DNA from: Paenibacillus sp. E222
GTDB taxonomy: Bacteria; Bacillota; Bacilli; Paenibacillales; Paenibacillaceae
Assembly: GCF_013401555.1 (NCBI RefSeq)
Contig: NZ_CP058552.1
Span: 6,572,001-6,636,000 of the forward strand
Direction of reading: 5' to 3'
Length of the DNA: 64,000 bases
Shown: positions 1 to 64,000 of the stretch, in pieces
How the letters are laid out: every line of letters starts with the position of its first letter
Position numbering within the stretch: position 1 is the stretch's first letter
Program-made: the position numbers and the translations under genes
Notes under the pieces: model-generated
What the model saw: the letters and a program-made list of their open reading frames with translations, nothing else
What the model was told of the DNA's origin: nothing
The model's database searches: none

Positions 1-364
1 TCACATAGATTTTGGATATCCCACGCTCTTTCAGAATCTCATTGGTTTTCACAACAGGAAATTTAATTTGAAACTTCTTCATATTTTCAGAGATTTTGAA
101 CGTTCCGCTCTGATAATCCACGAGTTGAATATAGATTTGGGCTTCCCGAAGCTGACTCTCTGTAAAAGAGTCAATATCAAGCGATTGGGAGAGCGGGTTC
201 ACACCGATTTGATTTGTAATCCATTCAATTTTGTCCTTCAACTGCTGCTCGACTTCCTGATATGAATTAAAATAAACAAAAGCGTAGATCACAACTCCCC
301 AAAAAATGAGCACGGCTGCCAAGATGCCTGAATACCACGCGGTTAATCTTAACCGAATGGACAT
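1..364 (-). CDS. Sensor histidine kinase, N-terminal part (cut by window edge)
   Basis: This is the first 121 codons of a membrane sensor kinase; the rest lies left of the window. The ATG at 364 follows the stop of the response regulator by one base (TGA-C-ATG), so the two are co-translated partners. The protein opens MSIRLRLTAWYSGILAAVLI and has one strong membrane helix at about residues 9-31. It then enters an extracytoplasmic sensor segment. That arrangement is normal for an OmpR-partner kinase with a HAMP, HisKA and HATPase part to follow, but those domains are not visible here. The HtrA-type protease just upstream suggests an envelope or protein-quality signal; this is inferred from position only. 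Confidence 0.85.
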   Translation of the reverse strand, partial: MSIRLRLTAWYSGILAAVLIFWGVVIYAFVYFNSYQEVEQQLKDKIEWITNQIGVNPLSQSLDIDSFTESQLREAQIYIQLVDYQSGTFKISENMKKFQIKFPVVKTNEILKERGISKIYV

Positions 365-365
365 G

Positions 366-1055
366 TCAGGAGTCACCTCTCAAAATATAGCCGGCTCCCC
401 GGATGGTCTGGATCAAACGTTTGCCGCCGTATTCTTCGGTTTTTTGTCTGAGCATGGCAATATACACTTCGAGCACATTGGACTCACCACTATAATCATA
501 ACCCCAGATTTTATCCATAATCAGATCACGGGACAGCACACGTTTCGGATTTTGCATGAACAGATTCAGCAATTCGAACTCCTTGGCAGTCAGTTCCAGA
601 CGCTGACCGTCACGCAACACCTCACGAGAATCATTATCCAGAATAATATCCTCATACATAAGTCGATTATCAGGCGTGTCTGCTATATCCGCTTTACGAC
701 GCAATAAGGCACGGACACGAGCCAAAAGTTCTTCAAGTGCAAACGGCTTCACGAGATAATCATCTGCACCTGTATCCAACCCGATTACCCGGCTCTGTAC
801 TTCATCTTTGGCAGTGAGCATCAGTACGGGAACCTTGCTCCCCGCTTCTCTGAGTCTGCGGCATACTTCAAACCCGTCTATTTGTGGCATCATGACATCA
901 AGAACCACGATATCAGGCTCTTTATCCATTAGCTTATTGAGGCCCTCCGCCCCATTCGAAGCTGTCTGTACATCATATCCTTCAAAAGCAAGTCCCCGCC
1001 GAAGCATGGACACGATTTTTTCATCATCATCGACAATCAGAATAGTTGAGCGCAT
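366..1055 (-). CDS. OmpR-family response regulator (MprA-like)
   Basis: A 229-residue DNA-binding response regulator. The receiver domain has the acidic pair at D9/D10, the phospho-acceptor D53 in VVLDVMMPQ, T81 and K103 (LVKPFA). A winged-helix domain occupies about residues 130-226 and ends in TIRGAGYIL. The spacing and phrases such as GADDYLVKPFALEELLARVR closely resemble mycobacterial MprA. MprA sits beside an HtrA-type protease (PepD), as this gene does. The ATG at 1055 has AAGGAG upstream. The partner kinase starts one base after the stop. The family assignment is secure; the MprA-like role is inference. Confidence 0.93.
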   Translation of the reverse strand: MRSTILIVDDDEKIVSMLRRGLAFEGYDVQTASNGAEGLNKLMDKEPDIVVLDVMMPQIDGFEVCRRLREAGSKVPVLMLTAKDEVQSRVIGLDTGADDYLVKPFALEELLARVRALLRRKADIADTPDNRLMYEDIILDNDSREVLRDGQRLELTAKEFELLNLFMQNPKRVLSRDLIMDKIWGYDYSGESNVLEVYIAMLRQKTEEYGGKRLIQTIRGAGYILRGDS

Positions 1056-1181
1056 GGTCTTTCTCCTTTATCCCTTAACGTTTTAATCTTATTGTAACAG
1101 CCAAAAGTGCAATCTGCATCTTCTCCAAACACCTTGTTGCTTTTCATGTCCAACTTGATGGATTACAAGCATATATAGTGC

Positions 1182-1214
1182 AAAAAAAACGGAAGGGCCC
1201 TCAAACCCTTCCGC
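1182..1214 (-). terminator. Terminator after the HtrA-type protease gene
   Basis: An 8-bp GC-rich hairpin (CGGAAGGG with CCCTTCCG) is followed on the minus strand by eight T. It lies between the protease stop and the response-regulator start, so the two-component pair probably has its own promoter or is reached by readthrough. Confidence 0.8.
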
Positions 1215-1250
1215 TCTTCTAAACCTTATTCTATAACTCATAATTCGGCA

Positions 1251-2945
1251 TTATGGTTGTTGCTGCTGTTGTTCAGTCGTTTGTGTGGTATCATAATCGT
1301 TTTTGTTGCCGATTTTGATTTTCAGATCCATTTTTTTGCCATCCCGAACAACATTCAGAGTCACTTCACTGCCGATTTTCTGTTTCTTGATGAAATCAAT
1401 CAAATCCTGACTTGTACTGTATGCTGTGCCATTGGCCCCTGTGATGATGTCATAAGCACGCAGGTCTGCTTGGTAAGCAGGGGATTGATAGATCGTGCTG
1501 GCTACAACTGAACCTTCAGTGATATCCGTTCCCATCTGTTTAGCCACTTCAGGTGTAAGGGCCATCAGAGATGCACCAATGAACGGTACGGGCTCTTTTG
1601 GAACTTCTTTGTTTTCTTTCAGATATTTAACCGCATCCGAGATTACACTCGAAGGAATGGCAAACCCAATGCCCTGTGCATCCGCGCTAACCGCAACGTT
1701 CATACCAATGACTTCACCATTGAGGTTAAGCAACGGTCCACCGGAGTTACCAGGATTGATGGAAGCATCCGTTTGTAACAAGTGGCTGTACTCACGAGTT
1801 TTGCCTGTTTCTTCGTCCGGAATGCTGATCGTACGTTCTTTCGCACTCAACACACCTGCAGTAACTGTGTGTTCAAATCCTTCCGGGTTACCAATAGCTA
1901 CAAGCCATTCACCCACTTGTGTGCTGTTGGAATCGCCCAGTGGAGCGACAGGGAAAGCATCATCGCCGCTGTTTTTCTCGATTTTCAATACGGCAAGGTC
2001 AAGGTCGAAGCTGCTTCCCAGCAATTTCGCTTCATAAGGCTTGCTGTTGTTCTCCAGCGTTACCTGAATCACATCTGCACCCTGAACCACGTGTTGGTTC
2101 GTCAGGATGTAGCCTTCTTTGTCAAAAATAAATCCGGAGCCAATGCCAAGCGGAACCAACTGATTGCTGCTTTGTTGCTGTTGCTGCTGATTTTGGCCTT
2201 GGTAGCTATCTGTTCCGCCATTGCTTCCACCGAAGAAGTATTGGTACAATGGATCGCTCATCGTAGAACCACCCTGGCTGCTGCTGCGTGTAGACTGCTT
2301 GGCAAGTGTTTCGATTTTGACGACAGCGGGACTTGTACTCGTTACTACTGAGGATACATCCTCTTTGCCCGTTGGCAGTAATGACGCTGTCACGTTATTG
2401 CTGCTGCCTGAGTTGGTAGGAGTAGATGACTGACTGGAGCTTTCATTTTCTGCACTTGTCAGCGCTTCCTGTGGTGTAAACATGTTTGTTCTGTCCGCTG
2501 TGTACATCAGCACTGTAATGACCAGCATCCCGGCGATGAAAGAGAACAGGAGCGATCTTACGGAAGAACGTGGCCGACGGTTATTATAATTCCAGTTGCC
2601 ATTGTTCTTGCCGCCGTTCCCCTGATCCCCTCCGTTGCCGCCTGAACCATTGCCGCCGCCCCCTCTGGAGGACGTATTGGCTTGATCAGATGATTCGTTG
2701 CTGTAATTATTGTAATAAGTAGGTACGGGCTTCACGGGGTCAGGTCTTGTAATCTCTACATTTCCTTCTTCACGTTGATTATGTTCCCCATTATAACTTG
2801 CTGTATCTTCCTGATTCACGGACTGAAAAGGTCCATAAGAATAATAATAGGAGGAATCGTCCGTCCCGGATGAATTGCGATTCTCCGCTTGTTTCGTTTC
2901 ATTTTCCTCGTCTTGACGGTTCGCTCTGTAATTACGTTCGTCCAT
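1251..2945 (-). CDS. htrA: HtrA/DegP-type membrane-anchored serine protease (S1C, PDZ)
   Basis: A 564-residue protease and chaperone that acts outside the membrane on misfolded exported proteins. A long cytoplasmic tail (residues 1-127) is rich in Asn, Gly, Ser and Tyr, with a Gly/Asn stretch at 94-120. One membrane helix follows at about 131-149. The trypsin-like domain carries the triad H285 (LTNQHVV), D316 (DLDLAVLKI) and S401 (NPGNSGGPL). A PDZ domain covers about 455-545, and the tail ends in glutamines. ATG 2945 has GGGAGGTAG upstream. The low-complexity tail is longer than in most Bacillus HtrA proteins. Same-strand neighbours are liaR upstream and an MprAB-like pair downstream, an envelope-stress grouping. 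The family is certain; which HtrA paralogue this is remains open. Confidence 0.94.
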   Translation of the reverse strand: MDERNYRANRQDEENETKQAENRNSSGTDDSSYYYSYGPFQSVNQEDTASYNGEHNQREEGNVEITRPDPVKPVPTYYNNYSNESSDQANTSSRGGGGNGSGGNGGDQGNGGKNNGNWNYNNRRPRSSVRSLLFSFIAGMLVITVLMYTADRTNMFTPQEALTSAENESSSQSSTPTNSGSSNNVTASLLPTGKEDVSSVVTSTSPAVVKIETLAKQSTRSSSQGGSTMSDPLYQYFFGGSNGGTDSYQGQNQQQQQQSSNQLVPLGIGSGFIFDKEGYILTNQHVVQGADVIQVTLENNSKPYEAKLLGSSFDLDLAVLKIEKNSGDDAFPVAPLGDSNSTQVGEWLVAIGNPEGFEHTVTAGVLSAKERTISIPDEETGKTREYSHLLQTDASINPGNSGGPLLNLNGEVIGMNVAVSADAQGIGFAIPSSVISDAVKYLKENKEVPKEPVPFIGASLMALTPEVAKQMGTDITEGSVVASTIYQSPAYQADLRAYDIITGANGTAYSTSQDLIDFIKKQKIGSEVTLNVVRDGKKMDLKIKIGNKNDYDTTQTTEQQQQQP

Positions 2946-3093
2946 GCCTCTCTACCTCCCAATCTCTTCTTCGCAAGAGATATTCTTTAACTGTCCTTAT
3001 TTTGTACTTTAAACCTTAACCGTACCTTAAAAACAATTAAAAAGGAGATAAAAGCACGCTGTTATAGAACATTTTTCCCGCCAAATCTGCATT

Positions 3094-3756
3094 CTAACCC
3101 TTATTCTTCACCCAGCCCTGACGATGAGCGTAGATTGCCAGCTGTGTCCGATCGTCCATTTCACATTTCATCAGCAGGTTGCTCACATGCGTTTTGACGG
3201 TTTTGATACTAATATGTAGTTCTTCCCCGATGTCCTTATTGGTCTTGCCCTCTGCAATCAGCAAAAGCACTTCCTTTTCCCGTTCCGTCAGTCCGGATTC
3301 GTTCTCTCTTGCTGTGCGCTGTCTGATGCCACGGGTCAATGCCTGGGAAACGTCACCTGTCATTACAGGCATACCTCGGTATGCTCCTTGCAAAGCGTAG
3401 ATCAACTCTTCAGCAGATACCGTCTTCAGCACATAACTAACCGCACCGGCTTCAATCGCTTGTACCACAAGGTCATCCTCCAGAAAACTGGTCAGCATCA
3501 CAATTTTCATGCCCGGAAATTCGGCCATGATCGCTTGTGTCGCTTCCGCACCATTCATCACCGGCATCATCAGGTCCATTAGAATCAGGTCAGGAAGTTC
3601 ACTTTCTCCCAGCTTACGCAGCTGGTTCAATGCATCCTGTCCGTTTCCGGCTTCCCCCATCACATGAAATGTAGGCTCCAGCATTAGATATGTTTTTAAC
3701 CCCATCCGCACCATATCATGATCATCCACGATCATTACATTCACTTTTTCGCTCAT
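3094..3756 (-). CDS. liaR: LiaR-type NarL/LuxR response regulator
   Basis: A 220-residue regulator with an N-terminal receiver (D11/D12, phospho-acceptor D61 in LILMDLMMP) and a C-terminal LuxR-type helix-turn-helix at about 152-200 (LTEREKEVLLLIAEGKTNKD). In Bacillus the LiaFSR system answers lipid II-binding antibiotics and other envelope damage. The start ATG overlaps the liaS stop as ATGA, and liaF lies immediately before liaS, so this is the third gene of a liaF-liaS-liaR operon. The gene order liaF-S-R is what identifies it; the sequence alone would also fit other NarL regulators. Confidence 0.9.
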   Translation of the reverse strand: MSEKVNVMIVDDHDMVRMGLKTYLMLEPTFHVMGEAGNGQDALNQLRKLGESELPDLILMDLMMPVMNGAEATQAIMAEFPGMKIVMLTSFLEDDLVVQAIEAGAVSYVLKTVSAEELIYALQGAYRGMPVMTGDVSQALTRGIRQRTARENESGLTEREKEVLLLIAEGKTNKDIGEELHISIKTVKTHVSNLLMKCEMDDRTQLAIYAHRQGWVKNKG

Positions 3757-4790
3757 TCCGTTTCCCCCTCTGGTTCTTTCGGGAATTTCGGGATGAATAC
3801 CCGCACCGTCGTCCCCGCTCCCGGCTTCGATATAATCTGAACCTGACCTCCAAGCTTCTCTGCCCGTTCACGCATTGTTGATAATCCGTATGAACCAGGC
3901 CGTTCCGCTTGCTGTAAAAAACCTTGACCATCATCGCTAATGCTCATGCTGATCTGATGTTCACTCTCTCGTATGGACAGGCTGACCAGTCCTGCTTCCG
4001 CATGTTTGACCACATTAGCGACCGCTTCCTGAATAACAAGAAACAGCTGGTGCTCAATGGCATCGGAAATTCCGCCATCCAGTTCCAGCTCTTTCACTCC
4101 TTTTAAACCATTCTGCCTGCAATAATCCGGGAACCAGCTATCCAGCGCTTCGGCAAGGTCCCTTCCCTCCAACTCCACAGGGCGAAGCTGAGCGATAAGC
4201 CCGCGCATCTGCCGCTGTGCGATATGCGACATCTGAATAAGTTGATCCAGGACTTTGCCGCCATGCTCGGGATTCATCTCCAGCAGACGTGGTAAGGAGG
4301 AAGCGGACATATGCATGGCGAAAAGCTGTTGGCTGACCGTATCATGCAGATCTCTTGCCATCCGTTTGCGCTCTTCAATCACAGCGCGTTCAGATGCCTG
4401 TTCCTTTTCAATGACTTCCTGCTCACCGAGCCGCTGAAGCAATCTCATTTTTTTCTCAATCGAATCCATCATGACATTGAATTCCTGATATACCCGTCCG
4501 AAGGAGGCATCATCTGCCTCAGGCATACGAACGGCAAGATTGCCCTTGGACACTTTCAGCATGTTGAGATCCAGAAGATCAATCTTGCGTTGAAGCCTCA
4601 GGGCGGCAATATATCCCGTGATTATGGTAGCCAGGAGAACAACTGCAACATAGGTCCACGCACGCTGACGCCCTGTTCCCATCAGCACTTCCCCGTATAG
4701 CAAGTAAAACCCGCCCAAAGTAATGAGTCCGGTCAGCGCAAAATACATCATCAGTTCCCACTTATTTGCTTTGAGAATCGTTCGAATCAT
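3753..4790 (-). CDS. liaS: LiaS-type sensor histidine kinase
   Basis: A 345-residue kinase with two N-terminal membrane helices (about 14-34 and 46-64) and a HAMP linker (about 65-115). A HisKA_3 phospho-acceptor motif follows with H149 in RMARDLHDTVSQQL. The HATPase domain has SDDGQGF and the G box GSYGLSTMRERA. The very short extracytoplasmic loop makes it an intramembrane-sensing kinase, as in the LiaS/VraS group. It starts three bases after the liaF stop and overlaps liaR by four bases. LiaF is expected to restrain its activity in the absence of envelope stress; this is family knowledge, not seen here. Confidence 0.92.
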   Translation of the reverse strand: MIRTILKANKWELMMYFALTGLITLGGFYLLYGEVLMGTGRQRAWTYVAVVLLATIITGYIAALRLQRKIDLLDLNMLKVSKGNLAVRMPEADDASFGRVYQEFNVMMDSIEKKMRLLQRLGEQEVIEKEQASERAVIEERKRMARDLHDTVSQQLFAMHMSASSLPRLLEMNPEHGGKVLDQLIQMSHIAQRQMRGLIAQLRPVELEGRDLAEALDSWFPDYCRQNGLKGVKELELDGGISDAIEHQLFLVIQEAVANVVKHAEAGLVSLSIRESEHQISMSISDDGQGFLQQAERPGSYGLSTMRERAEKLGGQVQIISKPGAGTTVRVFIPKFPKEPEGETE

Positions 4791-4793
4791 GCG

Positions 4794-5849
4794 TTAACCC
4801 ACCTTGTTCACTTTGACATCTCCAATAAACACACTAACAACAATCCGTACTTTTTTTCCTGCTTCGCGATAATGCGCCGTTTCAGCCTGAGCGCTGCTTA
4901 GGAATCCACCCCGTTTTTGATTTAACAGCGACATGTCCCCAATAAACGAGTTCGTCGTCACGGTCACACCCAGATCCATATCTTCCGGTACAAATACCTT
5001 CACATCCCCGATAAAAGAGGAAATGTTAATCTTCGTCTCACCGTAAGGTATCTGTGCCTTCGTCAAATCAATCACCGTATCGCCAATAAATGCAGAAATG
5101 TTCATCGGTTTGAGGGAAAACACTTCCTGTCCCATATACATATCACCGATAAATGCCGATTTGTTAATCGTATTCCCGTGGCCATCATAATAATTCGAAT
5201 CATCATCATAGTGGTCATCATCATCAAATGTTTCATATGCCTTTTTATTTGAACCGTAACCTTTATGCTTGTGATGATGATGTTGATGTTTATGATGGTG
5301 TTGATGTCCGTGTGATTTATCGTCCTCCTTATCTGTATAAAAAGAGCCATGCGAATCATTTTTTTGTTCCTGTTTCGGTTTGCCAAATGTTTTCTCGAAC
5401 TGTTCGTCAAACGAAGATGGCATTTCCAGGTCCTCAGGGGACAATGGCTTATAAGGTGGCTCCGGCGGTGGAGGCGGTTGCACTTGGTCATGATGTTTCC
5501 GGTCACGACGACGAGGTCCGATCAGAACGAACAATCCCCCACCAATCAGCATCACTGGAATTAAGTAGCGAATGAACTCACCCATGGAGTAATCGATCCA
5601 TCCCAGATTGCGTGCCAAGAAGTAACCACCAATCGCCAGTACAATGGCAGGCCCAATCAATGCATGACTCCCGTTGCGCCGAATTTCGGTTATACCTTTG
5701 ACACCCCACCAAATCAAAAATAACGGCCAATATGTTCTGAACATGTATCCGATATCTATGTCATAGCCCAATTGCCTGAACAATATTATTGCGCCAATCG
5801 CAATAAGAGGAATGCCAACCCACCAGCGGTCCCGCGTAGATCGTTTCAT
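4794..5849 (-). CDS. liaF: LiaF-type membrane inhibitor with His-rich linker
   Basis: A 351-residue membrane protein at the head of the lia operon. Four hydrophobic segments (about 10-25, 38-52, 62-80, 92-112) form the N-terminal domain. The C-terminal beta domain carries FIGD five times, at 233, 254, 279, 302 and 341, typical of LiaF/VraT and DUF4097-like proteins. Between them lies a 120-residue linker with a proline run (125-132), a histidine cluster (11 His in residues 180-195) and an Asp-rich patch (209-217). The linker is longer and more charged than in Bacillus LiaF and looks able to bind metal. The start ATG 5849 has AAAGGAG upstream. LiaF proteins keep LiaS off until the envelope is disturbed. 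Confidence 0.88.
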   Translation of the reverse strand: MKRSTRDRWWVGIPLIAIGAIILFRQLGYDIDIGYMFRTYWPLFLIWWGVKGITEIRRNGSHALIGPAIVLAIGGYFLARNLGWIDYSMGEFIRYLIPVMLIGGGLFVLIGPRRRDRKHHDQVQPPPPPEPPYKPLSPEDLEMPSSFDEQFEKTFGKPKQEQKNDSHGSFYTDKEDDKSHGHQHHHKHQHHHHKHKGYGSNKKAYETFDDDDHYDDDSNYYDGHGNTINKSAFIGDMYMGQEVFSLKPMNISAFIGDTVIDLTKAQIPYGETKINISSFIGDVKVFVPEDMDLGVTVTTNSFIGDMSLLNQKRGGFLSSAQAETAHYREAGKKVRIVVSVFIGDVKVNKVG

Positions 5850-5980
5850 CGCTCATGTCTCCTTTATCTGAATTCTGTATCCAGTGTACATCAGACAAGG
5901 GTTGGTTAACAGCGGCGGCAGATGGAATTGATCTCGGTCTCCAGACGGAGGTGGAAGGGTATTTATGTAAAATATTAAAA

Positions 5981-6009
5981 ACACCCTGGAGAAAAATTCT
6001 CCAAGGTGT
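5981..6009 (-). terminator. Terminator of the small SASP gene
   Basis: Arms ACACCCTGGAGAA and TTCTCCAAGGTGT pair almost fully, followed on the minus strand by TTTTAATATT. It lies 13 bases after the SASP stop. Confidence 0.85.
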
Positions 6010-6021
6010 CTGTGCATTGAT

Positions 6022-6207
6022 TTACTTTTGTGTTTTGCCTGTGTTCTCAGTACCGAACTCAGCATTGTATTTTTCATCAGGTGTTTGGAAGTTATCCTTC
6101 ACTTTGTTTTGGTGCGATTGTTTCACTTTGCTTGCTACATTCTCTTCTCCAAACTCAGCATTGTACTTCTCGTTTGGCGTTTGTGAACCTTGAGATTTCT
6201 TAGCCAC
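6022..6207 (-). CDS. Gamma-type small acid-soluble spore protein
   Basis: A 61-residue hydrophilic protein, starting AKKSQGSQ after the initiator, with two copies of one motif: TPNEKYNAEFGEEN and TPDEKYNAEFGTEN. Gamma-type SASPs are amino-acid stores of the spore core. They carry repeated E-F-A-S-E style sites cut by the germination protease Gpr; here the sites read AEFGEE and AEFGTE. The start is GTG at 6207, chosen because AGAGAGGTGAT sits just upstream; an in-frame ATG at 6228 lacks a good site. A SigG-type promoter (6272-6302) gives independent support for forespore expression. The family call rests on motif and promoter, not on a search. Confidence 0.75.
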   Translation of the reverse strand: MAKKSQGSQTPNEKYNAEFGEENVASKVKQSHQNKVKDNFQTPDEKYNAEFGTENTGKTQK

Positions 6208-6271
6208 GACGATCACCTCTCTCTTCATATTTACATTGCATGTCTGCAACGCGGGGTTCGTCCCCAGAGAG

Positions 6272-6302
6272 TATTATGTGAAGAGTGCGCGTGTGTTATT
6301 CA
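6272..6302 (-). promoter_or_regulatory. SigG-type promoter of the SASP gene
   Basis: On the minus strand TGAATA (6302-6297) is followed after 18 bases by CATAATA (6278-6272). Both boxes and the spacing fit the SigG consensus (TGAATA, CATACTA). It lies about 65 bases before the GTG start. Confidence 0.7.
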
Positions 6303-6319
6303 TGTATTAGAATTCATCA

Positions 6320-7093
6320 TTAAACAGCCTTGTCCAGCCATGAATCCGGTACGGATTTGTACACATCGATGGCTTCCGATAACTCTTCCAGCATTTTTTC
6401 AGTGCATTTTCCAGCACCTTGTTTGATCACCTGTACTTCGACGTCCTTTTTGCCCCATTCTTTATACACTTGCTTTGTTGTAGGGAAATAAAGATCAATT
6501 TTATTGCCCTTGATCGCCGAGCCTGTGTCAGCAACGATGCCATAACCATAGCCGGGAATATATAAAATGGAGCCCAGTGGAAACAGCTTCGGATCAGCTG
6601 CAATCGTTGAGACCGTTTCTTTATCGCGGCGTACCTTTACACCTGAATACGTAATTCCGTATTGAGGATGTTTTGGACCTTTTCCGGTTGATTCCACACC
6701 TGCAGTGTACCCGGTAGCCGTTACCTTGTGCGTATCCAATACCTGTTCTGTACGCGGAGCGAGCACCGGCATGGATGGGTCCACTCCGATCTGCTTCTCC
6801 GGAATTTCCGGTCGCGGAATGACAATAGGCTGTGGAGACCATAAAAACCCCATATAGACCAAAGTTGTGATTTGAGCCTGATCGCTGTATTCATATACTG
6901 CCGTTTCTGAATGTATGCCTTCAAGCTCTCCTGAGATTTCGCTGTGCCGATTCTCCACATACCTGACTTCATTTTCCTCTTCAAAGATATAGGCTTCTGC
7001 CTGATTCCAGCCCAAGACTACTCCGGTGAGCACTACACAGCAAGAGATGATGAACCTTATGTTTTTCTTCTGAATTAAGAATTGCTTTTTCAT
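6320..7093 (-). CDS. Secreted 3D-domain protein (YuiC/MltA-like fold)
   Basis: A 257-residue exported protein with a hydrophobic signal segment at about 13-33. The C-terminal half (about 125-230) is a 3D domain with its three conserved aspartates in [20 protein letters not shown] and NKIDLYFPT. The 3D fold is related to MltA lytic transglycosylases. Proteins of this group, such as Bacillus YuiC, act on peptidoglycan, often in resuscitation or sporulation. No SH3b, LysM or G5 binding domain is present. ATG 7093 has GGGGGAGG upstream. It stands alone on the minus strand between thrS and the SASP gene. The substrate is inferred from the family. Confidence 0.85.
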
Positions 7094-7196
7094 TATAGAA
7101 CCTCCCCCTTACTGCAAAGGTTTTCCAAAATGAAAAATTTCTATACTTTTCTCCGTTAAGGCTTCTAAACCGGATGTACAGAAAACCTGAAAACAA

Positions 7197-7249
7197 CAAA
7201 AAAAACCGTCTGAACCATTGGATTTACTCCAATATGATTCAAACGGTTT
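7197..7249 (-). terminator. Terminator of thrS
   Basis: Arms AAAACCGTCTGAA and TTCAAACGGTTTT with an inner TTGGA/TCCAA stem, then a T-run on the minus strand. It begins 27 bases after the thrS stop. Confidence 0.85.
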
Positions 7250-7275
7250 TCTATTATAGAGCCCACAATTCAGGA

Positions 7276-9213
7276 TTACACCAGTCTTGTTGCAATCTCT
7301 TCTTTGAGTTGGGCTACAATTTCGCCCACAGGTTTCATGCCGAGATCGCCTTCTCCACGTTTCCGCACAGATACACCCTCTGCATTACGTTCATTTTCAC
7401 CAACGACGAACATGTAAGGCATTTTCTCAAGCTGTGCCTCACGGATTTTATAACCTAGCTTCTCGTTACGCAGATCCGCTTCAGCAGAGATGCCTGCACG
7501 TTTCAGCTTCGCTTCCACTTCACGTGCATAGTCGTCGAAGTTGCCGGATACCGGGATAACCTTCGCCTGTACTGGGGACAACCACAGTGGCAGAGCCCCT
7601 GCAAAGTTCTCCAGCAAGAATGCTGTGAAACGCTCCATCGTACTGATTACACCGCGGTGGATAACGACCGGACGATGTTTCTGCCCATCATCTCCCACAT
7701 ATTCGAGCTCAAACCGCTCTGGCAAGAGGAAGTCCAATTGAACGGTAGACAATGTCTCTTCTTTGCCCAGTGCTGTCTTGATCTGAACATCCAGTTTTGG
7801 ACCGTAGAATGCCGCTTCGCCTTCTGCTTCATAGAATGGAAGGTTGAGTTCTTCCACAACTTCACGCAGCATGCGTTGGGACATTTCCCACATCTCGTCA
7901 TTCTGGAAGTATTTCTCGGTATCCTGAGGATCGCGATAGGACAGACGGAAACGATATTCGTGAATACCGAAATCCTTATACACCGTTTGAATCAACTCAA
8001 TAACACGTGCAAATTCTTCCTTGATTTGATCCGGGCGTGCGAATATGTGTGAGTCGTTCAGCGTCATCGCACGTACACGGTGCAGACCTGTCAACGCACC
8101 CGACATTTCGTAACGATGCATCATGCCAAGCTCGGCAATCCGGATTGGCAGATCACGGTAACTGTGCATGCTGGACTTGTACACCATCATGTGGTGAGGA
8201 CAGTTCATTGGACGAAGAACGAGTTCTTCATTGTCCATAACCATTTTAGGGAACATGTCTTCCTGATAGTGCTCCCAGTGACCGGATGTTTTGTACAATT
8301 CAACATTACCCAGCACCGGAGTGTACACATGCTGATAGCCGAGGCTCTCTTCCAGATCCACGATATAACGCTCCAACGTCCGGCGCAGCTTGGCACCATT
8401 AGGCAACCAGATTGGCAGACCTTGTCCAACCAGTTGGGAGAATGTGAAGATTTCGAGTTCCTTACCCAATTTACGGTGATCCCGTTTACGTGCTTCTTCC
8501 AGGAAGTGCAAATGCTCATCAAGCTGTGCTTTTTTCACAAACGCCGTACCGTAAATACGTTGCAGCATTTTGTTTTTGCTATCTCCGCGCCAGTAAGCAC
8601 CGGCAACATTCATGAGTTTGAATACTTTGATTTTGCTGGTGGATGGTACGTGGGGTCCACGACACAAATCGAAGAATTCACCTTGCTCATAAATCGTGAT
8701 AACACTGTCTTCCGGTAAGTCACGAATCAATTCGAGCTTGTAAGGATCGCCCACTTCTTCGAAGATTTTGATGGCTTCCTCGCGGCTAACTTCCTTACGC
8801 ACAATTGGCAAATTCTCATTCACAATACGTTCCATTTCCTTCTCGATCTTCTGAAGATCTTCCGGATTGAGCGGTTGTTCCAGATCCATATCATAGTAGA
8901 AACCATCTTCAATGACAGGGCCAACACCGAGGTGTACCTCTTTGTTTCCATATAAACGCTTCACAGCTTGAGCGAGCAAGTGAGCTGTACTGTGACGCAT
9001 CACTTCCAGACCTTCTGGTGAATCCAGTGTTACGATCTCCACCAACGCTCCCTCATGAAGTGTTGTGGACAAGTCCACTACGATTCCATCCAGTTTGCCC
9101 GCTACGGCATTTTTGCGAAGTCCGCTGCTAATCGAAGCGGCCACATCTTCAATGCTGCTTCCGTCGGCATACTCACGAACCGAACCATCAGGTAGTTTAA
9201 TGTTAACTGCCAT
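7276..9213 (-). CDS. thrS: Threonyl-tRNA synthetase
   Basis: A 645-residue class II synthetase that charges tRNA-Thr. Domains in order are TGS (about 1-64), the editing/SAD domain, the catalytic core and the C-terminal anticodon-binding domain (about 540-640). Zinc-binding and motif-2 elements are visible in [11 protein letters not shown], and [15 protein letters not shown] is the motif-3 region. The frame is open 49 codons further upstream, but ATG 9213 is chosen because AGGAGGA sits 10 bases before it and [11 protein letters not shown] is the usual start. The gene lies behind a threonine T-box leader, and ytxC follows upstream on the same strand as in Bacillus. Confidence 0.97.
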
Positions 9214-9305
9214 TTGTCTCATTCCTCCTGTAAATTCAACCTCTGTCCATGCATGATCATGGATGGATAATCTATTGCTGTTCCTGCGATTTTTGCAAAG
9301 GAACG

Positions 9306-9600
9306 CAAAAAACACCCGTCCCGGCAAAGGGACGAGTGTTGTATACTCTCGTGGTTCCACCCTAATTCAGCTGCTCATCCATATTGGAAGTACAGCCCTC
9401 ATTGGCATGACGGTAACGGGCATGACCCGGCATATCCTTACTCATGGATGACTACCTGTATATATAGAGGTGATCTTTATATCCATTTTCAAAACTGCAG
9501 CTCCAAAGGGGTAAACCAAACGTGGCATCCGGAGGAAATTTCAGCCTGGTTCCCTCTCTCTGCACCGACCGTACGTGTGGTTCTTGTCTTTGTCAACGCT
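9306..9600 (-). promoter_or_regulatory. T-box leader of thrS
   Basis: The minus strand has the T-box signature AGGGTGGAACCACG (about 9364-9351). A terminator hairpin follows, AACACTCGTCCC with GGGACGGGTGTT (9311-9340) and a T-run. Upstream, the Stem I sequence runs from about 9600. A likely specifier ACC (Thr) lies at 9512-9510 within TTTACCCCTTTGGAG. Uncharged tRNA-Thr would favour the antiterminator and let thrS be read. The T-box and terminator are clear; the specifier is my reading of the leader and was not folded by computer. Confidence 0.92.
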
Positions 9601-9639
9601 TTTGCTTATTGTTCCATAACAACTCAAATAAATCATGGA

Positions 9640-10584
9640 TCAACAGTTATTATAATTGCCAAGATCACTTGCGTCAAGACCTGTCAACAACCCGGAGCGC
9701 AGCACTTCACACTCGGGGCAATGATGGCATAATTGCACCTTGTCCTCAAAGATCTGACGGATTGTAGAGATAATTGGCAGATCTGGCGTGCGCGTATGCA
9801 GCATGACTTTTTCAGGCGAGATGGAGATCAGTGTACTCACAATCATATCTTCGATATCCATTTCCAATTCAAGTCCTGGCATCTCCACAACGACCTGTTC
9901 ATCCTTTTGAACGGGCAGCACATTAAGCGCAGCATCCAATACCTGAAATTCATGCAATCCTTTGTGTATCAAATGCACAAGAGGTACTTTCGCCTCCTGA
10001 AAAAACACAAAATACTTGAGCAGCCCCATAAACTCTTCATATTGACGATCCATCCAGAATTCATCCAACGCATATTCTACCAACTCATGAAGTTCCTGTT
10101 TATACTGCCGAATCCGGAAATTAAGAATACCTTCAAGGTGAAAAAAATGAACTTCCTCCAAATCCTGCTTCAATCCATTGGCCAAAGTGGTACGGCGACG
10201 CTCGCGCAGTCCTGGCTGATCCAAGTCCCCATTGAATAACAAAGGCATGCATATCCGGTTTACCTTCTCCACCTCATGTTCATCCATGACTGAGCAGGCC
10301 TTGGAGATCATCTCTTCCACCATAATACGTTCACGTGTATCCATGATGTAATCTGCAAGTCCCGTGGCCAGCAAATCACTGATCTGAGGCAGCCACTGCT
10401 GGAAGTCAGCGTGATTCTCATTGCCTCTGCATACCCAGGCCGCTCTTCCGTCATTATGTTTGAAGGTGAGCCGAAATCCTCTTTTGCTTATATGTAAACC
10501 TTTGGTTTTTTCCTTCACACAACGATAAAATTGATCCGCTTCCTCCTGCCCTGATACATCGGTCCATACGGCGAACAGTTCCAT
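9640..10584 (-). CDS. ytxC: Putative sporulation protein YtxC
   Basis: A 314-residue soluble protein of the YtxC family, whose biochemical role is unknown. No membrane helix or nucleotide-binding motif is visible. The C-terminus ends in a cysteine-containing stretch, LCHHCPECEVL, which could bind metal. In Bacillus subtilis ytxC also lies next to thrS, which supports the name. The start is ATG 10584 with AAGGAG eight bases before it; an in-frame GTG at 10593 overlaps that site and is unlikely. No terminator separates it from the thrS leader. Confidence 0.82.
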   Translation of the reverse strand: MELFAVWTDVSGQEEADQFYRCVKEKTKGLHISKRGFRLTFKHNDGRAAWVCRGNENHADFQQWLPQISDLLATGLADYIMDTRERIMVEEMISKACSVMDEHEVEKVNRICMPLLFNGDLDQPGLRERRRTTLANGLKQDLEEVHFFHLEGILNFRIRQYKQELHELVEYALDEFWMDRQYEEFMGLLKYFVFFQEAKVPLVHLIHKGLHEFQVLDAALNVLPVQKDEQVVVEMPGLELEMDIEDMIVSTLISISPEKVMLHTRTPDLPIISTIRQIFEDKVQLCHHCPECEVLRSGLLTGLDASDLGNYNNC

Positions 10585-10763
10585 AAGAATCACTCCTTTC
10601 CTTCCTGTTCAAAGTATATGGCAAGGCCGATAGGGATATACGAAGCGGATTGATGGAAAGCGTGTCATGATTTCTCAGTATATTATCAATCCGTTTGGAG
10701 TTAAGACAAAAATGTGTTATTATTTTTATAACAGTATGTTTCACGGAAAAGGGGGAAGCCAAA

Positions 10764-11168
10764 ATGAGACAACAACCAAGAATACTCCGTTACGCCTTTA
10801 TTATCATTTTGTGCGTATTCCAAGCGTTGTCCTTCCCAATTCCGATGCAGTCGGAATCCGCTGTCGAGGTAACCGTTGAGACAACTTCCAACAAGGAAGT
10901 GCTTGTCCACACATTGGAGTCTCAGCAGAAACCTGCCATTCGCAAATACCCACAAGTCATGTCGAAGTTGATTGCGGTCACGCATAACAAACCTGTCTTT
11001 CTTGTGCTCGCTTTGTTGCTAATGCTGCGAATTCCTACACCGCGTCTACCCTTTAAACCGTTGATTTGTCTGTTTAAACGCAGATTATTTCTGCTACCTA
11101 TCAAATTCACCAGTATGTATGTATCTCCCACCCCTATAGCACCAAATTACGTGAACGCTCTTAACTAG
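10764..11168 (+). CDS. Hypothetical small membrane or exported protein
   Basis: A 134-residue protein that I do not recognise. It starts MRQQPRILRYAFIIILCVFQ, a likely signal peptide or anchor (about 9-27), followed by a polar stretch rich in Val, Glu and Thr. A second hydrophobic segment lies at about 78-95, and the tail is basic and Pro-rich. AGGGGGAAG precedes ATG 10764. It is divergent from ytxC and followed by about 310 bases before khtT. No catalytic motif is visible. A real gene is likely because of the strong ribosome binding site and the sensible topology. Confidence 0.55.
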   Translation: MRQQPRILRYAFIIILCVFQALSFPIPMQSESAVEVTVETTSNKEVLVHTLESQQKPAIRKYPQVMSKLIAVTHNKPVFLVLALLLMLRIPTPRLPFKPLICLFKRRLFLLPIKFTSMYVSPTPIAPNYVNALN

Positions 11169-11479
11169 CCGTTACACCGTATTTTAGGTTGCTTTGCATG
11201 GAGACACCTCTGTCTGAAAGACGGTGTGCTTGTGCATAACTTATAACCCTATTAGCAAATGTTAGATATCGATCAGCCTCATTGGCAACACCTATTTGTT
11301 AACGTCTATTTTGTTATCCCCATTTTCATTAAAAATTCACAACACAAGGCTGTGTGTCAGGAGTCCCTGGCTCTGTTTACCCGCATCATTTAATGTTCCT
11401 ACAAGCAGCAGATCATTCTATTTTCGGGAAATAAGCCTGTCTTCTGTGGCCAGCCCTCAATTTAAGGAGGCTACTATCC
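11169..11479 (+). other. Intergenic region before khtT
   Basis: 311 bases without a gene. It holds small inverted repeats (ACACAAGGCTGTGTGT near 11340 and CAGGAGTCCCTG just after) but no T-run. I looked for a c-di-AMP (ydaO) riboswitch because potassium genes follow, and did not find its conserved cores. AAGGAGG before the khtT start is clear. Confidence 0.4.
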
Positions 11480-11974
11480 ATGGATGTACGCGAAACAGAT
11501 TTGCCGGGAATCGGCAAGAAATTTCAGATTGAAACGAGCAGTGGAGATAAAATTATTGTCATTATTCACGATGACGGTCGCCGTGAAATGTACCATTTTG
11601 AGTACGATGATCCAGACCAAAGCATCTCCATGATTACGCTGGATGACTATGAAGCAAGACAGATTGCTGCCATCGTTGGTGGTTTAACCTATAAGCCAAA
11701 GCAGCTTGAAAATATTGAAGTAACGTTTGACGATCTGATTATCGAATGGTACAAAATCGAGCCATCCTACGGATGTATCGGTAAATCTATTGGTGAACTG
11801 GACGTACGTCAAAACTCAGGGGCAACGGTTATTGCCGTTGTAGAGAAGAATCACAAAAAACATATCAGCCCCGGTCCGGAGGTCGTGATTAGTGCAGAGT
11901 CCACGGTAGTAGCCGTTGGCGAACGCAATCAGCAGAAGCTATTCAAATCCCTCCTCCTGACCGGAAGGGGGTGA
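11480..11974 (+). CDS. khtT: KhtT-type regulatory subunit of K+/H+ antiporter
   Basis: A 164-residue cytoplasmic protein with an N-terminal domain (about 1-75) and a C-terminal RCK_C/TrkA-C domain (about 80-160). The C domain includes [21 protein letters not shown] and [20 protein letters not shown]. In Bacillus, KhtT binds the cytoplasmic face of KhtU and gates potassium efflux; its RCK_C domain binds c-di-AMP. AAGGAGG precedes ATG 11480. khtU follows after four bases, so the two are co-translated. The small khtS of Bacillus is not visible upstream. Confidence 0.9.
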
Positions 11975-11978
11975 GTCG

Positions 11979-13217
11979 ATGGATCATCTGATATTCGAAG
12001 TGGGTCTGGCACTTGTGCTCATTGCAGCAGCCGGACTCTTATCCGCAAAACTGAGATTTTCGGTCGTTCCATTTTACATCCTGATCGGGATGGCCGTTGG
12101 ACCTCATGCCATGAAGATCTGGCATCTGGACTTCCGTTTCATTGAAAGTCAGCCGTTTATTGAGTTTATGGGCCGAATTGGTATTCTGTTCCTGCTCTTC
12201 TATCTTGGGCTGGAATTCTCGGTTGGTCGTTTGATCAAATCGGGTAAATCCATTGCCGTCGGCGGTTCCATCTATATCGGAATTAACTTCACACTGGGAT
12301 TGATTTTTGGTTTTGCTTCCGGTTTCCCAGCCGCCGAAGCTCTAGTCATTGCCGGAATTACCACCATTTCATCCAGTGCCATCGTCGCCAAAGTACTCGT
12401 TGATCTGAAACGAACAGCGAATCCGGAGACGGAAATGATTCTCGGAATTATCATGTTTGAAGATGTGTTTCTCGCTGTATATATCTCCATCTTGTCTGGA
12501 CTTGTGCTCAGTGATTCATCCTCCATCGGAGGTGTCATTGTATCGGCACTCATCGCGCTTGGATTCATGCTCATTGTCATCATTCTTGGACGCAAAGCTA
12601 CACCACTGCTCAACAAATTGCTCAAGATTCGCTCTAATGAGTTGTTCTCACTTGTGATTTTCGGTGCATTGTTCCTCGTTGCCGGATTCTCCGAAACCAT
12701 TCACGTCGCCGAAGCGATTGGCGCCTTGCTTGTTGGTTTGGTGTTGGCTGAAACGGAACATGCAAAACGGATTGAGCACTTGATCCTGCCATTCCGTGAT
12801 TTCTTCGGAGCTGTCTTCTTCTTCAGCTTTGGATTGTCCATCGATCCGTTGTCTCTTGGCGGCGAAGCTGTATGGCTTGCTTTGATCGCAGTTGTGCTCA
12901 CCCTATTCGGAAACTTCCTTGCAGGCATGCTCGCTGGGCGCAGTGCAGGATTATCACCAAAAGCTTCAGCCAATATCGGTTTGACTATTGTGTCACGTGG
13001 TGAATTCTCCATCATTATGGCCAACATGGGTAAAGCCGGAGGACTTCTCCCGCTGCTGCAACCATTCGCCGCCTTATATGTACTCATTCTGGCGATCCTT
13101 GGACCGTTATTAACCAAAGAGTCCAAACACGTGTTCAGATTATTGGATAAAATATTCAAGTTCAAAGATCCTCGGAAAAAGAAAGAAGAGCCGAAGGTTC
13201 TGCAGAAAGAAGGATAA
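11979..13217 (+). CDS. khtU: KhtU-type CPA2 potassium/proton antiporter
   Basis: A 412-residue membrane protein of the monovalent cation:proton antiporter-2 family with 11-13 predicted helices and a short basic tail (about 385-412). Typical family stretches are LFYLGLEFSVGRL, TTISSSAIVAKVL and the buried aspartate region in MFEDVFLAVYISI. It would release K+ in exchange for H+ and protect against alkaline or osmotic imbalance. GGAAGGGGG before ATG 11979 overlaps the end of khtT. Unlike KefB/C, the N-terminal membrane unit has no fused TrkA-N domain; regulation is by the separate KhtT. Confidence 0.92.
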   Translation: MDHLIFEVGLALVLIAAAGLLSAKLRFSVVPFYILIGMAVGPHAMKIWHLDFRFIESQPFIEFMGRIGILFLLFYLGLEFSVGRLIKSGKSIAVGGSIYIGINFTLGLIFGFASGFPAAEALVIAGITTISSSAIVAKVLVDLKRTANPETEMILGIIMFEDVFLAVYISILSGLVLSDSSSIGGVIVSALIALGFMLIVIILGRKATPLLNKLLKIRSNELFSLVIFGALFLVAGFSETIHVAEAIGALLVGLVLAETEHAKRIEHLILPFRDFFGAVFFFSFGLSIDPLSLGGEAVWLALIAVVLTLFGNFLAGMLAGRSAGLSPKASANIGLTIVSRGEFSIIMANMGKAGGLLPLLQPFAALYVLILAILGPLLTKESKHVFRLLDKIFKFKDPRKKKEEPKVLQKEG

Positions 13218-13222
13218 CCCCC

Positions 13223-13243
13223 TTGTCTGTTCAGAACAGACAA
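13223..13243. repeat. Perfect hairpin between khtU and the YitT gene
   Basis: TTGTCTGTT, loop CAG, AACAGACAA: nine base pairs without mismatch, six bases after the khtU stop. No T-run follows, so it is not a standard terminator. It could stabilise the 3' end or be an operator. Confidence 0.5.
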
Positions 13244-13329
13244 CGTATCGTAATCGCGGCTCTACCGCCGATCTTTCTGTGATTAACCCAGGGAGAATGG
13301 CACGAAAGCCGCACAAAGGAGGATGACCT

Positions 13330-14235
13330 ATGAAAGCACCTCTGATATCGGCTAATCCAGTGCCACAAACCGCCAAGCCCAGACTAACATCTACCCGTCG
13401 CCTGTTGAATTTATTGTTTGTAATAGCGGGTGGAATTCTCGCCTCCGTGGGACTTGAGTTGTTTCTACATCCCAATAAGATCATTATTGGAGGCATTACG
13501 GGCATCTCTTCGTTGTTCGCCCACTGGACCGAGATGAGAATTGGTTTATTCCTGTTCTTGTTCAACGTTCCGTTTATTTTTCTGTCCTATAGACTCGTGC
13601 AAAAGAAATTCGTACTGGTCACTGTTCTGGGTTTGGTTGTCTTTTCGATTGGTGCCATTGTGCTTCATCCCATGCCGCCGCTTGTCGAGCACCCGCTGGC
13701 TGCCGCCATATTTGGCGGATTATGTCTAGGCCTAGGAATCGGTCTAGTCGTGCGGTATGGTGGGACACTGGATACGCTGGAAATCGGTGATCCGTCCTCC
13801 CGTCCACCTGAACGTGTGTTTAGCGGGAAACGGATGCTTATCGAAAAAATAATCATGCTGCTCAACTTGCTGATTCTAACCGCTGCTGGTGTTGTCTTCG
13901 GTTGGGATCAAGCGATGTACTCGGTAATTGCTTATCTCATTGCATATGAAATGGTGTATATTGCATTCCGCGGATTCACAGCTAAGCGCAAAATATGTAT
14001 TTTAACCACACAAAGTGCTCAAGTTGAAAAAGTAATCCGTAAACGGCTGCGCCGTGAACCTCGAACATTGGATGTTTCAACGGATTCAGGGCACGCTGCT
14101 GTCGCTGAAGGTTGGATCCAACACGTACCGGGAGCACTCTACTATGAGATTCATTTCCTCGAAATGATCTGGCTCAAATCCATTGTGCGTCATATTGATC
14201 CACATGCTGGTATTGTGACGAACCCGGAAAAATAA
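13330..14235 (+). CDS. YitT-family membrane protein (DUF2179)
   Basis: A 301-residue membrane protein. Five or six helices occupy about 25-205, including the family stretch FLHPNKIIIGGITGISSL. A soluble C-terminal DUF2179 domain follows (about 215-295). Members of this family (YitT, YpjC, YqfU, YvjA) are of unknown transport function. AAAGGAGG precedes ATG 13330. It is 112 bases after khtU on the same strand and could be read together with it. A strong terminator follows at 14262. Confidence 0.88.
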   Translation: MKAPLISANPVPQTAKPRLTSTRRLLNLLFVIAGGILASVGLELFLHPNKIIIGGITGISSLFAHWTEMRIGLFLFLFNVPFIFLSYRLVQKKFVLVTVLGLVVFSIGAIVLHPMPPLVEHPLAAAIFGGLCLGLGIGLVVRYGGTLDTLEIGDPSSRPPERVFSGKRMLIEKIIMLLNLLILTAAGVVFGWDQAMYSVIAYLIAYEMVYIAFRGFTAKRKICILTTQSAQVEKVIRKRLRREPRTLDVSTDSGHAAVAEGWIQHVPGALYYEIHFLEMIWLKSIVRHIDPHAGIVTNPEK

Positions 14236-14261
14236 TCAAAATTCCTATAGGCTAGGCAAAT

Positions 14262-14321
14262 AAAAACTCTCTCTGATTCCTATGGATGTTAACCATTCAT
14301 TCTGAATCAGGGAGAGTTTTT
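14262..14321. terminator. Bidirectional terminator, YitT gene and dehydrogenase gene
   Basis: Arms AAAACTCTCTCTGATTC and GAATCAGGGAGAGTTTT pair over 17 positions with T-runs on both strands. It lies between convergent genes. Confidence 0.9.
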
Positions 14322-14333
14322 CATTTATTCTTT

Positions 14334-15347
14334 TTATAAATCTACTATTGCTTTCACTACATGCGAATCCGGTTGTAACCAGGTTTCGATCGAATCAGGC
14401 AATTGATCAAAACTCGCCCGGTGTGTAACGTAGCCATCCATGTTCAACTTCTTCTCCCGCAAGATCGACATGACCTGCTCAAAATCTTCCCTCGTGGCGT
14501 TCCGGCTGCCCAGAATGCTCATCTCCCGCTTGTGAAAGTCTGGGTCATGAAAGGAAATATCGGCTTTGACCAGTCCAACAAAGATTAATTGTCCACCATG
14601 AGCCACATAATGGATGGCATCATTCATTGAATGCATGTTTCCTGTTGCATCAAAGACAGCCGTCGCATAGTCCCCATCCGTAATTTCAGCAACTTGCTGT
14701 ACCGCTTGTTCATCGGCCTGAACCATAGCATCCACGCCCGCCCACGTGCGGCTCAGTTCCAGCCTGTCCAGATTCCGGTCAATGGCAATGACCCGAGCAC
14801 CCGCCTGTTTGGCAAAAGCCATCACACCCAGGCCAATCGGTCCGGCTCCAATGACCACAACCTGATCTCCAGGCCTTAGGGCTGCTCTTCTGACCGCATG
14901 AGCACCAATACTGAGCGGTTCTACCATCGCGGTTTCATCCAGTGTAAGTCCGTCGGCTTGGATCAGATGGGAGACGGGTACAACAATCTTCTCTCGCATG
15001 CCGCCGTCCACATGCACGCCCATCACCTGCATGGATACACAACAATTTGTTTTCCCTGATCGACAAGCGATACAATGACCACAATGCAAATATGGAATAA
15101 TGCTAACCTGATCTCCCGCCTTCAGCCCCGCTTCATTGGCCCCGATCTCTTCAATAATCCCTGCAAGTTCATGACCCAGTACACGGGGATAAGTGAAAAA
15201 GGGCTGATTACCTTTGTAGGCATGCAAATCTGTTCCACAGATTCCAATTCGGCGGATGGTTACCAGCGCCTGATTCTCGGTTCTTTCGGGTTCTGCTATG
15301 TCTCGCAACGCCAAACGATTTATTTCTTCACATATAACAGCTCTCAT
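14334..15347 (-). CDS. Zinc-dependent sugar/polyol dehydrogenase (MDR family)
   Basis: A 337-residue medium-chain dehydrogenase. Catalytic zinc ligands are C37 (GICGTD), H59 and E60 (GHE). The structural zinc site is C89, C92, C95 and C103. The Rossmann motif GAGPIGLGVM is at about 167-176. The nearest family members are L-galactonate/L-idonate or sorbitol-type dehydrogenases. Its start overlaps the stop of the aldo/keto reductase by four bases, so the two are co-translated and probably act in sequence on one sugar. NAD(P) preference and the real substrate cannot be read from the sequence. Confidence 0.88.
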   Translation of the reverse strand: MRAVICEEINRLALRDIAEPERTENQALVTIRRIGICGTDLHAYKGNQPFFTYPRVLGHELAGIIEEIGANEAGLKAGDQVSIIPYLHCGHCIACRSGKTNCCVSMQVMGVHVDGGMREKIVVPVSHLIQADGLTLDETAMVEPLSIGAHAVRRAALRPGDQVVVIGAGPIGLGVMAFAKQAGARVIAIDRNLDRLELSRTWAGVDAMVQADEQAVQQVAEITDGDYATAVFDATGNMHSMNDAIHYVAHGGQLIFVGLVKADISFHDPDFHKREMSILGSRNATREDFEQVMSILREKKLNMDGYVTHRASFDQLPDSIETWLQPDSHVVKAIVDL

Positions 15348-16321
15348 TCCTGTTCCCCCTTCAATGATGCTTGTTGCTTAAAGTGATGTTCATTGTTATA
15401 TTCAGGGCGGCCGCTGGCCCAGCTCTCATTATGAATTGGAGCGAGAATACGCAGCACTTCTGATAACAGTTCCTGGTCCAGCGGTTCATCAATCCAGGCT
15501 GCATTGTTGCGGATATTATGTTCACTTGCACTGCTGACCAGTGTTGTTGGAATCCGTTCATTAGCTGTTGCAAACTGTACGGCAAGCTTCGCAATATCCG
15601 TTCCCTGTTCCGCACAGAACCGTGCTGCTTGCAGACAGACCTGCTTCACACGATCATCTGCCGGGTGCCAGGCAGGAGTACCTCTTGTGCTTAATAAGCC
15701 CATAGAAAGAGGCGAAGCATTCACAAGGCCAATCTCTTTCTTTTCCAAAAGGGGCAATAAGGACAGCAGTGAAGTGTCATTCAATGCGTAATGGCAATAG
15801 GAAATGATGGCGTCAGCATCAATCTGTGGCAATACCTTTTCGAATAACGGCAGCGGCAATCCACAAATTCCTGCATGGCGAATGACTCCCTGCTCTTTCA
15901 GGCGCAGCAAGGTTGGGAAAGCTTCTTCAATAATAATATCGGCCGGGACAAACTCAATGTCATGCAAGAACAGGATGTCGATATAGTCGGTATGCAGTCG
16001 ATCCAGACTCTCTTGGACACTATCATGTATCCGCTTACGCGAAAAATCAAATGTATTCTCCCCATAACGTCCAGCCTTGGTCGACAGCGTAAACGAGCTG
16101 CGTGGCAAACTGCGGATGGCTTCTCCAAGTACGATCTCGGCTTTCGTTAATCCATAATAAGGCGAAACATCTATATAGTTCATCCCTGCATCTACAGCGG
16201 CGTGAACCGTACGAATCCCCTCACCTCGATCAATATCACGAAATACCGAACCTAGAGAGGATGCTCCAAAGCTCAGTACAGGTACTTCCAGTCCCGTCTT
16301 GCCAAGTCTTCTTGTTTTCAT
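15344..16321 (-). CDS. Aldo/keto reductase (L-galactose/L-fucose dehydrogenase-like)
   Basis: A 325-residue TIM-barrel oxidoreductase. The catalytic tetrad is D51, Y56, K82 (STKAGRY) and H120 (LFLHDIEF). The sequence pattern resembles the plant L-galactose dehydrogenase and bacterial L-fucose dehydrogenase group rather than the general stress AKRs. ATG 16321 is preferred to an in-frame upstream start because GGAAGGGG lies just before it. The zinc dehydrogenase gene overlaps its end. Together they suggest oxidation of a deoxy- or hexose sugar to the lactone or acid and a further oxidation; this is inference. Confidence 0.87.
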   Translation of the reverse strand: MKTRRLGKTGLEVPVLSFGASSLGSVFRDIDRGEGIRTVHAAVDAGMNYIDVSPYYGLTKAEIVLGEAIRSLPRSSFTLSTKAGRYGENTFDFSRKRIHDSVQESLDRLHTDYIDILFLHDIEFVPADIIIEEAFPTLLRLKEQGVIRHAGICGLPLPLFEKVLPQIDADAIISYCHYALNDTSLLSLLPLLEKKEIGLVNASPLSMGLLSTRGTPAWHPADDRVKQVCLQAARFCAEQGTDIAKLAVQFATANERIPTTLVSSASEHNIRNNAAWIDEPLDQELLSEVLRILAPIHNESWASGRPEYNNEHHFKQQASLKGEQE

Positions 16322-16460
16322 ATGCCTGCCCCTTCCCAGCATGTCTGCTTACTCACTTGTCCTTTCATTGTAACAGTTGAATTTCAAACTAAAATATCGC
16401 CAAATGCGTAATATGTACTGTTTGATGATCTATGAATAAACGTGGTTGTGAAGTGAAATT

Positions 16461-16503
16461 AAAAAGTCCGCCGATTCCCCTCATAAAGAGTAATCAACGG
16501 ACT
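16461..16503 (-). terminator. Terminator of mqnC
   Basis: AGTCCG...CGGACT stem with further inner pairing, then TTTTTAATTT on the minus strand. It begins about 60 bases after the mqnC stop. Confidence 0.75.
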
Positions 16504-16565
16504 CATATCCCAACTGAATAAATGATCCTATCAAATCAATTCATCAGCGTGATGTATTATAAATA

Positions 16566-17702
16566 TTAGTTCTGCATTACAAAATCTTGTTGAATGGCAT
16601 TATTCTCATCAAACGTCCGCAGAATGTCATATCTTGTGTTACGCTGTGCCGGAATATAACCGGACTCCCGAATCAGTTGCGTAATGGAGCCAATATTGAC
16701 TTTGTAAGTTGCGCCTGCAGCCGATACCACGTTCTCTTCAATCATGGTGCTACCAAAGTCGTTGCAGCCAAATTCAAGTGATTTTTTGCCGATTTCAGGT
16801 CCCATCGTTACCCATGAGGATTGAATGTTTTTGATGTTGTCCAATACCAGTCGACTGATCGCTACCGTCTTCAGGTACTCTTCAGGCGTCTGACGCTCCA
16901 GCTTCAGATTTGTATTATCCGGTTGGAATGTCCAAGGAATAAACGCCAGGAATCCTTCGGAATCATACTTGTTCGCAATGCACTCATCCTGAGCTTCACG
17001 TACACGGAGCAGATGCAGTGCGCGCTCTTCCATCGTTTCACCAAGGCCGATAACCATCGTTGCCGTTGTGTTCATACCGATACGGTGAGCTGTCTGCATA
17101 ACGTCCATCCAATCGCGCCATGAACCTTTCAAACGGCTGATTTTGCGGCGTGTACGGTCATCCAGGATTTCCGCACCACCACCAGGCAGGGAATCCAGTC
17201 CCGCTTCGTGAATTGCACGTACAACCTCTTCCAGAGTGAGACCGTCGGATACTTCGACCATTTTCATAATTTCGGCTGGTGAGAAGGAGTGCATCGTAAT
17301 GTTAGGGAAACGCTCCTTGATCGCTTTGAGCAGGTCAGTGTAATAGCTAAACGGCAGATTCGGATTCGTTCCGCCTTGCATCAAAATCTCGGTACCGTTC
17401 ACGTCTTCGGTTTCTTGAATCTTCTGGAAAATAACTTCATCGGGAAGTACATATCCTTCGTCAGAGCCAGGTCTGCGGTAGAAAGCACAAAAACGGCAGT
17501 ACACATCACACACGTTCGTGTAGTTGACGTTACGCCCAATTACAAATGTTCTGTATGGTTCGGGGTGCATGCGTTTTACAATCACATTGGCGGCGGCCCC
17601 GATTTTGTCTACTTCATTCGATTCAAACAGCTGAATCGTGTCTTCCAAGTCCAAACGTTCGCCCCGAAGGGCTTTATCTAAGATACGGTCTACCGTACTC
17701 AT
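16566..17702 (-). CDS. mqnC: Cyclic dehypoxanthine futalosine synthase MqnC
   Basis: A 378-residue radical SAM enzyme of the futalosine route to menaquinone. The cluster-binding motif is C65, C69 and C72 in NVCDVYCRFCAFYR. MqnC cyclises dehypoxanthine futalosine. The neighbouring families MqnE and CofH/CofG share the fold, but the length and the phrases GRNVNYTNVCDVYCRFCAFY and LPGGGAEILDDRTR fit MqnC. ATG 17702 has GGGAGGC upstream; the in-frame extension to 17762 lacks one. It is a single-gene unit, and the other mqn genes are not in the window. Confidence 0.92.
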   Translation of the reverse strand: MSTVDRILDKALRGERLDLEDTIQLFESNEVDKIGAAANVIVKRMHPEPYRTFVIGRNVNYTNVCDVYCRFCAFYRRPGSDEGYVLPDEVIFQKIQETEDVNGTEILMQGGTNPNLPFSYYTDLLKAIKERFPNITMHSFSPAEIMKMVEVSDGLTLEEVVRAIHEAGLDSLPGGGAEILDDRTRRKISRLKGSWRDWMDVMQTAHRIGMNTTATMVIGLGETMEERALHLLRVREAQDECIANKYDSEGFLAFIPWTFQPDNTNLKLERQTPEEYLKTVAISRLVLDNIKNIQSSWVTMGPEIGKKSLEFGCNDFGSTMIEENVVSAAGATYKVNIGSITQLIRESGYIPAQRNTRYDILRTFDENNAIQQDFVMQN

Positions 17703-17830
17703 CGTAAAAAAGCCTCCCTCATGAAGAGAAAATAGTATCACGATCCGTCCCAACTTGTTCATATAGATGAAAGTTTTGGTGGCAACATCGCATTTCTGTA
17801 CTCCACATATCGTAACACAGGTTACATGTG

Positions 17831-17859
17831 AAAAAAAGCACCTTATGAGCAGGTGCTTT
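17831..17859 (-). terminator. Terminator of the met operon
   Basis: AAAGCACCT and AGGTGCTTT with a seven-base loop and a long T-run on the minus strand, about 85 bases after the metC stop. Confidence 0.85.
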
Positions 17860-17945
17860 AAAAATTAATAAAAATGTTTACATATGCCATCTATTTCATT
17901 TCTTTTTCAGCAGGCTATAACACCCGTATTTCACTACTGTCGATT

Positions 17946-19139
17946 CTACGAATCCTGAAGTGCCTGATCCAGATCCGCAATCAGGTCATCGATGTCTTCC
18001 AGACCAACCGAGAACCGCAGTAATCCGTCAGTTATACCCCGATCGCGGCGAACCTCAGTCGGCATTGCCGCATGAGACATCATCGCAGGATAAGACAAGA
18101 TACTTTCAACCGCACCCAAACTCACGGCAACAATTGGCAATTTCACACGGTTAAGTACAGCCTTGGCCCGATCTCCAGATCCAACGTCAAACGACACGAC
18201 AGCGCCGTATCCGCTTGACTGACGTTCATGAGCTTCACGGCCGGGATGATCCAGCAGTCCCGGATAAAATACAGCCGTAATATCACTGCGTCCACTGAGC
18301 CAAGCTGCCAGCTTGGCTGTGCTCTGTTCACTGTGTGCCATGCGCGCACCCAAGGTTTTCATGCCCCGCATCAGCAGCCAGGATTCCTGGGCACCAAGCA
18401 CAGTTCCAAGTCCATTCTGCAATTGTTTTAGCTGTCTACCCAGTGAATCCGTACGAGCAACGGCTAAACCTGCCAGCACATCACTGTGCCCGCCAAGAAA
18501 CTTGGTTGCACTATGTACGACAATATCCACTCCGAGCTCAATCGGCCGTTGGTAATAAGGCGTCATGAAGGTGTTATCGAGAATGGAGATTAGCTCATGT
18601 TCCTGTGCCCAGGAGGTGACAGCAGCAATATCCGTGATCCGAAGTGTCGGGTTGGATGGTGTTTCCATATAGACTGCCTTCGTATTCGGTTTGAGCGCTG
18701 CCTTTACTTCCTCAATATTGGTCATATCCACAAAGGTAGTCTCTATCTGCATCCGACTCAGAATAGAAGTAAGCAGTCGATACGTACCTCCATATACATC
18801 TTCCGTCACAATCATGTGATCCCCTGCCGAGAACATCATGAACACACTGGAGATGGCAGCCATGCCGGAGGAATAAGCAAATCCGCGTGCTCCACCTTCC
18901 AATAAAGTAATGTAATCCTCCAATGCCTGACGAGTCGGGTTACCCGAACGGCTATAGTCATGTTGAGGTGGATTAAAAATATCAAAATGATGGAATGTCG
19001 AGGCCTGGTAAATGGGTACACTGGAAGCCCCGGTGGTTTTATCGATTTCGTCACCGAAATGAAGCAGCTTGGTATCGAACTTCAGGTCGGAATGAACATT
19101 CCGTTCATGATTGTTGGCATTATTGTTTTGCTCACTCAT
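17946..19139 (-). CDS. metC: Cystathionine beta-lyase MetC
   Basis: A 397-residue PLP enzyme of the Cys/Met metabolism family that cleaves cystathionine to homocysteine. The PLP lysine is in HSATKFLGGHSD, and the cofactor aspartate in ISILDNTFMTPYY. SRSGNPTR binds phosphate in this family. ATG 19139 has AGGGGGAA before it and overlaps the end of metI by eight bases. It is the third gene of the metA-metI-metC operon behind the SAM-I riboswitch. MetI and MetC are paralogues, so the split of functions follows Bacillus gene order (metI then metC) and is partly inference. Confidence 0.9.
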   Translation of the reverse strand: MSEQNNNANNHERNVHSDLKFDTKLLHFGDEIDKTTGASSVPIYQASTFHHFDIFNPPQHDYSRSGNPTRQALEDYITLLEGGARGFAYSSGMAAISSVFMMFSAGDHMIVTEDVYGGTYRLLTSILSRMQIETTFVDMTNIEEVKAALKPNTKAVYMETPSNPTLRITDIAAVTSWAQEHELISILDNTFMTPYYQRPIELGVDIVVHSATKFLGGHSDVLAGLAVARTDSLGRQLKQLQNGLGTVLGAQESWLLMRGMKTLGARMAHSEQSTAKLAAWLSGRSDITAVFYPGLLDHPGREAHERQSSGYGAVVSFDVGSGDRAKAVLNRVKLPIVAVSLGAVESILSYPAMMSHAAMPTEVRRDRGITDGLLRFSVGLEDIDDLIADLDQALQDS

Positions 19140-20319
19140 GATGCGTTCCCCCTTCAATCTCCTGCTGTGCAGCTGTAAGTGCGTTGCCCAGATCGGCAAT
19201 CAGATCATCGGCGTGCTCGATCCCAACAGAGAAGCGCAACAGACGGTCATCTACACCTACAGCGTCACGAATTTCAATCGGAATATCCGCATGGGTCTGT
19301 ACCGCAGGATAGGTCATCAACGACTCTACACCCCCGAGGCTTTCCGCAAAAGCAATCAGTTTGATGTGACGCAGCAATGGTTCAACATAACGAGCATCCT
19401 TTACTTTGAAAGAGAAAATGCCTGTGTTCCCGCTGGACTGTTTATTCTGTATTTCAAATCCGGGATGATCCGACAATCCTGGATGATACACTTCATCAAC
19501 GGCTGGATGCTCCAAAAGGTACTTGGCAATCGTCAAGGCATTATACTCATGTCGCTCCATGCGAAGAGCGAGTGTCTTCATGCCTTTCATCAGCTGATAG
19601 GAGTCGCTTGGAGACAACACTGCTCCAATGGAATTGTGCAGGACTGCCATTTCGGCCGACAACTCTTCCCCTTTGGTAATAATCAATCCGGCAAGTACAT
19701 CATTATGACCACCCAGATACTTTGTGGCACTATGGATGATGATATCGGCACCGAGTTCAATTGGACGCTGGAAGAAAGGAGTCAGTAGTGTATTATCCAC
19801 AATGGTCAGCAAGTTGTGGCTCTTGGCCCAGGAGCATACCGCTTCCACATCCGTAATCATCATTAATGGATTGGTTGGTGTCTCAATAAATACCGCTTTT
19901 GTATTCGGCTGACGAATACTTTCCAGAGCTGCCAGATCATTGGTATCGACGTAACTTGCCGTCACACCAAATCTAGATAGGATGCGCTCTAGCAAACGAT
20001 ACGTTCCGCCGTACAGATCCAGCGATACAATCAGATGATCCCCTTGTCCAAATAAGGCGAAAATCGTTTGCAAGGCAGCCATGCCGGAGCTACAGGCAAA
20101 TCCGGCGTCACCGGATTCCAACGCTGCCGCTGCTTCTTCCAACACTTTACGGGTTGGATTGGTCGTACGAATATAATCAAATCCCGTGCTTTGTCCAAGC
20201 TTGGGGTGGCGAAACGCAGTGGATTGATAGATCGGAAAATTAATGGCGCCTGTTACCGGTTCATTGATAGACCCAATTTGGGCCAATCGGCTTTCGATTT
20301 TCAACTTGTTGTCTTCCAT
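19132..20319 (-). CDS. metI: Cystathionine gamma-synthase / O-acetylhomoserine thiolyase MetI
   Basis: A 395-residue PLP enzyme that joins O-acetylhomoserine with cysteine (or sulfide). The PLP lysine is in HSATKYLGGHND, with the cofactor aspartate in TIVDNTLLTPFF. TNPTRKVLEE is the usual phosphate-binding region. AGGAGG precedes ATG 20319. It starts 24 bases after metA and overlaps metC. Because metA here looks acetyl-specific, O-acetylhomoserine is the expected substrate. Confidence 0.92.
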   Translation of the reverse strand: MEDNKLKIESRLAQIGSINEPVTGAINFPIYQSTAFRHPKLGQSTGFDYIRTTNPTRKVLEEAAAALESGDAGFACSSGMAALQTIFALFGQGDHLIVSLDLYGGTYRLLERILSRFGVTASYVDTNDLAALESIRQPNTKAVFIETPTNPLMMITDVEAVCSWAKSHNLLTIVDNTLLTPFFQRPIELGADIIIHSATKYLGGHNDVLAGLIITKGEELSAEMAVLHNSIGAVLSPSDSYQLMKGMKTLALRMERHEYNALTIAKYLLEHPAVDEVYHPGLSDHPGFEIQNKQSSGNTGIFSFKVKDARYVEPLLRHIKLIAFAESLGGVESLMTYPAVQTHADIPIEIRDAVGVDDRLLRFSVGIEHADDLIADLGNALTAAQQEIEGGTHHE

Positions 20320-20343
20320 TGCAGCATCCTCCTGTAATGTCGA

Positions 20344-21261
20344 TTAGATTTGCGGACCAATATCGTAAGGTGTCTCTTGATACACATAGTAATTGAGCCA
20401 ATTAGAGAATAATAAGTTTGCATGTGCCCGCCAAGTAGCCGGGGGAACACGGGAAGGATCGTCATTCGGGAAATAATGTTTAGGCAGCGCAATGTTCATG
20501 CCTTTAGCTGCATCCCGGTCATATTCCCATTTCAATGAAAGCGGATCATACTCGGCATGTCCGGTTGCAAAAATCTGTTTGCCGTCTTTGGTAGCAACCA
20601 GGAAAATTCCTGCTTCCTCAGACTCAGCCAATATTTCAAGGTTATCATTTTTTTCAATATCTTCACGGCGCACTTCCGTATGGCGGGAATGCGGAACGTT
20701 GAATACTTCATCAAATCCGCGCAGCAGCTGCACATTGGATCTGTTGATCGTATGTGAGAATACACCGAAACATTTTTCATCCAGCGGAACTTTGGGAACT
20801 CCGAAATGATGGTATAAACCCGCTTGGGAAGCCCAACATATATGCATAGTCGAAGTCACATTGGTTTTGGTCCATTCGAAGATCTCCTGGATTTCTTTCC
20901 AGTAGTTCACGTCTTCAAAGTCCATTTGCTCTACAGGAGCGCCTGTAATGATCATGCCGTCAAAGCGGCGGTGTTCGATCTCATCAAAGGTTTTGTAGAA
21001 CAAGTCCAAATATTCCTGCGATGTGTTTTTGGACGTATGAGACTTCGGATGAACCAGAACGATATCTACCTGAATGGGTGTGTTACCCACCAGACGAAGC
21101 AATTGTGTTTCTGTCGTTTCCTTTGTAGGCATCAGGTTTAATATAGCGATACGCAGCGGACGGATATCCTGCTTATAAGCGGATGTCTCGTCCATGACAA
21201 AGATGTTCTCTCCTGCAAGTACTTCCTTGGCAGGCAGTGTGTCTGGAATTTTGATTGGCAT
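20344..21261 (-). CDS. metA: Homoserine O-acetyltransferase MetA
   Basis: A 305-residue enzyme that activates homoserine for methionine synthesis. The catalytic residues C142 ([10 protein letters not shown]), H235 and E237 (ATGHAEYDP) are present. Position 111 is glutamate (GAPVE). In characterised MetA proteins Glu111 goes with acetyl-CoA and Gly111 with succinyl-CoA, so this should be the acetyl form despite the historical name. ATG 21261 is preceded by AAGGAGGAG; the in-frame extension upstream runs into the leader and is not likely translated. It is the first gene of the operon, directly under the SAM-I riboswitch. Confidence 0.94.
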
Positions 21262-21446
21262 GGTGGTTCTAACTCCTCCTTGTGCATAAATAGATGCAGC
21301 CACTGCAGGTGCGATACGCTTCGCATCCGTACAGTTATAGGCTGCCATGAGCTTGCCTGCAGGCGCTGAATTGCAACCACATTGCTGTCGGCAGGCTCAA
21401 GTTCCTTAGCGAAAATCACTGCTGAGAAGTCGGTGCATATAACAAA

Positions 21447-21622
21447 GACCTTCCTCGGATTCCGAGAAAGGTCATATGTAAATAGATATGCGCCTCTCTC
21501 ATCTCTCAGTTACAACAGTGTCACTCGGACACTTGGTCGCTGCAAGAATTAGCACCGTGCGGTATACCGCCGGTTGCCGGGTTTCATCGGGCCAGTCCCT
21601 CCACCTACTCTTGATAAGATTT
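21447..21622 (-). promoter_or_regulatory. SAM-I (S-box) riboswitch before metA
   Basis: The minus strand carries the S-box landmarks in order: CTTATCAAGAG, GGTGGAGGGACTGGCCC, GATGAAACCCGGCAACC and GTGCTAATTC. A perfect-looking terminator (GACCTTTCTCGG with CCGAGGAAGGTC, 21473-21447) follows. SAM binding would form the terminator and shut off metA-metI-metC. The aptamer spans about 21485-21622. Confidence 0.96.
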
Positions 21623-21784
21623 CGCTTTATTCAATTGTAAAAACTAGTGTGGTTCACCCTTTACTTTAAGACATTAATCCCCTCACGTCAAGGTGTAGTT
21701 CTATGCATGTTCCTCAGGATCGGAACCGTTCATCATCCGTTGTCATACACTGCTCCAGGGCGCGAAATCGACACATTTTTGCGC

Positions 21785-21813
21785 TTGAAAGGACCCTGTA
21801 CCAGCGGTATACT
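21785..21813 (+). promoter_or_regulatory. SigA-type promoter of corA
   Basis: TTGAAA at 21785-21790 and TATACT at 21808-21813 are separated by exactly 17 bases. This predicts a start near 21820 and a leader of about 250 bases before corA. Confidence 0.65.
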
Positions 21814-21855
21814 AGACAAGTGTTATAAACCCTTATGTGAGAGGTGACATATTCA

Positions 21856-21954
21856 ATGGATGGCGACCCGAGGCCTGACTGGCAGCCGAATTCCGACAAA
21901 CTGCATAGAGAATTGATATCAGCATGCCGGCAGCGGGACGTTACTTCCGTTTGA
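21856..21954 (+). CDS. Candidate 32-residue leader peptide before corA
   Basis: A short frame, MDGDPRPDWQ... to a TGA at 21952, lies inside the corA leader. GAGAGGTGA ends seven bases before its ATG, a site as good as that of most full genes here. The peptide is acidic and proline-containing at the N-terminus and basic near its end. Codons 25-27 (CGG CAG CGG) form the left arm of a nine-pair hairpin whose right arm lies outside the frame, so translation could affect folding. Leader peptides are known for Mg2+ transporter genes in enterobacteria (mgtL, corL). A link here is inference. Confidence 0.45.
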   Translation: MDGDPRPDWQPNSDKLHRELISACRQRDVTSV

Positions 21955-21996
21955 TTATAGAGCGAACGCAGTCCTGACTTCCAGGCTCCGCTGCCG
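21928..21996 (+). promoter_or_regulatory. Long-range hairpin in the corA leader
   Basis: CGGCAGCGG (21928-21936) pairs perfectly with CCGCTGCCG (21988-21996). A second hairpin, CCGCC/GGCGG at 22037-22051, sits just before the corA ribosome binding site. T-rich sequence (TTCTTTTT) follows near 22011. Confidence 0.5.
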
Positions 21997-22073
21997 ACCG
22001 GCTGATCTGTTCTTTTTGCGCCCATATTGATGAAATCCGCCCATTTGGCGGGTGCAGAAGGAGTAGATGAATA

Positions 22074-23009
22074 ATGAAAATCCGGTTGGTAAACAACGGT
22101 GTATTTATTCCGGTGGACGACATTCAGCAGGCGCTGACTCCACCAGCGGAAGGATTTTACTGGATTGATGCGGACGTAGACGATTTGGCGGTACTTCAAC
22201 CCCTTTTCATGATGCATGATCTGGCCGTGGAAGACTGTTTGAGTGACGAAGAACAACGTCCGAAGATTGAAATTTATGAGAGCCATTATTTTATTGTTAT
22301 TAACAGCATTCGTTTCGATGATGAAGAGATTTTCTTACGTGCCGTCAACCTGTTCCTTGGCAGACACTTTATTATCAGTGTGACCAAACAGAAAGTCAGC
22401 GAATTGCGGACATTGAAACCAATCCTGTGGGAACAGGAAATCAGTACACCGGATAAGCTGCTCTATCTGCTGGTTGACTTGATTGTTGATAATTATTTTA
22501 CCGTCGGTGACCGAATTGAAGCCCGCATCGAGAAGCTGGAAGAAGACATTCTGATGCATACCAAAAAGTCTCACCTGAATGAGATTATCGGGTTGCGCAG
22601 TGAGATTTTATGGCTGAAGAAAGTGCTGGGGCCTCAGAAAGAGGTCATTAACACACTCAATAAAAAAGATCTGCGTCTTATTGATGATCAACTGCAGAAG
22701 TATTTCAGTGACATTTATGAGAATGCTGTGAAAATATCTGAAACCTTTGAGACTTATCGCGACTTGATGGGGAACTTGCGAGAAGCTTACCAATCCAGTA
22801 TCGCCAATAGGGCGAATGAGATCATGCGTGTGTTCACCGCCATTACCACGGTGTTCATGCCGCTGACCGTGATCACTGGTATCTATGGGATGAACTTCAC
22901 GAACATGCCTGAGCTGAACTGGAAGTATGGTTATTTTGTGGTCATTGGCCTGATGGTTACACTGGGCCTGAGCATGTTCTTTATTTTCCGCAAAAAAGAT
23001 TGGGTTTGA
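22074..23009 (+). CDS. corA: CorA-family magnesium/metal ion channel
   Basis: A 311-residue protein. The cytoplasmic domain is rich in alpha helix, and two C-terminal membrane helices (about 250-270 and 285-305) follow. The selectivity signature is GIYGMNFTNMPEL, with GMN complete. CorA proteins form pentameric Mg2+ (also Co2+, Ni2+) uptake channels. AGAAGGAG precedes ATG 22074. The gene stands alone on the plus strand with its own promoter and an unusually long leader. No M-box riboswitch core is seen. Confidence 0.95.
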   Translation: MKIRLVNNGVFIPVDDIQQALTPPAEGFYWIDADVDDLAVLQPLFMMHDLAVEDCLSDEEQRPKIEIYESHYFIVINSIRFDDEEIFLRAVNLFLGRHFIISVTKQKVSELRTLKPILWEQEISTPDKLLYLLVDLIVDNYFTVGDRIEARIEKLEEDILMHTKKSHLNEIIGLRSEILWLKKVLGPQKEVINTLNKKDLRLIDDQLQKYFSDIYENAVKISETFETYRDLMGNLREAYQSSIANRANEIMRVFTAITTVFMPLTVITGIYGMNFTNMPELNWKYGYFVVIGLMVTLGLSMFFIFRKKDWV

Positions 23010-23015
23010 AATAGC

Positions 23016-23060
23016 AAAAGACGAAGCGCTCCACATCTGGAGAAACGCTTCGTCTTTTTT
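23016..23060. terminator. Bidirectional terminator, corA and HRDC gene
   Basis: AAAGACGAAGCG pairs with CGCTTCGTCTTT, with A/T runs on both sides, between convergent genes. Confidence 0.9.
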
Positions 23061-23108
23061 TAAATTTATTCTATTTTAGAAAAATCCTTCTGCTGATCTA
23101 TCTTAATT

Positions 23109-24110
23109 CTAGCCTGCATTCTGTTCCGTCTCCGTGTGACGGCGAAACCGGATGCGAATCATGCGCAGTCTTTCGTAGACCTGCTCCAGGTTGCTCCCGC
23201 CAGGCTTTTCTTCTCCATACACCTTATGTAACACGGGCTTCAGAAACGTATCCCCCAGCTCCTCGTAGGCACTCCATACTGCCTCTTGCTCCTCTTCGGG
23301 CATGACAGCAAGCTCCGCATCGAGCAGACAATCTGTGTCATACCCCTCCAAATCCAGTGTCTCCAACAGTTCAATTAGCTCCCGCCGGGACAATCCGGAA
23401 CGATTCACGATCTCCTCCAACGTATATCCTTCCTTCATACCTTCAAGTACCTGCTTCCGTGTGGTGAATCTGTCCAGCTCCTGCTTGTATTTCTGCTCTC
23501 TCTGTTTGTACAGCCAGCTCTCATATTCTTGTTCCCTCAGAGCCGTGTACACCCAATCTAGCGGAAAAGATGTGGAACGTTCCATTCCATTCGTAAGCTC
23601 CAGCCATTCAGCACCGTACTCGGAAGCCTTGCTCTCTCCTACGCCAGGCAATTGCATCAATTCATCGATGGTTTGTGGAACAAATGCGCTGATCATGCGT
23701 AACAACCGGTTCGTTGCAATAAAATAGGGGGCCTTCCGGTCCGACGCCGCTCTCTTCCTCCGCCATATGCAAAGATCCATATACAGCCCCTCATTGCCAT
23801 ATAATTCACTGTAACAATGTAGACGCTGACCGCCATAATTGCGCGACTTCAAATCATCATTTTCGTGAAACAAGCCCTGCAGCAAGGGACGATATCCTTC
23901 GCCCATCTGAATAGCTAACTGATGACGATACACATGTAACAGCTCGTCCCACGAACTGCCAGTATACCAGATGGCATCCGTTCGATCTCCTTCCTCATAT
24001 TGGCTCCATCCCAGATGCCACGCCCCTTCTTCTTCACCGATCCACAGCTGGGCATGCTCTTCATTGTGATCTGACATTCTGGATAATCTGTTCATGAAAA
24101 TGACTTCCAT
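23109..24110 (-). CDS. HRDC-domain protein
   Basis: A 333-residue soluble protein. The middle part (about residues 110-180) is an HRDC fold, with LCIWRRKRAASDRKAPYFIA and the helix-hairpin-helix-like LMQLPGVGESKASEYG. A C-terminal helical segment (about 225-260) resembles the helix-turn-helix found after HRDC in some RecQ proteins (YTLEEIVNRSGLSRRELIEL). No helicase or nuclease motor is present. HRDC domains bind nucleic acid, so a DNA or RNA repair role is possible. ATG 24110 follows AAGGAGGGAC; the frame is open further upstream without support. Confidence 0.8.
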   Translation of the reverse strand: MEVIFMNRLSRMSDHNEEHAQLWIGEEEGAWHLGWSQYEEGDRTDAIWYTGSSWDELLHVYRHQLAIQMGEGYRPLLQGLFHENDDLKSRNYGGQRLHCYSELYGNEGLYMDLCIWRRKRAASDRKAPYFIATNRLLRMISAFVPQTIDELMQLPGVGESKASEYGAEWLELTNGMERSTSFPLDWVYTALREQEYESWLYKQREQKYKQELDRFTTRKQVLEGMKEGYTLEEIVNRSGLSRRELIELLETLDLEGYDTDCLLDAELAVMPEEEQEAVWSAYEELGDTFLKPVLHKVYGEEKPGGSNLEQVYERLRMIRIRFRRHTETEQNAG

Positions 24111-24173
24111 TTCTTGTCCCTCCTTCAATAGTTCAGCTCTACACAGTCTCTGTTGTACTAAATTAAGCAGCAC

Positions 24174-24213
24174 AAAAAAACACCTCTCCTGCAAAATCCA
24201 TGCAAGAGAGGTG
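24174..24213 (-). terminator. Terminator of the ROK kinase gene
   Basis: CACCTCTCCTGCA pairs with TGCAAGAGAGGTG, followed by seven T on the minus strand; 80 bases after the kinase stop. Confidence 0.88.
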
Positions 24214-24292
24214 CTTCCTCATTAACCGTGCTATGCTGTTGCTCATATATTACCACAATGGAAAAATTCGTCAACTACTTGTATAAAGCTAT

Positions 24293-25171
24293 TTACTTGT
24301 TCAAAGCCAGTTTCGCCAGCGCAAGCGAACCACACAGTCCCGCATTATCGCCAAGTCCCGGTGAAACGACATATTGGTCAATATCGGACTGAAGTGCAGG
24401 ATGCTGAACGTATCCAGCGAGCAATTCTTGCAGCTTGCTGCGAACCATCGGGAACAGATGCTCTTGCTTCATTACACCGCCGCCCATTACAATTTTCTGC
24501 GGAGTGAGGATCAACACATAGTTCATCAAGGCATGCGCCAGATAATGTGCTTCAATCTCCCAGGCCTTATGATCGGCTGGCAGTTCGTAAGCAGGCTGCT
24601 CCCAACGTTTATTGATGGCAGGACCTGCAGCAAGTCCTTCCAGGCAGTCTCCATGATAAGGACAGAACCCTTCATACGTATCTTCGGGATGCCTGCGTAC
24701 AATGATGTGTCCCATCTCTGGATGTGACAATCCATGGACCATTTTGCCACCTACAACTGCGCCTGCACCAATTCCCGTTCCGACAGTAATATACAGACAG
24801 CTATCCAGACCTTGTGCAGCCCCCCAGGTTGCTTCCCCAAGCGCAGCACCGTTTACATCCGTGTCAAACGTCATCGGTACATCAAAGTGCTCCTTGAGCT
24901 TACCAATCAGGTTGTACTGACCCCAATACGGTTTTGGTGTTGTTGTAATGTAACCATAAGTCGGGCTTCCTTCAATCGGATCAATCGGACCAAATGAACC
25001 TACACCCAAAGCTTCAATGCCTTTACCTTCAAAAAAAGCGATTACTTGAGCCATCGTCTCTTCCGGTGTCGTCGTTGGAAAGCTTACGCGTTCAAGAACT
25101 TCTCCTTCTTCCGTACCGATACCACATACAAATTTGGTTCCTCCAGCTTCAATTGCGCCTAAAATCGTCAT
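24293..25171 (-). CDS. ROK-family fructokinase-like sugar kinase
   Basis: A 292-residue ATP-dependent hexose kinase. ATP binding is by AIEAGGTKFVCGIG at the N-terminus, and the catalytic aspartate is in FDTDVNGAALGE. ROK zinc ligands are in HPEMGHIIVRRHP followed by GFCPYHGDCLEG. The pattern fits the ScrK/GmuE/YdhR fructokinase group rather than glucokinase GlcK. ATG 25171 is preferred to the in-frame GTG at 25180, which nearly touches the GGGAG site. The gene stands alone with its own terminator, so no sugar transport operon hints at the substrate. Confidence 0.87.
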   Translation of the reverse strand: MTILGAIEAGGTKFVCGIGTEEGEVLERVSFPTTTPEETMAQVIAFFEGKGIEALGVGSFGPIDPIEGSPTYGYITTTPKPYWGQYNLIGKLKEHFDVPMTFDTDVNGAALGEATWGAAQGLDSCLYITVGTGIGAGAVVGGKMVHGLSHPEMGHIIVRRHPEDTYEGFCPYHGDCLEGLAAGPAINKRWEQPAYELPADHKAWEIEAHYLAHALMNYVLILTPQKIVMGGGVMKQEHLFPMVRSKLQELLAGYVQHPALQSDIDQYVVSPGLGDNAGLCGSLALAKLALNK

Positions 25172-25249
25172 GTTAGTCACGCTCCCAAGTAGTTTAAAAT
25201 TAAAATGGATTTTCGAATCTGTTCTCTGAACGACGGAACGACAGCATGA

Positions 25250-25945
25250 TTAATCCTGTTCAGCAGTTCCGAGCTTCGCCAATCGCTTTAATAAGGTCTG
25301 CTTCCAGCTGTCGGCTAGTGTTGGAATGGCCAGCAAAGCACGCATACCAGTGACATCCTGCTTCCCCTGATGCATAATTCGATTAGCTTCCAGAATGGTC
25401 ATTGATGCAGGGTCCGTGCTTACTCGTCTGAATATTGCAGAAGAAGTTACCTCGCCCTCTTGCAATACTCGAAAATAAAATCCGGTATGCCCGCTATCCT
25501 GAAAATAAACAGGCAGCTCTTTGTAATCATACCGTGCACCAAGCTTGAAGCAAGGCTGTCTTGGCTGACTGACCTGTACCGTGGCTTCCCCCAATTCATA
25601 TACGTCACCAATCCGGACTTCTTCCTCCATACAGCCTTCAACTGTCAGATTTTCTCCACAAGCTCCCCAGTCCAGCTTGCGATCCATCAGTTGTTCTAGC
25701 GCCGGATAACGACTGTAATCGTATACACAAACCGCCTTGTCAGGCCCACCATGATGCTCCAGATCCGCCTGGGCATCCCCTGTCATTCCGGTGAATGACA
25801 GGAAAACCGGGCTGGATATGGGATGTTTCACAATGCCGCTCATCACTTCGCGCTTCTGGCCAGGCAAGGCCTGAGGCTGCCCTACGTTTACAGCTAATAC
25901 CGCCGTTTTGTTTTCATCTGGCTTCCGGTTATGTGTGAGTGTCAT
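25250..25945 (-). CDS. MOSC-domain protein (YiiM-like)
   Basis: A 231-residue protein with a MOSC beta-barrel (about 25-165) and a C-terminal 3-alpha domain. The conserved cysteine of the MOSC cofactor site is in VSQPRQPCFKLG, and HHGGPDKAVCVYD is the other family signature. E. coli YiiM is a molybdenum-cofactor enzyme that reduces N-hydroxylated compounds, and this protein has the same order of domains. Whether it holds Moco is inferred. The gene is followed by the NAGPA gene in the opposite reading order on the same strand with only 29 bases between. Confidence 0.87.
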   Translation of the reverse strand: MTLTHNRKPDENKTAVLAVNVGQPQALPGQKREVMSGIVKHPISSPVFLSFTGMTGDAQADLEHHGGPDKAVCVYDYSRYPALEQLMDRKLDWGACGENLTVEGCMEEEVRIGDVYELGEATVQVSQPRQPCFKLGARYDYKELPVYFQDSGHTGFYFRVLQEGEVTSSAIFRRVSTDPASMTILEANRIMHQGKQDVTGMRALLAIPTLADSWKQTLLKRLAKLGTAEQD

Positions 25946-25974
25946 CTGATCCTACCTCCCATATTAGCTTTCTT

Positions 25975-27081
25975 TTAACGAACAAAGCCACCAAAAACAA
26001 GTGTATTACTTAACAAGCGGCCGGGGGAAGTAAGCATTTTGCCGCCAGCATACATACCAGAAGATGCACCACCATCCAGGTTCATTGCCTGCTTGGCACC
26101 AAGCTTCTGCATGACAGCAGCCCATTCCTTAATCGTCGCACCTGGCACGGTAGCCAGCATAACCGAACCATCAGCCATAATGGCAATACCGCTTCTTGCG
26201 CCGGAGGCATTGAGAATTTTGGTATCCTTGAAGCCCTCACTCGCTGGATTGACGGCAACTTTGCCGTCTTTCACCAGACGTGGACCTGCGCCCACAGCGG
26301 TGACTACATCTTCCCAAGGGATCTCCTTGCCTGCTGCATTGGTGTATTTATAATTCATCTCTACAGTCGATCCAACGGTGAAGCGGTCCGAAGAAGCTTT
26401 CTGATTCCCCGTGAAGACCAGCACCGAGCCATTCTTCGGAATGGCTACATTGGTATTCGGTACTTTCTTGGTGACAATCCCTTTCTCCATCACAACCGCC
26501 GTACCTCCTTTGAACCCGACTGTGGAACCCCGCTCTGGCGTGTATAACATCGTAATACTCGCATTCGCGGAAGGTGTTCGGTTAATAAAGGTCGCATACC
26601 AACTGCGTGATTTCCCTTCTGTATCTGTTACTTTACCCGTCAGGCTCACTTGAAGCGAATCCATGATGGCAGAGCCATCTTCCTTAAACCCGATCGTAGT
26701 TCCGTATCTTCCAATATGTATAACCTTGCCGTTTGCTATTAACATGCCGTATGGATCTGGAGCTCCGTTATAAGCTTCAAAAAACGCTCCGTTAATGGCC
26801 GCTTGCGCGCCATAAGCTTTGACAATCGAAGGTAATGTTGCGGTCTGACCGACCTGCTTCTTCGCCAATCCTACGGTAACTGGTGTACCCTTGGGAATAC
26901 TAACCGTCTGCACGGTAAAACTGCGTCCTGCTGCTTTTACTTTCTGTACCTTGGTGCTGATTGCCGCTTTGGCATCTGCTGTCTGTGGAGCACTCACCGC
27001 TCCTGAAAGGATTACAGGCAAAGCAAGGACGAGGGCCATAGCCCCTGTCCACCACTTTTTGCCCGTCCGTTTTGTCTGCAT
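25975..27081 (-). CDS. Secreted phosphodiester glycosidase-domain (NAGPA) protein
   Basis: A 368-residue exported protein with a signal peptide (about 10-37, ending SAVSAPQTADA-like). A NAGPA domain occupies about 75-365, with AINGAFFEAYNGAPDPYGML and the C-terminal NLDGGASSGMYAGG, the family signature. NAGPA domains cleave GlcNAc-1-phosphodiesters; bacterial members are linked to exopolysaccharide or wall metabolism. ATG 27081 follows AGGGTGA, six bases after the stop of the exonuclease gene upstream, so the two are probably co-transcribed. The bacterial substrate is unknown. Confidence 0.85.
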   Translation of the reverse strand: MQTKRTGKKWWTGAMALVLALPVILSGAVSAPQTADAKAAISTKVQKVKAAGRSFTVQTVSIPKGTPVTVGLAKKQVGQTATLPSIVKAYGAQAAINGAFFEAYNGAPDPYGMLIANGKVIHIGRYGTTIGFKEDGSAIMDSLQVSLTGKVTDTEGKSRSWYATFINRTPSANASITMLYTPERGSTVGFKGGTAVVMEKGIVTKKVPNTNVAIPKNGSVLVFTGNQKASSDRFTVGSTVEMNYKYTNAAGKEIPWEDVVTAVGAGPRLVKDGKVAVNPASEGFKDTKILNASGARSGIAIMADGSVMLATVPGATIKEWAAVMQKLGAKQAMNLDGGASSGMYAGGKMLTSPGRLLSNTLVFGGFVR

Positions 27082-27086
27082 GCTAC

Positions 27087-27980
27087 TCACCCTATTGCCA
27101 CTCCCATCCAAGAGCCCAGGCTCTTCATCTCAAGTTGTTCAAACTTGTCCATCACCATATCCGGATCAAGACGCAATTCACATACATCCAGTGCACAAGC
27201 TACCGGAACAGCACAGTGAATCTCTGCCAGTTTGCGGGACAGATGCAGCATGTCGAGATCATTCTCAATCTTGTTACGTACCGAAGGGGTAAGTTTGTCC
27301 ATATTGTCCAAAATACCTTCAATGGAGCCAAACTCCTGTACAAGCTTCAAAGCTGTCTTCTCCCCAATGCCCCGTACCCCAGGATAATTGTCACTGGCAT
27401 CGCCCATCAGACCTTTCATGTCTATCACTTGACGAGGTGTCAGTTGTTTCTCCGTCATTAGGGATTCAGGCGTATACACCATGTAATTGCCATGACCTTT
27501 TTTCATAATAATAATACTTGTGCGGTCATCAATCAGTTGCAGCATATCGTGGTCACCCGTCAGTACCATCACGTTCATATCCGTCTGCTCGGTGTAATAC
27601 TTGGCAAGTGTACCGATACAATCATCAGCTTCATATCCTTGAGCACCAATATTCGGAATGTTCAAACTATCCATCACTTCACGAATCAGAGCAAACTGAG
27701 GAATCAGATCATCCGGAGCTTCCGGACGGTTTCCCTTGTACGCTGCATACTCTTCACCGCGAAACGTCTTGCCCCCCATATCCCAACAGCATACGACATG
27801 ACTTGGCCCAAAGGTTTGAACCGCATCCCAGAAATAACGGATAAAACCGTATACTGCGTTGGTTGGCACGCCTGCCTTTGTACGTCTGATATATCCGCTT
27901 GCAGATGTTGCATAAAATGCACGGAACAACACCGCCATACCATCTACCAGCAACAAAGTAGGTTCATTACGTTGATTCAC
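27087..27980 (-). CDS. 5'-3' exonuclease (YpcP-like FEN family)
   Basis: A 297-residue protein equal to the N-terminal exonuclease domain of DNA polymerase I without polymerase. Metal-binding acid residues are in LLVDGMAVLF, CCWDMGG, GYEADDCIG, TGDHDMLQL and KGLMGDASDNYPG. The H3TH motif is GVRGIGEKTALKLVQEFGS. It should remove RNA primers and flaps, as YpcP does in Bacillus. The start is GTG 27980, with AGGAGAG some 13 bases before it, a slightly long spacing. NAGPA follows directly. Confidence 0.93.
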   Translation of the reverse strand: MNQRNEPTLLLVDGMAVLFRAFYATSASGYIRRTKAGVPTNAVYGFIRYFWDAVQTFGPSHVVCCWDMGGKTFRGEEYAAYKGNRPEAPDDLIPQFALIREVMDSLNIPNIGAQGYEADDCIGTLAKYYTEQTDMNVMVLTGDHDMLQLIDDRTSIIIMKKGHGNYMVYTPESLMTEKQLTPRQVIDMKGLMGDASDNYPGVRGIGEKTALKLVQEFGSIEGILDNMDKLTPSVRNKIENDLDMLHLSRKLAEIHCAVPVACALDVCELRLDPDMVMDKFEQLEMKSLGSWMGVAIG

Positions 27981-28072
27981 TTGAATTTGTTCTCTCCTGT
28001 CCTGTATCTAGCAAATAAAATATCGAACTAATTCTATCATTATAGCATAGTTCCGCCAAGGATCGACCAGCC

Positions 28073-28109
28073 AAAAAAGCCCTGAAATTTGAACATTCAG
28101 AGCTTTTTT
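28073..28109. terminator. Terminator of the ArsC/Spx-like gene
   Basis: AAAAAAGCCCTGAA pairs with TTCAGAGCTTTTTT. It works on the minus strand for the gene ending at 28154. Confidence 0.85.
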
Positions 28110-28153
28110 CACCTTGGTTCATTTAACAATCAATGAAATCATTCATCTAAAAA

Positions 28154-28519
28154 TTACGCGTTGTTCCATTCCTGCTCATACGTATCTTCCTTGAATCCGA
28201 CGGTTACTTTGTGACCATCCGTAACGATTGGACGTTTAATCAGACGACCATTGGAAGCCAGCAAACGAATCTGCTCTTCAGTGGAAAGCCCTGGCAGCTT
28301 GTCCTTCAATTGCTGCTCCTTGTATACTTCTCCGCTCGTATTGAAAAACTTCTTCACTTCAAGTCCGCTCTTCTGAATCAACTCCGTTAATTCTGCTTCG
28401 GATGGGGGTGTGTCGAAAATAGGAACTAATTCCAGCTCATGCCCCTGAGCTTCCAGCCATTTTACAGCTTTGCGGCACGTGCCACATTTGGCGTACTGAA
28501 ATACTTTTAGATTACTCAT
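28154..28519 (-). CDS. Spx/ArsC-family thiol protein (YusI-like)
   Basis: A 121-residue thioredoxin-fold protein with a redox C12-x-x-C15 (AKCGTCRKA) at the N-terminus. The C-terminal part NGRLIKRPIVTDGHKVTVGF is typical of the ArsC/Spx group. It lacks the arginine triad of true arsenate reductases that I would expect, and no ars genes are near. It is also not Spx itself, which has a longer C-terminal RNA polymerase-binding region. The start ATG 28519 follows AGGAGG; the open frame beyond it runs into a repeat-like segment. Confidence 0.85.
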   Translation of the reverse strand: MSNLKVFQYAKCGTCRKAVKWLEAQGHELELVPIFDTPPSEAELTELIQKSGLEVKKFFNTSGEVYKEQQLKDKLPGLSTEEQIRLLASNGRLIKRPIVTDGHKVTVGFKEDTYEQEWNNA

Positions 28520-28861
28520 CGTTACTTGTCCTCCTATGTGTGCTCCGGTGGTGCTCCGGTTTCGATTTCTCGCTTCCCTTGGTTTGCTTCGCAAATCCAA
28601 AAGTCGCTCCAAACCGATCCATCGCACTGTAAGTTTAAACCTCTTTGCGAATGAGAAAAATGTCCATTCGGCTTTAGGGTCAAAAACCTTAAAACATAAA
28701 ATCCTACAACCTAAAAATTTTAAAAATTAGCCTGTGGCATTTTGTTCGGATGCAGTTCGCATGCCTCACACGGGTTAAGTTAACTAATCGTTGACATACA
28801 GCATGACTCAATGTACTGAGGTAATACACACAGCGCGATTCACAAGCCGTTTGACAGCATT
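28520..28861. repeat. Intergenic region with candidate repeat element
   Basis: 342 bases without a gene. Near 28540 the string GTGCTCCGGTG occurs twice with a period of 11 bases. Just after, TTGGTTTGC-TTC-GCAAATCCAA (28579-28600) forms a hairpin. A rather pure A/T stretch follows (28680-28730). The GC-rich hairpin part looks like a dispersed intergenic element; whether copies exist elsewhere cannot be told from this window. Confidence 0.4.
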
Positions 28862-29845
28862 TTATAATACTTCTCTAGGTGATGCCTCAGCATCCAAACG
28901 TGCCTCCAGGGCAGCCATATCAGCGGGCAATGGGGCTTGGAACGTCATTCGACTTTGCAAAATGGGATGGTCAAACGCCAGCTCACATGCGTGCAATGCC
29001 TGACGAGCAATCCAAGTATCTCGTTCCTCCCGAACAGCCATGGTCTGCCCATCGATCTCATGCATAGGAAGGGTCTTGTACATCCGATCCCCAATTAACG
29101 GGCAGCCGATCGATGTCATATGTACCCTTATTTGATGGGTTCTGCCACTCTCCAGCTTCAGGTTCACTGCACTGGCACTTCCACCCGCCCACCTTGCGAC
29201 TGTCGTGTATAACGTTCTTGCCGCATACCCGTCAGGTGTAACGATTCGACGATGCGGTTCTTCGGCATCACGATCAATCGGGCCATCAATGGCTCCCTCT
29301 TCTTGGGCAGGACTACCGTGTACAAAGGCAATATATTGTTTATCCACCGTTCCTGCGATCATTTGTTCAGAGACATGCTGGTGCACATATGGATTTTTCG
29401 CGATTGCCAGTACTCCTGATGTTTCCTGATCCAGTCGATGAATCGGTCTGAAGCGGAAACGCTCGCCTTTGGACTTCCAATAATGGACAACCCCGTTTGC
29501 CAATGTACCTGTGTAATGCCCATGTGTTGGATGTACGATGACACCTGAATCCTTGTTCACGATAAGCAAGTGCTCGTCTTCATACAGTATCGTAAAGGGA
29601 ATCGGCTCAGGTAAAATATCATCCGACTCTTCTTGCTCCATCCGGACTTCCAGAACGTCACCTGCGCTAACTTTGACGCTGATGTATACCCGCTCGCCAT
29701 TCAGCATAATTCCCTGCTCTGTAAGTTTGATTCTCGACAGGAGCTTGCGCGAAACCTGCAGGCGCCGCTGAAGCACGGTCTTCAGCAGCCAGCCATCTTC
29801 ATGTTCGGGAACCGTGTAAGTAAGTGGTGAATAATAATCGCTCAT
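28862..29845 (-). CDS. RluA-family pseudouridine synthase
   Basis: A 327-residue enzyme that isomerises uridine in rRNA or tRNA. An N-terminal S4-like domain (about 15-70) precedes the RluA catalytic domain. The catalytic aspartate is in RPIHRLDQETSGVL, and RTHQIRVHMTSIGCPLIGD is the second signature. Several RluA paralogues exist in Bacillus (YlyB, YjbO, YhcT), and I cannot say which this matches. The start overlaps the PduO-type gene stop as ATGA, so translation is coupled. Confidence 0.92.
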   Translation of the reverse strand: MSDYYSPLTYTVPEHEDGWLLKTVLQRRLQVSRKLLSRIKLTEQGIMLNGERVYISVKVSAGDVLEVRMEQEESDDILPEPIPFTILYEDEHLLIVNKDSGVIVHPTHGHYTGTLANGVVHYWKSKGERFRFRPIHRLDQETSGVLAIAKNPYVHQHVSEQMIAGTVDKQYIAFVHGSPAQEEGAIDGPIDRDAEEPHRRIVTPDGYAARTLYTTVARWAGGSASAVNLKLESGRTHQIRVHMTSIGCPLIGDRMYKTLPMHEIDGQTMAVREERDTWIARQALHACELAFDHPILQSRMTFQAPLPADMAALEARLDAEASPREVL

Positions 29846-30423
29846 TCTTTGTCTTTGCGGCGGAATACTTTTTTGCTCCGCACATACTCAATGTCAGCTA
29901 CCTGTTGTCTCGCATTTGCCGTCCGTGCAACAACGAAGAAATAATCAGACAGACGGTTCAAATATCGTCGCACAGAAGGGTTGATATCCGTATGTTGTCC
30001 GAGGGTTACGGCGCGGCGCTCAGCACGGCGACATACGGTGCGGCAGACATGCAATGTGGAAGAGAGCAGACTGCCCCCAGGCAAAATAAACCGTTCCACT
30101 TTCGGATTCTCCGCATCATACTGATCAATCCACTGCTCAAGCCGGGCGACCATCTCATCCCGTACTTTATATTTGGATTCGCTAATTTTTACAAAGGCGA
30201 GATCGGACCCGCAATCAAACAATTCTTGCTGAATTTCGAGCAAATGTTCACGCAAATCCTCAAATTCCCCATTTGCTTGATCAATAAAACTGATGGCCTG
30301 CCCAACAAAACAATTCAGCTCATCAATTGTCCCATAAGCTTCAACCCGGTCATCATCCTTGATGACCCGTCCACCAATGACGGAGGTCTGCCCCTCGTCA
30401 CCTGTTCGTGTATATATGCCCAT
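29842..30423 (-). CDS. PduO-type cob(I)yrinic acid a,c-diamide adenosyltransferase
   Basis: A 193-residue four-helix-bundle enzyme that adenosylates cobalamin. It starts MGIYTRTGDEGQTSVIGG, the ATP-binding loop of the family. R-x-Y-L-N-R-L-S-D-Y-F-F in the C-terminal half is the other signature. ATG 30423 follows AGGAGGGAT. It overlaps the pseudouridine synthase gene by four bases. A CobU-like gene lies 1 kb away beyond convergent dedA, a second cobalamin link, but no cobalamin riboswitch is seen here. Confidence 0.92.
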   Translation of the reverse strand: MGIYTRTGDEGQTSVIGGRVIKDDDRVEAYGTIDELNCFVGQAISFIDQANGEFEDLREHLLEIQQELFDCGSDLAFVKISESKYKVRDEMVARLEQWIDQYDAENPKVERFILPGGSLLSSTLHVCRTVCRRAERRAVTLGQHTDINPSVRRYLNRLSDYFFVVARTANARQQVADIEYVRSKKVFRRKDKE

Positions 30424-30650
30424 TGTAATCCCTCCTATTGTTAATATCATTCGCATGGTAGAACGCTGGGGTTAAATATAAATGCATGACCCTTTTAGAG
30501 TCTAACTTAATCAGTATACTTGACCTGCTATGAATACGGGAATGCTATTATTTTCAGAAACCAGTGAGATCCTTCACACGTATATATGAATTGGTGTACT
30601 CTGCCGAGTATACGCCAAATCCTTGCAAACCAAAAGTAGAGGAGACGATT

Positions 30651-31262
30651 ATGCAAAACTGGATAACCGATTTCATGGAACAATACGGCTACATAGGCAT
30701 TGCACTCATTATTGCTCTAGAAAACGTATTCCCCCCCATCCCCTCCGAAATCATATTACCTTTTGGCGGCTTCATGACCACTTACACCAGCCTGACCCTT
30801 CCCGGTGTTATTATTGCGGCTACCATTGGTTCTGTGCTTGGGGCTGTCATTCTCTATGGGATCGGACTGCTGATTGATGTCAATCGGCTGGAGAAGATTG
30901 TAGAACGTTGGGGTCATATTCTGCGGATCAAAAAAGAAGATATCCACCGTGTCGATGCATGGTTTGACAAATATGGAATGTGGACCGTATTATTCTGTCG
31001 CATGGTTCCCCTTGTTCGCAGCCTCATCTCGATCCCTGCCGGCATGTCCAATATGAAATTTGGTTTATTCGTCCTCTTCACAACCATTGGAACATTGGCC
31101 TGGAATATTATTCTCGTCTCGGTTGGTGCGGCTCTAGGGGCGTCATGGGAGAGTATCCTGCACTTTATGGACGTGTACTCCCTGGTCGTATATGTGCTAC
31201 TGGCGATTATTGTTGTGGGCTGTATCATCTGGTGGATCAGACGAAATAAAACTCGGAAATAA
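30651..31262 (+). CDS. DedA-family membrane protein
   Basis: A 203-residue membrane protein with about five hydrophobic segments and the DedA signatures ENVFPPIPSEIILPFGG and FCRMVPLVRSLISIPAGMS. DedA proteins help flip undecaprenyl phosphate and phospholipid and support membrane homeostasis. ATG 30651 has AGAGGAG before it; the longer frame has no site. It is convergent with the cobU-like gene, with a terminator between. Confidence 0.92.
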   Translation: MQNWITDFMEQYGYIGIALIIALENVFPPIPSEIILPFGGFMTTYTSLTLPGVIIAATIGSVLGAVILYGIGLLIDVNRLEKIVERWGHILRIKKEDIHRVDAWFDKYGMWTVLFCRMVPLVRSLISIPAGMSNMKFGLFVLFTTIGTLAWNIILVSVGAALGASWESILHFMDVYSLVVYVLLAIIVVGCIIWWIRRNKTRK

Positions 31263-31295
31263 AGAAATTTACACGCATAGCTTTTGTCATAAAAC

Positions 31296-31337
31296 AAAGC
31301 CTCCGCATCACTATTTGTGGTGACGGAGGCTTCTTTA
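31296..31337. terminator. Bidirectional terminator, dedA and cobU-like gene
   Basis: AAGCCTCCG pairs with CGGAGGCTT and the inner CATCAC with GTGGTG. It lies between convergent genes. Confidence 0.85.
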
Positions 31338-31367
31338 GGCTCGTTCATCGTTTAACATTATGAAATG

Positions 31368-31904
31368 CTAATCTTCATATCGCAGCCCTCGATCTTTGAG
31401 ATCAACAGCCAGGCCAGATATCAACAGATACATCTGTTCGGAATGCGCCTGCAGCGCCCGGTTAACCGACGCCATTCTTGCCGTAAAAATGCGTTCTTCC
31501 TCTGAAGGATACAAAGAGCCATGCATTTCATTGGTAATCACGAGCAGCTTTCCCTGGTAAGACAGAAGGGCGTCTAGCAACAGCTGTGTCTCTGAACGCT
31601 GCTGATCCAGATCATCACTTGCCCGGAACCCGGCAGCCATCCAGGCCGTCAGACTATCCACAATGACAATTCGCTGATCAGCCAGGAAGAGATTGGATTC
31701 CCGATTAATCTGGTGAAGCACCTCCGTCAGGTGCGGGCCGTTCCCAGCCTGGATAGCACGATAATGAGCGGATGGCAATTCGGGAATCACGGGATCATGA
31801 TCACCAGTGGATAAATAGATGCCCTCCCGGCTAATCCGGGCTGCGTATGCAAGAGCAAATCGGGTTTTACCACTGCCTATGCCGCCTGTGACCGTAATTA
31901 GCAA
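31368..31904 (-). CDS. cobU: CobU-type adenosylcobinamide kinase/guanylyltransferase
   Basis: A 178-residue P-loop protein (Walker A GGIGSGKT) with the phrase LLVITNEMHGSLYPSEEERI and the C-terminal MYLLISGLAVDLK, which align with CobU. CobU phosphorylates adenosylcobinamide and adds GMP in lower-ligand assembly. The usual GxRSGKS form of the loop is changed, so function is likely but not sure. The start is TTG 31904, six bases after AAGGAGGGG. It follows a lipoprotein gene by 37 bases on the same strand. Confidence 0.78.
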   Translation of the reverse strand: MLITVTGGIGSGKTRFALAYAARISREGIYLSTGDHDPVIPELPSAHYRAIQAGNGPHLTEVLHQINRESNLFLADQRIVIVDSLTAWMAAGFRASDDLDQQRSETQLLLDALLSYQGKLLVITNEMHGSLYPSEEERIFTARMASVNRALQAHSEQMYLLISGLAVDLKDRGLRYED

Positions 31905-31941
31905 TCCGCTCCCCTCCTTCAGTAGCCATACTAGATTGCAT

Positions 31942-32493
31942 TTACTCTGTCAGCGCCTTCAGCACTTTCTTGGATTCTTCGACATTGGACGCCGACACCG
32001 GAATGGTAGCAAACAGATTTTGCGCAGCATAATCTACATCTTTGAACATTTGCATATCTTCCAGCGGTATGCCATAAAGATGTGATTCTGTCTTGATATC
32101 TGAACCGTCATCTCCTTCACCCTTCTCAACCAAGACACCGCCTTCAAATACACCGCGCTTATACTTCTCCGAATCAAATGTATCATCCAGCGGAATATTG
32201 GAGCCGTTACTTCCGTACTGCTTCATATCAGCTTCAGGCAAAATGAAAATATCATGACCACCAGCCGCATACTCTACCATAATTTTCTGAACATCATACA
32301 TTGCACTGGTGATAACCTCCACCTTGGGCTCCTCGCCCAGCTTCTGCTGCAAATTAGCTTGCAACTGCTCCGAGATCACGGATGGATTTCCTTGGTTATC
32401 AATGATAAAAATCGTAAAACCGTCCTTACCGCCACAGCCAGCAAGCAGAAAAATCATAGAAATGATTGCGGTAAGCCCCCAAAATCTCTTCAT
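31942..32493 (-). CDS. Lipoprotein of unknown function
   Basis: A 183-residue exported lipoprotein; the lipobox LLAGC ends at C20. The body is an alpha/beta protein beginning FTIFIIDNQGNPSVI, with no family I recognise. Two short motifs, DIFILPEADMKQYG and YGIPLEDMQMFKD, look like a small periplasmic-binding style fold, but no ABC genes are near. It may be co-transcribed with cobU, which starts 37 bases later. A cobinamide- or corrinoid-binding role is possible but unsupported. Confidence 0.75.
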   Translation of the reverse strand: MKRFWGLTAIISMIFLLAGCGGKDGFTIFIIDNQGNPSVISEQLQANLQQKLGEEPKVEVITSAMYDVQKIMVEYAAGGHDIFILPEADMKQYGSNGSNIPLDDTFDSEKYKRGVFEGGVLVEKGEGDDGSDIKTESHLYGIPLEDMQMFKDVDYAAQNLFATIPVSASNVEESKKVLKALTE

Positions 32494-32589
32494 TCCAGTT
32501 CCCCCTTTAGTCTCCTATGTACAATATATCACAATTGTTCCACGCAAAAAAATAACCATGCCTATCCGAAGCAAACTGTTCATAAGCAA

Positions 32590-32614
32590 AAAAAAAAGAC
32601 CCCATCAGGGTCTT
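32590..32614 (-). terminator. Terminator of the Spo0E-like gene
   Basis: AAGACCC pairs with GGGTCTT, followed by ten T on the minus strand. Confidence 0.85.
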
Positions 32615-32656
32615 CTTCGATTCGCAATATGCGTAACGTTTCGATACAACGAAAAA

Positions 32657-32923
32657 TTACTTTCCTTTAATCGGATTAGCCTTCATGTATTCATTAATCT
32701 TCAAATCTAGCAAACTGCTAATTTCAATTACAATATCGGATGTGAATGATTTCTCTTCAAGGAATATCTGTTCCATCTTGCGGCGTAGCATATGGATCTC
32801 ATCTTCCAAGGAAACGTTATGCAAAGATGCGTGATCCGGTTTCACCGACCATCGGTCGCCATGATCGCCTTCTGCCAAATAATGCCCACGATTAGTCGGT
32901 AAATCATATTCAACACAAAACAA
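32657..32923 (-). CDS. Spo0E-like aspartyl-phosphate phosphatase
   Basis: An 88-residue protein. The C-terminal part is two helices, VSLEDEIHMLRRKMEQIFLE and a second carrying the Spo0E signature S-x-x-x-L-D (ISSLLDLKINEYMK). Spo0E-family proteins dephosphorylate Spo0A~P and delay sporulation. The frame is open up to 32971. TTG 32923 is chosen since AAGGAGG ends eight bases before it, and a longer form would start without a site. The N-terminal 40 residues (NRGHYLAEGDHGDRWSVKPD) are not part of the usual Spo0E core. The TTG start suggests low expression. Confidence 0.72.
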   Translation of the reverse strand: MFCVEYDLPTNRGHYLAEGDHGDRWSVKPDHASLHNVSLEDEIHMLRRKMEQIFLEEKSFTSDIVIEISSLLDLKINEYMKANPIKGK

Positions 32924-33068
32924 AGCCAACCCCTCCTTGGAAAAATTAGTTTCCAAATACAAGAAAAACATATTTCAAATTGAAATTATATCACAATATT
33001 TTGTAAAAGAAAGTTATTTTTTTCTAGTTTGAAGAAAGTTTATGTCGATCAGAAGCTTATAATCCCTA

Positions 33069-34277
33069 TTAACCCTCTTTTTGCAGTTTGTAAACAAAGT
33101 TTCCGATTCGTTCCAATGCTTCATTCAATTGGGTCACAGATGTTGCATAGGAGCAGCGAAGAAATCCTTCACCTTGCGGCCCAAATACATTACCCGGAAC
33201 AGCCGCTACTTTATTTTCCGTTAGCAGACGCTCAGCAAAAAGATCGGAACTCAGCCCTGTCTTCTGGATACTAGGAAACGCATAAAATGCTCCCTGAGGT
33301 TCATGGCAGTCCAGTCCAATGTCTCTAAAACCCTGCACGATAAGGCGTCTGCGCTGATTATAGGATTCAACCATTCTATCCTTCTCACCCAAACCGTTTG
33401 TCAATGCCTCAAGCGCGGCCACCTGTCCCATGGCAGGTGCACACATCACCGTGTACTGATGAATTTTGAGCATGGCTGCAATCAGTTCAGGATGTCCGCA
33501 CATATACCCAATTCGCCAGCCGGTCATCGCAAAAGCCTTGGAAAACCCACTAACCAAAATGGTACGTTCCTTCATATCCGGAATCGAAGCGAAACTAACA
33601 TGTTTTTGCGTATACGTCAGCTCAGCATAAATTTCATCCGCAATGACGATCAGATCATGCTTTTTGATCACTTCAGCAATAGGCAGCCATTCTTCATAGG
33701 TCATGATGGCACCTGTCGGATTGCTCGGATAACAGAGGATAAGAACCTTGGACTTAGGCGTAATTCCCGCTTCCAGCGCCTCGGCAGTCAGCTTGAACTG
33801 ATCCTTCGCATACGTTTCTACACCAACCGGAATGCCTCCGCCAATCGAAGCGATTGGAGAATAGGCCACATACGAAGGTTCTGGAATTAGAATTTCGTCT
33901 CCAGGTACGATCAATGCACGCAATGCCAGATCTATGGCTTCACTGCCACCAACGGTAACGATAATTTCGTCCTTTGGATCATACTTGGTATCAAATTGAG
34001 TATCCAGATACTCGCTAATGGCTTCCCTCAGCTTCGGCATACCCGCATTGGAAGTGTAACTGGTCATGCCTCTTTCCAGTGAATATACACAAGCTTCACG
34101 CATATGCCATGGTGTTACAAAGTCCGGTTCACCTACACCCAGTGTGATAATATCCTTGTTATCGCCAACCAGATCAAAAAATTTCCGTATGCCGGAAGGC
34201 GGAATCTGTTGAACCAAAGGTGCCAAATACGATGTCATTTTCTTGTTGTTTCCTGTTGTCTGTTCATTCACTATCAT
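33069..34277 (-). CDS. Class I/II aminotransferase (AlaT/PatA-like)
   Basis: A 402-residue PLP aminotransferase. The PLP lysine is in SGFSKAFAMTGWRIGY, the phosphate-binding residues in TVGGSEAIDLALRAL, and the cofactor aspartate in IVIADEIYAELTY. It follows an Lrp/AsnC regulator by 13 bases on the same strand. In Bacillus subtilis this arrangement is alaR-alaT (yugG-yugH), where AlaT makes alanine from pyruvate; PatA, an N-acetyl-diaminopimelate aminotransferase, is a close relative. The name is kept open since only synteny separates the two. Confidence 0.88.
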   Translation of the reverse strand: MIVNEQTTGNNKKMTSYLAPLVQQIPPSGIRKFFDLVGDNKDIITLGVGEPDFVTPWHMREACVYSLERGMTSYTSNAGMPKLREAISEYLDTQFDTKYDPKDEIIVTVGGSEAIDLALRALIVPGDEILIPEPSYVAYSPIASIGGGIPVGVETYAKDQFKLTAEALEAGITPKSKVLILCYPSNPTGAIMTYEEWLPIAEVIKKHDLIVIADEIYAELTYTQKHVSFASIPDMKERTILVSGFSKAFAMTGWRIGYMCGHPELIAAMLKIHQYTVMCAPAMGQVAALEALTNGLGEKDRMVESYNQRRRLIVQGFRDIGLDCHEPQGAFYAFPSIQKTGLSSDLFAERLLTENKVAAVPGNVFGPQGEGFLRCSYATSVTQLNEALERIGNFVYKLQKEG

Positions 34278-34290
34278 GACGCATCTTCCT

Positions 34291-34791
34291 TTACGGCGAG
34301 ATCATGAGACGGTTGTCTTCCTGATGGTCTTCAAAAATAATCCCGTCCTGTTTATATTTTTTAAGAATAAAATTCGTTTTGGTTGAAAGTACAGAGTCAA
34401 TCGGAGACAATTTCTCCGAAACAAAATTAGCGACTTCGCGCAGGTTGCCACCTTCCACTTCTACGAGCAGATCATATGCACCTGACATGAGATATACTGA
34501 TTTCACTTGCGGATACAGATAAATGCGTTCGGCGATCCCTTCGAAGCCACGACCACGCTCAGGCGTAATCTGTACTTCAATCAAGGCTGTTACTTTCTCA
34601 TCATCAATCTTGCTCCAGTTCACAACGGTTGCGTATTTCACAATCACATGGTCCTGTTCAAGCTGTGTCACGGCGTTCTTGATCTTATCTTCCGACTCCC
34701 CCAGCAGCGTCGACAGCAGTGCGGGAGTCCTTCTCGCGTCTTCCTTCAACAAATCCAGAACTTTTAATTGCAGATCGTTCAGATCCTTCAT
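34291..34791 (-). CDS. Lrp/AsnC-family regulator (AlaR-like)
   Basis: A 166-residue transcriptional regulator with an N-terminal winged helix (about 5-60) and a C-terminal RAM ligand-binding domain (about 75-150). GAYDLLVEVEGG is its signature. It differs from classical Lrp in the weak first helix-turn-helix. GGAGGGAAAG precedes ATG 34791. It probably controls the aminotransferase that follows, as AlaR does for alaT in Bacillus. Confidence 0.88.
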   Translation of the reverse strand: MKDLNDLQLKVLDLLKEDARRTPALLSTLLGESEDKIKNAVTQLEQDHVIVKYATVVNWSKIDDEKVTALIEVQITPERGRGFEGIAERIYLYPQVKSVYLMSGAYDLLVEVEGGNLREVANFVSEKLSPIDSVLSTKTNFILKKYKQDGIIFEDHQEDNRLMISP

Positions 34792-34871
34792 GTCTTTCCC
34801 TCCAGCGTCATCCAGGTTCCTGAAAATGAATTAATACTTATATTACATGAATTCAACGATCATGCAAAGAC

Positions 34872-34904
34872 AAAAACCGCCCGCCCTGAATTCGGGCAAG
34901 CGGT
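34872..34904 (-). terminator. Terminator after the CotF-domain gene
   Basis: Two nested stems, ACCGC/GCGGT and CCCTGAA/TTCGGG, with a T-run on the minus strand, 50 bases after the coat gene stop. Confidence 0.8.
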
Positions 34905-34954
34905 GGTATGGTCTGCAACAGTACAGTACCTGCTTCAAACCATTATTACAAAGG

Positions 34955-35350
34955 TTACATGTAATAAGGGTTACCGTAATTCGGTTGATGCTGGGGTACA
35001 TTAGGCGCTTGGCTGTAAGCACTCGTCTGAGTATTCTTTTCCTGAATGAACTGTTGACATTTCTGTTGGGTCTGGTGGGCCGATTGAATCTGCTTGTCCA
35101 CATCCTGTCGCAATGCTTTCGAACCTACCGAATACATGTTGTTCTGCTGCATCACATTGAACAGCTCACCTTGCAAACGGAGTGTATCATTGGTCAAGTC
35201 TGTGAACATCCGGCGTGTCACGGGACAGGAAGCTTCGGTTGTTGCTGTCGTATATTCGCGCGCGGTTCGTCTTAAATCAGCAAGAATCGACTTCAACAAA
35301 TCCTGTTCCTGCATAAAAGATCCATTCGATGATAAAGATTGAGAATACAC
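34955..35350 (-). CDS. CotF-family spore coat protein
   Basis: A 131-residue protein with a CotF domain (about 12-105): EQDLLKSILADLRRTAREY, PVTRRMFTDLTNDTLRLQGE and QNNMYSVGSKALRQDVDKQ. The tail is rich in Gln, Asn, Pro and Tyr, as in many coat proteins. Start is GTG 35350 with AGGAGGAAAC before it. It is read from the same direction as a second, smaller coat-like gene 35 bases upstream. Confidence 0.88.
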   Translation of the reverse strand: MYSQSLSSNGSFMQEQDLLKSILADLRRTAREYTTATTEASCPVTRRMFTDLTNDTLRLQGELFNVMQQNNMYSVGSKALRQDVDKQIQSAHQTQQKCQQFIQEKNTQTSAYSQAPNVPQHQPNYGNPYYM

Positions 35351-35385
35351 AAAGTTTCCTCCTATACGGTTAGATTCGGCTTCTA

Positions 35386-35619
35386 TTACTGTGCTTGTGT
35401 TGGAGCAATAGATTGATGTTGCTGCAAAACATTGACAAGTGTGTTCAGATGCTGTTCATGGGAACGAACATAGTGATTCAGTGCCTGCTGAATTTGCGGA
35501 TGTTGTGAGATGGAAGCTGTGGCCGCACACTGTTTGATTAGCAATTCTTCATTGGTTATTGAATCCGCAATATAATTCAATTCTTTCGGACTCAGCGCTT
35601 GCATGGATTGATTCTGCAT
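35386..35619 (-). CDS. Small spore coat-like protein
   Basis: A 77-residue helical protein, MQNQSMQALSPKELNYIADS at the start, then ITNEELLIKQCAATASISQHP. It resembles the first half of a CotF domain, as in small coat proteins that travel in pairs with CotF genes. ATG 35619 has GGAGG upstream. A possible SigK -10 box lies about 25 bases before it. Function is inferred from neighbour and pattern. Confidence 0.7.
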   Translation of the reverse strand: MQNQSMQALSPKELNYIADSITNEELLIKQCAATASISQHPQIQQALNHYVRSHEQHLNTLVNVLQQHQSIAPTQAQ

Positions 35620-35642
35620 GTTCTGGTTGACCTCCTCGGCAT

Positions 35643-35651
35643 TAAGTTATG
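35643..35651 (-). promoter_or_regulatory. Possible SigK -10 box of the coat genes
   Basis: CATAACTTA on the minus strand fits the SigK pattern CATAnnnTA; an AC doublet lies about 18 bases further up. A short motif, so chance is possible. Confidence 0.35.
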
Positions 35652-35715
35652 CGCAATTATTGTTAACCCGGTCACTCAAAAGTATACAAACGTAATCACG
35701 AAGGAGATGTTTCTA

Positions 35716-36936
35716 ATGGATCTGGTCTATGGTACACCGTTCTGGCCTTCCACTTTTAATCCGAATTCCACCTACCCCTCGCTACAAAACGACATTTCCT
35801 GTGACTGCTTGATTATAGGTGGTGGTATGGGGGGTGCACTGACTTCCGAATTGCTCTCGGAGCGTGGAGTTAAAACGGTTGTTATTGATAAGAGAAAGAT
35901 TGCACATGGCAGCAGTTCAGCCAATACAGGACTTTTGCAGTACACAAACGACAAAACATTGACATCCTGCATCAATACCTTTGGCGAAAAGACAGGCTTG
36001 CGCTTCTATCAACTGTGTCGTGAAGCCATGCAGAAGCTCGCACAAATTGCAGACAGGCTGGATACCGATCCCTGGTTTATTCAGCGGACCAGTCTCTGTT
36101 TTGCCAGCAGCACTGATGATGTAGCCATGCTGGAGGAAGAATATCAAACGTTGAAGCATTATGGCTTTGAAGCTGAGCTGTGGAATTCCGACAGAATCAG
36201 CAGCCATTTCCCCTTCAGCAAACCTGCCGCACTATATACGTTGGGGGATGCTGAAGTGAACCCGTATCGCTTTGTTCATGCCTTGTTTGAATCGGCAAGT
36301 AAACGAGGAGCACGAATCTATGGACAGACGGAGATGATTCATTGTGAATTCGATGATGATGGTGTACTCTGCCATACTTCAGGTGGAAAAATCCGAGCAC
36401 GCAAGGTTATTTTTGCTGCCGGTTATGAGACGCAGACCATCAAAAAGGATCAAGGAGCCTACCTGCAAACCACCTATGCTATTGCTACTAAGCCGTTGCC
36501 TGACCTGAAAGAATGGTACGAACACAGTCTGATCTGGGAGACAGCACGCCCTTACCTGTATATGAGAACTACACCAGATGGACGGATCATTGCTGGCGGT
36601 CTGGATGAAGAGACACCTAGGGAAGATCAGCGTGAAATTCGGGCAAGACACCGGGGAGATACACTCCTGGAAGAAGTCCGCTCTTATTTCCCACTAGAAG
36701 GTCTTGAAGTGGATTATGCCTGGGGTGCCGTGTTTGGCAATACACATGACGGACTTCCGTTTATCGGCCCACATCCTGAATACCCGCATTCTTATTTTCT
36801 CGAGGGTTATGGCGGTAACGGGACGGTGTACAGCATGTTCGCTGCTTCTATTTTGGCCGATGCTGTTACAGGAGTTGAGAATGGCGATATGGAACTTTTC
36901 TCATTAACGAGAACGAGTAAACCATCTCCTGTGTAA
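35716..36936 (+). CDS. FAD-dependent oxidoreductase (DAO family)
   Basis: A 406-residue flavoenzyme. The FAD Rossmann motif is CLIIGGGMGGALTSELL at about 31-47, and the DAO-type C-terminal motif is FIGPHPEYPHSYFLEGYGGNG. The N-terminal 30 residues precede the Rossmann fold, which fits relatives of gamma-glutamylputrescine oxidase and glycine oxidase. ATG 35716 follows AAGGAG; the frame is open earlier but without a site. The gene is alone on the plus strand. The substrate cannot be told. Confidence 0.87.
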   Translation: MDLVYGTPFWPSTFNPNSTYPSLQNDISCDCLIIGGGMGGALTSELLSERGVKTVVIDKRKIAHGSSSANTGLLQYTNDKTLTSCINTFGEKTGLRFYQLCREAMQKLAQIADRLDTDPWFIQRTSLCFASSTDDVAMLEEEYQTLKHYGFEAELWNSDRISSHFPFSKPAALYTLGDAEVNPYRFVHALFESASKRGARIYGQTEMIHCEFDDDGVLCHTSGGKIRARKVIFAAGYETQTIKKDQGAYLQTTYAIATKPLPDLKEWYEHSLIWETARPYLYMRTTPDGRIIAGGLDEETPREDQREIRARHRGDTLLEEVRSYFPLEGLEVDYAWGAVFGNTHDGLPFIGPHPEYPHSYFLEGYGGNGTVYSMFAASILADAVTGVENGDMELFSLTRTSKPSPV

Positions 36937-36954
36937 GTAACGTCTCACATAAAT

Positions 36955-36993
36955 AAGGGTACAGCTCAGGATTCATCCCTGGACTGTACCCTT
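36955..36993. terminator. Bidirectional terminator, oxidoreductase and MFS genes
   Basis: AAGGGTACAG pairs with CTGTACCCTT, with T-runs on both strands; it lies between convergent genes. Confidence 0.9.
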
Positions 36994-36997
36994 TTCC

Positions 36998-38212
36998 CTA
37001 TGCTGAGGGTTCTTGCTGATCCGGATGCACTAACATGTTGCGCATGAATATCCAGCCAATGAGTGGAAAAGCCCCCAGCGCCACAATAAGCCAGGTTAAC
37101 GTTTGTAACGAAGGGCCATTCATGACCGTCACAATAAATACAGCAAGGCCAAATAAACGACCGACCATCAAACAAAGCTCCCTTAATACGACAAGTTCAA
37201 CCCTTTTCTCTACATTTTCGCCGCTCGCTCCCATCAGGTCGAATCCTGCCGAAATCATCGGCAAAATATACAACGGCATCGACAAGGCAGATCCAATTCC
37301 CATAATCAAAAGCGTACCATAGCTGACCTTCCATAATAGCGGAATCAACACGATGAATAACAATATCGCGCCGATTAACATCCCCCTGGACCTGTATTGC
37401 GGCTTAAACCATTTTCCTGCGGCCCAGTAACTCACCAGTGCTACGGCAGAAGTGATTAGCGAGAACTGTCCTAGCTTATACTCCTGCTTAGTTGCCACAT
37501 AGACGAGCAGCGCAATCAGAAAGGCAAATACGCCTTCCCGCACGCCTTGCGCAAACAGTCCCATGCCAAGTGGCCTCCATGCACTATCTCTGGCAGACAA
37601 CTGTCGCCACGGTTCAGACCAGCGGTATGTTCCGCTGACTTCCCTTTTTTTCAGAAAAAAACTGAACACAACGGCAATCACATATATGACCAATGACACC
37701 GTAAAAATAAGGCGATAACCCGAATTATCAACCATTCGTGAAATAATAAGACCTGAGAACCACGGGCCGATGATGCCTGTCATGGAACCCAGTAGACCCA
37801 CCCAGCCATTGAACAGGTCCCGATTCTCCCGGTCAGTCACTTCAAAATAAACCACATTAAACGCAATCCAGAACAATCCAAGTGCGCATCCAAACAAAAT
37901 TCCCAGAGGCAATATCCAGTCAACCGCCTTGGGTCCCGCCCATAACACAAGCATGTAAAAAATACCTGACAAGGCCGTTCCCAATCGCAACGCACTCATT
38001 TTGTTATGTTCCTTGACCCACTTTCCCGCAAGCCAAAACGTGAGCCCAAGTGCAATTTGCTGGCTGATCGTAAACCATCCCAGCATGGCGTAGTCCGGAC
38101 GGCTTTTCCATAGATACACATTCAGAAACGTTCCCGACAAAGCTCCGGCTAACACAAACAATCCATTCACGCCTAGTAGCAGAATGGATTGTCGGCCCAG
38201 TGAAATCTTCAT
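36998..38212 (-). CDS. MFS transporter
   Basis: A 404-residue membrane protein with about 12 predicted helices and a central cytoplasmic loop (KKREVSGTYRWSEPWRQL). It belongs to the major facilitator superfamily, but the substrate is not visible. ATG 38212 is preferred, being just after GAGGAGGGAG; the upstream in-frame start has none. It ends at the shared terminator with the oxidoreductase. Confidence 0.88.
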   Translation of the reverse strand: MKISLGRQSILLLGVNGLFVLAGALSGTFLNVYLWKSRPDYAMLGWFTISQQIALGLTFWLAGKWVKEHNKMSALRLGTALSGIFYMLVLWAGPKAVDWILPLGILFGCALGLFWIAFNVVYFEVTDRENRDLFNGWVGLLGSMTGIIGPWFSGLIISRMVDNSGYRLIFTVSLVIYVIAVVFSFFLKKREVSGTYRWSEPWRQLSARDSAWRPLGMGLFAQGVREGVFAFLIALLVYVATKQEYKLGQFSLITSAVALVSYWAAGKWFKPQYRSRGMLIGAILLFIVLIPLLWKVSYGTLLIMGIGSALSMPLYILPMISAGFDLMGASGENVEKRVELVVLRELCLMVGRLFGLAVFIVTVMNGPSLQTLTWLIVALGAFPLIGWIFMRNMLVHPDQQEPSA

Positions 38213-38340
38213 CTGCTCCCTCCTCATTCCACCTGAAGTCAGTACTTCACAGGCAAGGTATCAGGGTTAACGTACCCCAAGCAGAAGGAAAACATGATGA
38301 ATTTCCCGGAATATTATATTTTCAGTAACGTTTTAATCCC

Positions 38341-38907
38341 TTATTTCCGTGCACTCAAATTCTGGATCAGACGCAGACGATCATCTTCTGACAAATTATA
38401 TTGAACCTGGAAGCAGCCTGAGCATACATACATTTGTACAGAGAACGGCGCATCCAGCAACGAGTCCGTACCTAAGACAGCATTGGCAACAGGATTAAAC
38501 GTATCCTTGGTAGCCTTCTGTGTACCCGTGAGGATCATGAATTCACGACAGTGCGGGCATTCCGGCACCTCTTCTTGCAAATCAAGCTGCTTCTCCACGC
38601 CTTCTTCGTATTGAATCAGATCATTGCCCTCATCCGCATACTTCGTCAATGTACGAAGCTCCGGCAATTTCAGCTCTACTTCGTCTCCCCACAGGTTGGC
38701 GAGATCCGAAGTTTGTTCATCGTCCTCGACATCATCCAGATCATAGATGTCTTCCTCGGCTTCATCGTTCTCTTCATCACCGATATTGATGTTTAGTGTA
38801 CGATATCCCTTTAATTCATTGTGGCAGTAAGGGCATTCTTCTTCAGGACCTAACTCCTCATCCCATACAATCTCGGTGTGGCACCATGGACATACTGTTG
38901 GTTCCAT
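38341..38907 (-). CDS. Zinc-ribbon protein of unknown function
   Basis: A 188-residue acidic soluble protein with four C-x-x-C pairs: C6/C9, C25/C28, C117/C120 and C161/C164. That is two complete zinc ribbons, one at each end. The middle is highly acidic (NIGDEENDEAEEDIYDLDDV). I do not recognise the family. It is the last gene of a set with a 26-residue membrane protein and a DUF350 gene upstream (29 bases after the small gene). Zinc ribbons joined by an acidic linker suggest contact with nucleic acid or protein; this is open. Confidence 0.75.
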   Translation of the reverse strand: MEPTVCPWCHTEIVWDEELGPEEECPYCHNELKGYRTLNINIGDEENDEAEEDIYDLDDVEDDEQTSDLANLWGDEVELKLPELRTLTKYADEGNDLIQYEEGVEKQLDLQEEVPECPHCREFMILTGTQKATKDTFNPVANAVLGTDSLLDAPFSVQMYVCSGCFQVQYNLSEDDRLRLIQNLSARK

Positions 38908-38935
38908 ATTGAATCAACCTTTCTCTTTCAGATAA

Positions 38936-39016
38936 TCATGTGTTCAACACATAAATGACGCCTATGGCAAAAAATACAATCGATGCAGCAAACAGAATCC
39001 GTATCAATATTTTCAT
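38936..39016 (-). CDS. 26-residue single-helix membrane peptide
   Basis: A very short gene, starting MKILIRILFAASIVFFAIGV and ending in LNT. It is a single hydrophobic helix with basic residues at the N-terminus. AGGGGGA lies seven bases before ATG 39016, directly at the stop of the DUF350 gene, so it is translated from that message. It then leads into the zinc-ribbon gene. The site and tight packing make it likely real; function is unknown. Confidence 0.6.
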   Translation of the reverse strand: MKILIRILFAASIVFFAIGVIYVLNT

Positions 39017-39027
39017 GAACGGTCCCC

Positions 39028-39447
39028 CTACATGATGCTCGCGCCAATAACAAATGACAACGAGACGGAAATAATCATGGATATCAATCCTACGGCCCGG
39101 TTATCCGCTGCAATCTCCTTGTCAATCGAGAACACCGGCGTCAGAAACTCGAATAGAAAATAGGCAATGAGCAGAAGGACAAATCCTACAAATGACCACG
39201 TCATAGCTTCATACACCGATGATTTGGCCTGAATGCAGAAATGAAGCACGTTGCAGATTCCAAAGATTTTGCCTCCTGTAGCCATCGCAACCGCCACATT
39301 GCCCTTCTTGATTTCATGCCAGCATTTGTACTTGGTCACCAGTTCAAAGCAAGCCAGAAATACAAGCAGCTCCATAATCGCTACGGAGAAAAATCCGAGC
39401 ACCATCCCCAAGGGATGAGACAGCAATTCGTCAATCGTCCCTTTCAC
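39028..39447 (-). CDS. DUF350 membrane protein
   Basis: A 139-residue membrane protein with four hydrophobic segments (about 12-35, 50-72, 82-102, 117-137). FGICNVLHFCIQA and DNRAVGLISMIISVSLSF fit the DUF350 (YjfL) family, whose function is not known. The start is GTG 39447 with GGAAGGGG before it. A 26-residue membrane peptide and the zinc-ribbon gene follow in the same direction. Confidence 0.82.
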   Translation of the reverse strand: MKGTIDELLSHPLGMVLGFFSVAIMELLVFLACFELVTKYKCWHEIKKGNVAVAMATGGKIFGICNVLHFCIQAKSSVYEAMTWSFVGFVLLLIAYFLFEFLTPVFSIDKEIAADNRAVGLISMIISVSLSFVIGASIM

Positions 39448-39519
39448 TCATCGTTCCCCTTCCCCATTCTGCTGCCTGAACTCACTCAGGCGGCAGAACT
39501 TCTTTGATTCCTGGTCGGG

Positions 39520-41889
39520 CTATTCCAATTCTGCGACGGTCACACCGTTTCCGCCTTCTCCGTAATTGCCCAGCCGGTAACTTTTTATATTTCTATGCTT
39601 ACGCAGGTAATCCTGAATACCGGAACGCAAAATTCCTGTTCCTTTACCGTGGATAATGTAAACCTGACCCAGATTAGCAAGGAAAGCTTCATCGATAAAA
39701 CGATCTGTCTCCATCAAGGCTTCTTCCAGATTTGTACCCCGCAGATCCAGTTCACTTTTCACATTGTCATCGCGAGTTCGTTTCACACCAGTTACCGGTT
39801 TCTGCTTCGGTTTGGCTTCTGCTGGTGCAGACTGCTGTAATTCAAGGTCATTCAGGGATACTTTCATTTTCATGATGCCCAATTGAACCATAGCATCCTT
39901 GGTGCCTGACATCTCCACCACATGACCTTTTTGATTCAAACTGTACACAAGAACTTCATCGCCCGGTCCAATGGCACGAGACTTCGTTGCCGTTGAAGTA
40001 CGTTTAACTGTCTTCTTGCGTTTCTCAGGTTCAGCTTCATCCAGTTGTTTACGAGCAGCAATAAGTTTGTGCTCCTTCACGGATGCGCCTTCTTCCATGG
40101 CGAGCTGGCGAAGATCGGCTATAATCTTCTCAGCTTCCGCTCTGGCCTTGTCCACAATGTTACGAGCATCTTCTTCCGCTTTTTCAATGCGGCGGTCACG
40201 CTGCTGTTCCAACTTCTCCAGTTCGGCTTGATGACGGCTGCGCAATTTCTCCATATCCTGACGCAAACGCTCTGCACTCTCACGTTCTTGCTCCGCAGTA
40301 AGCCGGTTTTCTTCCAAGGAAGCAATCATATTCTCTACGCGCTGGTCTTCCTCTTTCACTTCACCACGAGCGTAATCCAGGATGTATCCTGGCAGGCCGA
40401 GCCGCTCCGCAATTGCGAACGCATTACTCCGTCCCGGAACACCGACGAGCAGTCGGTAGGTAGGGCTGAGTGTATTAACGTCGAATTCCATGCTGGCATT
40501 AATAACGCCTTTGCGCTCATAAGCGTAAGCTTTCAGCTCACTGTAATGAGTTGTTGCTACCATGCGGCATCCGGTCTGATGCATATGCTCCAGAATGGAG
40601 ATCGCCAGCGCAGACCCTTCTGCCGGGTCAGTACCTGCACCGAGTTCGTCGAGCAGCACCAGGCTCTTGGTTGTCATGTTCTTCAATATCCGAATGATGT
40701 TCGTCATATGACTGGAGAACGTACTCAGGTTCTGTTCAATACTTTGCTCGTCACCGATGTCCGCGTAAATTGCATCAAATACGCATAGCTGGCTGCCATC
40801 TTCCGCTGGAACGAACAAACCTGACATCGCCATGAGGCTCAGTAACCCAATCGTTTTGAGGGTAACTGTCTTACCACCCGTATTGGGACCCGTTACGATA
40901 ATGGACGTATAATCGTTACCGAGTTCAATGTCGGTTGGCACCACATTTTCAATCGAGATCAGCGGATGGCGCCCCTTTTTGAGCTTGATGAATCCACGAT
41001 CATTCATGAGTGGCAAGGTGGCTTTCAATTCACGGGCAAGACGTGCTTTGGCAAATATGAAATCCAGCGATCCCAGCAGGTCAACATCAACCAATAACCA
41101 CTCTGCCTGTTCACTGACAAGTGCAGTCAATTTCTGCAAAATCACTTCAATTTCGCGTTCTTCCCGAATCCGGGTCTCGCGCAATTTGTTATTCATCGCA
41201 ACGATGGATTCCGGCTCAATAAACAGCGTTGCTCCCGAACCGGATTGATCATGTACAATCCCGCCAAAGTAAGAGCGATATTCCGATTTCACGGGAATCA
41301 CGAAACGGTCTCCCCGAATGGTAATCAACTGGTCCTGCAGCATTTTGGATACCGTCGAAGAACGAATCATCGAATCCAGTTTCTCGCGGATGCGAGCTTC
41401 ACCGCCACGCAGCTCACGACGAATCTGCGCCAGTGTTACACTCGCGCTGTCTGAGACTTCGGCATTGTCGTCAATACAGATACGAATTGCATCTTCAAGC
41501 GCTTTTTGCTCAGATAACTGATCACTGATATAGAAAATCGATTCCACCTTTTCATCATCGTGGAGCGCAGCGATCTGACGTTTCAGTCGACGTGCCGCCA
41601 AGGTGGTGTTGGAAATTCCCAGTAACTCATGTGGGTTTAACGTGCCCCCTATTTCGGCGCGTTTGATCGAAGCGGTGATATCCACAATTCCCCCAAAAGA
41701 TGGAGAGCCTTTCAGACGATCAAAGGTAAAGGCTTCATCGGTTTGCTGGAGCAGTCTCTTCACTTCTTCCAGTTCACTGATCGGCTCCAATTGTTCCGCT
41801 TTCTTTTTTCCCATCGTAGTCTGGGCAAAGCTTTGCAATGTATTTAAAATTTTTCGATATTCCAATGTGTGTAAAATTTTCGTGTCCAA
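39520..41889 (-). CDS. mutS2: MutS2 DNA/ribosome quality-control ATPase (MutSB)
   Basis: A 789-residue protein. The core and clamp domains are followed by the ATPase with Walker A GPNTGGKTVTLKTIG and Walker B LVLLDELGAGTDPAEGS. After it comes a coiled-coil region (about 510-610) and a C-terminal Smr endonuclease domain (about 715-789), with ELDLRGTNLEEALMETDRF and YIIHGKGTGILRSG. MutS2 suppresses recombination and in Bacillus rescues collided ribosomes. The start is TTG 41889, eight bases after GGAAGGAG. In Bacillus it follows pheST, zapA, yshB and polX; here only zapA and pheST remain on this strand. Confidence 0.93.
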   Translation of the reverse strand: MDTKILHTLEYRKILNTLQSFAQTTMGKKKAEQLEPISELEEVKRLLQQTDEAFTFDRLKGSPSFGGIVDITASIKRAEIGGTLNPHELLGISNTTLAARRLKRQIAALHDDEKVESIFYISDQLSEQKALEDAIRICIDDNAEVSDSASVTLAQIRRELRGGEARIREKLDSMIRSSTVSKMLQDQLITIRGDRFVIPVKSEYRSYFGGIVHDQSGSGATLFIEPESIVAMNNKLRETRIREEREIEVILQKLTALVSEQAEWLLVDVDLLGSLDFIFAKARLARELKATLPLMNDRGFIKLKKGRHPLISIENVVPTDIELGNDYTSIIVTGPNTGGKTVTLKTIGLLSLMAMSGLFVPAEDGSQLCVFDAIYADIGDEQSIEQNLSTFSSHMTNIIRILKNMTTKSLVLLDELGAGTDPAEGSALAISILEHMHQTGCRMVATTHYSELKAYAYERKGVINASMEFDVNTLSPTYRLLVGVPGRSNAFAIAERLGLPGYILDYARGEVKEEDQRVENMIASLEENRLTAEQERESAERLRQDMEKLRSRHQAELEKLEQQRDRRIEKAEEDARNIVDKARAEAEKIIADLRQLAMEEGASVKEHKLIAARKQLDEAEPEKRKKTVKRTSTATKSRAIGPGDEVLVYSLNQKGHVVEMSGTKDAMVQLGIMKMKVSLNDLELQQSAPAEAKPKQKPVTGVKRTRDDNVKSELDLRGTNLEEALMETDRFIDEAFLANLGQVYIIHGKGTGILRSGIQDYLRKHRNIKSYRLGNYGEGGNGVTVAELE

Positions 41890-42076
41890 GTGTACAACTC
41901 CTTCCAAACTATAACTGTATTATAACGAAAGAAACTTTCGAGCGCCATTTAACGAATCCTTCCACACATAACTTGGGACATAGCGCAGCAAACTACAGGT
42001 GTCAGGATTGTGCAACCTCGCCATTCAACAGGATGTACAATGCTCAATCTGATCTGAATAAAGGAGGTATAACGCT

Positions 42077-42442
42077 ATGAATTTTCTGGGACATGTCGTG
42101 CGATTTATCATCGCCGCAATTGTATTGATGGTCGTCAGCTGGATCGTACCCGGATTTGCAGTAGGTGGTTTCTGGAGCGCACTTATGCTTGCTCTGGTTA
42201 TTGCACTGCTCGGCTGGGTTGTTGAAGGCATCTTCGGTAAAAGGGTTAATCCTTTTGGCCGGGGTATTGTCGGCTTCATCGTCAGCGCACTGGTGATCTG
42301 GATTGGTCAATATGTCGTAGATCATGTGCATGTCAGTCTGCTTGGTGCTGTTCTGGCTGCATTGGTCATTGGGATCATCGATCTGTTCATCCCGGTTTCC
42401 ACCCCTTTTGATGCCGGAAGAAGGTCGAAAGATCACGCATAG
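42077..42442 (+). CDS. YvlD-type (phage holin IV) small membrane protein
   Basis: A 121-residue membrane protein with four helices and the signature NPFGRGIVGFIVSALVIW, of the YvlD group. AAAGGAGG precedes ATG 42077. In Bacillus YvlD is part of an envelope-stress operon (yvlABCD), where it has no known lysis role. The gene stands alone here between mutS2 and a lipoprotein gene. Confidence 0.85.
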   Translation: MNFLGHVVRFIIAAIVLMVVSWIVPGFAVGGFWSALMLALVIALLGWVVEGIFGKRVNPFGRGIVGFIVSALVIWIGQYVVDHVHVSLLGAVLAALVIGIIDLFIPVSTPFDAGRRSKDHA

Positions 42443-42471
42443 GCTCCACGTACACTCTCCATAGGCTTCCC

Positions 42472-42516
42472 CTAAACCTCTGATGGCTTAAACGCCTGAA
42501 GAGGTTTATTTTTTGG
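42472..42516 (+). terminator. Terminator of the YvlD-type gene
   Basis: TAAACCTCT pairs with AGAGGTTTA, followed by ATTTTTTG. Confidence 0.85.
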
Positions 42517-42645
42517 GGGTTATAAGCATGCCCGGATGTTCAAAAAAACGACATAGGCAGCATGTACAGGCATCGACAATTTGCGGTATGATGACTGGAG
42601 CAATCATTCAAATTTTATCCATATCACGCTTTTTAAGGAGGCAAT

Positions 42646-43032
42646 ATGATGAAGAAAGGCATGGCATGGCTCGCAGCCTTTATGTTGATTCTGGTCCTTG
42701 CTGCCTGTGGTGGAACTGGACAATCCGCAGAATCAAATGGCGAGTCCGATTCGGGTGCAACTGCAAGCGAAGAACTGGTAATCAAAGCAAGCAACTATGA
42801 ATTTGACCAACCTGAATACCATTTGAAAAAAGGTGTCCCGGTTAAGATTGTTTATGAAAATACAAACGGAAACCATGGTGTTCTCGTGCCTGAGCTGAAC
42901 CTTCGGCTGGATACCAAGAACAATTCCAAAGTGATTACTCCCGACAAGGCAGGGGAATTTGAAATGTCCTGTTCCGTCTTTTGCGGAAGCGGTCACAGCA
43001 GTATGATCTCCAAAATTATTGTTGAAGAATAG
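42646..43032 (+). CDS. CuA-domain lipoprotein (cytochrome oxidase subunit II-like)
   Basis: A 128-residue lipoprotein; the lipobox LAAC ends at C21, then a Ser/Gly/Glu linker. The cupredoxin fold at about 42-128 carries H77 (NGNHGVLVP), C109, C113, H117 and M120 (CSVFCGSGHSSM). These are the binuclear CuA ligands of oxidase subunit II, in the correct spacing C-x3-C-x3-H-x2-M. The backbone glutamate of the usual CSExC is valine. There is no membrane hairpin, so it is not a normal subunit II. A copper or electron-carrier role outside the membrane is likely; the partner is unknown. AAGGAGG precedes ATG 42646. A promoter-like TGTACA-18-TATGAT lies upstream. Confidence 0.82.
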   Translation: MMKKGMAWLAAFMLILVLAACGGTGQSAESNGESDSGATASEELVIKASNYEFDQPEYHLKKGVPVKIVYENTNGNHGVLVPELNLRLDTKNNSKVITPDKAGEFEMSCSVFCGSGHSSMISKIIVEE

Positions 43033-43043
43033 TGTTCAAGACA

Positions 43044-43076
43044 AGGAGCCCCCGTAGGACGGGAGCTCTTTCTTTA
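43044..43076 (+). terminator. Terminator of the CuA lipoprotein gene
   Basis: CCCGT pairs with ACGGG and outer GAGC with GCTC, then TTTCTTTATT. It also faces the end of the coiled-coil gene. Confidence 0.7.
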
Positions 43077-43135
43077 TTATAACAAATTGTACAAGAGTGC
43101 GCTGTTCAGGATTCCAGTTATGACATAATCATCAG

Positions 43136-45856
43136 CTAGGTCTGATCCTGCTCAATCAATTCAATCCATTCGTTATATTCCGTCTGCAATTTCGTATATT
43201 CATCCCTCAATTGGCGGTATTCCGTATTCAGTTGCTCCGCCTTCTCCTGCTCCATCTCACGTTCAACCTGCAGCAAACGTAACTGATTGGCCGCGAGTTC
43301 ATACCGCTCACCGATGTCCAGCAGTTCATTTTCCATCGTCTGCTTTTCTTCGATTGCTTCCGCACGCTGCTGGGCAAGCTGCTGCCGCTCGTGTTCCAGC
43401 TCTTCTACCTTCTCCACACTGGCAGCACTTTCTTTCTGCCAGAGATTCAATTCATTCTCCAGTGCAGTCCATCGTTCTTGCCAGGACTGCTCCTGAGCCG
43501 TCCATTCATCTGCACGACGTTGCCAAACCTGATCTTGTTGTTCCGCATGTTGTTCTGCTTGTTCTACCCTGGAGCTTAGCTCAACTTCCCGAGTAGTCAG
43601 CTCTTGCAGGCGAGAGGAGAGCTCTGCCTGTTTGGCAGACAATTCTTCATGTTTAATCTGCCACTCAAGTGCTTCTTCTTCTGTCTGAGCCAATAAGCTG
43701 CCTTGTTCATCGATCCGTTCAGATAGCCGATTGGCATTCTGCCTGGACTCTTCAAGCGCACGCAAGATTTCTTTCTTTTCTTCGCTCATCTCATTCAGCT
43801 GGCGAGCATAGTCTTCTTCACGCTGCAGTGCATCACCATATTCCTTGCGGATTTGTTTATAATTTTCCTGCAGCTTGTTTAGCTCTTCACGTGCATCATT
43901 CAATTCACCATCAAGCTCTTTATGTTGCAGTTCCAGACGACCAGCTTGTGCAATGTAACGTTCTGCTTCTTCGCTGGCGTGACGAGCTTCTTCTTTAACA
44001 ACAGATAATTCATCATGAAGGGACTGCACACCAGACTCCAACGTTTCATTCTGTTCTGCAGCTTCAAGTACCTGTGTCTCTAATTCACCGATCTCGATCA
44101 GACGTTGTTCAGCCTGCTCTTTCCAGGACTGCTCGCTCTGCGTCAGTGCACCGAGCTCATGTTGCAATGTGCGTACTGCCGCATGGGCCTGCTCAAGCAC
44201 TTTTTGCAGCCTGCGCTGCTCATCCTCAGACTTCACTTCAGCTTCACGAAGTTTCTTGACTTCCTGTTCGAGCTGTCCGTGCTGCTCCTGTACTTTTCGC
44301 AGCTGTGCGGTCAGAGAAGATTCACGTTCAATGGTTTCGTTATACTGCTGTTTCCATTGCTGCTCCGCTTCCCGGAACTGCTCCGCCTCAGCTTCTGTGT
44401 TGCGGAGTTGTTCAGTCAGCTGAGCACTATCTGCTTTTAATTGTTCCAGCTGCTGCTCCAATTCCGTAATTCTACGAAGCTGAATTTCCTGTTCCTGCTT
44501 GTATACGGCTTGTTCTTTGCGCAACGTTTCAGTCTGACTACGTTCGTGTTGGAGTTGTTGCTCCTGATCCACAACAACTTCTTGAGCATTCTTGAGCTGC
44601 TTACGCACCTCGGCTAATTGACTTTCAACATCGGCTAAGCGAGATTTAGCCTGTTCACGCTCTTCTTCCAACTGCTGCTTCAGCTTGCCTCGTTCTTCTT
44701 CCAGCAAAATCTCAGCAGTTACCGCAGCTTCGCTCGCCTGAGTCTGGGCCGCTTCATGGATTTGCTGAATCTGCTCTTCATAGGCCGCTTCTTTTTCCAT
44801 CCATTCCAATTCGGCCTGTTCGGATGACTCCTTGAACGTAGCATTCAGCTGTTCAATCTCAGCCAGTCGCTTCTGCTCTGCTTGTTGCTGCAGTGCGGCT
44901 TGTTCTTGTTTTGCCTTTTCAGTCAGTTCTTGAGCTTGATTCACGGCAGCCTGCTCTGCCTGATGTAAACGCTGCTCCATCTCGGATTGAAGTTCACGGT
45001 ATTGAAGCTGGGCTTCTTCCTGAACCTTTTGCAATTGAGCCTCGGCTTGTTCCAATTCAGACAAAATTGCCGCTTCGGCTTGTTCCTTCGCCGTTTGTAC
45101 TTGCTGTGCGGCTTGAGCCTCAATTTTTTGACGTTCTGCCATGGCCCGAGCTTCGGCTTCTTTCAGTTGAGCTACCGTCTTATCCTGCAGCTCCTTGTAT
45201 TGTGCAGCCGCTTTGGCTTGTGCTTGCTGCAATTCATTTGCGGAACGTGCCTGTGCTTCCTTCAGCTGGGCTGCCGCCTGAGTCTGTGCATTCTTCATTT
45301 GATTCGCTGCTTTTTCTTCTGCTTCTTTCAGACGCGCCTGCGCCTTCTCCTCGGCTGCTTTAAGCTGCGCCGCAGTTTGAGCCTGAAGCTTTTGCTCTCG
45401 ACCTGCTGCCTGAGCGCGCTCCTGCTCCAGGAGTGTATTCAACTTGGCTATTTCTGCCTGCTGATCCTTCTGGAGCTTCGCGATGGCTTGTTCCGCCTCA
45501 GCCTTAAGCTTCAATGCTTCAGCGAGTGCTTGGTCACGGCGTTCCAGTTCCTGCTGATGTTCATTTTGTATGGCATTCAACCGATTGAGTTCATTTCTCA
45601 TTTCGGTACGTTCACCGGTCAGCATTTTCAGCTCATTTCGAATTTCCTGAGTCTGAAGAGACTGCTCAGCCATATGTACAGCTGCCAGAACTGCAATACG
45701 CGGGGTATCCAGTCGGGAATGATGTTTGGAGATGGCGCTCATCCGCTCATCCACCAGGTTAGCTACTTGTTTCATATAGTCGGCACTGCTGCCAACCAGT
45801 TTATAGGAAGTCCCGTAGATCTCTACGGTGACGCGTGTACGATCAGGTGTAGTCAC
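43136..45856 (-). CDS. zapA: ZapA-domain protein with giant coiled coil
   Basis: A 906-residue protein. Residues 9-75 are a ZapA domain: VTVEIYGTSYKLVGSS, DYMKQVANLVDERMSAI and LDTPRIAVLAAVHMAE. ZapA normally is 80-110 residues and cross-links FtsZ filaments. Here the domain is followed by about 800 residues of near-continuous predicted coiled coil without a membrane helix, very rich in Glu, Gln, Ala and Leu. Residues 164-339 are 16 hendecad repeats. The start is GTG 45856 with AAGGAGGG seven bases earlier. It follows pheT as zapA does in Bacillus, which supports orthology, with a terminator between. I see no frameshift. The C-terminal coil has no other recognised domain. Confidence 0.85.
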   Translation of the reverse strand: MTTPDRTRVTVEIYGTSYKLVGSSADYMKQVANLVDERMSAISKHHSRLDTPRIAVLAAVHMAEQSLQTQEIRNELKMLTGERTEMRNELNRLNAIQNEHQQELERRDQALAEALKLKAEAEQAIAKLQKDQQAEIAKLNTLLEQERAQAAGREQKLQAQTAAQLKAAEEKAQARLKEAEEKAANQMKNAQTQAAAQLKEAQARSANELQQAQAKAAAQYKELQDKTVAQLKEAEARAMAERQKIEAQAAQQVQTAKEQAEAAILSELEQAEAQLQKVQEEAQLQYRELQSEMEQRLHQAEQAAVNQAQELTEKAKQEQAALQQQAEQKRLAEIEQLNATFKESSEQAELEWMEKEAAYEEQIQQIHEAAQTQASEAAVTAEILLEEERGKLKQQLEEEREQAKSRLADVESQLAEVRKQLKNAQEVVVDQEQQLQHERSQTETLRKEQAVYKQEQEIQLRRITELEQQLEQLKADSAQLTEQLRNTEAEAEQFREAEQQWKQQYNETIERESSLTAQLRKVQEQHGQLEQEVKKLREAEVKSEDEQRRLQKVLEQAHAAVRTLQHELGALTQSEQSWKEQAEQRLIEIGELETQVLEAAEQNETLESGVQSLHDELSVVKEEARHASEEAERYIAQAGRLELQHKELDGELNDAREELNKLQENYKQIRKEYGDALQREEDYARQLNEMSEEKKEILRALEESRQNANRLSERIDEQGSLLAQTEEEALEWQIKHEELSAKQAELSSRLQELTTREVELSSRVEQAEQHAEQQDQVWQRRADEWTAQEQSWQERWTALENELNLWQKESAASVEKVEELEHERQQLAQQRAEAIEEKQTMENELLDIGERYELAANQLRLLQVEREMEQEKAEQLNTEYRQLRDEYTKLQTEYNEWIELIEQDQT
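44840..45367 (-). repeat. Sixteen 11-residue (33-base) hendecad repeats
   Basis: The encoded residues fall into 16 consecutive 11-residue units without a gap: for example QLKAAEEKAQA, RLKEAEEKAAN, QMKNAQTQAAA and QLKEAQARSAN, down to KRLAEIEQLNA. Alanine and hydrophobic residues fall at fixed positions. The 33-base units are diverged in sequence, so the array is old and selected at protein level. Confidence 0.75.
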
Positions 45857-45902
45857 AGTTGTGCCCTCCTTCAAGTCTGTATGTTGATTCTAAGCTGTAA
45901 AA

Positions 45903-45949
45903 CAAAAAAAGTCACATCGATCCTCTAATGCTAAGGATTCGATGTGACT
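45903..45949 (-). terminator. Terminator of pheT
   Basis: GTCACATCGATCCT pairs with AGGATTCGATGTGAC, followed by a run of seven T on the minus strand, between pheT and the ZapA-like gene. Confidence 0.92.
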
Positions 45950-45994
45950 TCAAGCAATTCCTGCTAATCTTTGTTCAAAAAATTGACTTATGTT

Positions 45995-48448
45995 CTATTT
46001 ACGTAATTCGGCTGCAAATTGCTCCTCCAGACGTGCAACAACACGAGCATGAACCTCGGTAATTTCCTCATCCGTCAATGTGCGTTCACGGTTGCGATAA
46101 ACGAGAGCCATCGCTACGCTCTTCTTGTCTTCACCGAGCTTGCTGCCTGTGAACACGTCGAATACCTGTACGGTTTGCAACAGTTCACCAGCAGATTCAC
46201 GAATCGCACGCAGCATATCCCCAGCTTCGATATCTTTATTCACAACAACCGCGATATCCCGCTCAACTGCAGGGAAACGTGGAAGCTCACGATAACGGAT
46301 ATCCGCATCCGCTTCACTATAGATCGCTTCGAGCGCAATCTCCGCCAGATATACATCGTTCAAATCATACTGCTGCTGCAGTTCAGGATGCAATTGACCC
46401 ATCGTACCAATCCGTTTGCCCTCTCCGCCATCTTTTACATCCAGGTATACCGATGCAGAGCGACCAGGATGGAAACCTTCCGGACTGTTTGCCACCAGGC
46501 GAATGCGCTGCTCCAGACCCACATAGGCGAACAGGTTTTCAAGTGCACCTTTCAGATCGAAGAAGTCCACTTTCTCTGCTCCCACATTCCACTGCTGGGA
46601 TGCACGATTTCCCGTGAGTAACAAGCTCAGGACCGGAATTTCATGCGGTTGCTTCGTCAGCTTTTCTTCCTCAGTGAAGAACACACTGCCTACTTCAAAT
46701 ACAGCCAATGAATCTTGCTTACGGTTCATGTTATACACCGCTGCATCCAACATTTGCGGCAAAATGCTCTTACGAAGCACGCTGCGATCCTCACTCATTG
46801 GCATAGCCAGCTTCACGGCTTTACTGCCTTCTGTCAGAGCAGGGAACAAGGAGACTTTATCCGGGTGTACGAATGAATAGCTGATCATTTCCTGCCAGCC
46901 ACTGCCTGCAAACAGACCACGAATGGTACGGCGCATTGCTTGCGAACGCGTATAAGCACCTGGTGTTGTTGGTCCTTCAATCAACGTAGTTGGAATATTG
47001 TCGTATCCGTACAGACGGGCAATCTCTTCAAACAGATCCACATCAAGTGTAATATCCCCTCTGCGGCTAGGCACTTCAACATCAAGCAGACCTTGCTGCG
47101 AATCACCACATGCAAAGTGCAAACGAGCGAAAATGGTTTTCACTTCAAGCAGGGACAACTCGGTTCCCAAATAGCGATTCAGTTTATCCAGCGACAGCTG
47201 CACAACATGTTTATCCGCTGCGGCTGTTCCAGCTTCCACGATCCCCTGATGAACTTCGCCTTCCGCATAACGCTGAATCAATTCAGCCGCACGGTTCAAT
47301 GCCGTAATGACAGCAGCCGGATCGACCTCTTTCTCAAAACGCATGCTTGCTTCGGAACGCAGCCCCAGTTGGCGCGACGTTTTCCGAACGGTTCCGCCGT
47401 CGAACTTGGCGGATTCCAGTAACAGATTGACTGTGGTTTCCGTTACCTCAGAATTCTCGCCACCCATAACACCCGCGATGGCTACCGGTTTCACGCCATC
47501 CGTAATGAGCAGCATATGCGGCTCCAGCTTGCGCTCCTGACTATCCAACGTCACGATCGTTTCGCCTTCTTTGGCCATTCGCACTTCGATATGGCCCTTC
47601 TCCAGCTTATCTGCATCAAAAGCATGCAGCGGCTGTCCGTATTCCAGCATGACATAGTTCGTGATGTCAACGATATTATTGATTGGGCGGATGCCCGCAG
47701 CCATCAAACGGTTTTGCATCCACTGCGGGGAAGCTCCCAGCTTGATGCCAGTTATATAGCGGGCTGCATAATGACTGCATTGTTCATCAGCCGTAATCTC
47801 AACCGAGATATGATTTGCAGCCGCATCACCGATTTCCACCAACTTTTGAGTGGGATCAGGCAGTTTCACTTCACGACCGAGAATTGCACCTACTTCATAA
47901 GCGGCACCAAGCATGCTCAGACAGTCGGAGCGGTTCGGTGTCAGGTCCAGTTCAAGAACATGATCGTCGAGACCAAGCACTTGGCTGATTGGCGTGCCAA
48001 TCTCCGTTTGTGCTGGCAGAACGAGAATGCCTTCCTGTTGGTCCTTCGGCAGCAGCTTGTCGTTCATGCCCAGTTCTTTGGCAGAGCAGATCATGCCAAG
48101 GGATACAACGCCGCGCAGCTTGGCTTTTTTGATATCGAGTCCACCAGGGAGCTTCGCTCCTACCAGGGCAACGACTACCTTTTGACCCGCATCCACATTT
48201 TTCGCACCACATACGATCTGCAGATCTTCTTCCTGTCCGGCATCAATCACACATACATTCAGCTTATCAGCGTCAGGGTGCTTCTCCTTGCTCTTCACGT
48301 AACCGACTACCACGTTGTTCACGCCCTGGTTCCGGTTCTCCACTACATCAATCTCAATCCCCGCACGGGTGAATTTCTCTGCCAACTCCTGCGGTGCCAC
48401 GCCTTCCAGCGCGATATAATCAGACAGCCAATCTGTCGATACTCTCAT
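45995..48448 (-). CDS. pheT: Phenylalanyl-tRNA synthetase beta subunit
   Basis: An 817-residue subunit of the (alpha-beta)2 enzyme that charges tRNA-Phe. Visible domains are the N-terminal tRNA-binding EMAP-like domain (about 40-150, VGYVKSKEKHPDADKLNVC), the B3/B4 editing region (about 210-380), the B5 domain and the catalytic-like core. The C-terminal ferredoxin-like anticodon-binding domain (about 725-815) ends with RVVARLEEQFAAELRK. The length is normal. GGAAGTG precedes ATG 48448. pheS lies 72 bases upstream on the same strand, so one T-box governs both. Confidence 0.96.
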   Translation of the reverse strand: MRVSTDWLSDYIALEGVAPQELAEKFTRAGIEIDVVENRNQGVNNVVVGYVKSKEKHPDADKLNVCVIDAGQEEDLQIVCGAKNVDAGQKVVVALVGAKLPGGLDIKKAKLRGVVSLGMICSAKELGMNDKLLPKDQQEGILVLPAQTEIGTPISQVLGLDDHVLELDLTPNRSDCLSMLGAAYEVGAILGREVKLPDPTQKLVEIGDAAANHISVEITADEQCSHYAARYITGIKLGASPQWMQNRLMAAGIRPINNIVDITNYVMLEYGQPLHAFDADKLEKGHIEVRMAKEGETIVTLDSQERKLEPHMLLITDGVKPVAIAGVMGGENSEVTETTVNLLLESAKFDGGTVRKTSRQLGLRSEASMRFEKEVDPAAVITALNRAAELIQRYAEGEVHQGIVEAGTAAADKHVVQLSLDKLNRYLGTELSLLEVKTIFARLHFACGDSQQGLLDVEVPSRRGDITLDVDLFEEIARLYGYDNIPTTLIEGPTTPGAYTRSQAMRRTIRGLFAGSGWQEMISYSFVHPDKVSLFPALTEGSKAVKLAMPMSEDRSVLRKSILPQMLDAAVYNMNRKQDSLAVFEVGSVFFTEEEKLTKQPHEIPVLSLLLTGNRASQQWNVGAEKVDFFDLKGALENLFAYVGLEQRIRLVANSPEGFHPGRSASVYLDVKDGGEGKRIGTMGQLHPELQQQYDLNDVYLAEIALEAIYSEADADIRYRELPRFPAVERDIAVVVNKDIEAGDMLRAIRESAGELLQTVQVFDVFTGSKLGEDKKSVAMALVYRNRERTLTDEEITEVHARVVARLEEQFAAELRK

Positions 48449-48520
48449 GGACGTTCACTTCCTAATCTATGAATTGGTGTTGCAAATGAAGGGCGTTCGC
48501 CCTGTATGCTACTTCGGTAA

Positions 48521-49555
48521 TTACAGTCGTCCGAATTGTTTCAAGAACGCCATATCACTGTTGTAGAAATGACGAATATCATCAATGCCGTATTTCAGCA
48601 TGGCGATACGCTCTACGCCCATTCCGAATGCAAACCCACTGTATTTCTCCGGATCATAACCGCCCATCTCAAGCACTTTCGGGTGAACCATACCGCCGCC
48701 CAAAATCTCAAGCCAACCAGTCTGTTTACATACCCGGCAGCCACTGCCTCCACATTGCACACAAGTCACATCCACTTCAGCACTTGGCTCGGTGAACGGG
48801 AAGAAGCTTGGACGAAGACGAATTTCAGTGTGTGAACCAAACATTTCGCGTACGAATTGCAGCAAGGTACCTTTCAGGTCACTCATGCGAATGTTCTCGC
48901 TAATAACCAAACCTTCAACCTGATTGAACTGGAACGAATGCGTCGCATCGTCATCGTCACGACGGTATACTTTACCCGGGCAGATGACTTTAACAGGCAC
49001 TTCGCCTTTCATGCTTTGCATCGTGCGAACCTGAACCGGTGACGTATGCGTACGCATCAACAGATCTTCTGTTAAATAGAAAGAATCCTGCATATCACGC
49101 GCCGGATGGTTCTTCGGCAGATTCAGTGCTTCGAAGTTGTAATAATCCATTTCAACCTCAGGACCTTCCGCTATGCGGTATCCCATACCAATGAAAATAT
49201 CTTCGATTTCCTGTACCACTTTGGTCAGTGGATGCAGCCCGCCTTGGCGTCCGCGACGTCCTGGCAGGGTCACATCAATTTTTTCGGACTGCAGGCGTTT
49301 CGCCGTCTCTTCCTTCTGGAACTGCTCCTGCTTGCTGTCAATGACTGCTTCAATCGCGCCGCGAACATCATTCGCAACCTGACCAATCACTGGACGTTCC
49401 TCTGCACTAAGCGCACCCATGCCGCGCAAAATCTCGGTCAATGCACCCTTTTTCCCCAAATACTTTACACGCAGATCACTCAGCGTTTGTGGATCGTTCA
49501 CGCCAGACAGTTGCTCCAGCGCTTCGATCTTTAATGCCTCCAAACGTTCTTTCAT
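48521..49555 (-). CDS. pheS: Phenylalanyl-tRNA synthetase alpha subunit
   Basis: A 344-residue catalytic subunit of class II. An N-terminal coiled coil (about 1-85) is followed by the catalytic domain with motif 2 (FHQVEGL type, [10 protein letters not shown]) and motif 3 ([18 protein letters not shown]). It activates phenylalanine and works with PheT. AAGGGGGC precedes ATG 49555. A Phe T-box leader lies upstream. The length and motifs are standard. Confidence 0.96.
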
Positions 49556-49589
49556 GTGTAAATGCCCCCTTTATGTGGTTAAATGCAAC

Positions 49590-49890
49590 AAAAAAAGGCC
49601 TTCTCTCCCCTGAAGGGACGAAAAGACCGTGGTACCACCCTTGTTAGACATTCAGTGCTGCCCGGCCCTTCCGGCCTGCAACATGTTTGCCTCACTCTAT
49701 ACGGAATAACGACCGTTAACCGTTACCCCCTACTAACTCCTGCGATGAATCGCAAGACATGGTTCAGGGAACCGCTCCGGAGTGAATTTCAGCAGCCTTG
49801 TTCTACAGAAACGCTCTCAATCTACGGCGCTTCCTCCCTGTCCAGAGGCACTGCTTACTTGTCTCCATCATCACGTTTGCATGTCAGATA
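49590..49890 (-). promoter_or_regulatory. T-box leader of pheST
   Basis: The T-box sequence AAGGGTGGTACCACG is near 49645-49631 on the minus strand, followed by a terminator hairpin (49597-49628) and seven T. The Stem I region lies from about 49885. A Phe specifier TTC at 49786-49784 sits in GAAATTCACTCCGGAG. Uncharged tRNA-Phe would let pheS-pheT be read. I assigned the specifier by eye. Confidence 0.92.
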
Positions 49891-50013
49891 AACCTTCAAA
49901 TTTACTGATGATCGTCCATTATTATATGCAAAATCGCTCGAAATAGCAAGCCGTAAAGCAGCATAATCAAACGTTAAGCCAAAAAGTAAACCCGCATAAG
50001 CTTTGTCAGTCAA

Positions 50014-51906
50014 CTACTTCTGTTTTCGCAGCTCGTGCAACTGTTTTAAACGACGCTGAATTTCGCGAACCTCAGCAACCTCAGCCGCTCGTTCAATTAT
50101 ATCATCAGGCTTAGTCAGCACATCATTGCCCGCACTGTTCATGGGAGATAATAACTCGGACAAACGCATTTCAAGCCGCAGCCGTTCATCATCTGACTCC
50201 CGAACCTCAAGGGCGGACTCTCTTAGTTTAATGGATTGCTCCCAGTCTTCCACGCCACCTTCGAACAATGTAGCCTTCCCCCCGGGCTCCAGATCAAGCA
50301 AGCGGCTGGCAAGCACTTTGGTCAACATACGGTCATGGGATACGAGCACCAGTGCTCCGGATGCCTGCTTCAATATATTCTCCATCACTTCCTGGGTGTC
50401 AATATCCAAATAGTTCGTCGGTTCATCCAGTACCAGTACATTAGAACCTCCGAAATACAACCGCAGGAAAGCAACTCTGCACTTTTCTCCCATACTCAAA
50501 TCCCCTATACGCTTGAACACATCATCTCTTGAGAATAAAAAGCATCCGAGAATGGTACGTGCAGCACTTTGGGTCATGGATGGAAGACTGAGCAAACTGT
50601 CCAGAAGTGTCTCGCTTTCCGGTAACCCTTCAAGCTCTTGCGAAAAATAACCGATCTTCAGCTGTGGATGGCGTGTCACCTCGCCTTGAGAAGGTTCCAG
50701 TTCGCCAATCATCAATTTCAGTAGTGTCGTCTTGCCTGTGCCATTCGGACCACGTACGGCAAGACGATCCCCACGTTCGACCGCAATCCGAAGATTGTGA
50801 AGCAATGTCCGACTTCCCGGATAAGCAAAGCTAACGTCTTCCAGTGCAAGGAGCTGGCGGGCAGCCAGCGTATTCACTTGCAGCTCCATGTTTAATTTTG
50901 CAGCTTCGCGGGGTTTATCCACCCGTTCTTTCTCCAGACGCTCCAGTTGTTTTTGCTTGGCATGGTAGCGGGAAATGTTCTTGTTGGCTTTCGCTTTGTA
51001 AAAGCTCTGAGTTATTTTCACTTCCACATCGCTTGCTGAATTATGAGCCTGATGAAACCACTGCTGATAATTGCGAATTGTCTCTTCTAGTGCTTTTCGC
51101 TCCAGTTCCTGCTTGCGATAAGTTGCTTCCTGCTCACGCAATTCGCGTTCCTTATGGCCTTTGTAATCCGTGTAGCCGCCCTTATATTTGGTGAGGGCAT
51201 CCGGGCTAAACTCAATGACACCCGTTGCAACCTGATCAATAAAGGTCCGGTCATGAGAGACAAATAATAATGTTCCGGTATAGGCGGAAAGCCATTCCTC
51301 AAGCCAGCGCATGCTCTCTTCATCCAGATGATTCGTCGGTTCATCCAAAATCAGAAATTTGGGTTTACTGACCAGCAATCCTGCGAGACGGGCCTTCGTT
51401 TTTTGCCCACCACTCAAAGAATGATACGGCCGACTCCAATGTTCCGACGATAACCCCAAACGCGTCAGTACCTTCTCTACCTCAGTCTCCCACATATACC
51501 CGTTCAATTGCTCATATTGTTCCATCGCTATCGTATAGGCTTCGAGCAGCCGCTGCTCATCTGCCGCTCCACTGCTGCTCATCCGTTGTTCTAATTCTTC
51601 CAGGTCACGCTTCACCTCGTAGATCCGCCCACTTTCCTGCCGGATAGCATCAAGCACATTCATCTCAGGTTTGATCAAGGAGCGCTGGCGCATGAAACCC
51701 CACTCCTGCTGCGGAATGTGGCGTTCGATGCGTCCACCGCCCTCTTCTTCTCCAAGAATGATGCGTAATAAGGTGGTCTTGCCACAGCCGTTGCGACCCA
51801 GAATAGCGAGCCGCTCACCTTCATTTATTTCGAGATTCAATCCTGCAAACAACTCATTTCCGTTCCACTCTTTCGATACTTCATGTAGGCGTACCATTGT
51901 CATCAT
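50014..51906 (-). CDS. ABC-F ATPase (antibiotic-resistance type candidate)
   Basis: A 630-residue soluble protein with two ABC cassettes and no membrane part. First cassette: Walker A GRNGCGKTTLL, LSGGQ and FLILDEPTNHLD. Second: GPNGTGKTTLL, signature LSMGEK and VLVLDEPTNYLD. Between them is a charged linker (about 245-335, RNYQQWFHQAHNS...), the P-site tRNA interaction motif of ABC-F proteins. ABC-F proteins act on ribosomes; the resistance group frees macrolides, lincosamides or pleuromutilins. The attenuator leader upstream is typical of that group and supports it. Which drug cannot be told. ATG 51906 has AGGAAGG upstream. Confidence 0.88.
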   Translation of the reverse strand: MMTMVRLHEVSKEWNGNELFAGLNLEINEGERLAILGRNGCGKTTLLRIILGEEEGGGRIERHIPQQEWGFMRQRSLIKPEMNVLDAIRQESGRIYEVKRDLEELEQRMSSSGAADEQRLLEAYTIAMEQYEQLNGYMWETEVEKVLTRLGLSSEHWSRPYHSLSGGQKTKARLAGLLVSKPKFLILDEPTNHLDEESMRWLEEWLSAYTGTLLFVSHDRTFIDQVATGVIEFSPDALTKYKGGYTDYKGHKERELREQEATYRKQELERKALEETIRNYQQWFHQAHNSASDVEVKITQSFYKAKANKNISRYHAKQKQLERLEKERVDKPREAAKLNMELQVNTLAARQLLALEDVSFAYPGSRTLLHNLRIAVERGDRLAVRGPNGTGKTTLLKLMIGELEPSQGEVTRHPQLKIGYFSQELEGLPESETLLDSLLSLPSMTQSAARTILGCFLFSRDDVFKRIGDLSMGEKCRVAFLRLYFGGSNVLVLDEPTNYLDIDTQEVMENILKQASGALVLVSHDRMLTKVLASRLLDLEPGGKATLFEGGVEDWEQSIKLRESALEVRESDDERLRLEMRLSELLSPMNSAGNDVLTKPDDIIERAAEVAEVREIQRRLKQLHELRKQK

Positions 51907-52248
51907 GAGGCCTCATCCTTCCTGCAATTCAAAATAAAAAAACCGCTGGCATCAGCCGGCGGTCTGGCAATTCAGGATTGGATAAAGCGTCAAAAAACAA
52001 GCATAAGATACCCCACGGCATGAATAAAGAACCCTTAAAAGGGTATACACAAGCTAAGCCAGAACAGCCTGCCTGCTTCCATACCTGATCCCATAGCTGA
52101 ATTTGGACACACGAATCCCCTCATTGCTCAGCCGCTTTGGCTGACTGCGTCAATACACTCTCTGCAGTTACTGGGGTTCAATTCATGTGTTTTACTTCAT
52201 GGGACGTATGGTTACCTCTCATTCATGTGTAGTATCGATTTCTCCGTT
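51907..52248 (-). promoter_or_regulatory. Long leader of the ABC-F gene with short reading frames
   Basis: About 335 bases from promoter to gene. Short frames include ATG-AAT-GAG-AGG-TAA (52226-52212), ATG-AAG-TAA (52200-52192) preceded by GAGAGG, and a 29-residue frame at 52124-52035 with a weak site. Hairpins CAGCC/GGCTG near 52140 and ACCCTTTTAAGGGT near 52040 come before the attenuator. This fits ribosome-mediated attenuation, as described for other ABC-F resistance genes; the real leader peptide is not identified. Confidence 0.55.
51935..51963 (-). terminator. Attenuator hairpin directly before the ABC-F gene
   Basis: ACCGCCGGC pairs with GCCAGCGGT around a TGAT loop, followed by seven T on the minus strand, 29 bases before the start. 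A strong terminator so near to its gene, inside the same message, suggests controlled readthrough. Confidence 0.8.
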
Positions 52249-52276
52249 ATTGTACCAGATGATGGGGAAAAAGCAA
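52249..52276 (-). promoter_or_regulatory. SigA-type promoter of the ABC-F leader
   Basis: On the minus strand TTGCTT (52276-52271) and TACAAT (52254-52249) are 16 bases apart. The start would fall near 52242. Confidence 0.5.
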
Positions 52277-52334
52277 AGGTTTTGAATTTCAACCTCTCCA
52301 TTCAATATAACTTTTAGTCATTTGATTTCAGAAA

Positions 52335-52366
52335 AAAAGAAAAAAACCCTTGTTTTCACAAGGGCT
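52335..52366 (-). terminator. Terminator of the tRNA-Pro/tRNA-Gly pair
   Basis: CCCTTGT pairs with ACAAGGG, followed by a T-run on the minus strand; 20 bases after tRNA-Gly. Confidence 0.85.
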
Positions 52367-52385
52367 TAAGGTGTTGCATTAGTTA

Positions 52386-52456
52386 AGCGGGTGATGGGAA
52401 TCGAACCCACGCTATTAGCTTGGAAGGCTAAAGTTCTACCATTGAACTACACCCGC
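52386..52456 (-). tRNA. tRNA-Gly (anticodon TCC)
   Basis: 71 bases. Acceptor GCGGGTG pairs with CACCCGC, the anticodon loop is CTTCCAA with TCC, and the T-loop GTTCGATTC is intact. CCA is not encoded. It reads GGA and GGG glycine codons. Confidence 0.95.
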
Positions 52457-52467
52457 ACGAATGACGA

Positions 52468-52541
52468 TCGGGACGACACGATTTGAACATGCGACCCCCT
52501 GGTCCCAAACCAGGTGCTCTACCAAGCTGAGCTACGTCCCG
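52468..52541 (-). tRNA. tRNA-Pro (anticodon TGG)
   Basis: 74 bases. Acceptor CGGGACG pairs with CGTCCCG; anticodon loop TTTGGGA with TGG; T-loop GTTCAAATC. CCA is not encoded. It lies 11 bases before tRNA-Gly, and both share one terminator. Confidence 0.95.
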
Positions 52542-52683
52542 TCAAGTTCCGAGGAACATTAACATGAATTTTATAAAATTAATATACCATGATCATCCAA
52601 TGCTTGCAACTTCTTTTTACCACTTCCCTCTAACCTTTCGAAACAAAAACAAGACAGAAGCGTGTTCACGCCCCCGTCTATCC

Positions 52684-54810
52684 TTAACCCGTAGGTTTAT
52701 CCACATCTCTCAAAAATTTTTTTTCAAAATCGGCTGCCACAATCGGTTTGCTGAAAAAATACCCTTGAGCCTCATGACAATGCTGATCACGAAGAAACGA
52801 AAGCTGGTCCTCATTTTCAACCCCTTCAGCCGTTACTTTCAGCTGCAGGTGATGAGCCATTGACGTAATGGTCGATACAATTGCCGCGTTATTGCTATCC
52901 TCCATCACTTCATTAACAAAGGAACGATCAATCTTGAGTCGGTCAATCGGTAGATCTTTCAGATAGTGCAGTGAACTGTATCCTGTGCCAAAATCATCAA
53001 TACTGATGTGCACACCAATTTCCTTAATTTTGCGCAACTGCTCAAACGCACGATCCTTGTCAAACGTCATGCTCTCCGTAATCTCAAGCTCAAGCCACAC
53101 AGGTTCCAAGCCTGTCTCCTTGAGAATGCCGCTGATGTTGTCCAGCAGATGGGAATGCCTGAATTGTCTCATGGACAGGTTAACCGATACACAAAGCTTG
53201 CGGTAACCCGCTTCTTGCCATCGCTTGTTCTGTGCACACGCCTCACGTAATACCCATTCTCCAAGCGGCACAATCAGCCCACTCTCCTCAGCAAGAGGAA
53301 TAAATTCACCTGGGGATACTGCCCCTCTCAGCGGATGCTGCCAACGCACCAATGCCTCCATACCCACAATCAAGCCACTCGCCAGATTAACCTGCGGCTG
53401 ATACACAAGATAGAATTGCCCACGATCCAGTGCTTTGCGCAAATCATTCTCAAGCTGCAAACGTTCCTGGGCTTTCATCTGCATCGCATGGGCATATCGG
53501 TTTAGCTCTATTCCCTGCTCTTTGGCATTATGCAGCGCCGTATCCGCATTCTGGATGATCTCTTCCGGTGAGTCTCCGTCATGCGGGAATATCGCCATAC
53601 CGATACCTAACGTGAGATGATACTCGTTCCCATCCACCGTTACAGGTTTTTCGAACAGTTGCAAGATCGATCTTGTCCGCCGCAACGCCGTATCTGTTGT
53701 GAAGAAGTCTGTCATGGTCAGTACGAATTCATCTCTTCCCAGTCCGAACACTTCCTCTCCGGGGAGCGAAGAATGCTTCAAACGCTGTCCAACCTGACGA
53801 AGTACACGGTTAGCCGCTTGTTGACCCAGCGAATCATTAATCGTTTTGAACCGGTTAATATTCAATACCAGGACTCCGACAAGCTGCTCCTCTACCCTAG
53901 CTGAATTCATCATCACTTTCAGTCGCTGAGAAAGACGACGGCGATTCGGCAGCCCTGTCACATCATCATGGTGAGCAATAAAATTCATTTTCGCTTCCGC
54001 CACCTGTTGTTTGAGGAAAGGCGTATCCACTACAAACGAATACAGTCCCTTCTGGATGAAGAAATAGCCCAAACAATCGCTTAACAGACCTAACAAGAGA
54101 TTGAGGTCATTAATCTTCGTAGCAGACACAAAGTAACATTCTCCAAAGAAAAAACAGAGAATGGCACAAAGGATGGTAGGCAGATCACCATCTTTGCCTT
54201 TTTTCCATTGAATGAATAACACGACCGCAGTCACGCCATACAGGATTCCGATCAGAAAATGAATTCTTGTAAACATGCCGCCAAGCACATTCCCCTCCAG
54301 CAAGTTCGGCAGTACAGACCATTCCTGAATGGCCACTGTATACAAAATAACAAAAATACCGACTGTTCCACTGAAGATTAAAAATTTGCGTGGTAACGCA
54401 ATTTCCCTCTCGCTGACTGCATATATGACTAGCAAACCTGCCGCACAAACCAGAGATCCAAGCGACATCATCTTCAGCGAGAATTCGGACTCGACCATCG
54501 CGCCATTCGGCAATTCTTCGGCAAAAGAAACGATGTGAACCAATTCAAACAAACCAATCAATAAAAACAGCGTAGTCATAAGGACCCTTCGGAGGGTCAG
54601 TCGTTGAGTTTGAAACAACCAGCTTTGATTATAAATGCCGATACAGGCCGCTGCCGCAGCGAATCCACCCAAGAGTGTCAAAACCGGATAACCGGATATG
54701 ATCAGATCAGAGCTTGCAGAGGAACGAAACCATTGACTTGCGAGGAAACACAATAAGCCGCCTATCGCGACCCAACCTATTTTTCTCTGATCTTGCTGAT
54801 TAGCCTTCAT
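52684..54810 (-). CDS. Membrane GGDEF/EAL protein (probable c-di-GMP phosphodiesterase)
   Basis: A 708-residue protein. About seven to eight helices (10-260) form a MASE-type sensor. A GGDEF domain follows (about 275-435). Its signature reads GRDEF at 358-362, the second glycine being arginine, so cyclase activity is doubtful. The EAL domain (about 445-700) has EAL at 485-487 and keeps the metal-binding residues in SVNLSMRQF, LELEITES, IDDFGTGYSS and DRLKIDRSFV. It therefore probably degrades c-di-GMP. ATG 54810 is preferred over the in-frame GTG at 54837, as GGAAGG lies before it. Confidence 0.9.
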   Translation of the reverse strand: MKANQQDQRKIGWVAIGGLLCFLASQWFRSSASSDLIISGYPVLTLLGGFAAAAACIGIYNQSWLFQTQRLTLRRVLMTTLFLLIGLFELVHIVSFAEELPNGAMVESEFSLKMMSLGSLVCAAGLLVIYAVSEREIALPRKFLIFSGTVGIFVILYTVAIQEWSVLPNLLEGNVLGGMFTRIHFLIGILYGVTAVVLFIQWKKGKDGDLPTILCAILCFFFGECYFVSATKINDLNLLLGLLSDCLGYFFIQKGLYSFVVDTPFLKQQVAEAKMNFIAHHDDVTGLPNRRRLSQRLKVMMNSARVEEQLVGVLVLNINRFKTINDSLGQQAANRVLRQVGQRLKHSSLPGEEVFGLGRDEFVLTMTDFFTTDTALRRTRSILQLFEKPVTVDGNEYHLTLGIGMAIFPHDGDSPEEIIQNADTALHNAKEQGIELNRYAHAMQMKAQERLQLENDLRKALDRGQFYLVYQPQVNLASGLIVGMEALVRWQHPLRGAVSPGEFIPLAEESGLIVPLGEWVLREACAQNKRWQEAGYRKLCVSVNLSMRQFRHSHLLDNISGILKETGLEPVWLELEITESMTFDKDRAFEQLRKIKEIGVHISIDDFGTGYSSLHYLKDLPIDRLKIDRSFVNEVMEDSNNAAIVSTITSMAHHLQLKVTAEGVENEDQLSFLRDQHCHEAQGYFFSKPIVAADFEKKFLRDVDKPTG

Positions 54811-55222
54811 GCCGTGTTTTTTCCTTCCCGGGATCACCTATCCTGAAATAACCTTAACGATATAAATCTACATTGTTACATAATTCGACATTTTTATATC
54901 TACCAACGCTCAATTCACATGTGAATACATGCTATCTGGTACATAATAACATTTATTTCCGCAGACGTGAACAAAAAAATAAGCACTTCTAGGAATATTT
55001 ATTCATAGATATGTAAAAAAACAAGGCAATAAGAACTAAAAAAACATGAACCCCACATTGGAGTCCATGTTTTTTTAGTTTGCAACTGTATTTTAGACTA
55101 ATTTTCGCTCGCCATTGATGCACCATTAACCATTCGACTTAAAACGCTAAAGCGCTAAAGTTATAGCGTATTAAATCCATCTCTTGTTGACTTGAAGTCA
55201 ATATCAAGAATTATGAAGGTGC
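54811..55222. other. Intergenic region between GGDEF/EAL and aldolase genes
   Basis: About 410 bases without a gene. It holds a palindrome GATATAAA...TTTATATC (54859-54866 and 54893-54900) in the upstream region of the GGDEF/EAL gene, possibly an operator. ACGCTA...TAGCGT repeats lie near 55144-55170, besides the terminator at 55034. Confidence 0.4.
55034..55080. terminator. Terminator of the aldolase gene
   Basis: AACTAAAAAAACATG and CATGTTTTTTTAGTT pair over 15 bases with a 17-base loop. It is symmetric and could act both ways; the gene read toward it ends at 55223. Confidence 0.8.
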
Positions 55223-56179
55223 TTATTTGTCAAAATTCACTTCTGGTGTTGTCAATTTATCATAGAAATCAACAACCTTATCTTTATCTTCCGACGAACG
55301 CAGTGCCATCGCCGAGCGAGGATGCTCGTCCAATGTACCTGTAATCATATAAGGCAAAATGTAACCCCACTCTTCTTTTTCACGGAGAGGGACCATCAAT
55401 TGCTCCAATACACCAAGTACTGGACGCAGATTGTATTTCGTACCTTTCAAATGAGCCACGAGCAGTTCAGTCGGACAGTTCCCTGCAGCACGTCCCATGC
55501 CGTACACGGAAGCATCCAGCAGTTCAACGCCAAGTTCAGCTGCTACCAACGAGTTCGAGAACGCCAGCTGCATGTTATTGTGTGTGTGAACGCCAAGACG
55601 TTTGTTCGGCAGATGAGTTTTGAACTTCTCCACCAGATATTTTACATCGTTATGATCCAGGCTTCCATAGGAGTCTACTATGTATACAACATCCACAGCA
55701 CTTTCCTTGATCAGTTCAAATGCTTCCAGCAGTTCATTTTCCATAACATTAGACAATGCCATAATGTTCAGCGTTGTTTCATATCCACGATCGTGGAACG
55801 TTTGAACCAGAGCAAGTGCCTTGTCTACATCTTTGCTGTAGCAGGCTACACGGATCAGATCCAGCATGCTTTCGCTGCGCGGCAGAATGTCATTCTCGTC
55901 CACACGTCCAACGTCAACGAGTGCAGACAATTTGGTGTTGCCTTTTTGCGGAATTACTTTGCGCAGGAAATCATCATTCAGAAAACGCCATGGTCCTGCT
56001 TCTTCCGCACCTTTCAAGAGCTTAGGTGAGTTTTTATACCCAATTTCCATATAATCAACGCCAGCTTCATTCAATCCAGCATAGAGCTGTTGAACAAAGT
56101 CCACGCTAAAGTCCCAGTTATTTACCAATCCGCCATCACGGATTGTACAATCTACTATTTTGCAATGATTTGTCTTCAT
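55223..56179 (-). CDS. DRE-TIM metallolyase-type aldolase (HMGL-like)
   Basis: A 318-residue TIM-barrel protein. DCTIRDGG at 10-17 is the metal-binding start, HTHNNMQ gives the two metal histidines and YGMGRAAGNCPTELL is the third signature. These fit the DRE-TIM group (4-hydroxy-2-oxovalerate aldolase, HMG-CoA lyase, isopropylmalate synthase). It is too short for isopropylmalate synthase and lacks the leucine-binding domain. AAAGGAG precedes ATG 56179. It lies 83 bases after the DUF4129 gene, with no partner dehydrogenase nearby, so its substrate is unknown. Confidence 0.85.
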   Translation of the reverse strand: MKTNHCKIVDCTIRDGGLVNNWDFSVDFVQQLYAGLNEAGVDYMEIGYKNSPKLLKGAEEAGPWRFLNDDFLRKVIPQKGNTKLSALVDVGRVDENDILPRSESMLDLIRVACYSKDVDKALALVQTFHDRGYETTLNIMALSNVMENELLEAFELIKESAVDVVYIVDSYGSLDHNDVKYLVEKFKTHLPNKRLGVHTHNNMQLAFSNSLVAAELGVELLDASVYGMGRAAGNCPTELLVAHLKGTKYNLRPVLGVLEQLMVPLREKEEWGYILPYMITGTLDEHPRSAMALRSSEDKDKVVDFYDKLTTPEVNFDK

Positions 56180-56262
56180 TAATGTCTGCTCCTTTTCTAA
56201 CCAACTTGTGTATTCCTCTCATGATACTTGAACGTAACAAGAAAAGTAAAGGGATTCCCGAC

Positions 56263-57579
56263 TTATTTACTTCGATAAGATTTCCATATCCGATCAATCT
56301 CACTCATCTCGGAATGGTCTGGAGCTTTCTTTCCATAACGCACAGCGTTATAAGTATCGGGCAGCATTGCAGAGAGCTTCTGATCGTCTTCTCTGGCTCC
56401 ATGCTGAACAATGGTCTCCGCAGCCTCCAGTGGCGTATGTGCACCCTGTATATCCACGCCTCGGTGTGCAGCTCTGTCAATCCACTTCCGATAATAATAT
56501 CGAACACGTTCAGTTTCCTGTGAGGGCAGCGACTCCTTCTTGCGGAACCAGGATTTGCGCGTTTTGGCAGGCGCCTCTAACGTTTCGCTAATGTCCACAT
56601 ACTCCGTCCGGGGTTCTACCTTCTTCTGACCGGGCTGCAGCAGCCCTTTGAAACGCTCCATAAGTTTGTTTATCGCCTTCTGCCCCAAACGCAGGATAAG
56701 CCACAAGATCACAACTGCGACAGCCCCCATGACGACCCAGCCTAAGATATCCCAGAAAATAGAGGGCTCCCCTGCCGGTTCCATCCCTTCAGGTATCATT
56801 GGCGGCTCATTTGGAGCAGTAGGCGTAATAGGCGGCTCCTGATTGGAGCTCGAGCCTATTAGACTTCTGATCCATGCAAGCAGACGGTCACGCAATGGTC
56901 CTAACCAGGCAACAAGACTGGGAAAAGCGCCAATTCCTGCGATCACAATCAGCATCCATAACAGACGCTGGTGATTCGCACGGGCAAACTCACGTAACAC
57001 GATTCGTTTTGAGCCGTCATTTAATATCGCACGATCCAGTTGCACACTGTATTGTCCTACTAACCAGCCAACAAAACTTATTACTCCCGCTGCATATATG
57101 GTTCCGGTGTAAGCCCGAAGAGGTTCCATGAATTCAACTCCATTTGCCGCCCCACTAAGCACAATTGCACTAACTACCCCCCAAATCTGCAAGCGCCAAA
57201 TCAAAATCGAACGGAAGACAGGTTGAAAATTTATCCCAATATAGGCTGAAATAACCCCCCATACCATTGCCGTCAGCAAATCAGGTAAAGGAAACGCCCA
57301 TAGCAGTGCGATCACCAATGAGACCAACAGCCCCATAAGCAGCGCTGCTCCCCATCGAATAAATGTGTTTTTTTCGCTGAGGGCTGGTAACCTGTGCTGT
57401 ACCCACTGACCTAACCAGCCAGCAATAACAAAGACTGCCATTAAGGTGTAAGGCAAATGTCCCGTTGCATAGAGGGAAGTCAGCGTTAAAAGCGGATAGA
57501 AATATACTCCAATCAACAGAACGGCCGACATGGATAAAAATACTCTTTCCTTATTACTGCTGCTTTTGGACTCGTTCAT
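56263..57579 (-). CDS. DUF4129 membrane protein
   Basis: A 438-residue membrane protein. Seven to eight helices (about 12-215 and 272-298) surround a proline-rich loop (about 248-270). A C-terminal DUF4129 domain (about 365-430) carries YYYRKWIDRAAHRGVDIQGA and YNAVRYGK. DUF4129 genes nearly always follow MoxR and DUF58 genes, as here. The start overlaps the DUF58 stop as ATGA. A transglutaminase-like part is common in this cluster but not seen in this protein. Confidence 0.78.
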   Translation of the reverse strand: MNESKSSSNKERVFLSMSAVLLIGVYFYPLLTLTSLYATGHLPYTLMAVFVIAGWLGQWVQHRLPALSEKNTFIRWGAALLMGLLVSLVIALLWAFPLPDLLTAMVWGVISAYIGINFQPVFRSILIWRLQIWGVVSAIVLSGAANGVEFMEPLRAYTGTIYAAGVISFVGWLVGQYSVQLDRAILNDGSKRIVLREFARANHQRLLWMLIVIAGIGAFPSLVAWLGPLRDRLLAWIRSLIGSSSNQEPPITPTAPNEPPMIPEGMEPAGEPSIFWDILGWVVMGAVAVVILWLILRLGQKAINKLMERFKGLLQPGQKKVEPRTEYVDISETLEAPAKTRKSWFRKKESLPSQETERVRYYYRKWIDRAAHRGVDIQGAHTPLEAAETIVQHGAREDDQKLSAMLPDTYNAVRYGKKAPDHSEMSEIDRIWKSYRSK

Positions 57580-58691
57580 GCACTCACCGCCTTGGCATCG
57601 CTTTTCCCGCTCTCTACCGGGAGTATGGTCACACGGTGGCCTTGCTCATGCAAACGCGCAATTTCATGTTCCATAGCTGGAGACACATAGGACGTAATTA
57701 AGAGATAACTGCGGACCTGCTGAGCTTCTTCATTCCGTTCAACTTCATCACTCAGGAACTGCTCCATGGGAACCATGCATTTCAGCTCCGTCTCTGCCAT
57801 AGCTTCCAATAACATTTCCAGATGAGGACTGCCGTAATCCGGCTCAATCCGCAATGGATCACGCCCTCCGCTCACACGGTAGCCATTATGAGCAAATCCC
57901 GCGGGTAACCCTCTTCCAATCGCATCTACCGCTGCCGTTGCTGCATAACGGAGTGCCCGTTCGATCATCTCTGGGCGGGTAACGACACTCCACATGTCTG
58001 CTGACTCCTGAATGTTAACCACAATCCACGATTGAGGGTCCGCAGTCCATCCCTGCTTGTACACCTGTAGTTCTCCTGTGCGTGCACTCGCTTTCCAATG
58101 AATACGGTTCATCGGATCACCTGCACCATACGGACGTACCCCGAGAATCAGAAAGGGATCTTCAACAATCCAACGGGATACTTCAACCTCACCCTGCCAT
58201 ACCTGATAAATCTCAGGCAGATCCTCCGCATGAACAAGTGAAGGATATACGACCATGGACAGATGAACGGGAATAGGCTTCGATGTACGCCACAGGCCGA
58301 ACAAGTCCCCTCCGGTCATAGTTACGGTGTTTAACGTGTAGATTCCACGTCTGCTGCATACAAAAGGATGCTTGCGCGTAATACGGGTAAACGGTTTCAA
58401 CGTAAAGATACTTTTATGATTCTGATAGATATCTCCCTGACTGATATCCATGCCTGAACCTGAACGGAATACAAATGAAACTGGCATCATAGCTTCAAGT
58501 CTGAGCCATGGAACCGAAATTCGTTTTTCATTCGCAATTGTCTCAACCATCTCCAGTTCATCCCCGGCGTAACAACGCATTTTGCTGAACTGTCTGGTGT
58601 ATTTGAGCTTCCGTAAAGCCGGACGGCCGAACCATATGCCGTGTACTCCAATAACCATGCCTCCGACAATGACTAGCCATAGTAATGCCAT
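57576..58691 (-). CDS. DUF58 protein
   Basis: A 371-residue protein with an N-terminal membrane helix (about 2-17). A DUF58 domain lies at about 180-230, signature EDPFLILGVRPYGAGDPMNRIHWKASARTGELQVYK. DUF58 proteins are von Willebrand-like partners of MoxR ATPases. The gene starts three bases after the moxR stop and overlaps the DUF4129 gene. It is the middle one of a three-gene operon whose substrate is not known. Confidence 0.88.
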   Translation of the reverse strand: MALLWLVIVGGMVIGVHGIWFGRPALRKLKYTRQFSKMRCYAGDELEMVETIANEKRISVPWLRLEAMMPVSFVFRSGSGMDISQGDIYQNHKSIFTLKPFTRITRKHPFVCSRRGIYTLNTVTMTGGDLFGLWRTSKPIPVHLSMVVYPSLVHAEDLPEIYQVWQGEVEVSRWIVEDPFLILGVRPYGAGDPMNRIHWKASARTGELQVYKQGWTADPQSWIVVNIQESADMWSVVTRPEMIERALRYAATAAVDAIGRGLPAGFAHNGYRVSGGRDPLRIEPDYGSPHLEMLLEAMAETELKCMVPMEQFLSDEVERNEEAQQVRSYLLITSYVSPAMEHEIARLHEQGHRVTILPVESGKSDAKAVSA

Positions 58692-58694
58692 ATG

Positions 58695-59663
58695 TTATCG
58701 CCCACTGCCTGTAGCAAGATTCTCCGTCGGCACTTCAGTCTGGCTCAGAAGTTCCTGAATAATACGTTCCGCCAAGCCCTCTTGTTGTCTTACCCGGTTG
58801 CGGAATACAAGCCGATGGGCCAGCACGGGCTCCGCCAATATTTTAATATCATCAGGGAGAACGTAGTCTCTGCCATGCAAAGCAGCCCAGGCCTGACTTG
58901 CCTTGAGTAACGCCTGAGCTCCTCGTGGGCTTACGCCCAGTGAAAGCTCGGGATGCTGCCTAGTGGCTTCTGTCAGTCGGATAATATATCGTAACAGATC
59001 TTCGTCGATTTGGACCGAAGTATACGTGCTCTGTGCCTCAAGCAACTGCTCGCGACTAATAATAGCGGACAGATCGGCAACAGAACGGCTCGCTACCGTA
59101 CGTCTCAGAATTTCTACACTTTCTTCACTACTTGGATAGCCCATTCGGATCTTCATCATGAAACGATCCATCTGTGCCTCGGGTAACGGAAAGGTTCCCT
59201 GATTGTCTACCGGGTTTTGTGTGGCAATGACGATAAACGGTCGCTCCAGCTGTCTGGTCGAACCATCAATACTAATCTGCCGTTCCTCCATGCACTCCAG
59301 CAAACTGGACTGGGTACGCGGTGTAGCCCGGTTAATCTCATCTGCCAGCACCAGGTTGGCAAACAGAGGGCCTGGTCTGAATTCAAAGTCACCTTCTTTT
59401 TGATTGAAAAAGTGAATTCCCGTCAAGTCAGATGGCAACAGATCCGGTGTGAACTGAATACGCTGGAAGGTGCAATCCAGTGAAGAGGCTACTGATTTGG
59501 CCAACATGGTTTTCCCCGTACCGGGCACGTCCTCCAGCAGGACATGTCCAGAAGCAATGATAGCTGTCATCACAAGCTCAATCGTATGGTCTTTGCCCAC
59601 AATGATCTTCCCTACATGGTCCATTAGCTGTTTGTTCATTTGTTCCATTCCCTGGATATTCAT
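58695..59663 (-). CDS. MoxR-family AAA+ ATPase
   Basis: A 322-residue ATPase with Walker A DVPGTGKTMLAKS, Walker B ANLVLADEINRATPRTQSSLLE and the sensor ATQNPVDNQGTFPLPEAQMDRFM. The C-terminal lid is a MoxR type. MoxR proteins act as chaperones for metal insertion or complex assembly with DUF58 partners. GGGAGGAAG precedes ATG 59663. It is first in the moxR-DUF58-DUF4129 operon. Confidence 0.93.
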   Translation of the reverse strand: MNIQGMEQMNKQLMDHVGKIIVGKDHTIELVMTAIIASGHVLLEDVPGTGKTMLAKSVASSLDCTFQRIQFTPDLLPSDLTGIHFFNQKEGDFEFRPGPLFANLVLADEINRATPRTQSSLLECMEERQISIDGSTRQLERPFIVIATQNPVDNQGTFPLPEAQMDRFMMKIRMGYPSSEESVEILRRTVASRSVADLSAIISREQLLEAQSTYTSVQIDEDLLRYIIRLTEATRQHPELSLGVSPRGAQALLKASQAWAALHGRDYVLPDDIKILAEPVLAHRLVFRNRVRQQEGLAERIIQELLSQTEVPTENLATGSGR

Positions 59664-59732
59664 AATTGGTTCTTCCTCCCGTAAATTGAGCTATGTATTC
59701 GCATTCATTCTAACTATAACCCTAATCGCCCC

Positions 59733-59774
59733 AACAAAAAACAACAGGAATCGGCGGGTTGGCCAATTCCTGTT
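59733..59774 (-). terminator. Terminator of the histidine kinase gene
   Basis: AACAGGAAT pairs with ATTCCTGTT, followed by GTTTTTTG on the minus strand, 18 bases after the kinase stop. Confidence 0.85.
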
Positions 59775-59791
59775 CGCATAACTCTTTGCCT

Positions 59792-60895
59792 TTACACCAA
59801 AGGAAGCATAATGATGAACCGGGTGCCTTCCCCTTTTTTGCTATCCACAGAGATGTTGCCTCCGTGATTCTTGATAATCCGGTAACTCACGGAAAGCCCC
59901 AGTCCTGTTCCGCTCTCCTTGGTGGTGAAAAACGGGTCAAACAGGCGCACAAGGGTGTTGTGATCCATCCCCTGTCCATTATCAGCAATGGAGATCTTCA
60001 CATACTTGCCCTCGGTTCCCGTAGAGATCTGAATCAAGCCAGCATGCTCTTCGCCCACATCCTCGATGGCATCCATTGCGTTTTTAACCATATTCAAAAT
60101 GACCTGCTTAATCTGTTTGACATCAATGGACACATTTAACGGGACTTCTGCTTCATCCAGGGTGATCTCGCACCCCTTCATTAATCCTTCGCTTTCTGTC
60201 AGCAAAACCACCTCTTTGAGCAAAGAGTTAACAGACATAATGGTCTTCTGAGGAGCTGACGGTTTCGAGGAATTCAGAAATTCGTAGATAATGTCGTTCG
60301 CCCTGTCAATCTCCGTTAGAATGATTCGAGCGTACTCGTCTTTCCCCAATTGCAGCAAATGAGGACGAAGCAACTGGATAAATCCTCGGATAGCCGTCAA
60401 AGGATTGCGAATCTCATGGGCAATCGATGCCGAAATCCGCCCCAACATTGCAAGTTTGTCATTTTGATAAGCGGTCTGCTCAATCTGTTTATAATCGGAA
60501 ACATCCTTCACACTGAAGAGGAAGTCCCCATCCATCTGATCCCCGTACGTTACTGTAACCAGCCAATGCCTGCCATACTCGTCAATCAATTCATGATAGC
60601 GCTTACGATGAAAGATAGTTTCCCGATAGATGCGTAAAATTTTCTTTTTCTTGAATCGGCTCATCTGTGGATGATGCAGCATTTGCATCAGGGTGCAGCC
60701 GCTCAAAAGACTCCGAGGAAGCTCCAACAATTTTGCCATCTGAACGTTAATAAACGTCAATACACCGTTACTGTCAAACAACATTATACCGCTATCCAGA
60801 TGCTCCAGGACATTCTCATACTTGTTGTTATCCAGATGTACAGGCGGGAATCCATTCGTTGGTCGAGGCACTGTATCCTGAAATTCACTAATCAT
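59792..60895 (-). CDS. PAS-domain sensor histidine kinase
   Basis: A 367-residue soluble kinase. An N-terminal PAS domain (about 24-130) is followed by HisKA with H160 (RISASIAHEIRNPLTAIRGF) and HATPase with N box VILNMVKNAMDAI and G box GTGLGLSVSYRI. It resembles sporulation kinases KinA/KinE in style, without membrane helix or a linked regulator gene. ATG 60895 follows AAAAGGAGG. The frame stays open 58 codons upstream, with a weaker ATG at 60985, so a longer form cannot be excluded. Orphan kinases of this kind often feed Spo0F; this is inference. Confidence 0.85.
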   Translation of the reverse strand: MISEFQDTVPRPTNGFPPVHLDNNKYENVLEHLDSGIMLFDSNGVLTFINVQMAKLLELPRSLLSGCTLMQMLHHPQMSRFKKKKILRIYRETIFHRKRYHELIDEYGRHWLVTVTYGDQMDGDFLFSVKDVSDYKQIEQTAYQNDKLAMLGRISASIAHEIRNPLTAIRGFIQLLRPHLLQLGKDEYARIILTEIDRANDIIYEFLNSSKPSAPQKTIMSVNSLLKEVVLLTESEGLMKGCEITLDEAEVPLNVSIDVKQIKQVILNMVKNAMDAIEDVGEEHAGLIQISTGTEGKYVKISIADNGQGMDHNTLVRLFDPFFTTKESGTGLGLSVSYRIIKNHGGNISVDSKKGEGTRFIIMLPLV

Positions 60896-61338
60896 GTCAG
60901 GTTCCTCCTTTTCACGTAAATGATAAACTTGCCATTCGGACATCATATCATCACAGAAACAGGAAGGGCCGATTTTATTTTTCATTACCGGTGCCCTTTC
61001 ATTAGGGGGCTGAGCCGAAAATACGGATGGCATGTCCGGAACCCAGGCTGGTCTATTCCGGGTAACCAAGAGTCGATCCGGAAAACATTATACGTTTGTT
61101 CCATTCTAAGCTTCTCCTATTCCCAAACACGAACATTTTTTGCTCCGCCTCTTTTGCAAGTCTGTTTTTATCATAGACAAGTTTATAGAAGGGAGTCAAT
61201 CGGAGAAAGTGTCGAATGGAAATTATTTTAAGAAAAACCGTGAATTAGTTTCTGTATACAACAAAAACGAAGCTTATTCGCTCGATTAGCGAATAAGCTT
61301 CATTTGTATAGTTTAAATTTTAAATAATTAAATTCAAT
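60896..61338 (-). other. Leader and promoter region of the histidine kinase
   Basis: About 440 bases. A SigA-type promoter is visible on the minus strand: TTGACT (61199-61194), an 18-base spacer, TATGAT (61175-61170). The implied leader is about 270 bases before ATG 60895. The rest up to 61261 holds no gene I can support. Confidence 0.5.
61262..61302 (-). terminator. Terminator of the YgiT-like gene
   Basis: GAAGCTTATTCGCT pairs perfectly with AGCGAATAAGCTTC, then a T-run on the minus strand. Confidence 0.92.
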
Positions 61339-61755
61339 CTATAGTCCACTCTTGTTATGCTGAATTTTAAGTCTGCGCTGACTCATGACGGCTAAGCGAC
61401 GCTTGAGTTCGCTTTCCCACTTCTCATCCTTCATTTCCTTGGCAAGACGAAGTAGATCCAGAGACATGTCGATCTGACGCTGAACAATGACCATAGCATC
61501 CTCGCTTTCACGATTCACGCAATTTTCAAAAATCGCATCTTCATCTTCCGTCACGTAATCTTGAAAATCAATCTCCGACGCACCATCTCCATGCGCATAT
61601 TCAGCCAAAATTTCATATTCATTTTCCACTTTATAATGCACTTCTACCCGGTGACACACCGGACAAAAAAGCAGGGGAACATTATGAACCTGGGTGCGGT
61701 AATGCTTCAGCGTGCCCTTTGTTCCCACCATACTTGCCCCACAACAGTAACTCAT
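61339..61755 (-). CDS. YgiT-like zinc-finger protein
   Basis: A 138-residue protein. Cysteines at 4, 5 and CPVC (about 31-34) with VHNVPLLFCPVCHRVEVHY resemble the YgiT/MqsA-type zinc finger. The rest is acidic, then helical and basic at the end (KWESELKRRLAVMSQRRLKI). No toxin gene lies beside it, so an antitoxin role is not suggested. AAGGAGGG precedes ATG 61755. The family call is by pattern only. Confidence 0.65.
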   Translation of the reverse strand: MSYCCGASMVGTKGTLKHYRTQVHNVPLLFCPVCHRVEVHYKVENEYEILAEYAHGDGASEIDFQDYVTEDEDAIFENCVNRESEDAMVIVQRQIDMSLDLLRLAKEMKDEKWESELKRRLAVMSQRRLKIQHNKSGL

Positions 61756-62047
61756 TTTTGTTCACCCTCCTTATAACGTGCCGAGACTTTTTAATAAAAG
61801 CAGTCCCGTACACTTCAAGCACTTCCGAAAAAGGAATAGTTCCATCAGTGTATCACATTCATGTACAAATTATAAATGCAGAGCACCGGAATATTTACCG
61901 GGTTTCCATACCCTATTCGCCTTGAGGCCCTTCGATTCCTCTTTCCAGAGATAAAATGAAGGCTTTCTTCTATTACATCATTACCACGTTTATGTCCCTG
62001 TTTAAACACTTTTCTTCCTTTAGGACTTACATTCTCGCAAAAGGGTG
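61756..62047. other. Intergenic region before the YgiT-like gene
   Basis: About 290 bases between two minus-strand genes. I see the ribosome binding site of the YgiT-like gene and otherwise nothing I can name. Confidence 0.4.
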
Positions 62048-62083
62048 CAAAAAGCCCTCAATCCCCTGAGGGATGAGGGCTTG
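62048..62083 (-). terminator. Terminator of the peroxiredoxin gene
   Basis: AAGCCCTCAATCCC pairs with GGGATGAGGGCTT (one bulge), then TTTTTGC on the minus strand. Confidence 0.88.
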
Positions 62084-62111
62084 AACAATAAACGTTCAAG
62101 TTCAATCAGGC

Positions 62112-62651
62112 TTACAGATTGCTGTCGCCTGGTTTCCAGTTCATTGCACACAATCCACCGGATTGCAGAGCTTGCAGTACACGAAGTGTTTCTTCAACAC
62201 TACGGCCTACATCATTGTGGTTAACCACTTGGTATTTCAATTCGCCTTCTGGATCGATGATGAACAAACCGCGTAGAGCAACGCCTTCTTCTTCGATCAG
62301 AACGCCATAATCTTTAGCAACTTGTTTTGTGATGTCGGAAGCAAGCGGGAAGTTCAATTGACCCAGACCATTGCTGTCTTTAGGTGTGTTGATCCAAGCT
62401 TTGTGGCTGTGTACGGAGTCAACGCTCACGCCAAGAACTTCAGTATCCAAAGCTTTGAATTGCTCAGCAGCATCACTCAAAGCTGTAATTTCAGTTGGGC
62501 ACACAAAAGTGAAATCCAAAGGATAAAAGAAAAATACGAGCCATTTGCCACGATAATCGGACAGTTTTACGGAACCAAAGTCTTGTCCATCTCCCGATAC
62601 TGTTTCCATTGCAAAATCCGGTGCGGGTCTACCAACCAAACGTTCTGCCAT
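62112..62651 (-). CDS. 2-Cys peroxiredoxin (AhpC/Prx1 type)
   Basis: A 179-residue enzyme that reduces hydrogen peroxide and organic peroxides. The peroxidatic C51 is in [13 protein letters not shown] and the resolving C168 in [12 protein letters not shown], as in typical 2-Cys Prx. The start ATG 62651 follows AAAGGAGG; the frame opens 13 codons earlier without a site. There is no ahpF next to it, so the reductant is probably thioredoxin. Confidence 0.94.
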
Positions 62652-62866
62652 AACTAACAATTCCTCCTTTGGGATTATGTAAGCACTCAAGTTGAATGCT
62701 CATCATCAAGAAAAACGAGAACGCTTTTCCTGTAATTAAAATGGGTTTGTGACTTGATAACAAGTACAAGTAAAATGTTATCATCCGGACTTCTCAAAGT
62801 CAAGATTATAATCGTTGTTTTTTTATAATCATTATAAATAAGAATTTTTCGTGGCAAAAATTATAA

Positions 62867-62911
62867 AGGAACAGCCCTCTGCAATTCCGGATCGGAGCAA
62901 AGAGCTGTTCG
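62867..62911 (-). terminator. Terminator of leuB
   Basis: GAACAGCCCTCT and AGAGCTGTTC pair with inner stems; the T-run after it is broken (TTTATAATTTTTG). Confidence 0.65.
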
Positions 62912-62924
62912 GTTGTTACTATTA

Positions 62925-64000
62925 TTAAGCTTGCTTTTGGATGGCTGCGACGATCAAATCGCCCATTTCTGTCGTGCTGATCGCTTTGCTCTTGTCTACA
63001 GCGATGTCGCTTGTACGATGTCCTGCATTCAGCACATCAGACACAGCTGCTTCAATTGCATCAGCACCTTCCGCATAACCAAAGGTTGTACGGAACATCA
63101 ATGCCAGCGAAAGGATCGTTGCGATCGGATTCGCCAGTCCTTGACCTGCGATATCCGGCGCTGAACCGTGTACTGGCTCATAAAGACCAAAGCTTCCTTC
63201 ACCCAGTGATGCAGATGCGAGCATGCCGATTGAACCTGTCAACATCGCTGCTTCATCACTAAGGATATCTCCGAACATATTTTCAGTCACGATAACGTCA
63301 AAGCTGGATGGACGACGCAGCAGCTGCATTGCACAGTTGTCTACAAGTACATGTTCCACTTCAACATCCGGATATTCCGGTGCTACACGGTTAACAACTT
63401 CTCTCCAAAGACGGGAAGTTTCCAGCACGTTGGCTTTATCTACTGAAGCCAATCTTTTGCTACGTCCTTGGGCAATTACAAACGCCTGACGAACGATGCG
63501 CTCCACTTCGGTTACATTATATACGCATGTATCCACTGCTTCTTCGCCTTGTGCACCTTCACGTCTGAACTTTTCACCAAAGTAGATTCCCCCGGTCAAC
63601 TCACGCACGACCATCAGATCCGTACCTTCCAACACTTCCGGTTTCAAGGTGGAAGCATCTTTCAAGCAATCAAACACCACTGCCGGACGCAGGTTCGAGA
63701 ACAGTCCGAGCGCTTTGCGAATGCCGAGCAAGCCTGTTTCGGGACGCAATTCCTTGCTGTTGTTGTCCCATTTTGGACCACCAACGGCACCGAGCAGCAC
63801 AGCATCTGCACTCTTACATACTGTCAGTGTTTCTTCTGGAAGTGGTGTACCTTTTTCATCAATAGCGATTCCACCAAACAGCGCATGCTCTGTCTCAAAA
63901 CGGTATCCGAACACTTCCTCCGTACGTTTGAGAACTTTTTCTGCCTCCGCTACGACTTCAGGACCGATTCCGTCACCTGCGATAACTGCAATTTTTTTCA
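62925..64000 (-). CDS. leuB: 3-isopropylmalate dehydrogenase (5' end at window edge)
   Basis: A leucine-pathway enzyme that oxidises and decarboxylates 3-isopropylmalate with NAD. The protein reads [20 protein letters not shown] at the edge, then [23 protein letters not shown] and the substrate and metal region [25 protein letters not shown]. The NAD signature [20 protein letters not shown] is present. Reading into 64000, the codon before KK ends in TG, so the start codon lies one base outside. At most the first base or a few residues are missing. The gene would be read with leuC/leuD or ilv genes outside the window. Confidence 0.95.

What the first reader, a model, noticed from the sequence alone, without database searches (positions are those of the whole stretch)
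43136..45856. ZapA fused to a giant coiled coil: a candidate cell-division scaffold
ZapA in most bacteria is 80-110 residues. Here a clear ZapA domain (residues 9-75) at the expected place beside pheST runs without stop or frameshift into about 800 residues of coiled coil with no membrane helix. A fully extended coil of that length would be of the order of 100 nm. Such a protein could bridge FtsZ filaments to each other, to the nucleoid or to sporulation septa, a task normally split among ZapA, ZapB and EzrA-like proteins. Seen: domain order and length. Known: ZapA bundles FtsZ. Inferred: scaffold role.
Basis: partly seen in the sequence, partly recalled or inferred. Interest (0 to 1): 0.78.

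Follow-up and report, generated by a model that had tools for sequence, protein, structure and literature searches.

The report
ZapA with a giant stretched handle
In Paenibacillus and its relatives the small protein that ties division filaments together has been stretched, in the middle of its own handle, into a rod that could be over 100 nanometres long, while both ends stayed recognisable.

Summary
Confirmed, and larger than reported. The frame (minus strand, 45856-43136, 906 aa) has a true ZapA head (Pfam 55 bits; AlphaFold head whose seven best PDB matches are ZapA) followed by about 830 proline-free helical residues. It is the only ZapA found in its genome. ZapA was found in 244 of 245 family members (complete frames read: 265-1608 aa); the order shows a gradient (118-1737 aa); 19 of 20 other Bacilli ZapAs read have 80-102 aa.

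New: this is not simply ZapA plus a fused coil. The last 20 residues match the helix end of ordinary short ZapA, gap-free (121 of 127 caps reach 10 bits; 9 of 90,523 internal coil windows do; reciprocal test exact in 16 of 20). So the coil grew inside ZapA's own handle. Between head and cap the sequence drifts, but 50 of 54 distinct length changes are 0 or 4 mod 7, which keeps coiled-coil register.

Best reading: a stretched ZapA dumbbell that cross-links FtsZ filaments at long range; that function is inferred. Canonical EzrA was not detected in the order, but at least ten other sampled Bacilli without an EzrA match have short ZapA. My searches found no description in print.

The parts
43136..45856 (-). 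giant ZapA coding sequence, 906 aa, GTG start, stop 43136-43138
   Evidence: single ZapA match in own genome
45632..45856 (-). ZapA head, residues 1-75 (two strands, a helix, start of the long helix)
   Evidence: Pfam PF05164 E 1.1e-14 on residues 1-94; AlphaFold2 of residues 1-150: E9-14 E17-22 H25-45 H51-149, mean pLDDT 84.8; Foldseek ranks 1-7 in the PDB are ZapA structures, best E 0.0069, none at or below 0.001
44657..45409 (-). coil part 1, about residues 150-400, 11-residue (hendecad) periodicity
   Evidence: best hydrophobic period 3.65-3.67 in the windows 176-325 and 276-425
43205..44656 (-). coil part 2, about residues 401-884, 7-residue (heptad) periodicity
   Evidence: best period 3.50-3.51 in all windows from residue 376 onwards
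43145..43204 (-). C-terminal cap, residues 885-904, matches in register the helix end of ordinary ZapA
   Evidence: 33.5 bits, rank 1 of 826 windows; dN/dS 0.018, lowest of the seven segments for which it could be computed; Trp-containing motif at the end of 126 of 127 complete proteins
45900..45955 (-). terminator-like hairpin with T run between pheT and zapA
   Evidence: -24.5 kcal/mol, z -6.2 against 200 shuffles; sequence; not listed by the pattern scan
43046..43068 (-). terminator-like hairpin after zapA
   Evidence: 10-pair stem in pattern scan; 4 such sites found in the region, 4.0 expected in shuffles, so weak

Best explanation
The protein is the organism's ZapA with its C-terminal coiled-coil handle stretched roughly 40-fold by internal growth. 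Shown: a ZapA head at the N-terminus, a segment like the ordinary ZapA helix end at the far C-terminus, and between them a spacer that changes in sequence and length but keeps coiled-coil register. Inferred: heads pair and grip FtsZ through its N-terminal tail, as in other ZapAs; two chains run in parallel as a rod of about 120 nm; the conserved cap makes the dimer-to-dimer contact that the same segment makes in short antiparallel ZapA tetramers. The result would be a dumbbell with FtsZ-binding heads about 120 nm (full overlap) to 250 nm (cap-to-cap) apart, cross-linking or spacing FtsZ filaments over the width of a Z ring instead of between immediate neighbours.
For: ZapA head. Sole ZapA match in own genome, so it presumably does ZapA's job. 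Own FtsZ starts MLEFDFEMESL with Phe at position 4, the position named as conserved in Gram-positives, by analogy with the Phe2 hook for ZapA (PMC12216130, passages). Cap homology: 121 of 127 caps at 10 bits or more against 9 of 90,523 internal windows and 0 of 14,784 windows of 20 frames from EzrA-like loci; 106 of 127 caps exceed every internal window; reciprocal search exact in 16 of 20 ordinary ZapAs. Only head and cap are recognisable across the order. Register: 50 of 54 distinct indel events are 0 or 4 mod 7 (15.4 expected if uniform). Purifying selection along the coil: dN/dS 0.07-0.13 in the five coil segments where it could be computed (undefined in one), head 0.05, cap 0.018. Short ZapAs form antiparallel tetramers through C-terminal coils and bridge filaments, and tetramerisation is described as essential in E. 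coli (PMC12754632, passages). AlphaFold of all 906 residues shows only the head and helices (mean pLDDT 72.1).
Against: No experiment, and no oligomer could be modelled here (single chains only). The solved Geobacillus ZapA, the nearest one, is titled a mutant dimer, so the tetramer plan may not carry over to Bacilli. Register-keeping indels could partly be a by-product of tandem duplication of repeat units. The full-length model has low confidence (pTM 0.25) with helix breaks at 196-238, 422-450, 604-611 and 759-770 that might be real hinges. Eight of 127 long ZapAs carry a second copy of the helix-end segment next to the head (10 bits or more), so the cap may be a duplicate and not the original end. 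The residue that aligns with the FtsZ-contacting Asn of other ZapAs is His61 here (mapping inferred). A precise ruler would keep its length, but complete frames in one family run from 265 to 1608 aa.
Confidence: 0.5

Rival explanations
1. One-ended arm: the head binds FtsZ, the coil reaches inward or along the membrane, and the cap docks on a different, lineage-specific partner (divisome, envelope or segregation protein).
For: The cap has a Trp motif that none of the 20 ordinary ZapAs read has (126 of 127 against 0 of 20) and is more constrained than the head, as a new binding site would be. Streptococcal and enterobacterial ZapAs have partners, ZapJ and ZapB (PMC8687745, passages).
Against: The cap keeps the register of a segment that in short ZapA belongs to the C-terminal coil. 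No partner was identified.
Confidence: 0.27
2. Self-polymerising scaffold: the cap docks on the neck or head of the next rod, giving intermediate-filament-like cables that carry FtsZ-binding heads at intervals.
For: Head-coil-cap build with no other domain, heptad and hendecad coil, neck (residues 65-90) and cap conserved in near relatives.
Against: No direct evidence of polymerisation; the variable length gives no fixed repeat across species.
Confidence: 0.1
3. Length drift without function: the coil expands by slippage of repeats and is tolerated; only head and cap matter.
For: Lengths vary widely within the family and between near relatives (895-1010 aa from the match in the pabuli-like group); one member of family f56 in a 2.4-Mb genome has only 134 aa (L116); coil sequence is not recognisable across the order.
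Against: Register kept in 50 of 54 events; 92 of 108 long tails have no proline, 26 Pro in 92,766 tail residues; dN/dS 0.07-0.13; the shortest complete frame I read in the own family is still 265 aa (L087).
Confidence: 0.11
4. Assembly, sequencing or annotation artefact joining two genes.
For: Five of 76 named loci have interrupted frames.
Against: Long frames in 71 of 76 named loci, in the rows listed for the family and most of the order, and in a one-contig genome here; the cap resembles ZapA itself.
Confidence: 0.01

Closest known systems
ZapA (PF05164), short form, e.g. Geobacillus 2mmv, P. aeruginosa 1t3u/1w2e, E. coli 4p1m, K. pneumoniae 9isj/9isk
   Same: Head sequence and predicted fold, single copy, helix end (cap) in the same register
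   Different: About 800 extra coiled-coil residues between head and helix end; cap with a Trp (NEWI) not seen in the 20 ordinary Bacilli ZapAs read
ZapB and ZapJ, partners of ZapA
   Same: Work with ZapA at the Z ring (PMC8687745, passages); ZapB is a coiled coil that extends ZapA's reach (recalled)
   Different: Separate proteins; here any such extension is part of ZapA. The same paper describes ZapB as confined to Gammaproteobacteria and ZapJ to streptococci
EzrA (PF06160)
   Same: Long helical protein that regulates FtsZ in Bacilli
   Different: EzrA is membrane anchored with spectrin-like bundles (PMC8687745 passages; PMC4243239 abstract in listing); giant ZapA has no membrane helix and no EzrA match
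Crescentin and other coiled-coil bacterial scaffolds (recalled)
   Same: Long heptad coiled coil with head and tail
   Different: Sequence relation not tested

Membership tests
ZapA | PF05164 domain above Pfam cut-off | tested here: met
   Residues 1-94: 55.0 bits, cut-off 23.8; genome search 53.9 bits. The whole protein gave no listed Pfam hit
ZapA | two strands and two helices in the head | tested here: met
   AlphaFold2; Foldseek ranks 1-7 are ZapA structures, probabilities 0.82-1.00, E 0.0069 to 1.0
ZapA | small protein of about 80-110 residues | tested here: not met
   906 aa
ZapA | C-terminal helix ending in the self-assembly coiled coil | tested here: met
   End segment found in register at the far C-terminus, displaced by about 800 residues; its role in assembly not testable here
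ZapA | binds and bundles FtsZ; forms dimers or tetramers | not testable with these tools
   Inferred from homology; own FtsZ N-terminus carries Phe4
EzrA | PF06160 match and N-terminal membrane helix | tested here: not met
   No PF06160 match; highest hydropathy of any 19 residues 0.64, in the tail 0.35
SMC | ATPase head domains | tested here: not met
   Only coil-to-coil matches far under the cut-off (36.4 of 567 bits); no other domain in the model
ZapB | ZapB family match (PF06005, number recalled) | tested here: not met
   No Pfam match of any family in the 812-aa tail at E up to 1

The most novel reading that the evidence does not exclude
A whole bacterial order runs its Z ring with a ZapA whose handle is an adjustable molecular spacer: head and cap fixed, length tuned between species from about 40 to about 1640 residues in steps that keep coiled-coil register, so that FtsZ filaments are bridged or layered at 100-nm scale by one protein that does what needs several elsewhere.
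Probability: 0.4. Interest if true: 0.85.

Novelty: new variant of a known kind. Interest (0 to 1): 0.7.

Why it matters
How far apart ZapA holds FtsZ filaments, and whether that distance matters for Z-ring coherence, is hard to test when the ZapAs at hand are all short. Paenibacillales offer a natural length series with the same head and cap. It also shows how a small adaptor can be stretched from inside, keeping both ends, instead of by adding a domain, and it corrects the picture of ZapA as always a small protein in a large group of bacteria.

Tried and rejected
Foreign coil fused to ZapA: rejected by the cap match. EzrA replacement as the cause of the lengthening: not supported as a rule. 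Hidden domain in the tail: none found. Direct DNA binding of the tail: unlikely, net charge -74. Giant ZapA outside the order: five long-looking frames were read. The 666-aa frames of G603 and G719 are 107 aa closed by TAA with a PolX-like gene behind (gene name recalled), the 286-aa frame of G623 is 123 aa, and the 354- and 267-aa frames of G642 and G596 are GC-rich readings around a ZapA of ordinary build. G680 (266) was not read. So the open_frame column can overstate length, and for lengths I rely on frames that I read myself. Synonymous rates: dS is about 0.4-0.5 in head and cap and 1.8-2.2 in the coil, undefined in one segment; saturation and misalignment are likely, so I draw only the purifying-selection conclusion. 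A tree of lengths was not built. Tandem Repeats Finder found only short arrays of about two copies in the window's own gene. G076, G144 and the second match of G016 were not followed up; a 200-base stretch of G076 was fetched and not used.

Full report
The gene. The frame lies on the minus strand, 45856-43136, 906 aa from a GTG that follows AAGGAGGG. The genome is one 7.52-Mb contig and gives one ZapA match. pheT is directly upstream, separated by a strong hairpin with a T run, so zapA may have its own transcription (inference). In 76 of 76 named relatives pheT is upstream on the same strand; mutS2 lies downstream within the fetched stretch in 60 of 76.

The head is ZapA. Residues 1-94 match PF05164 (55 bits); 2mmv from Geobacillus matches at 1.9e-11. 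AlphaFold2 of residues 1-150 with 34 sequences gives two strands, a helix and one helix from 51 to 149; its seven best PDB matches are ZapA structures, though none passes E 0.001. The organism's FtsZ begins MLEFDFEMESL. Phe at position 4 is what the cryo-EM study of the Klebsiella complex names as conserved in Gram-positives (PMC12216130, passages).

The tail is one coiled coil. 831 residues, no Pro, no Cys, 19.9% Glu, 16.0% Gln, 13.8% Ala, net charge -74, no membrane helix. Hydrophobic residues repeat every 3.65-3.67 residues at about 176-425 (hendecads) and every 3.50-3.51 from about 376 to the end (heptads); the window 76-225 is weak (best 3.62, power 5.5). Over 104 proteins of 500 aa or more, heptad windows make up 28% of the first half and 69% of the second, hendecad windows 16% and 2%, against 0.8% and 0% in shuffles, so the hendecad part is not general. 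AlphaFold2 of all 906 residues with 24 sequences shows only the head and helices, with low confidence (mean pLDDT 72.1, pTM 0.25).

How widespread. In the own family 244 of 245 sampled genomes have a ZapA match; the frames listed were 275-1616 aa (list cut by the tool). G076 had none and G144 a weak one. In the order 79 of 79 have one, with frames of 129-1746 aa. In class Bacilli 291 of 299 have one; the rows listed, all outside the own family, have stop-to-stop frames of 81-219 aa (list cut). Of 20 such ZapAs that I read, 19 run 80-102 aa from the match and one 211. In the phylum sample 122 of 139 have one; outside the own family the listed frames are 205 aa or less except six, of which I read five and found no long coil.

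Complete frames that I read, counted from the ZapA match: named loci 515-1250 (71 of 76); own family f1 265-1608; f56 134-1737 (13 read); f57 216-405 (6); f58 157 and 685; f59 173-174 (3); f60 146 and 185; f52 825; f53 118; f54 218; f55 251; f61 217. Several are already named cell division protein ZapA in public records.

The cap. 126 of 127 complete proteins have a Trp motif of the form EYNEW in the last 35 residues; the exception is the shortest, L180 of f53. None of 20 ordinary ZapAs has it. Ordinary Bacilli ZapAs end, right behind the head, in segments such as DEYFRLRQEYEELLRLLEED. A score table from those 20 segments, with coil composition as background, was run over the complete long ZapAs. 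In one search (131 proteins, 4 interrupted ones included) the C-terminal region held the best window of the whole tail in 120 (8.3 expected). In one search (127 proteins, interrupted ones dropped) 121 caps reached 10 bits, against 9 of 90,523 internal windows and 0 of 14,784 windows of 20 frames from EzrA-like loci; 106 exceeded the best internal window.

Turned round, a table from 59 caps (picked by the Trp motif, named loci thinned) found the helix end in exact register in 16 of 20 ordinary ZapAs; the misses are L184, L186, L189 and L197. Eight of 127 also keep a recognisable copy next to the head, L178 most clearly. The proteins are related, so the counts are not independent. By family, the cap ranks first in at least one member of 9 of the 11 families of the order and second in f52, behind its own head-proximal copy; f53 is too short to tell. 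I conclude that the coil expanded inside ZapA's handle, possibly after duplication of the helix end.

What is kept and what drifts. Scanning 14-residue windows of this protein against 126 others, only head and cap are recognisable across the order; TKLQTEYNEWIELI is met in 27 of 27 near, 44 of 44 other named and 49 of 55 further proteins. Near relatives also share the neck (65-90) and internal blocks at about 585-598 and 845-862. Among 28 near relatives, this one included, dN/dS is 0.05 in the head, 0.07-0.13 along the coil where computable and 0.018 in the cap.

Among 108 proteins of 400 aa or more, 201 pairs at 75% identity or more gave 54 distinct indels. Of these 50 have lengths of 0 or 4 mod 7 (p 5e-23 if independent; with coarser merging 40 of 43), as do 19 of the 22 distinct lengths (counted by hand). 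These are whole heptads, or heptads plus a stutter, which keep the core of a coiled coil. Duplication of repeat units and selection for register both predict this.

Other Z-ring proteins. SepF is present. Canonical EzrA: in a class sample of 151 genomes 95 pass the cut-off, 88 of them at E below 1e-30 (counted by hand), none of the 88 in the own family. In the order 9 of 79 pass, none over 72 bits; five of seven frames scanned from EzrA-positive loci, all from the order, join a TPM domain to an EzrA-like part. That type occurs in 2 of 40 genomes of the own genus and not in the own genome, which has a 295-aa TPM frame. The EzrA scans scored only 8 or 15 candidates in most genomes, so a divergent EzrA could be missed. 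At least ten sampled Bacilli without an EzrA match have short ZapA, so absence of EzrA does not imply long ZapA.

Mechanism. In E. coli and Klebsiella, ZapA tetramers with a dimer head at each end bridge FtsZ filaments, and tetramerisation through the C-terminal coil is described as essential (PMC12754632, PMC12216130, passages). If the giant keeps that plan, its heads sit about 120 nm apart and the cap makes the contact that its short counterpart makes. This step is inferred. The nearest solved relative is a mutant dimer (2mmv), which tells nothing for the tetramer. A one-ended arm with a new partner for the cap is the main rival.

Print. Nine searches combined ZapA, FtsZ, EzrA, Paenibacillus, coiled coil, Firmicutes and fusion. 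I saw listings with titles and starts of abstracts (10 of 131 papers, 10 of 34) and none describes long ZapA. The library holds only open-licence papers, so this is no proof of absence.

Noticed in passing
L138, L145, L147, L148, L150 (other Paenibacillales): Proteins of about 790-900 aa that join a TPM_phosphatase domain to a divergent EzrA-like helical region (L150 just below the EzrA cut-off) and mostly end in Gly/Ser-rich SGGSNW or SGGSKW. L139, outside the order, has an EzrA with a long N-terminal extension.
   Followed up: partly
proteins (loci not traced): Indels of 49, 98, 196 and 245 residues suggest 49-residue (seven-heptad) repeat units in some lineages.
   Followed up: no
window 42077-43032, + strand: A lipoprotein with weak CoxB/cupredoxin similarity (under both cut-offs) and a Phage_holin_4_2 gene sit between zapA and mutS2, where B. 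subtilis has cvpA and polX (recalled). Their relatives are met in 59 and 62 of 76 named loci.
   Followed up: partly
window 45674-45676, - strand (ZapA residue 61): His stands where other ZapAs have the Asn that contacts FtsZ Phe2 (mapping inferred); nearly invariant in near relatives.
   Followed up: no
G076, G144, G016: In the family survey G076 had no ZapA match, G144 a weak one and G016 two; causes not examined.
   Followed up: no
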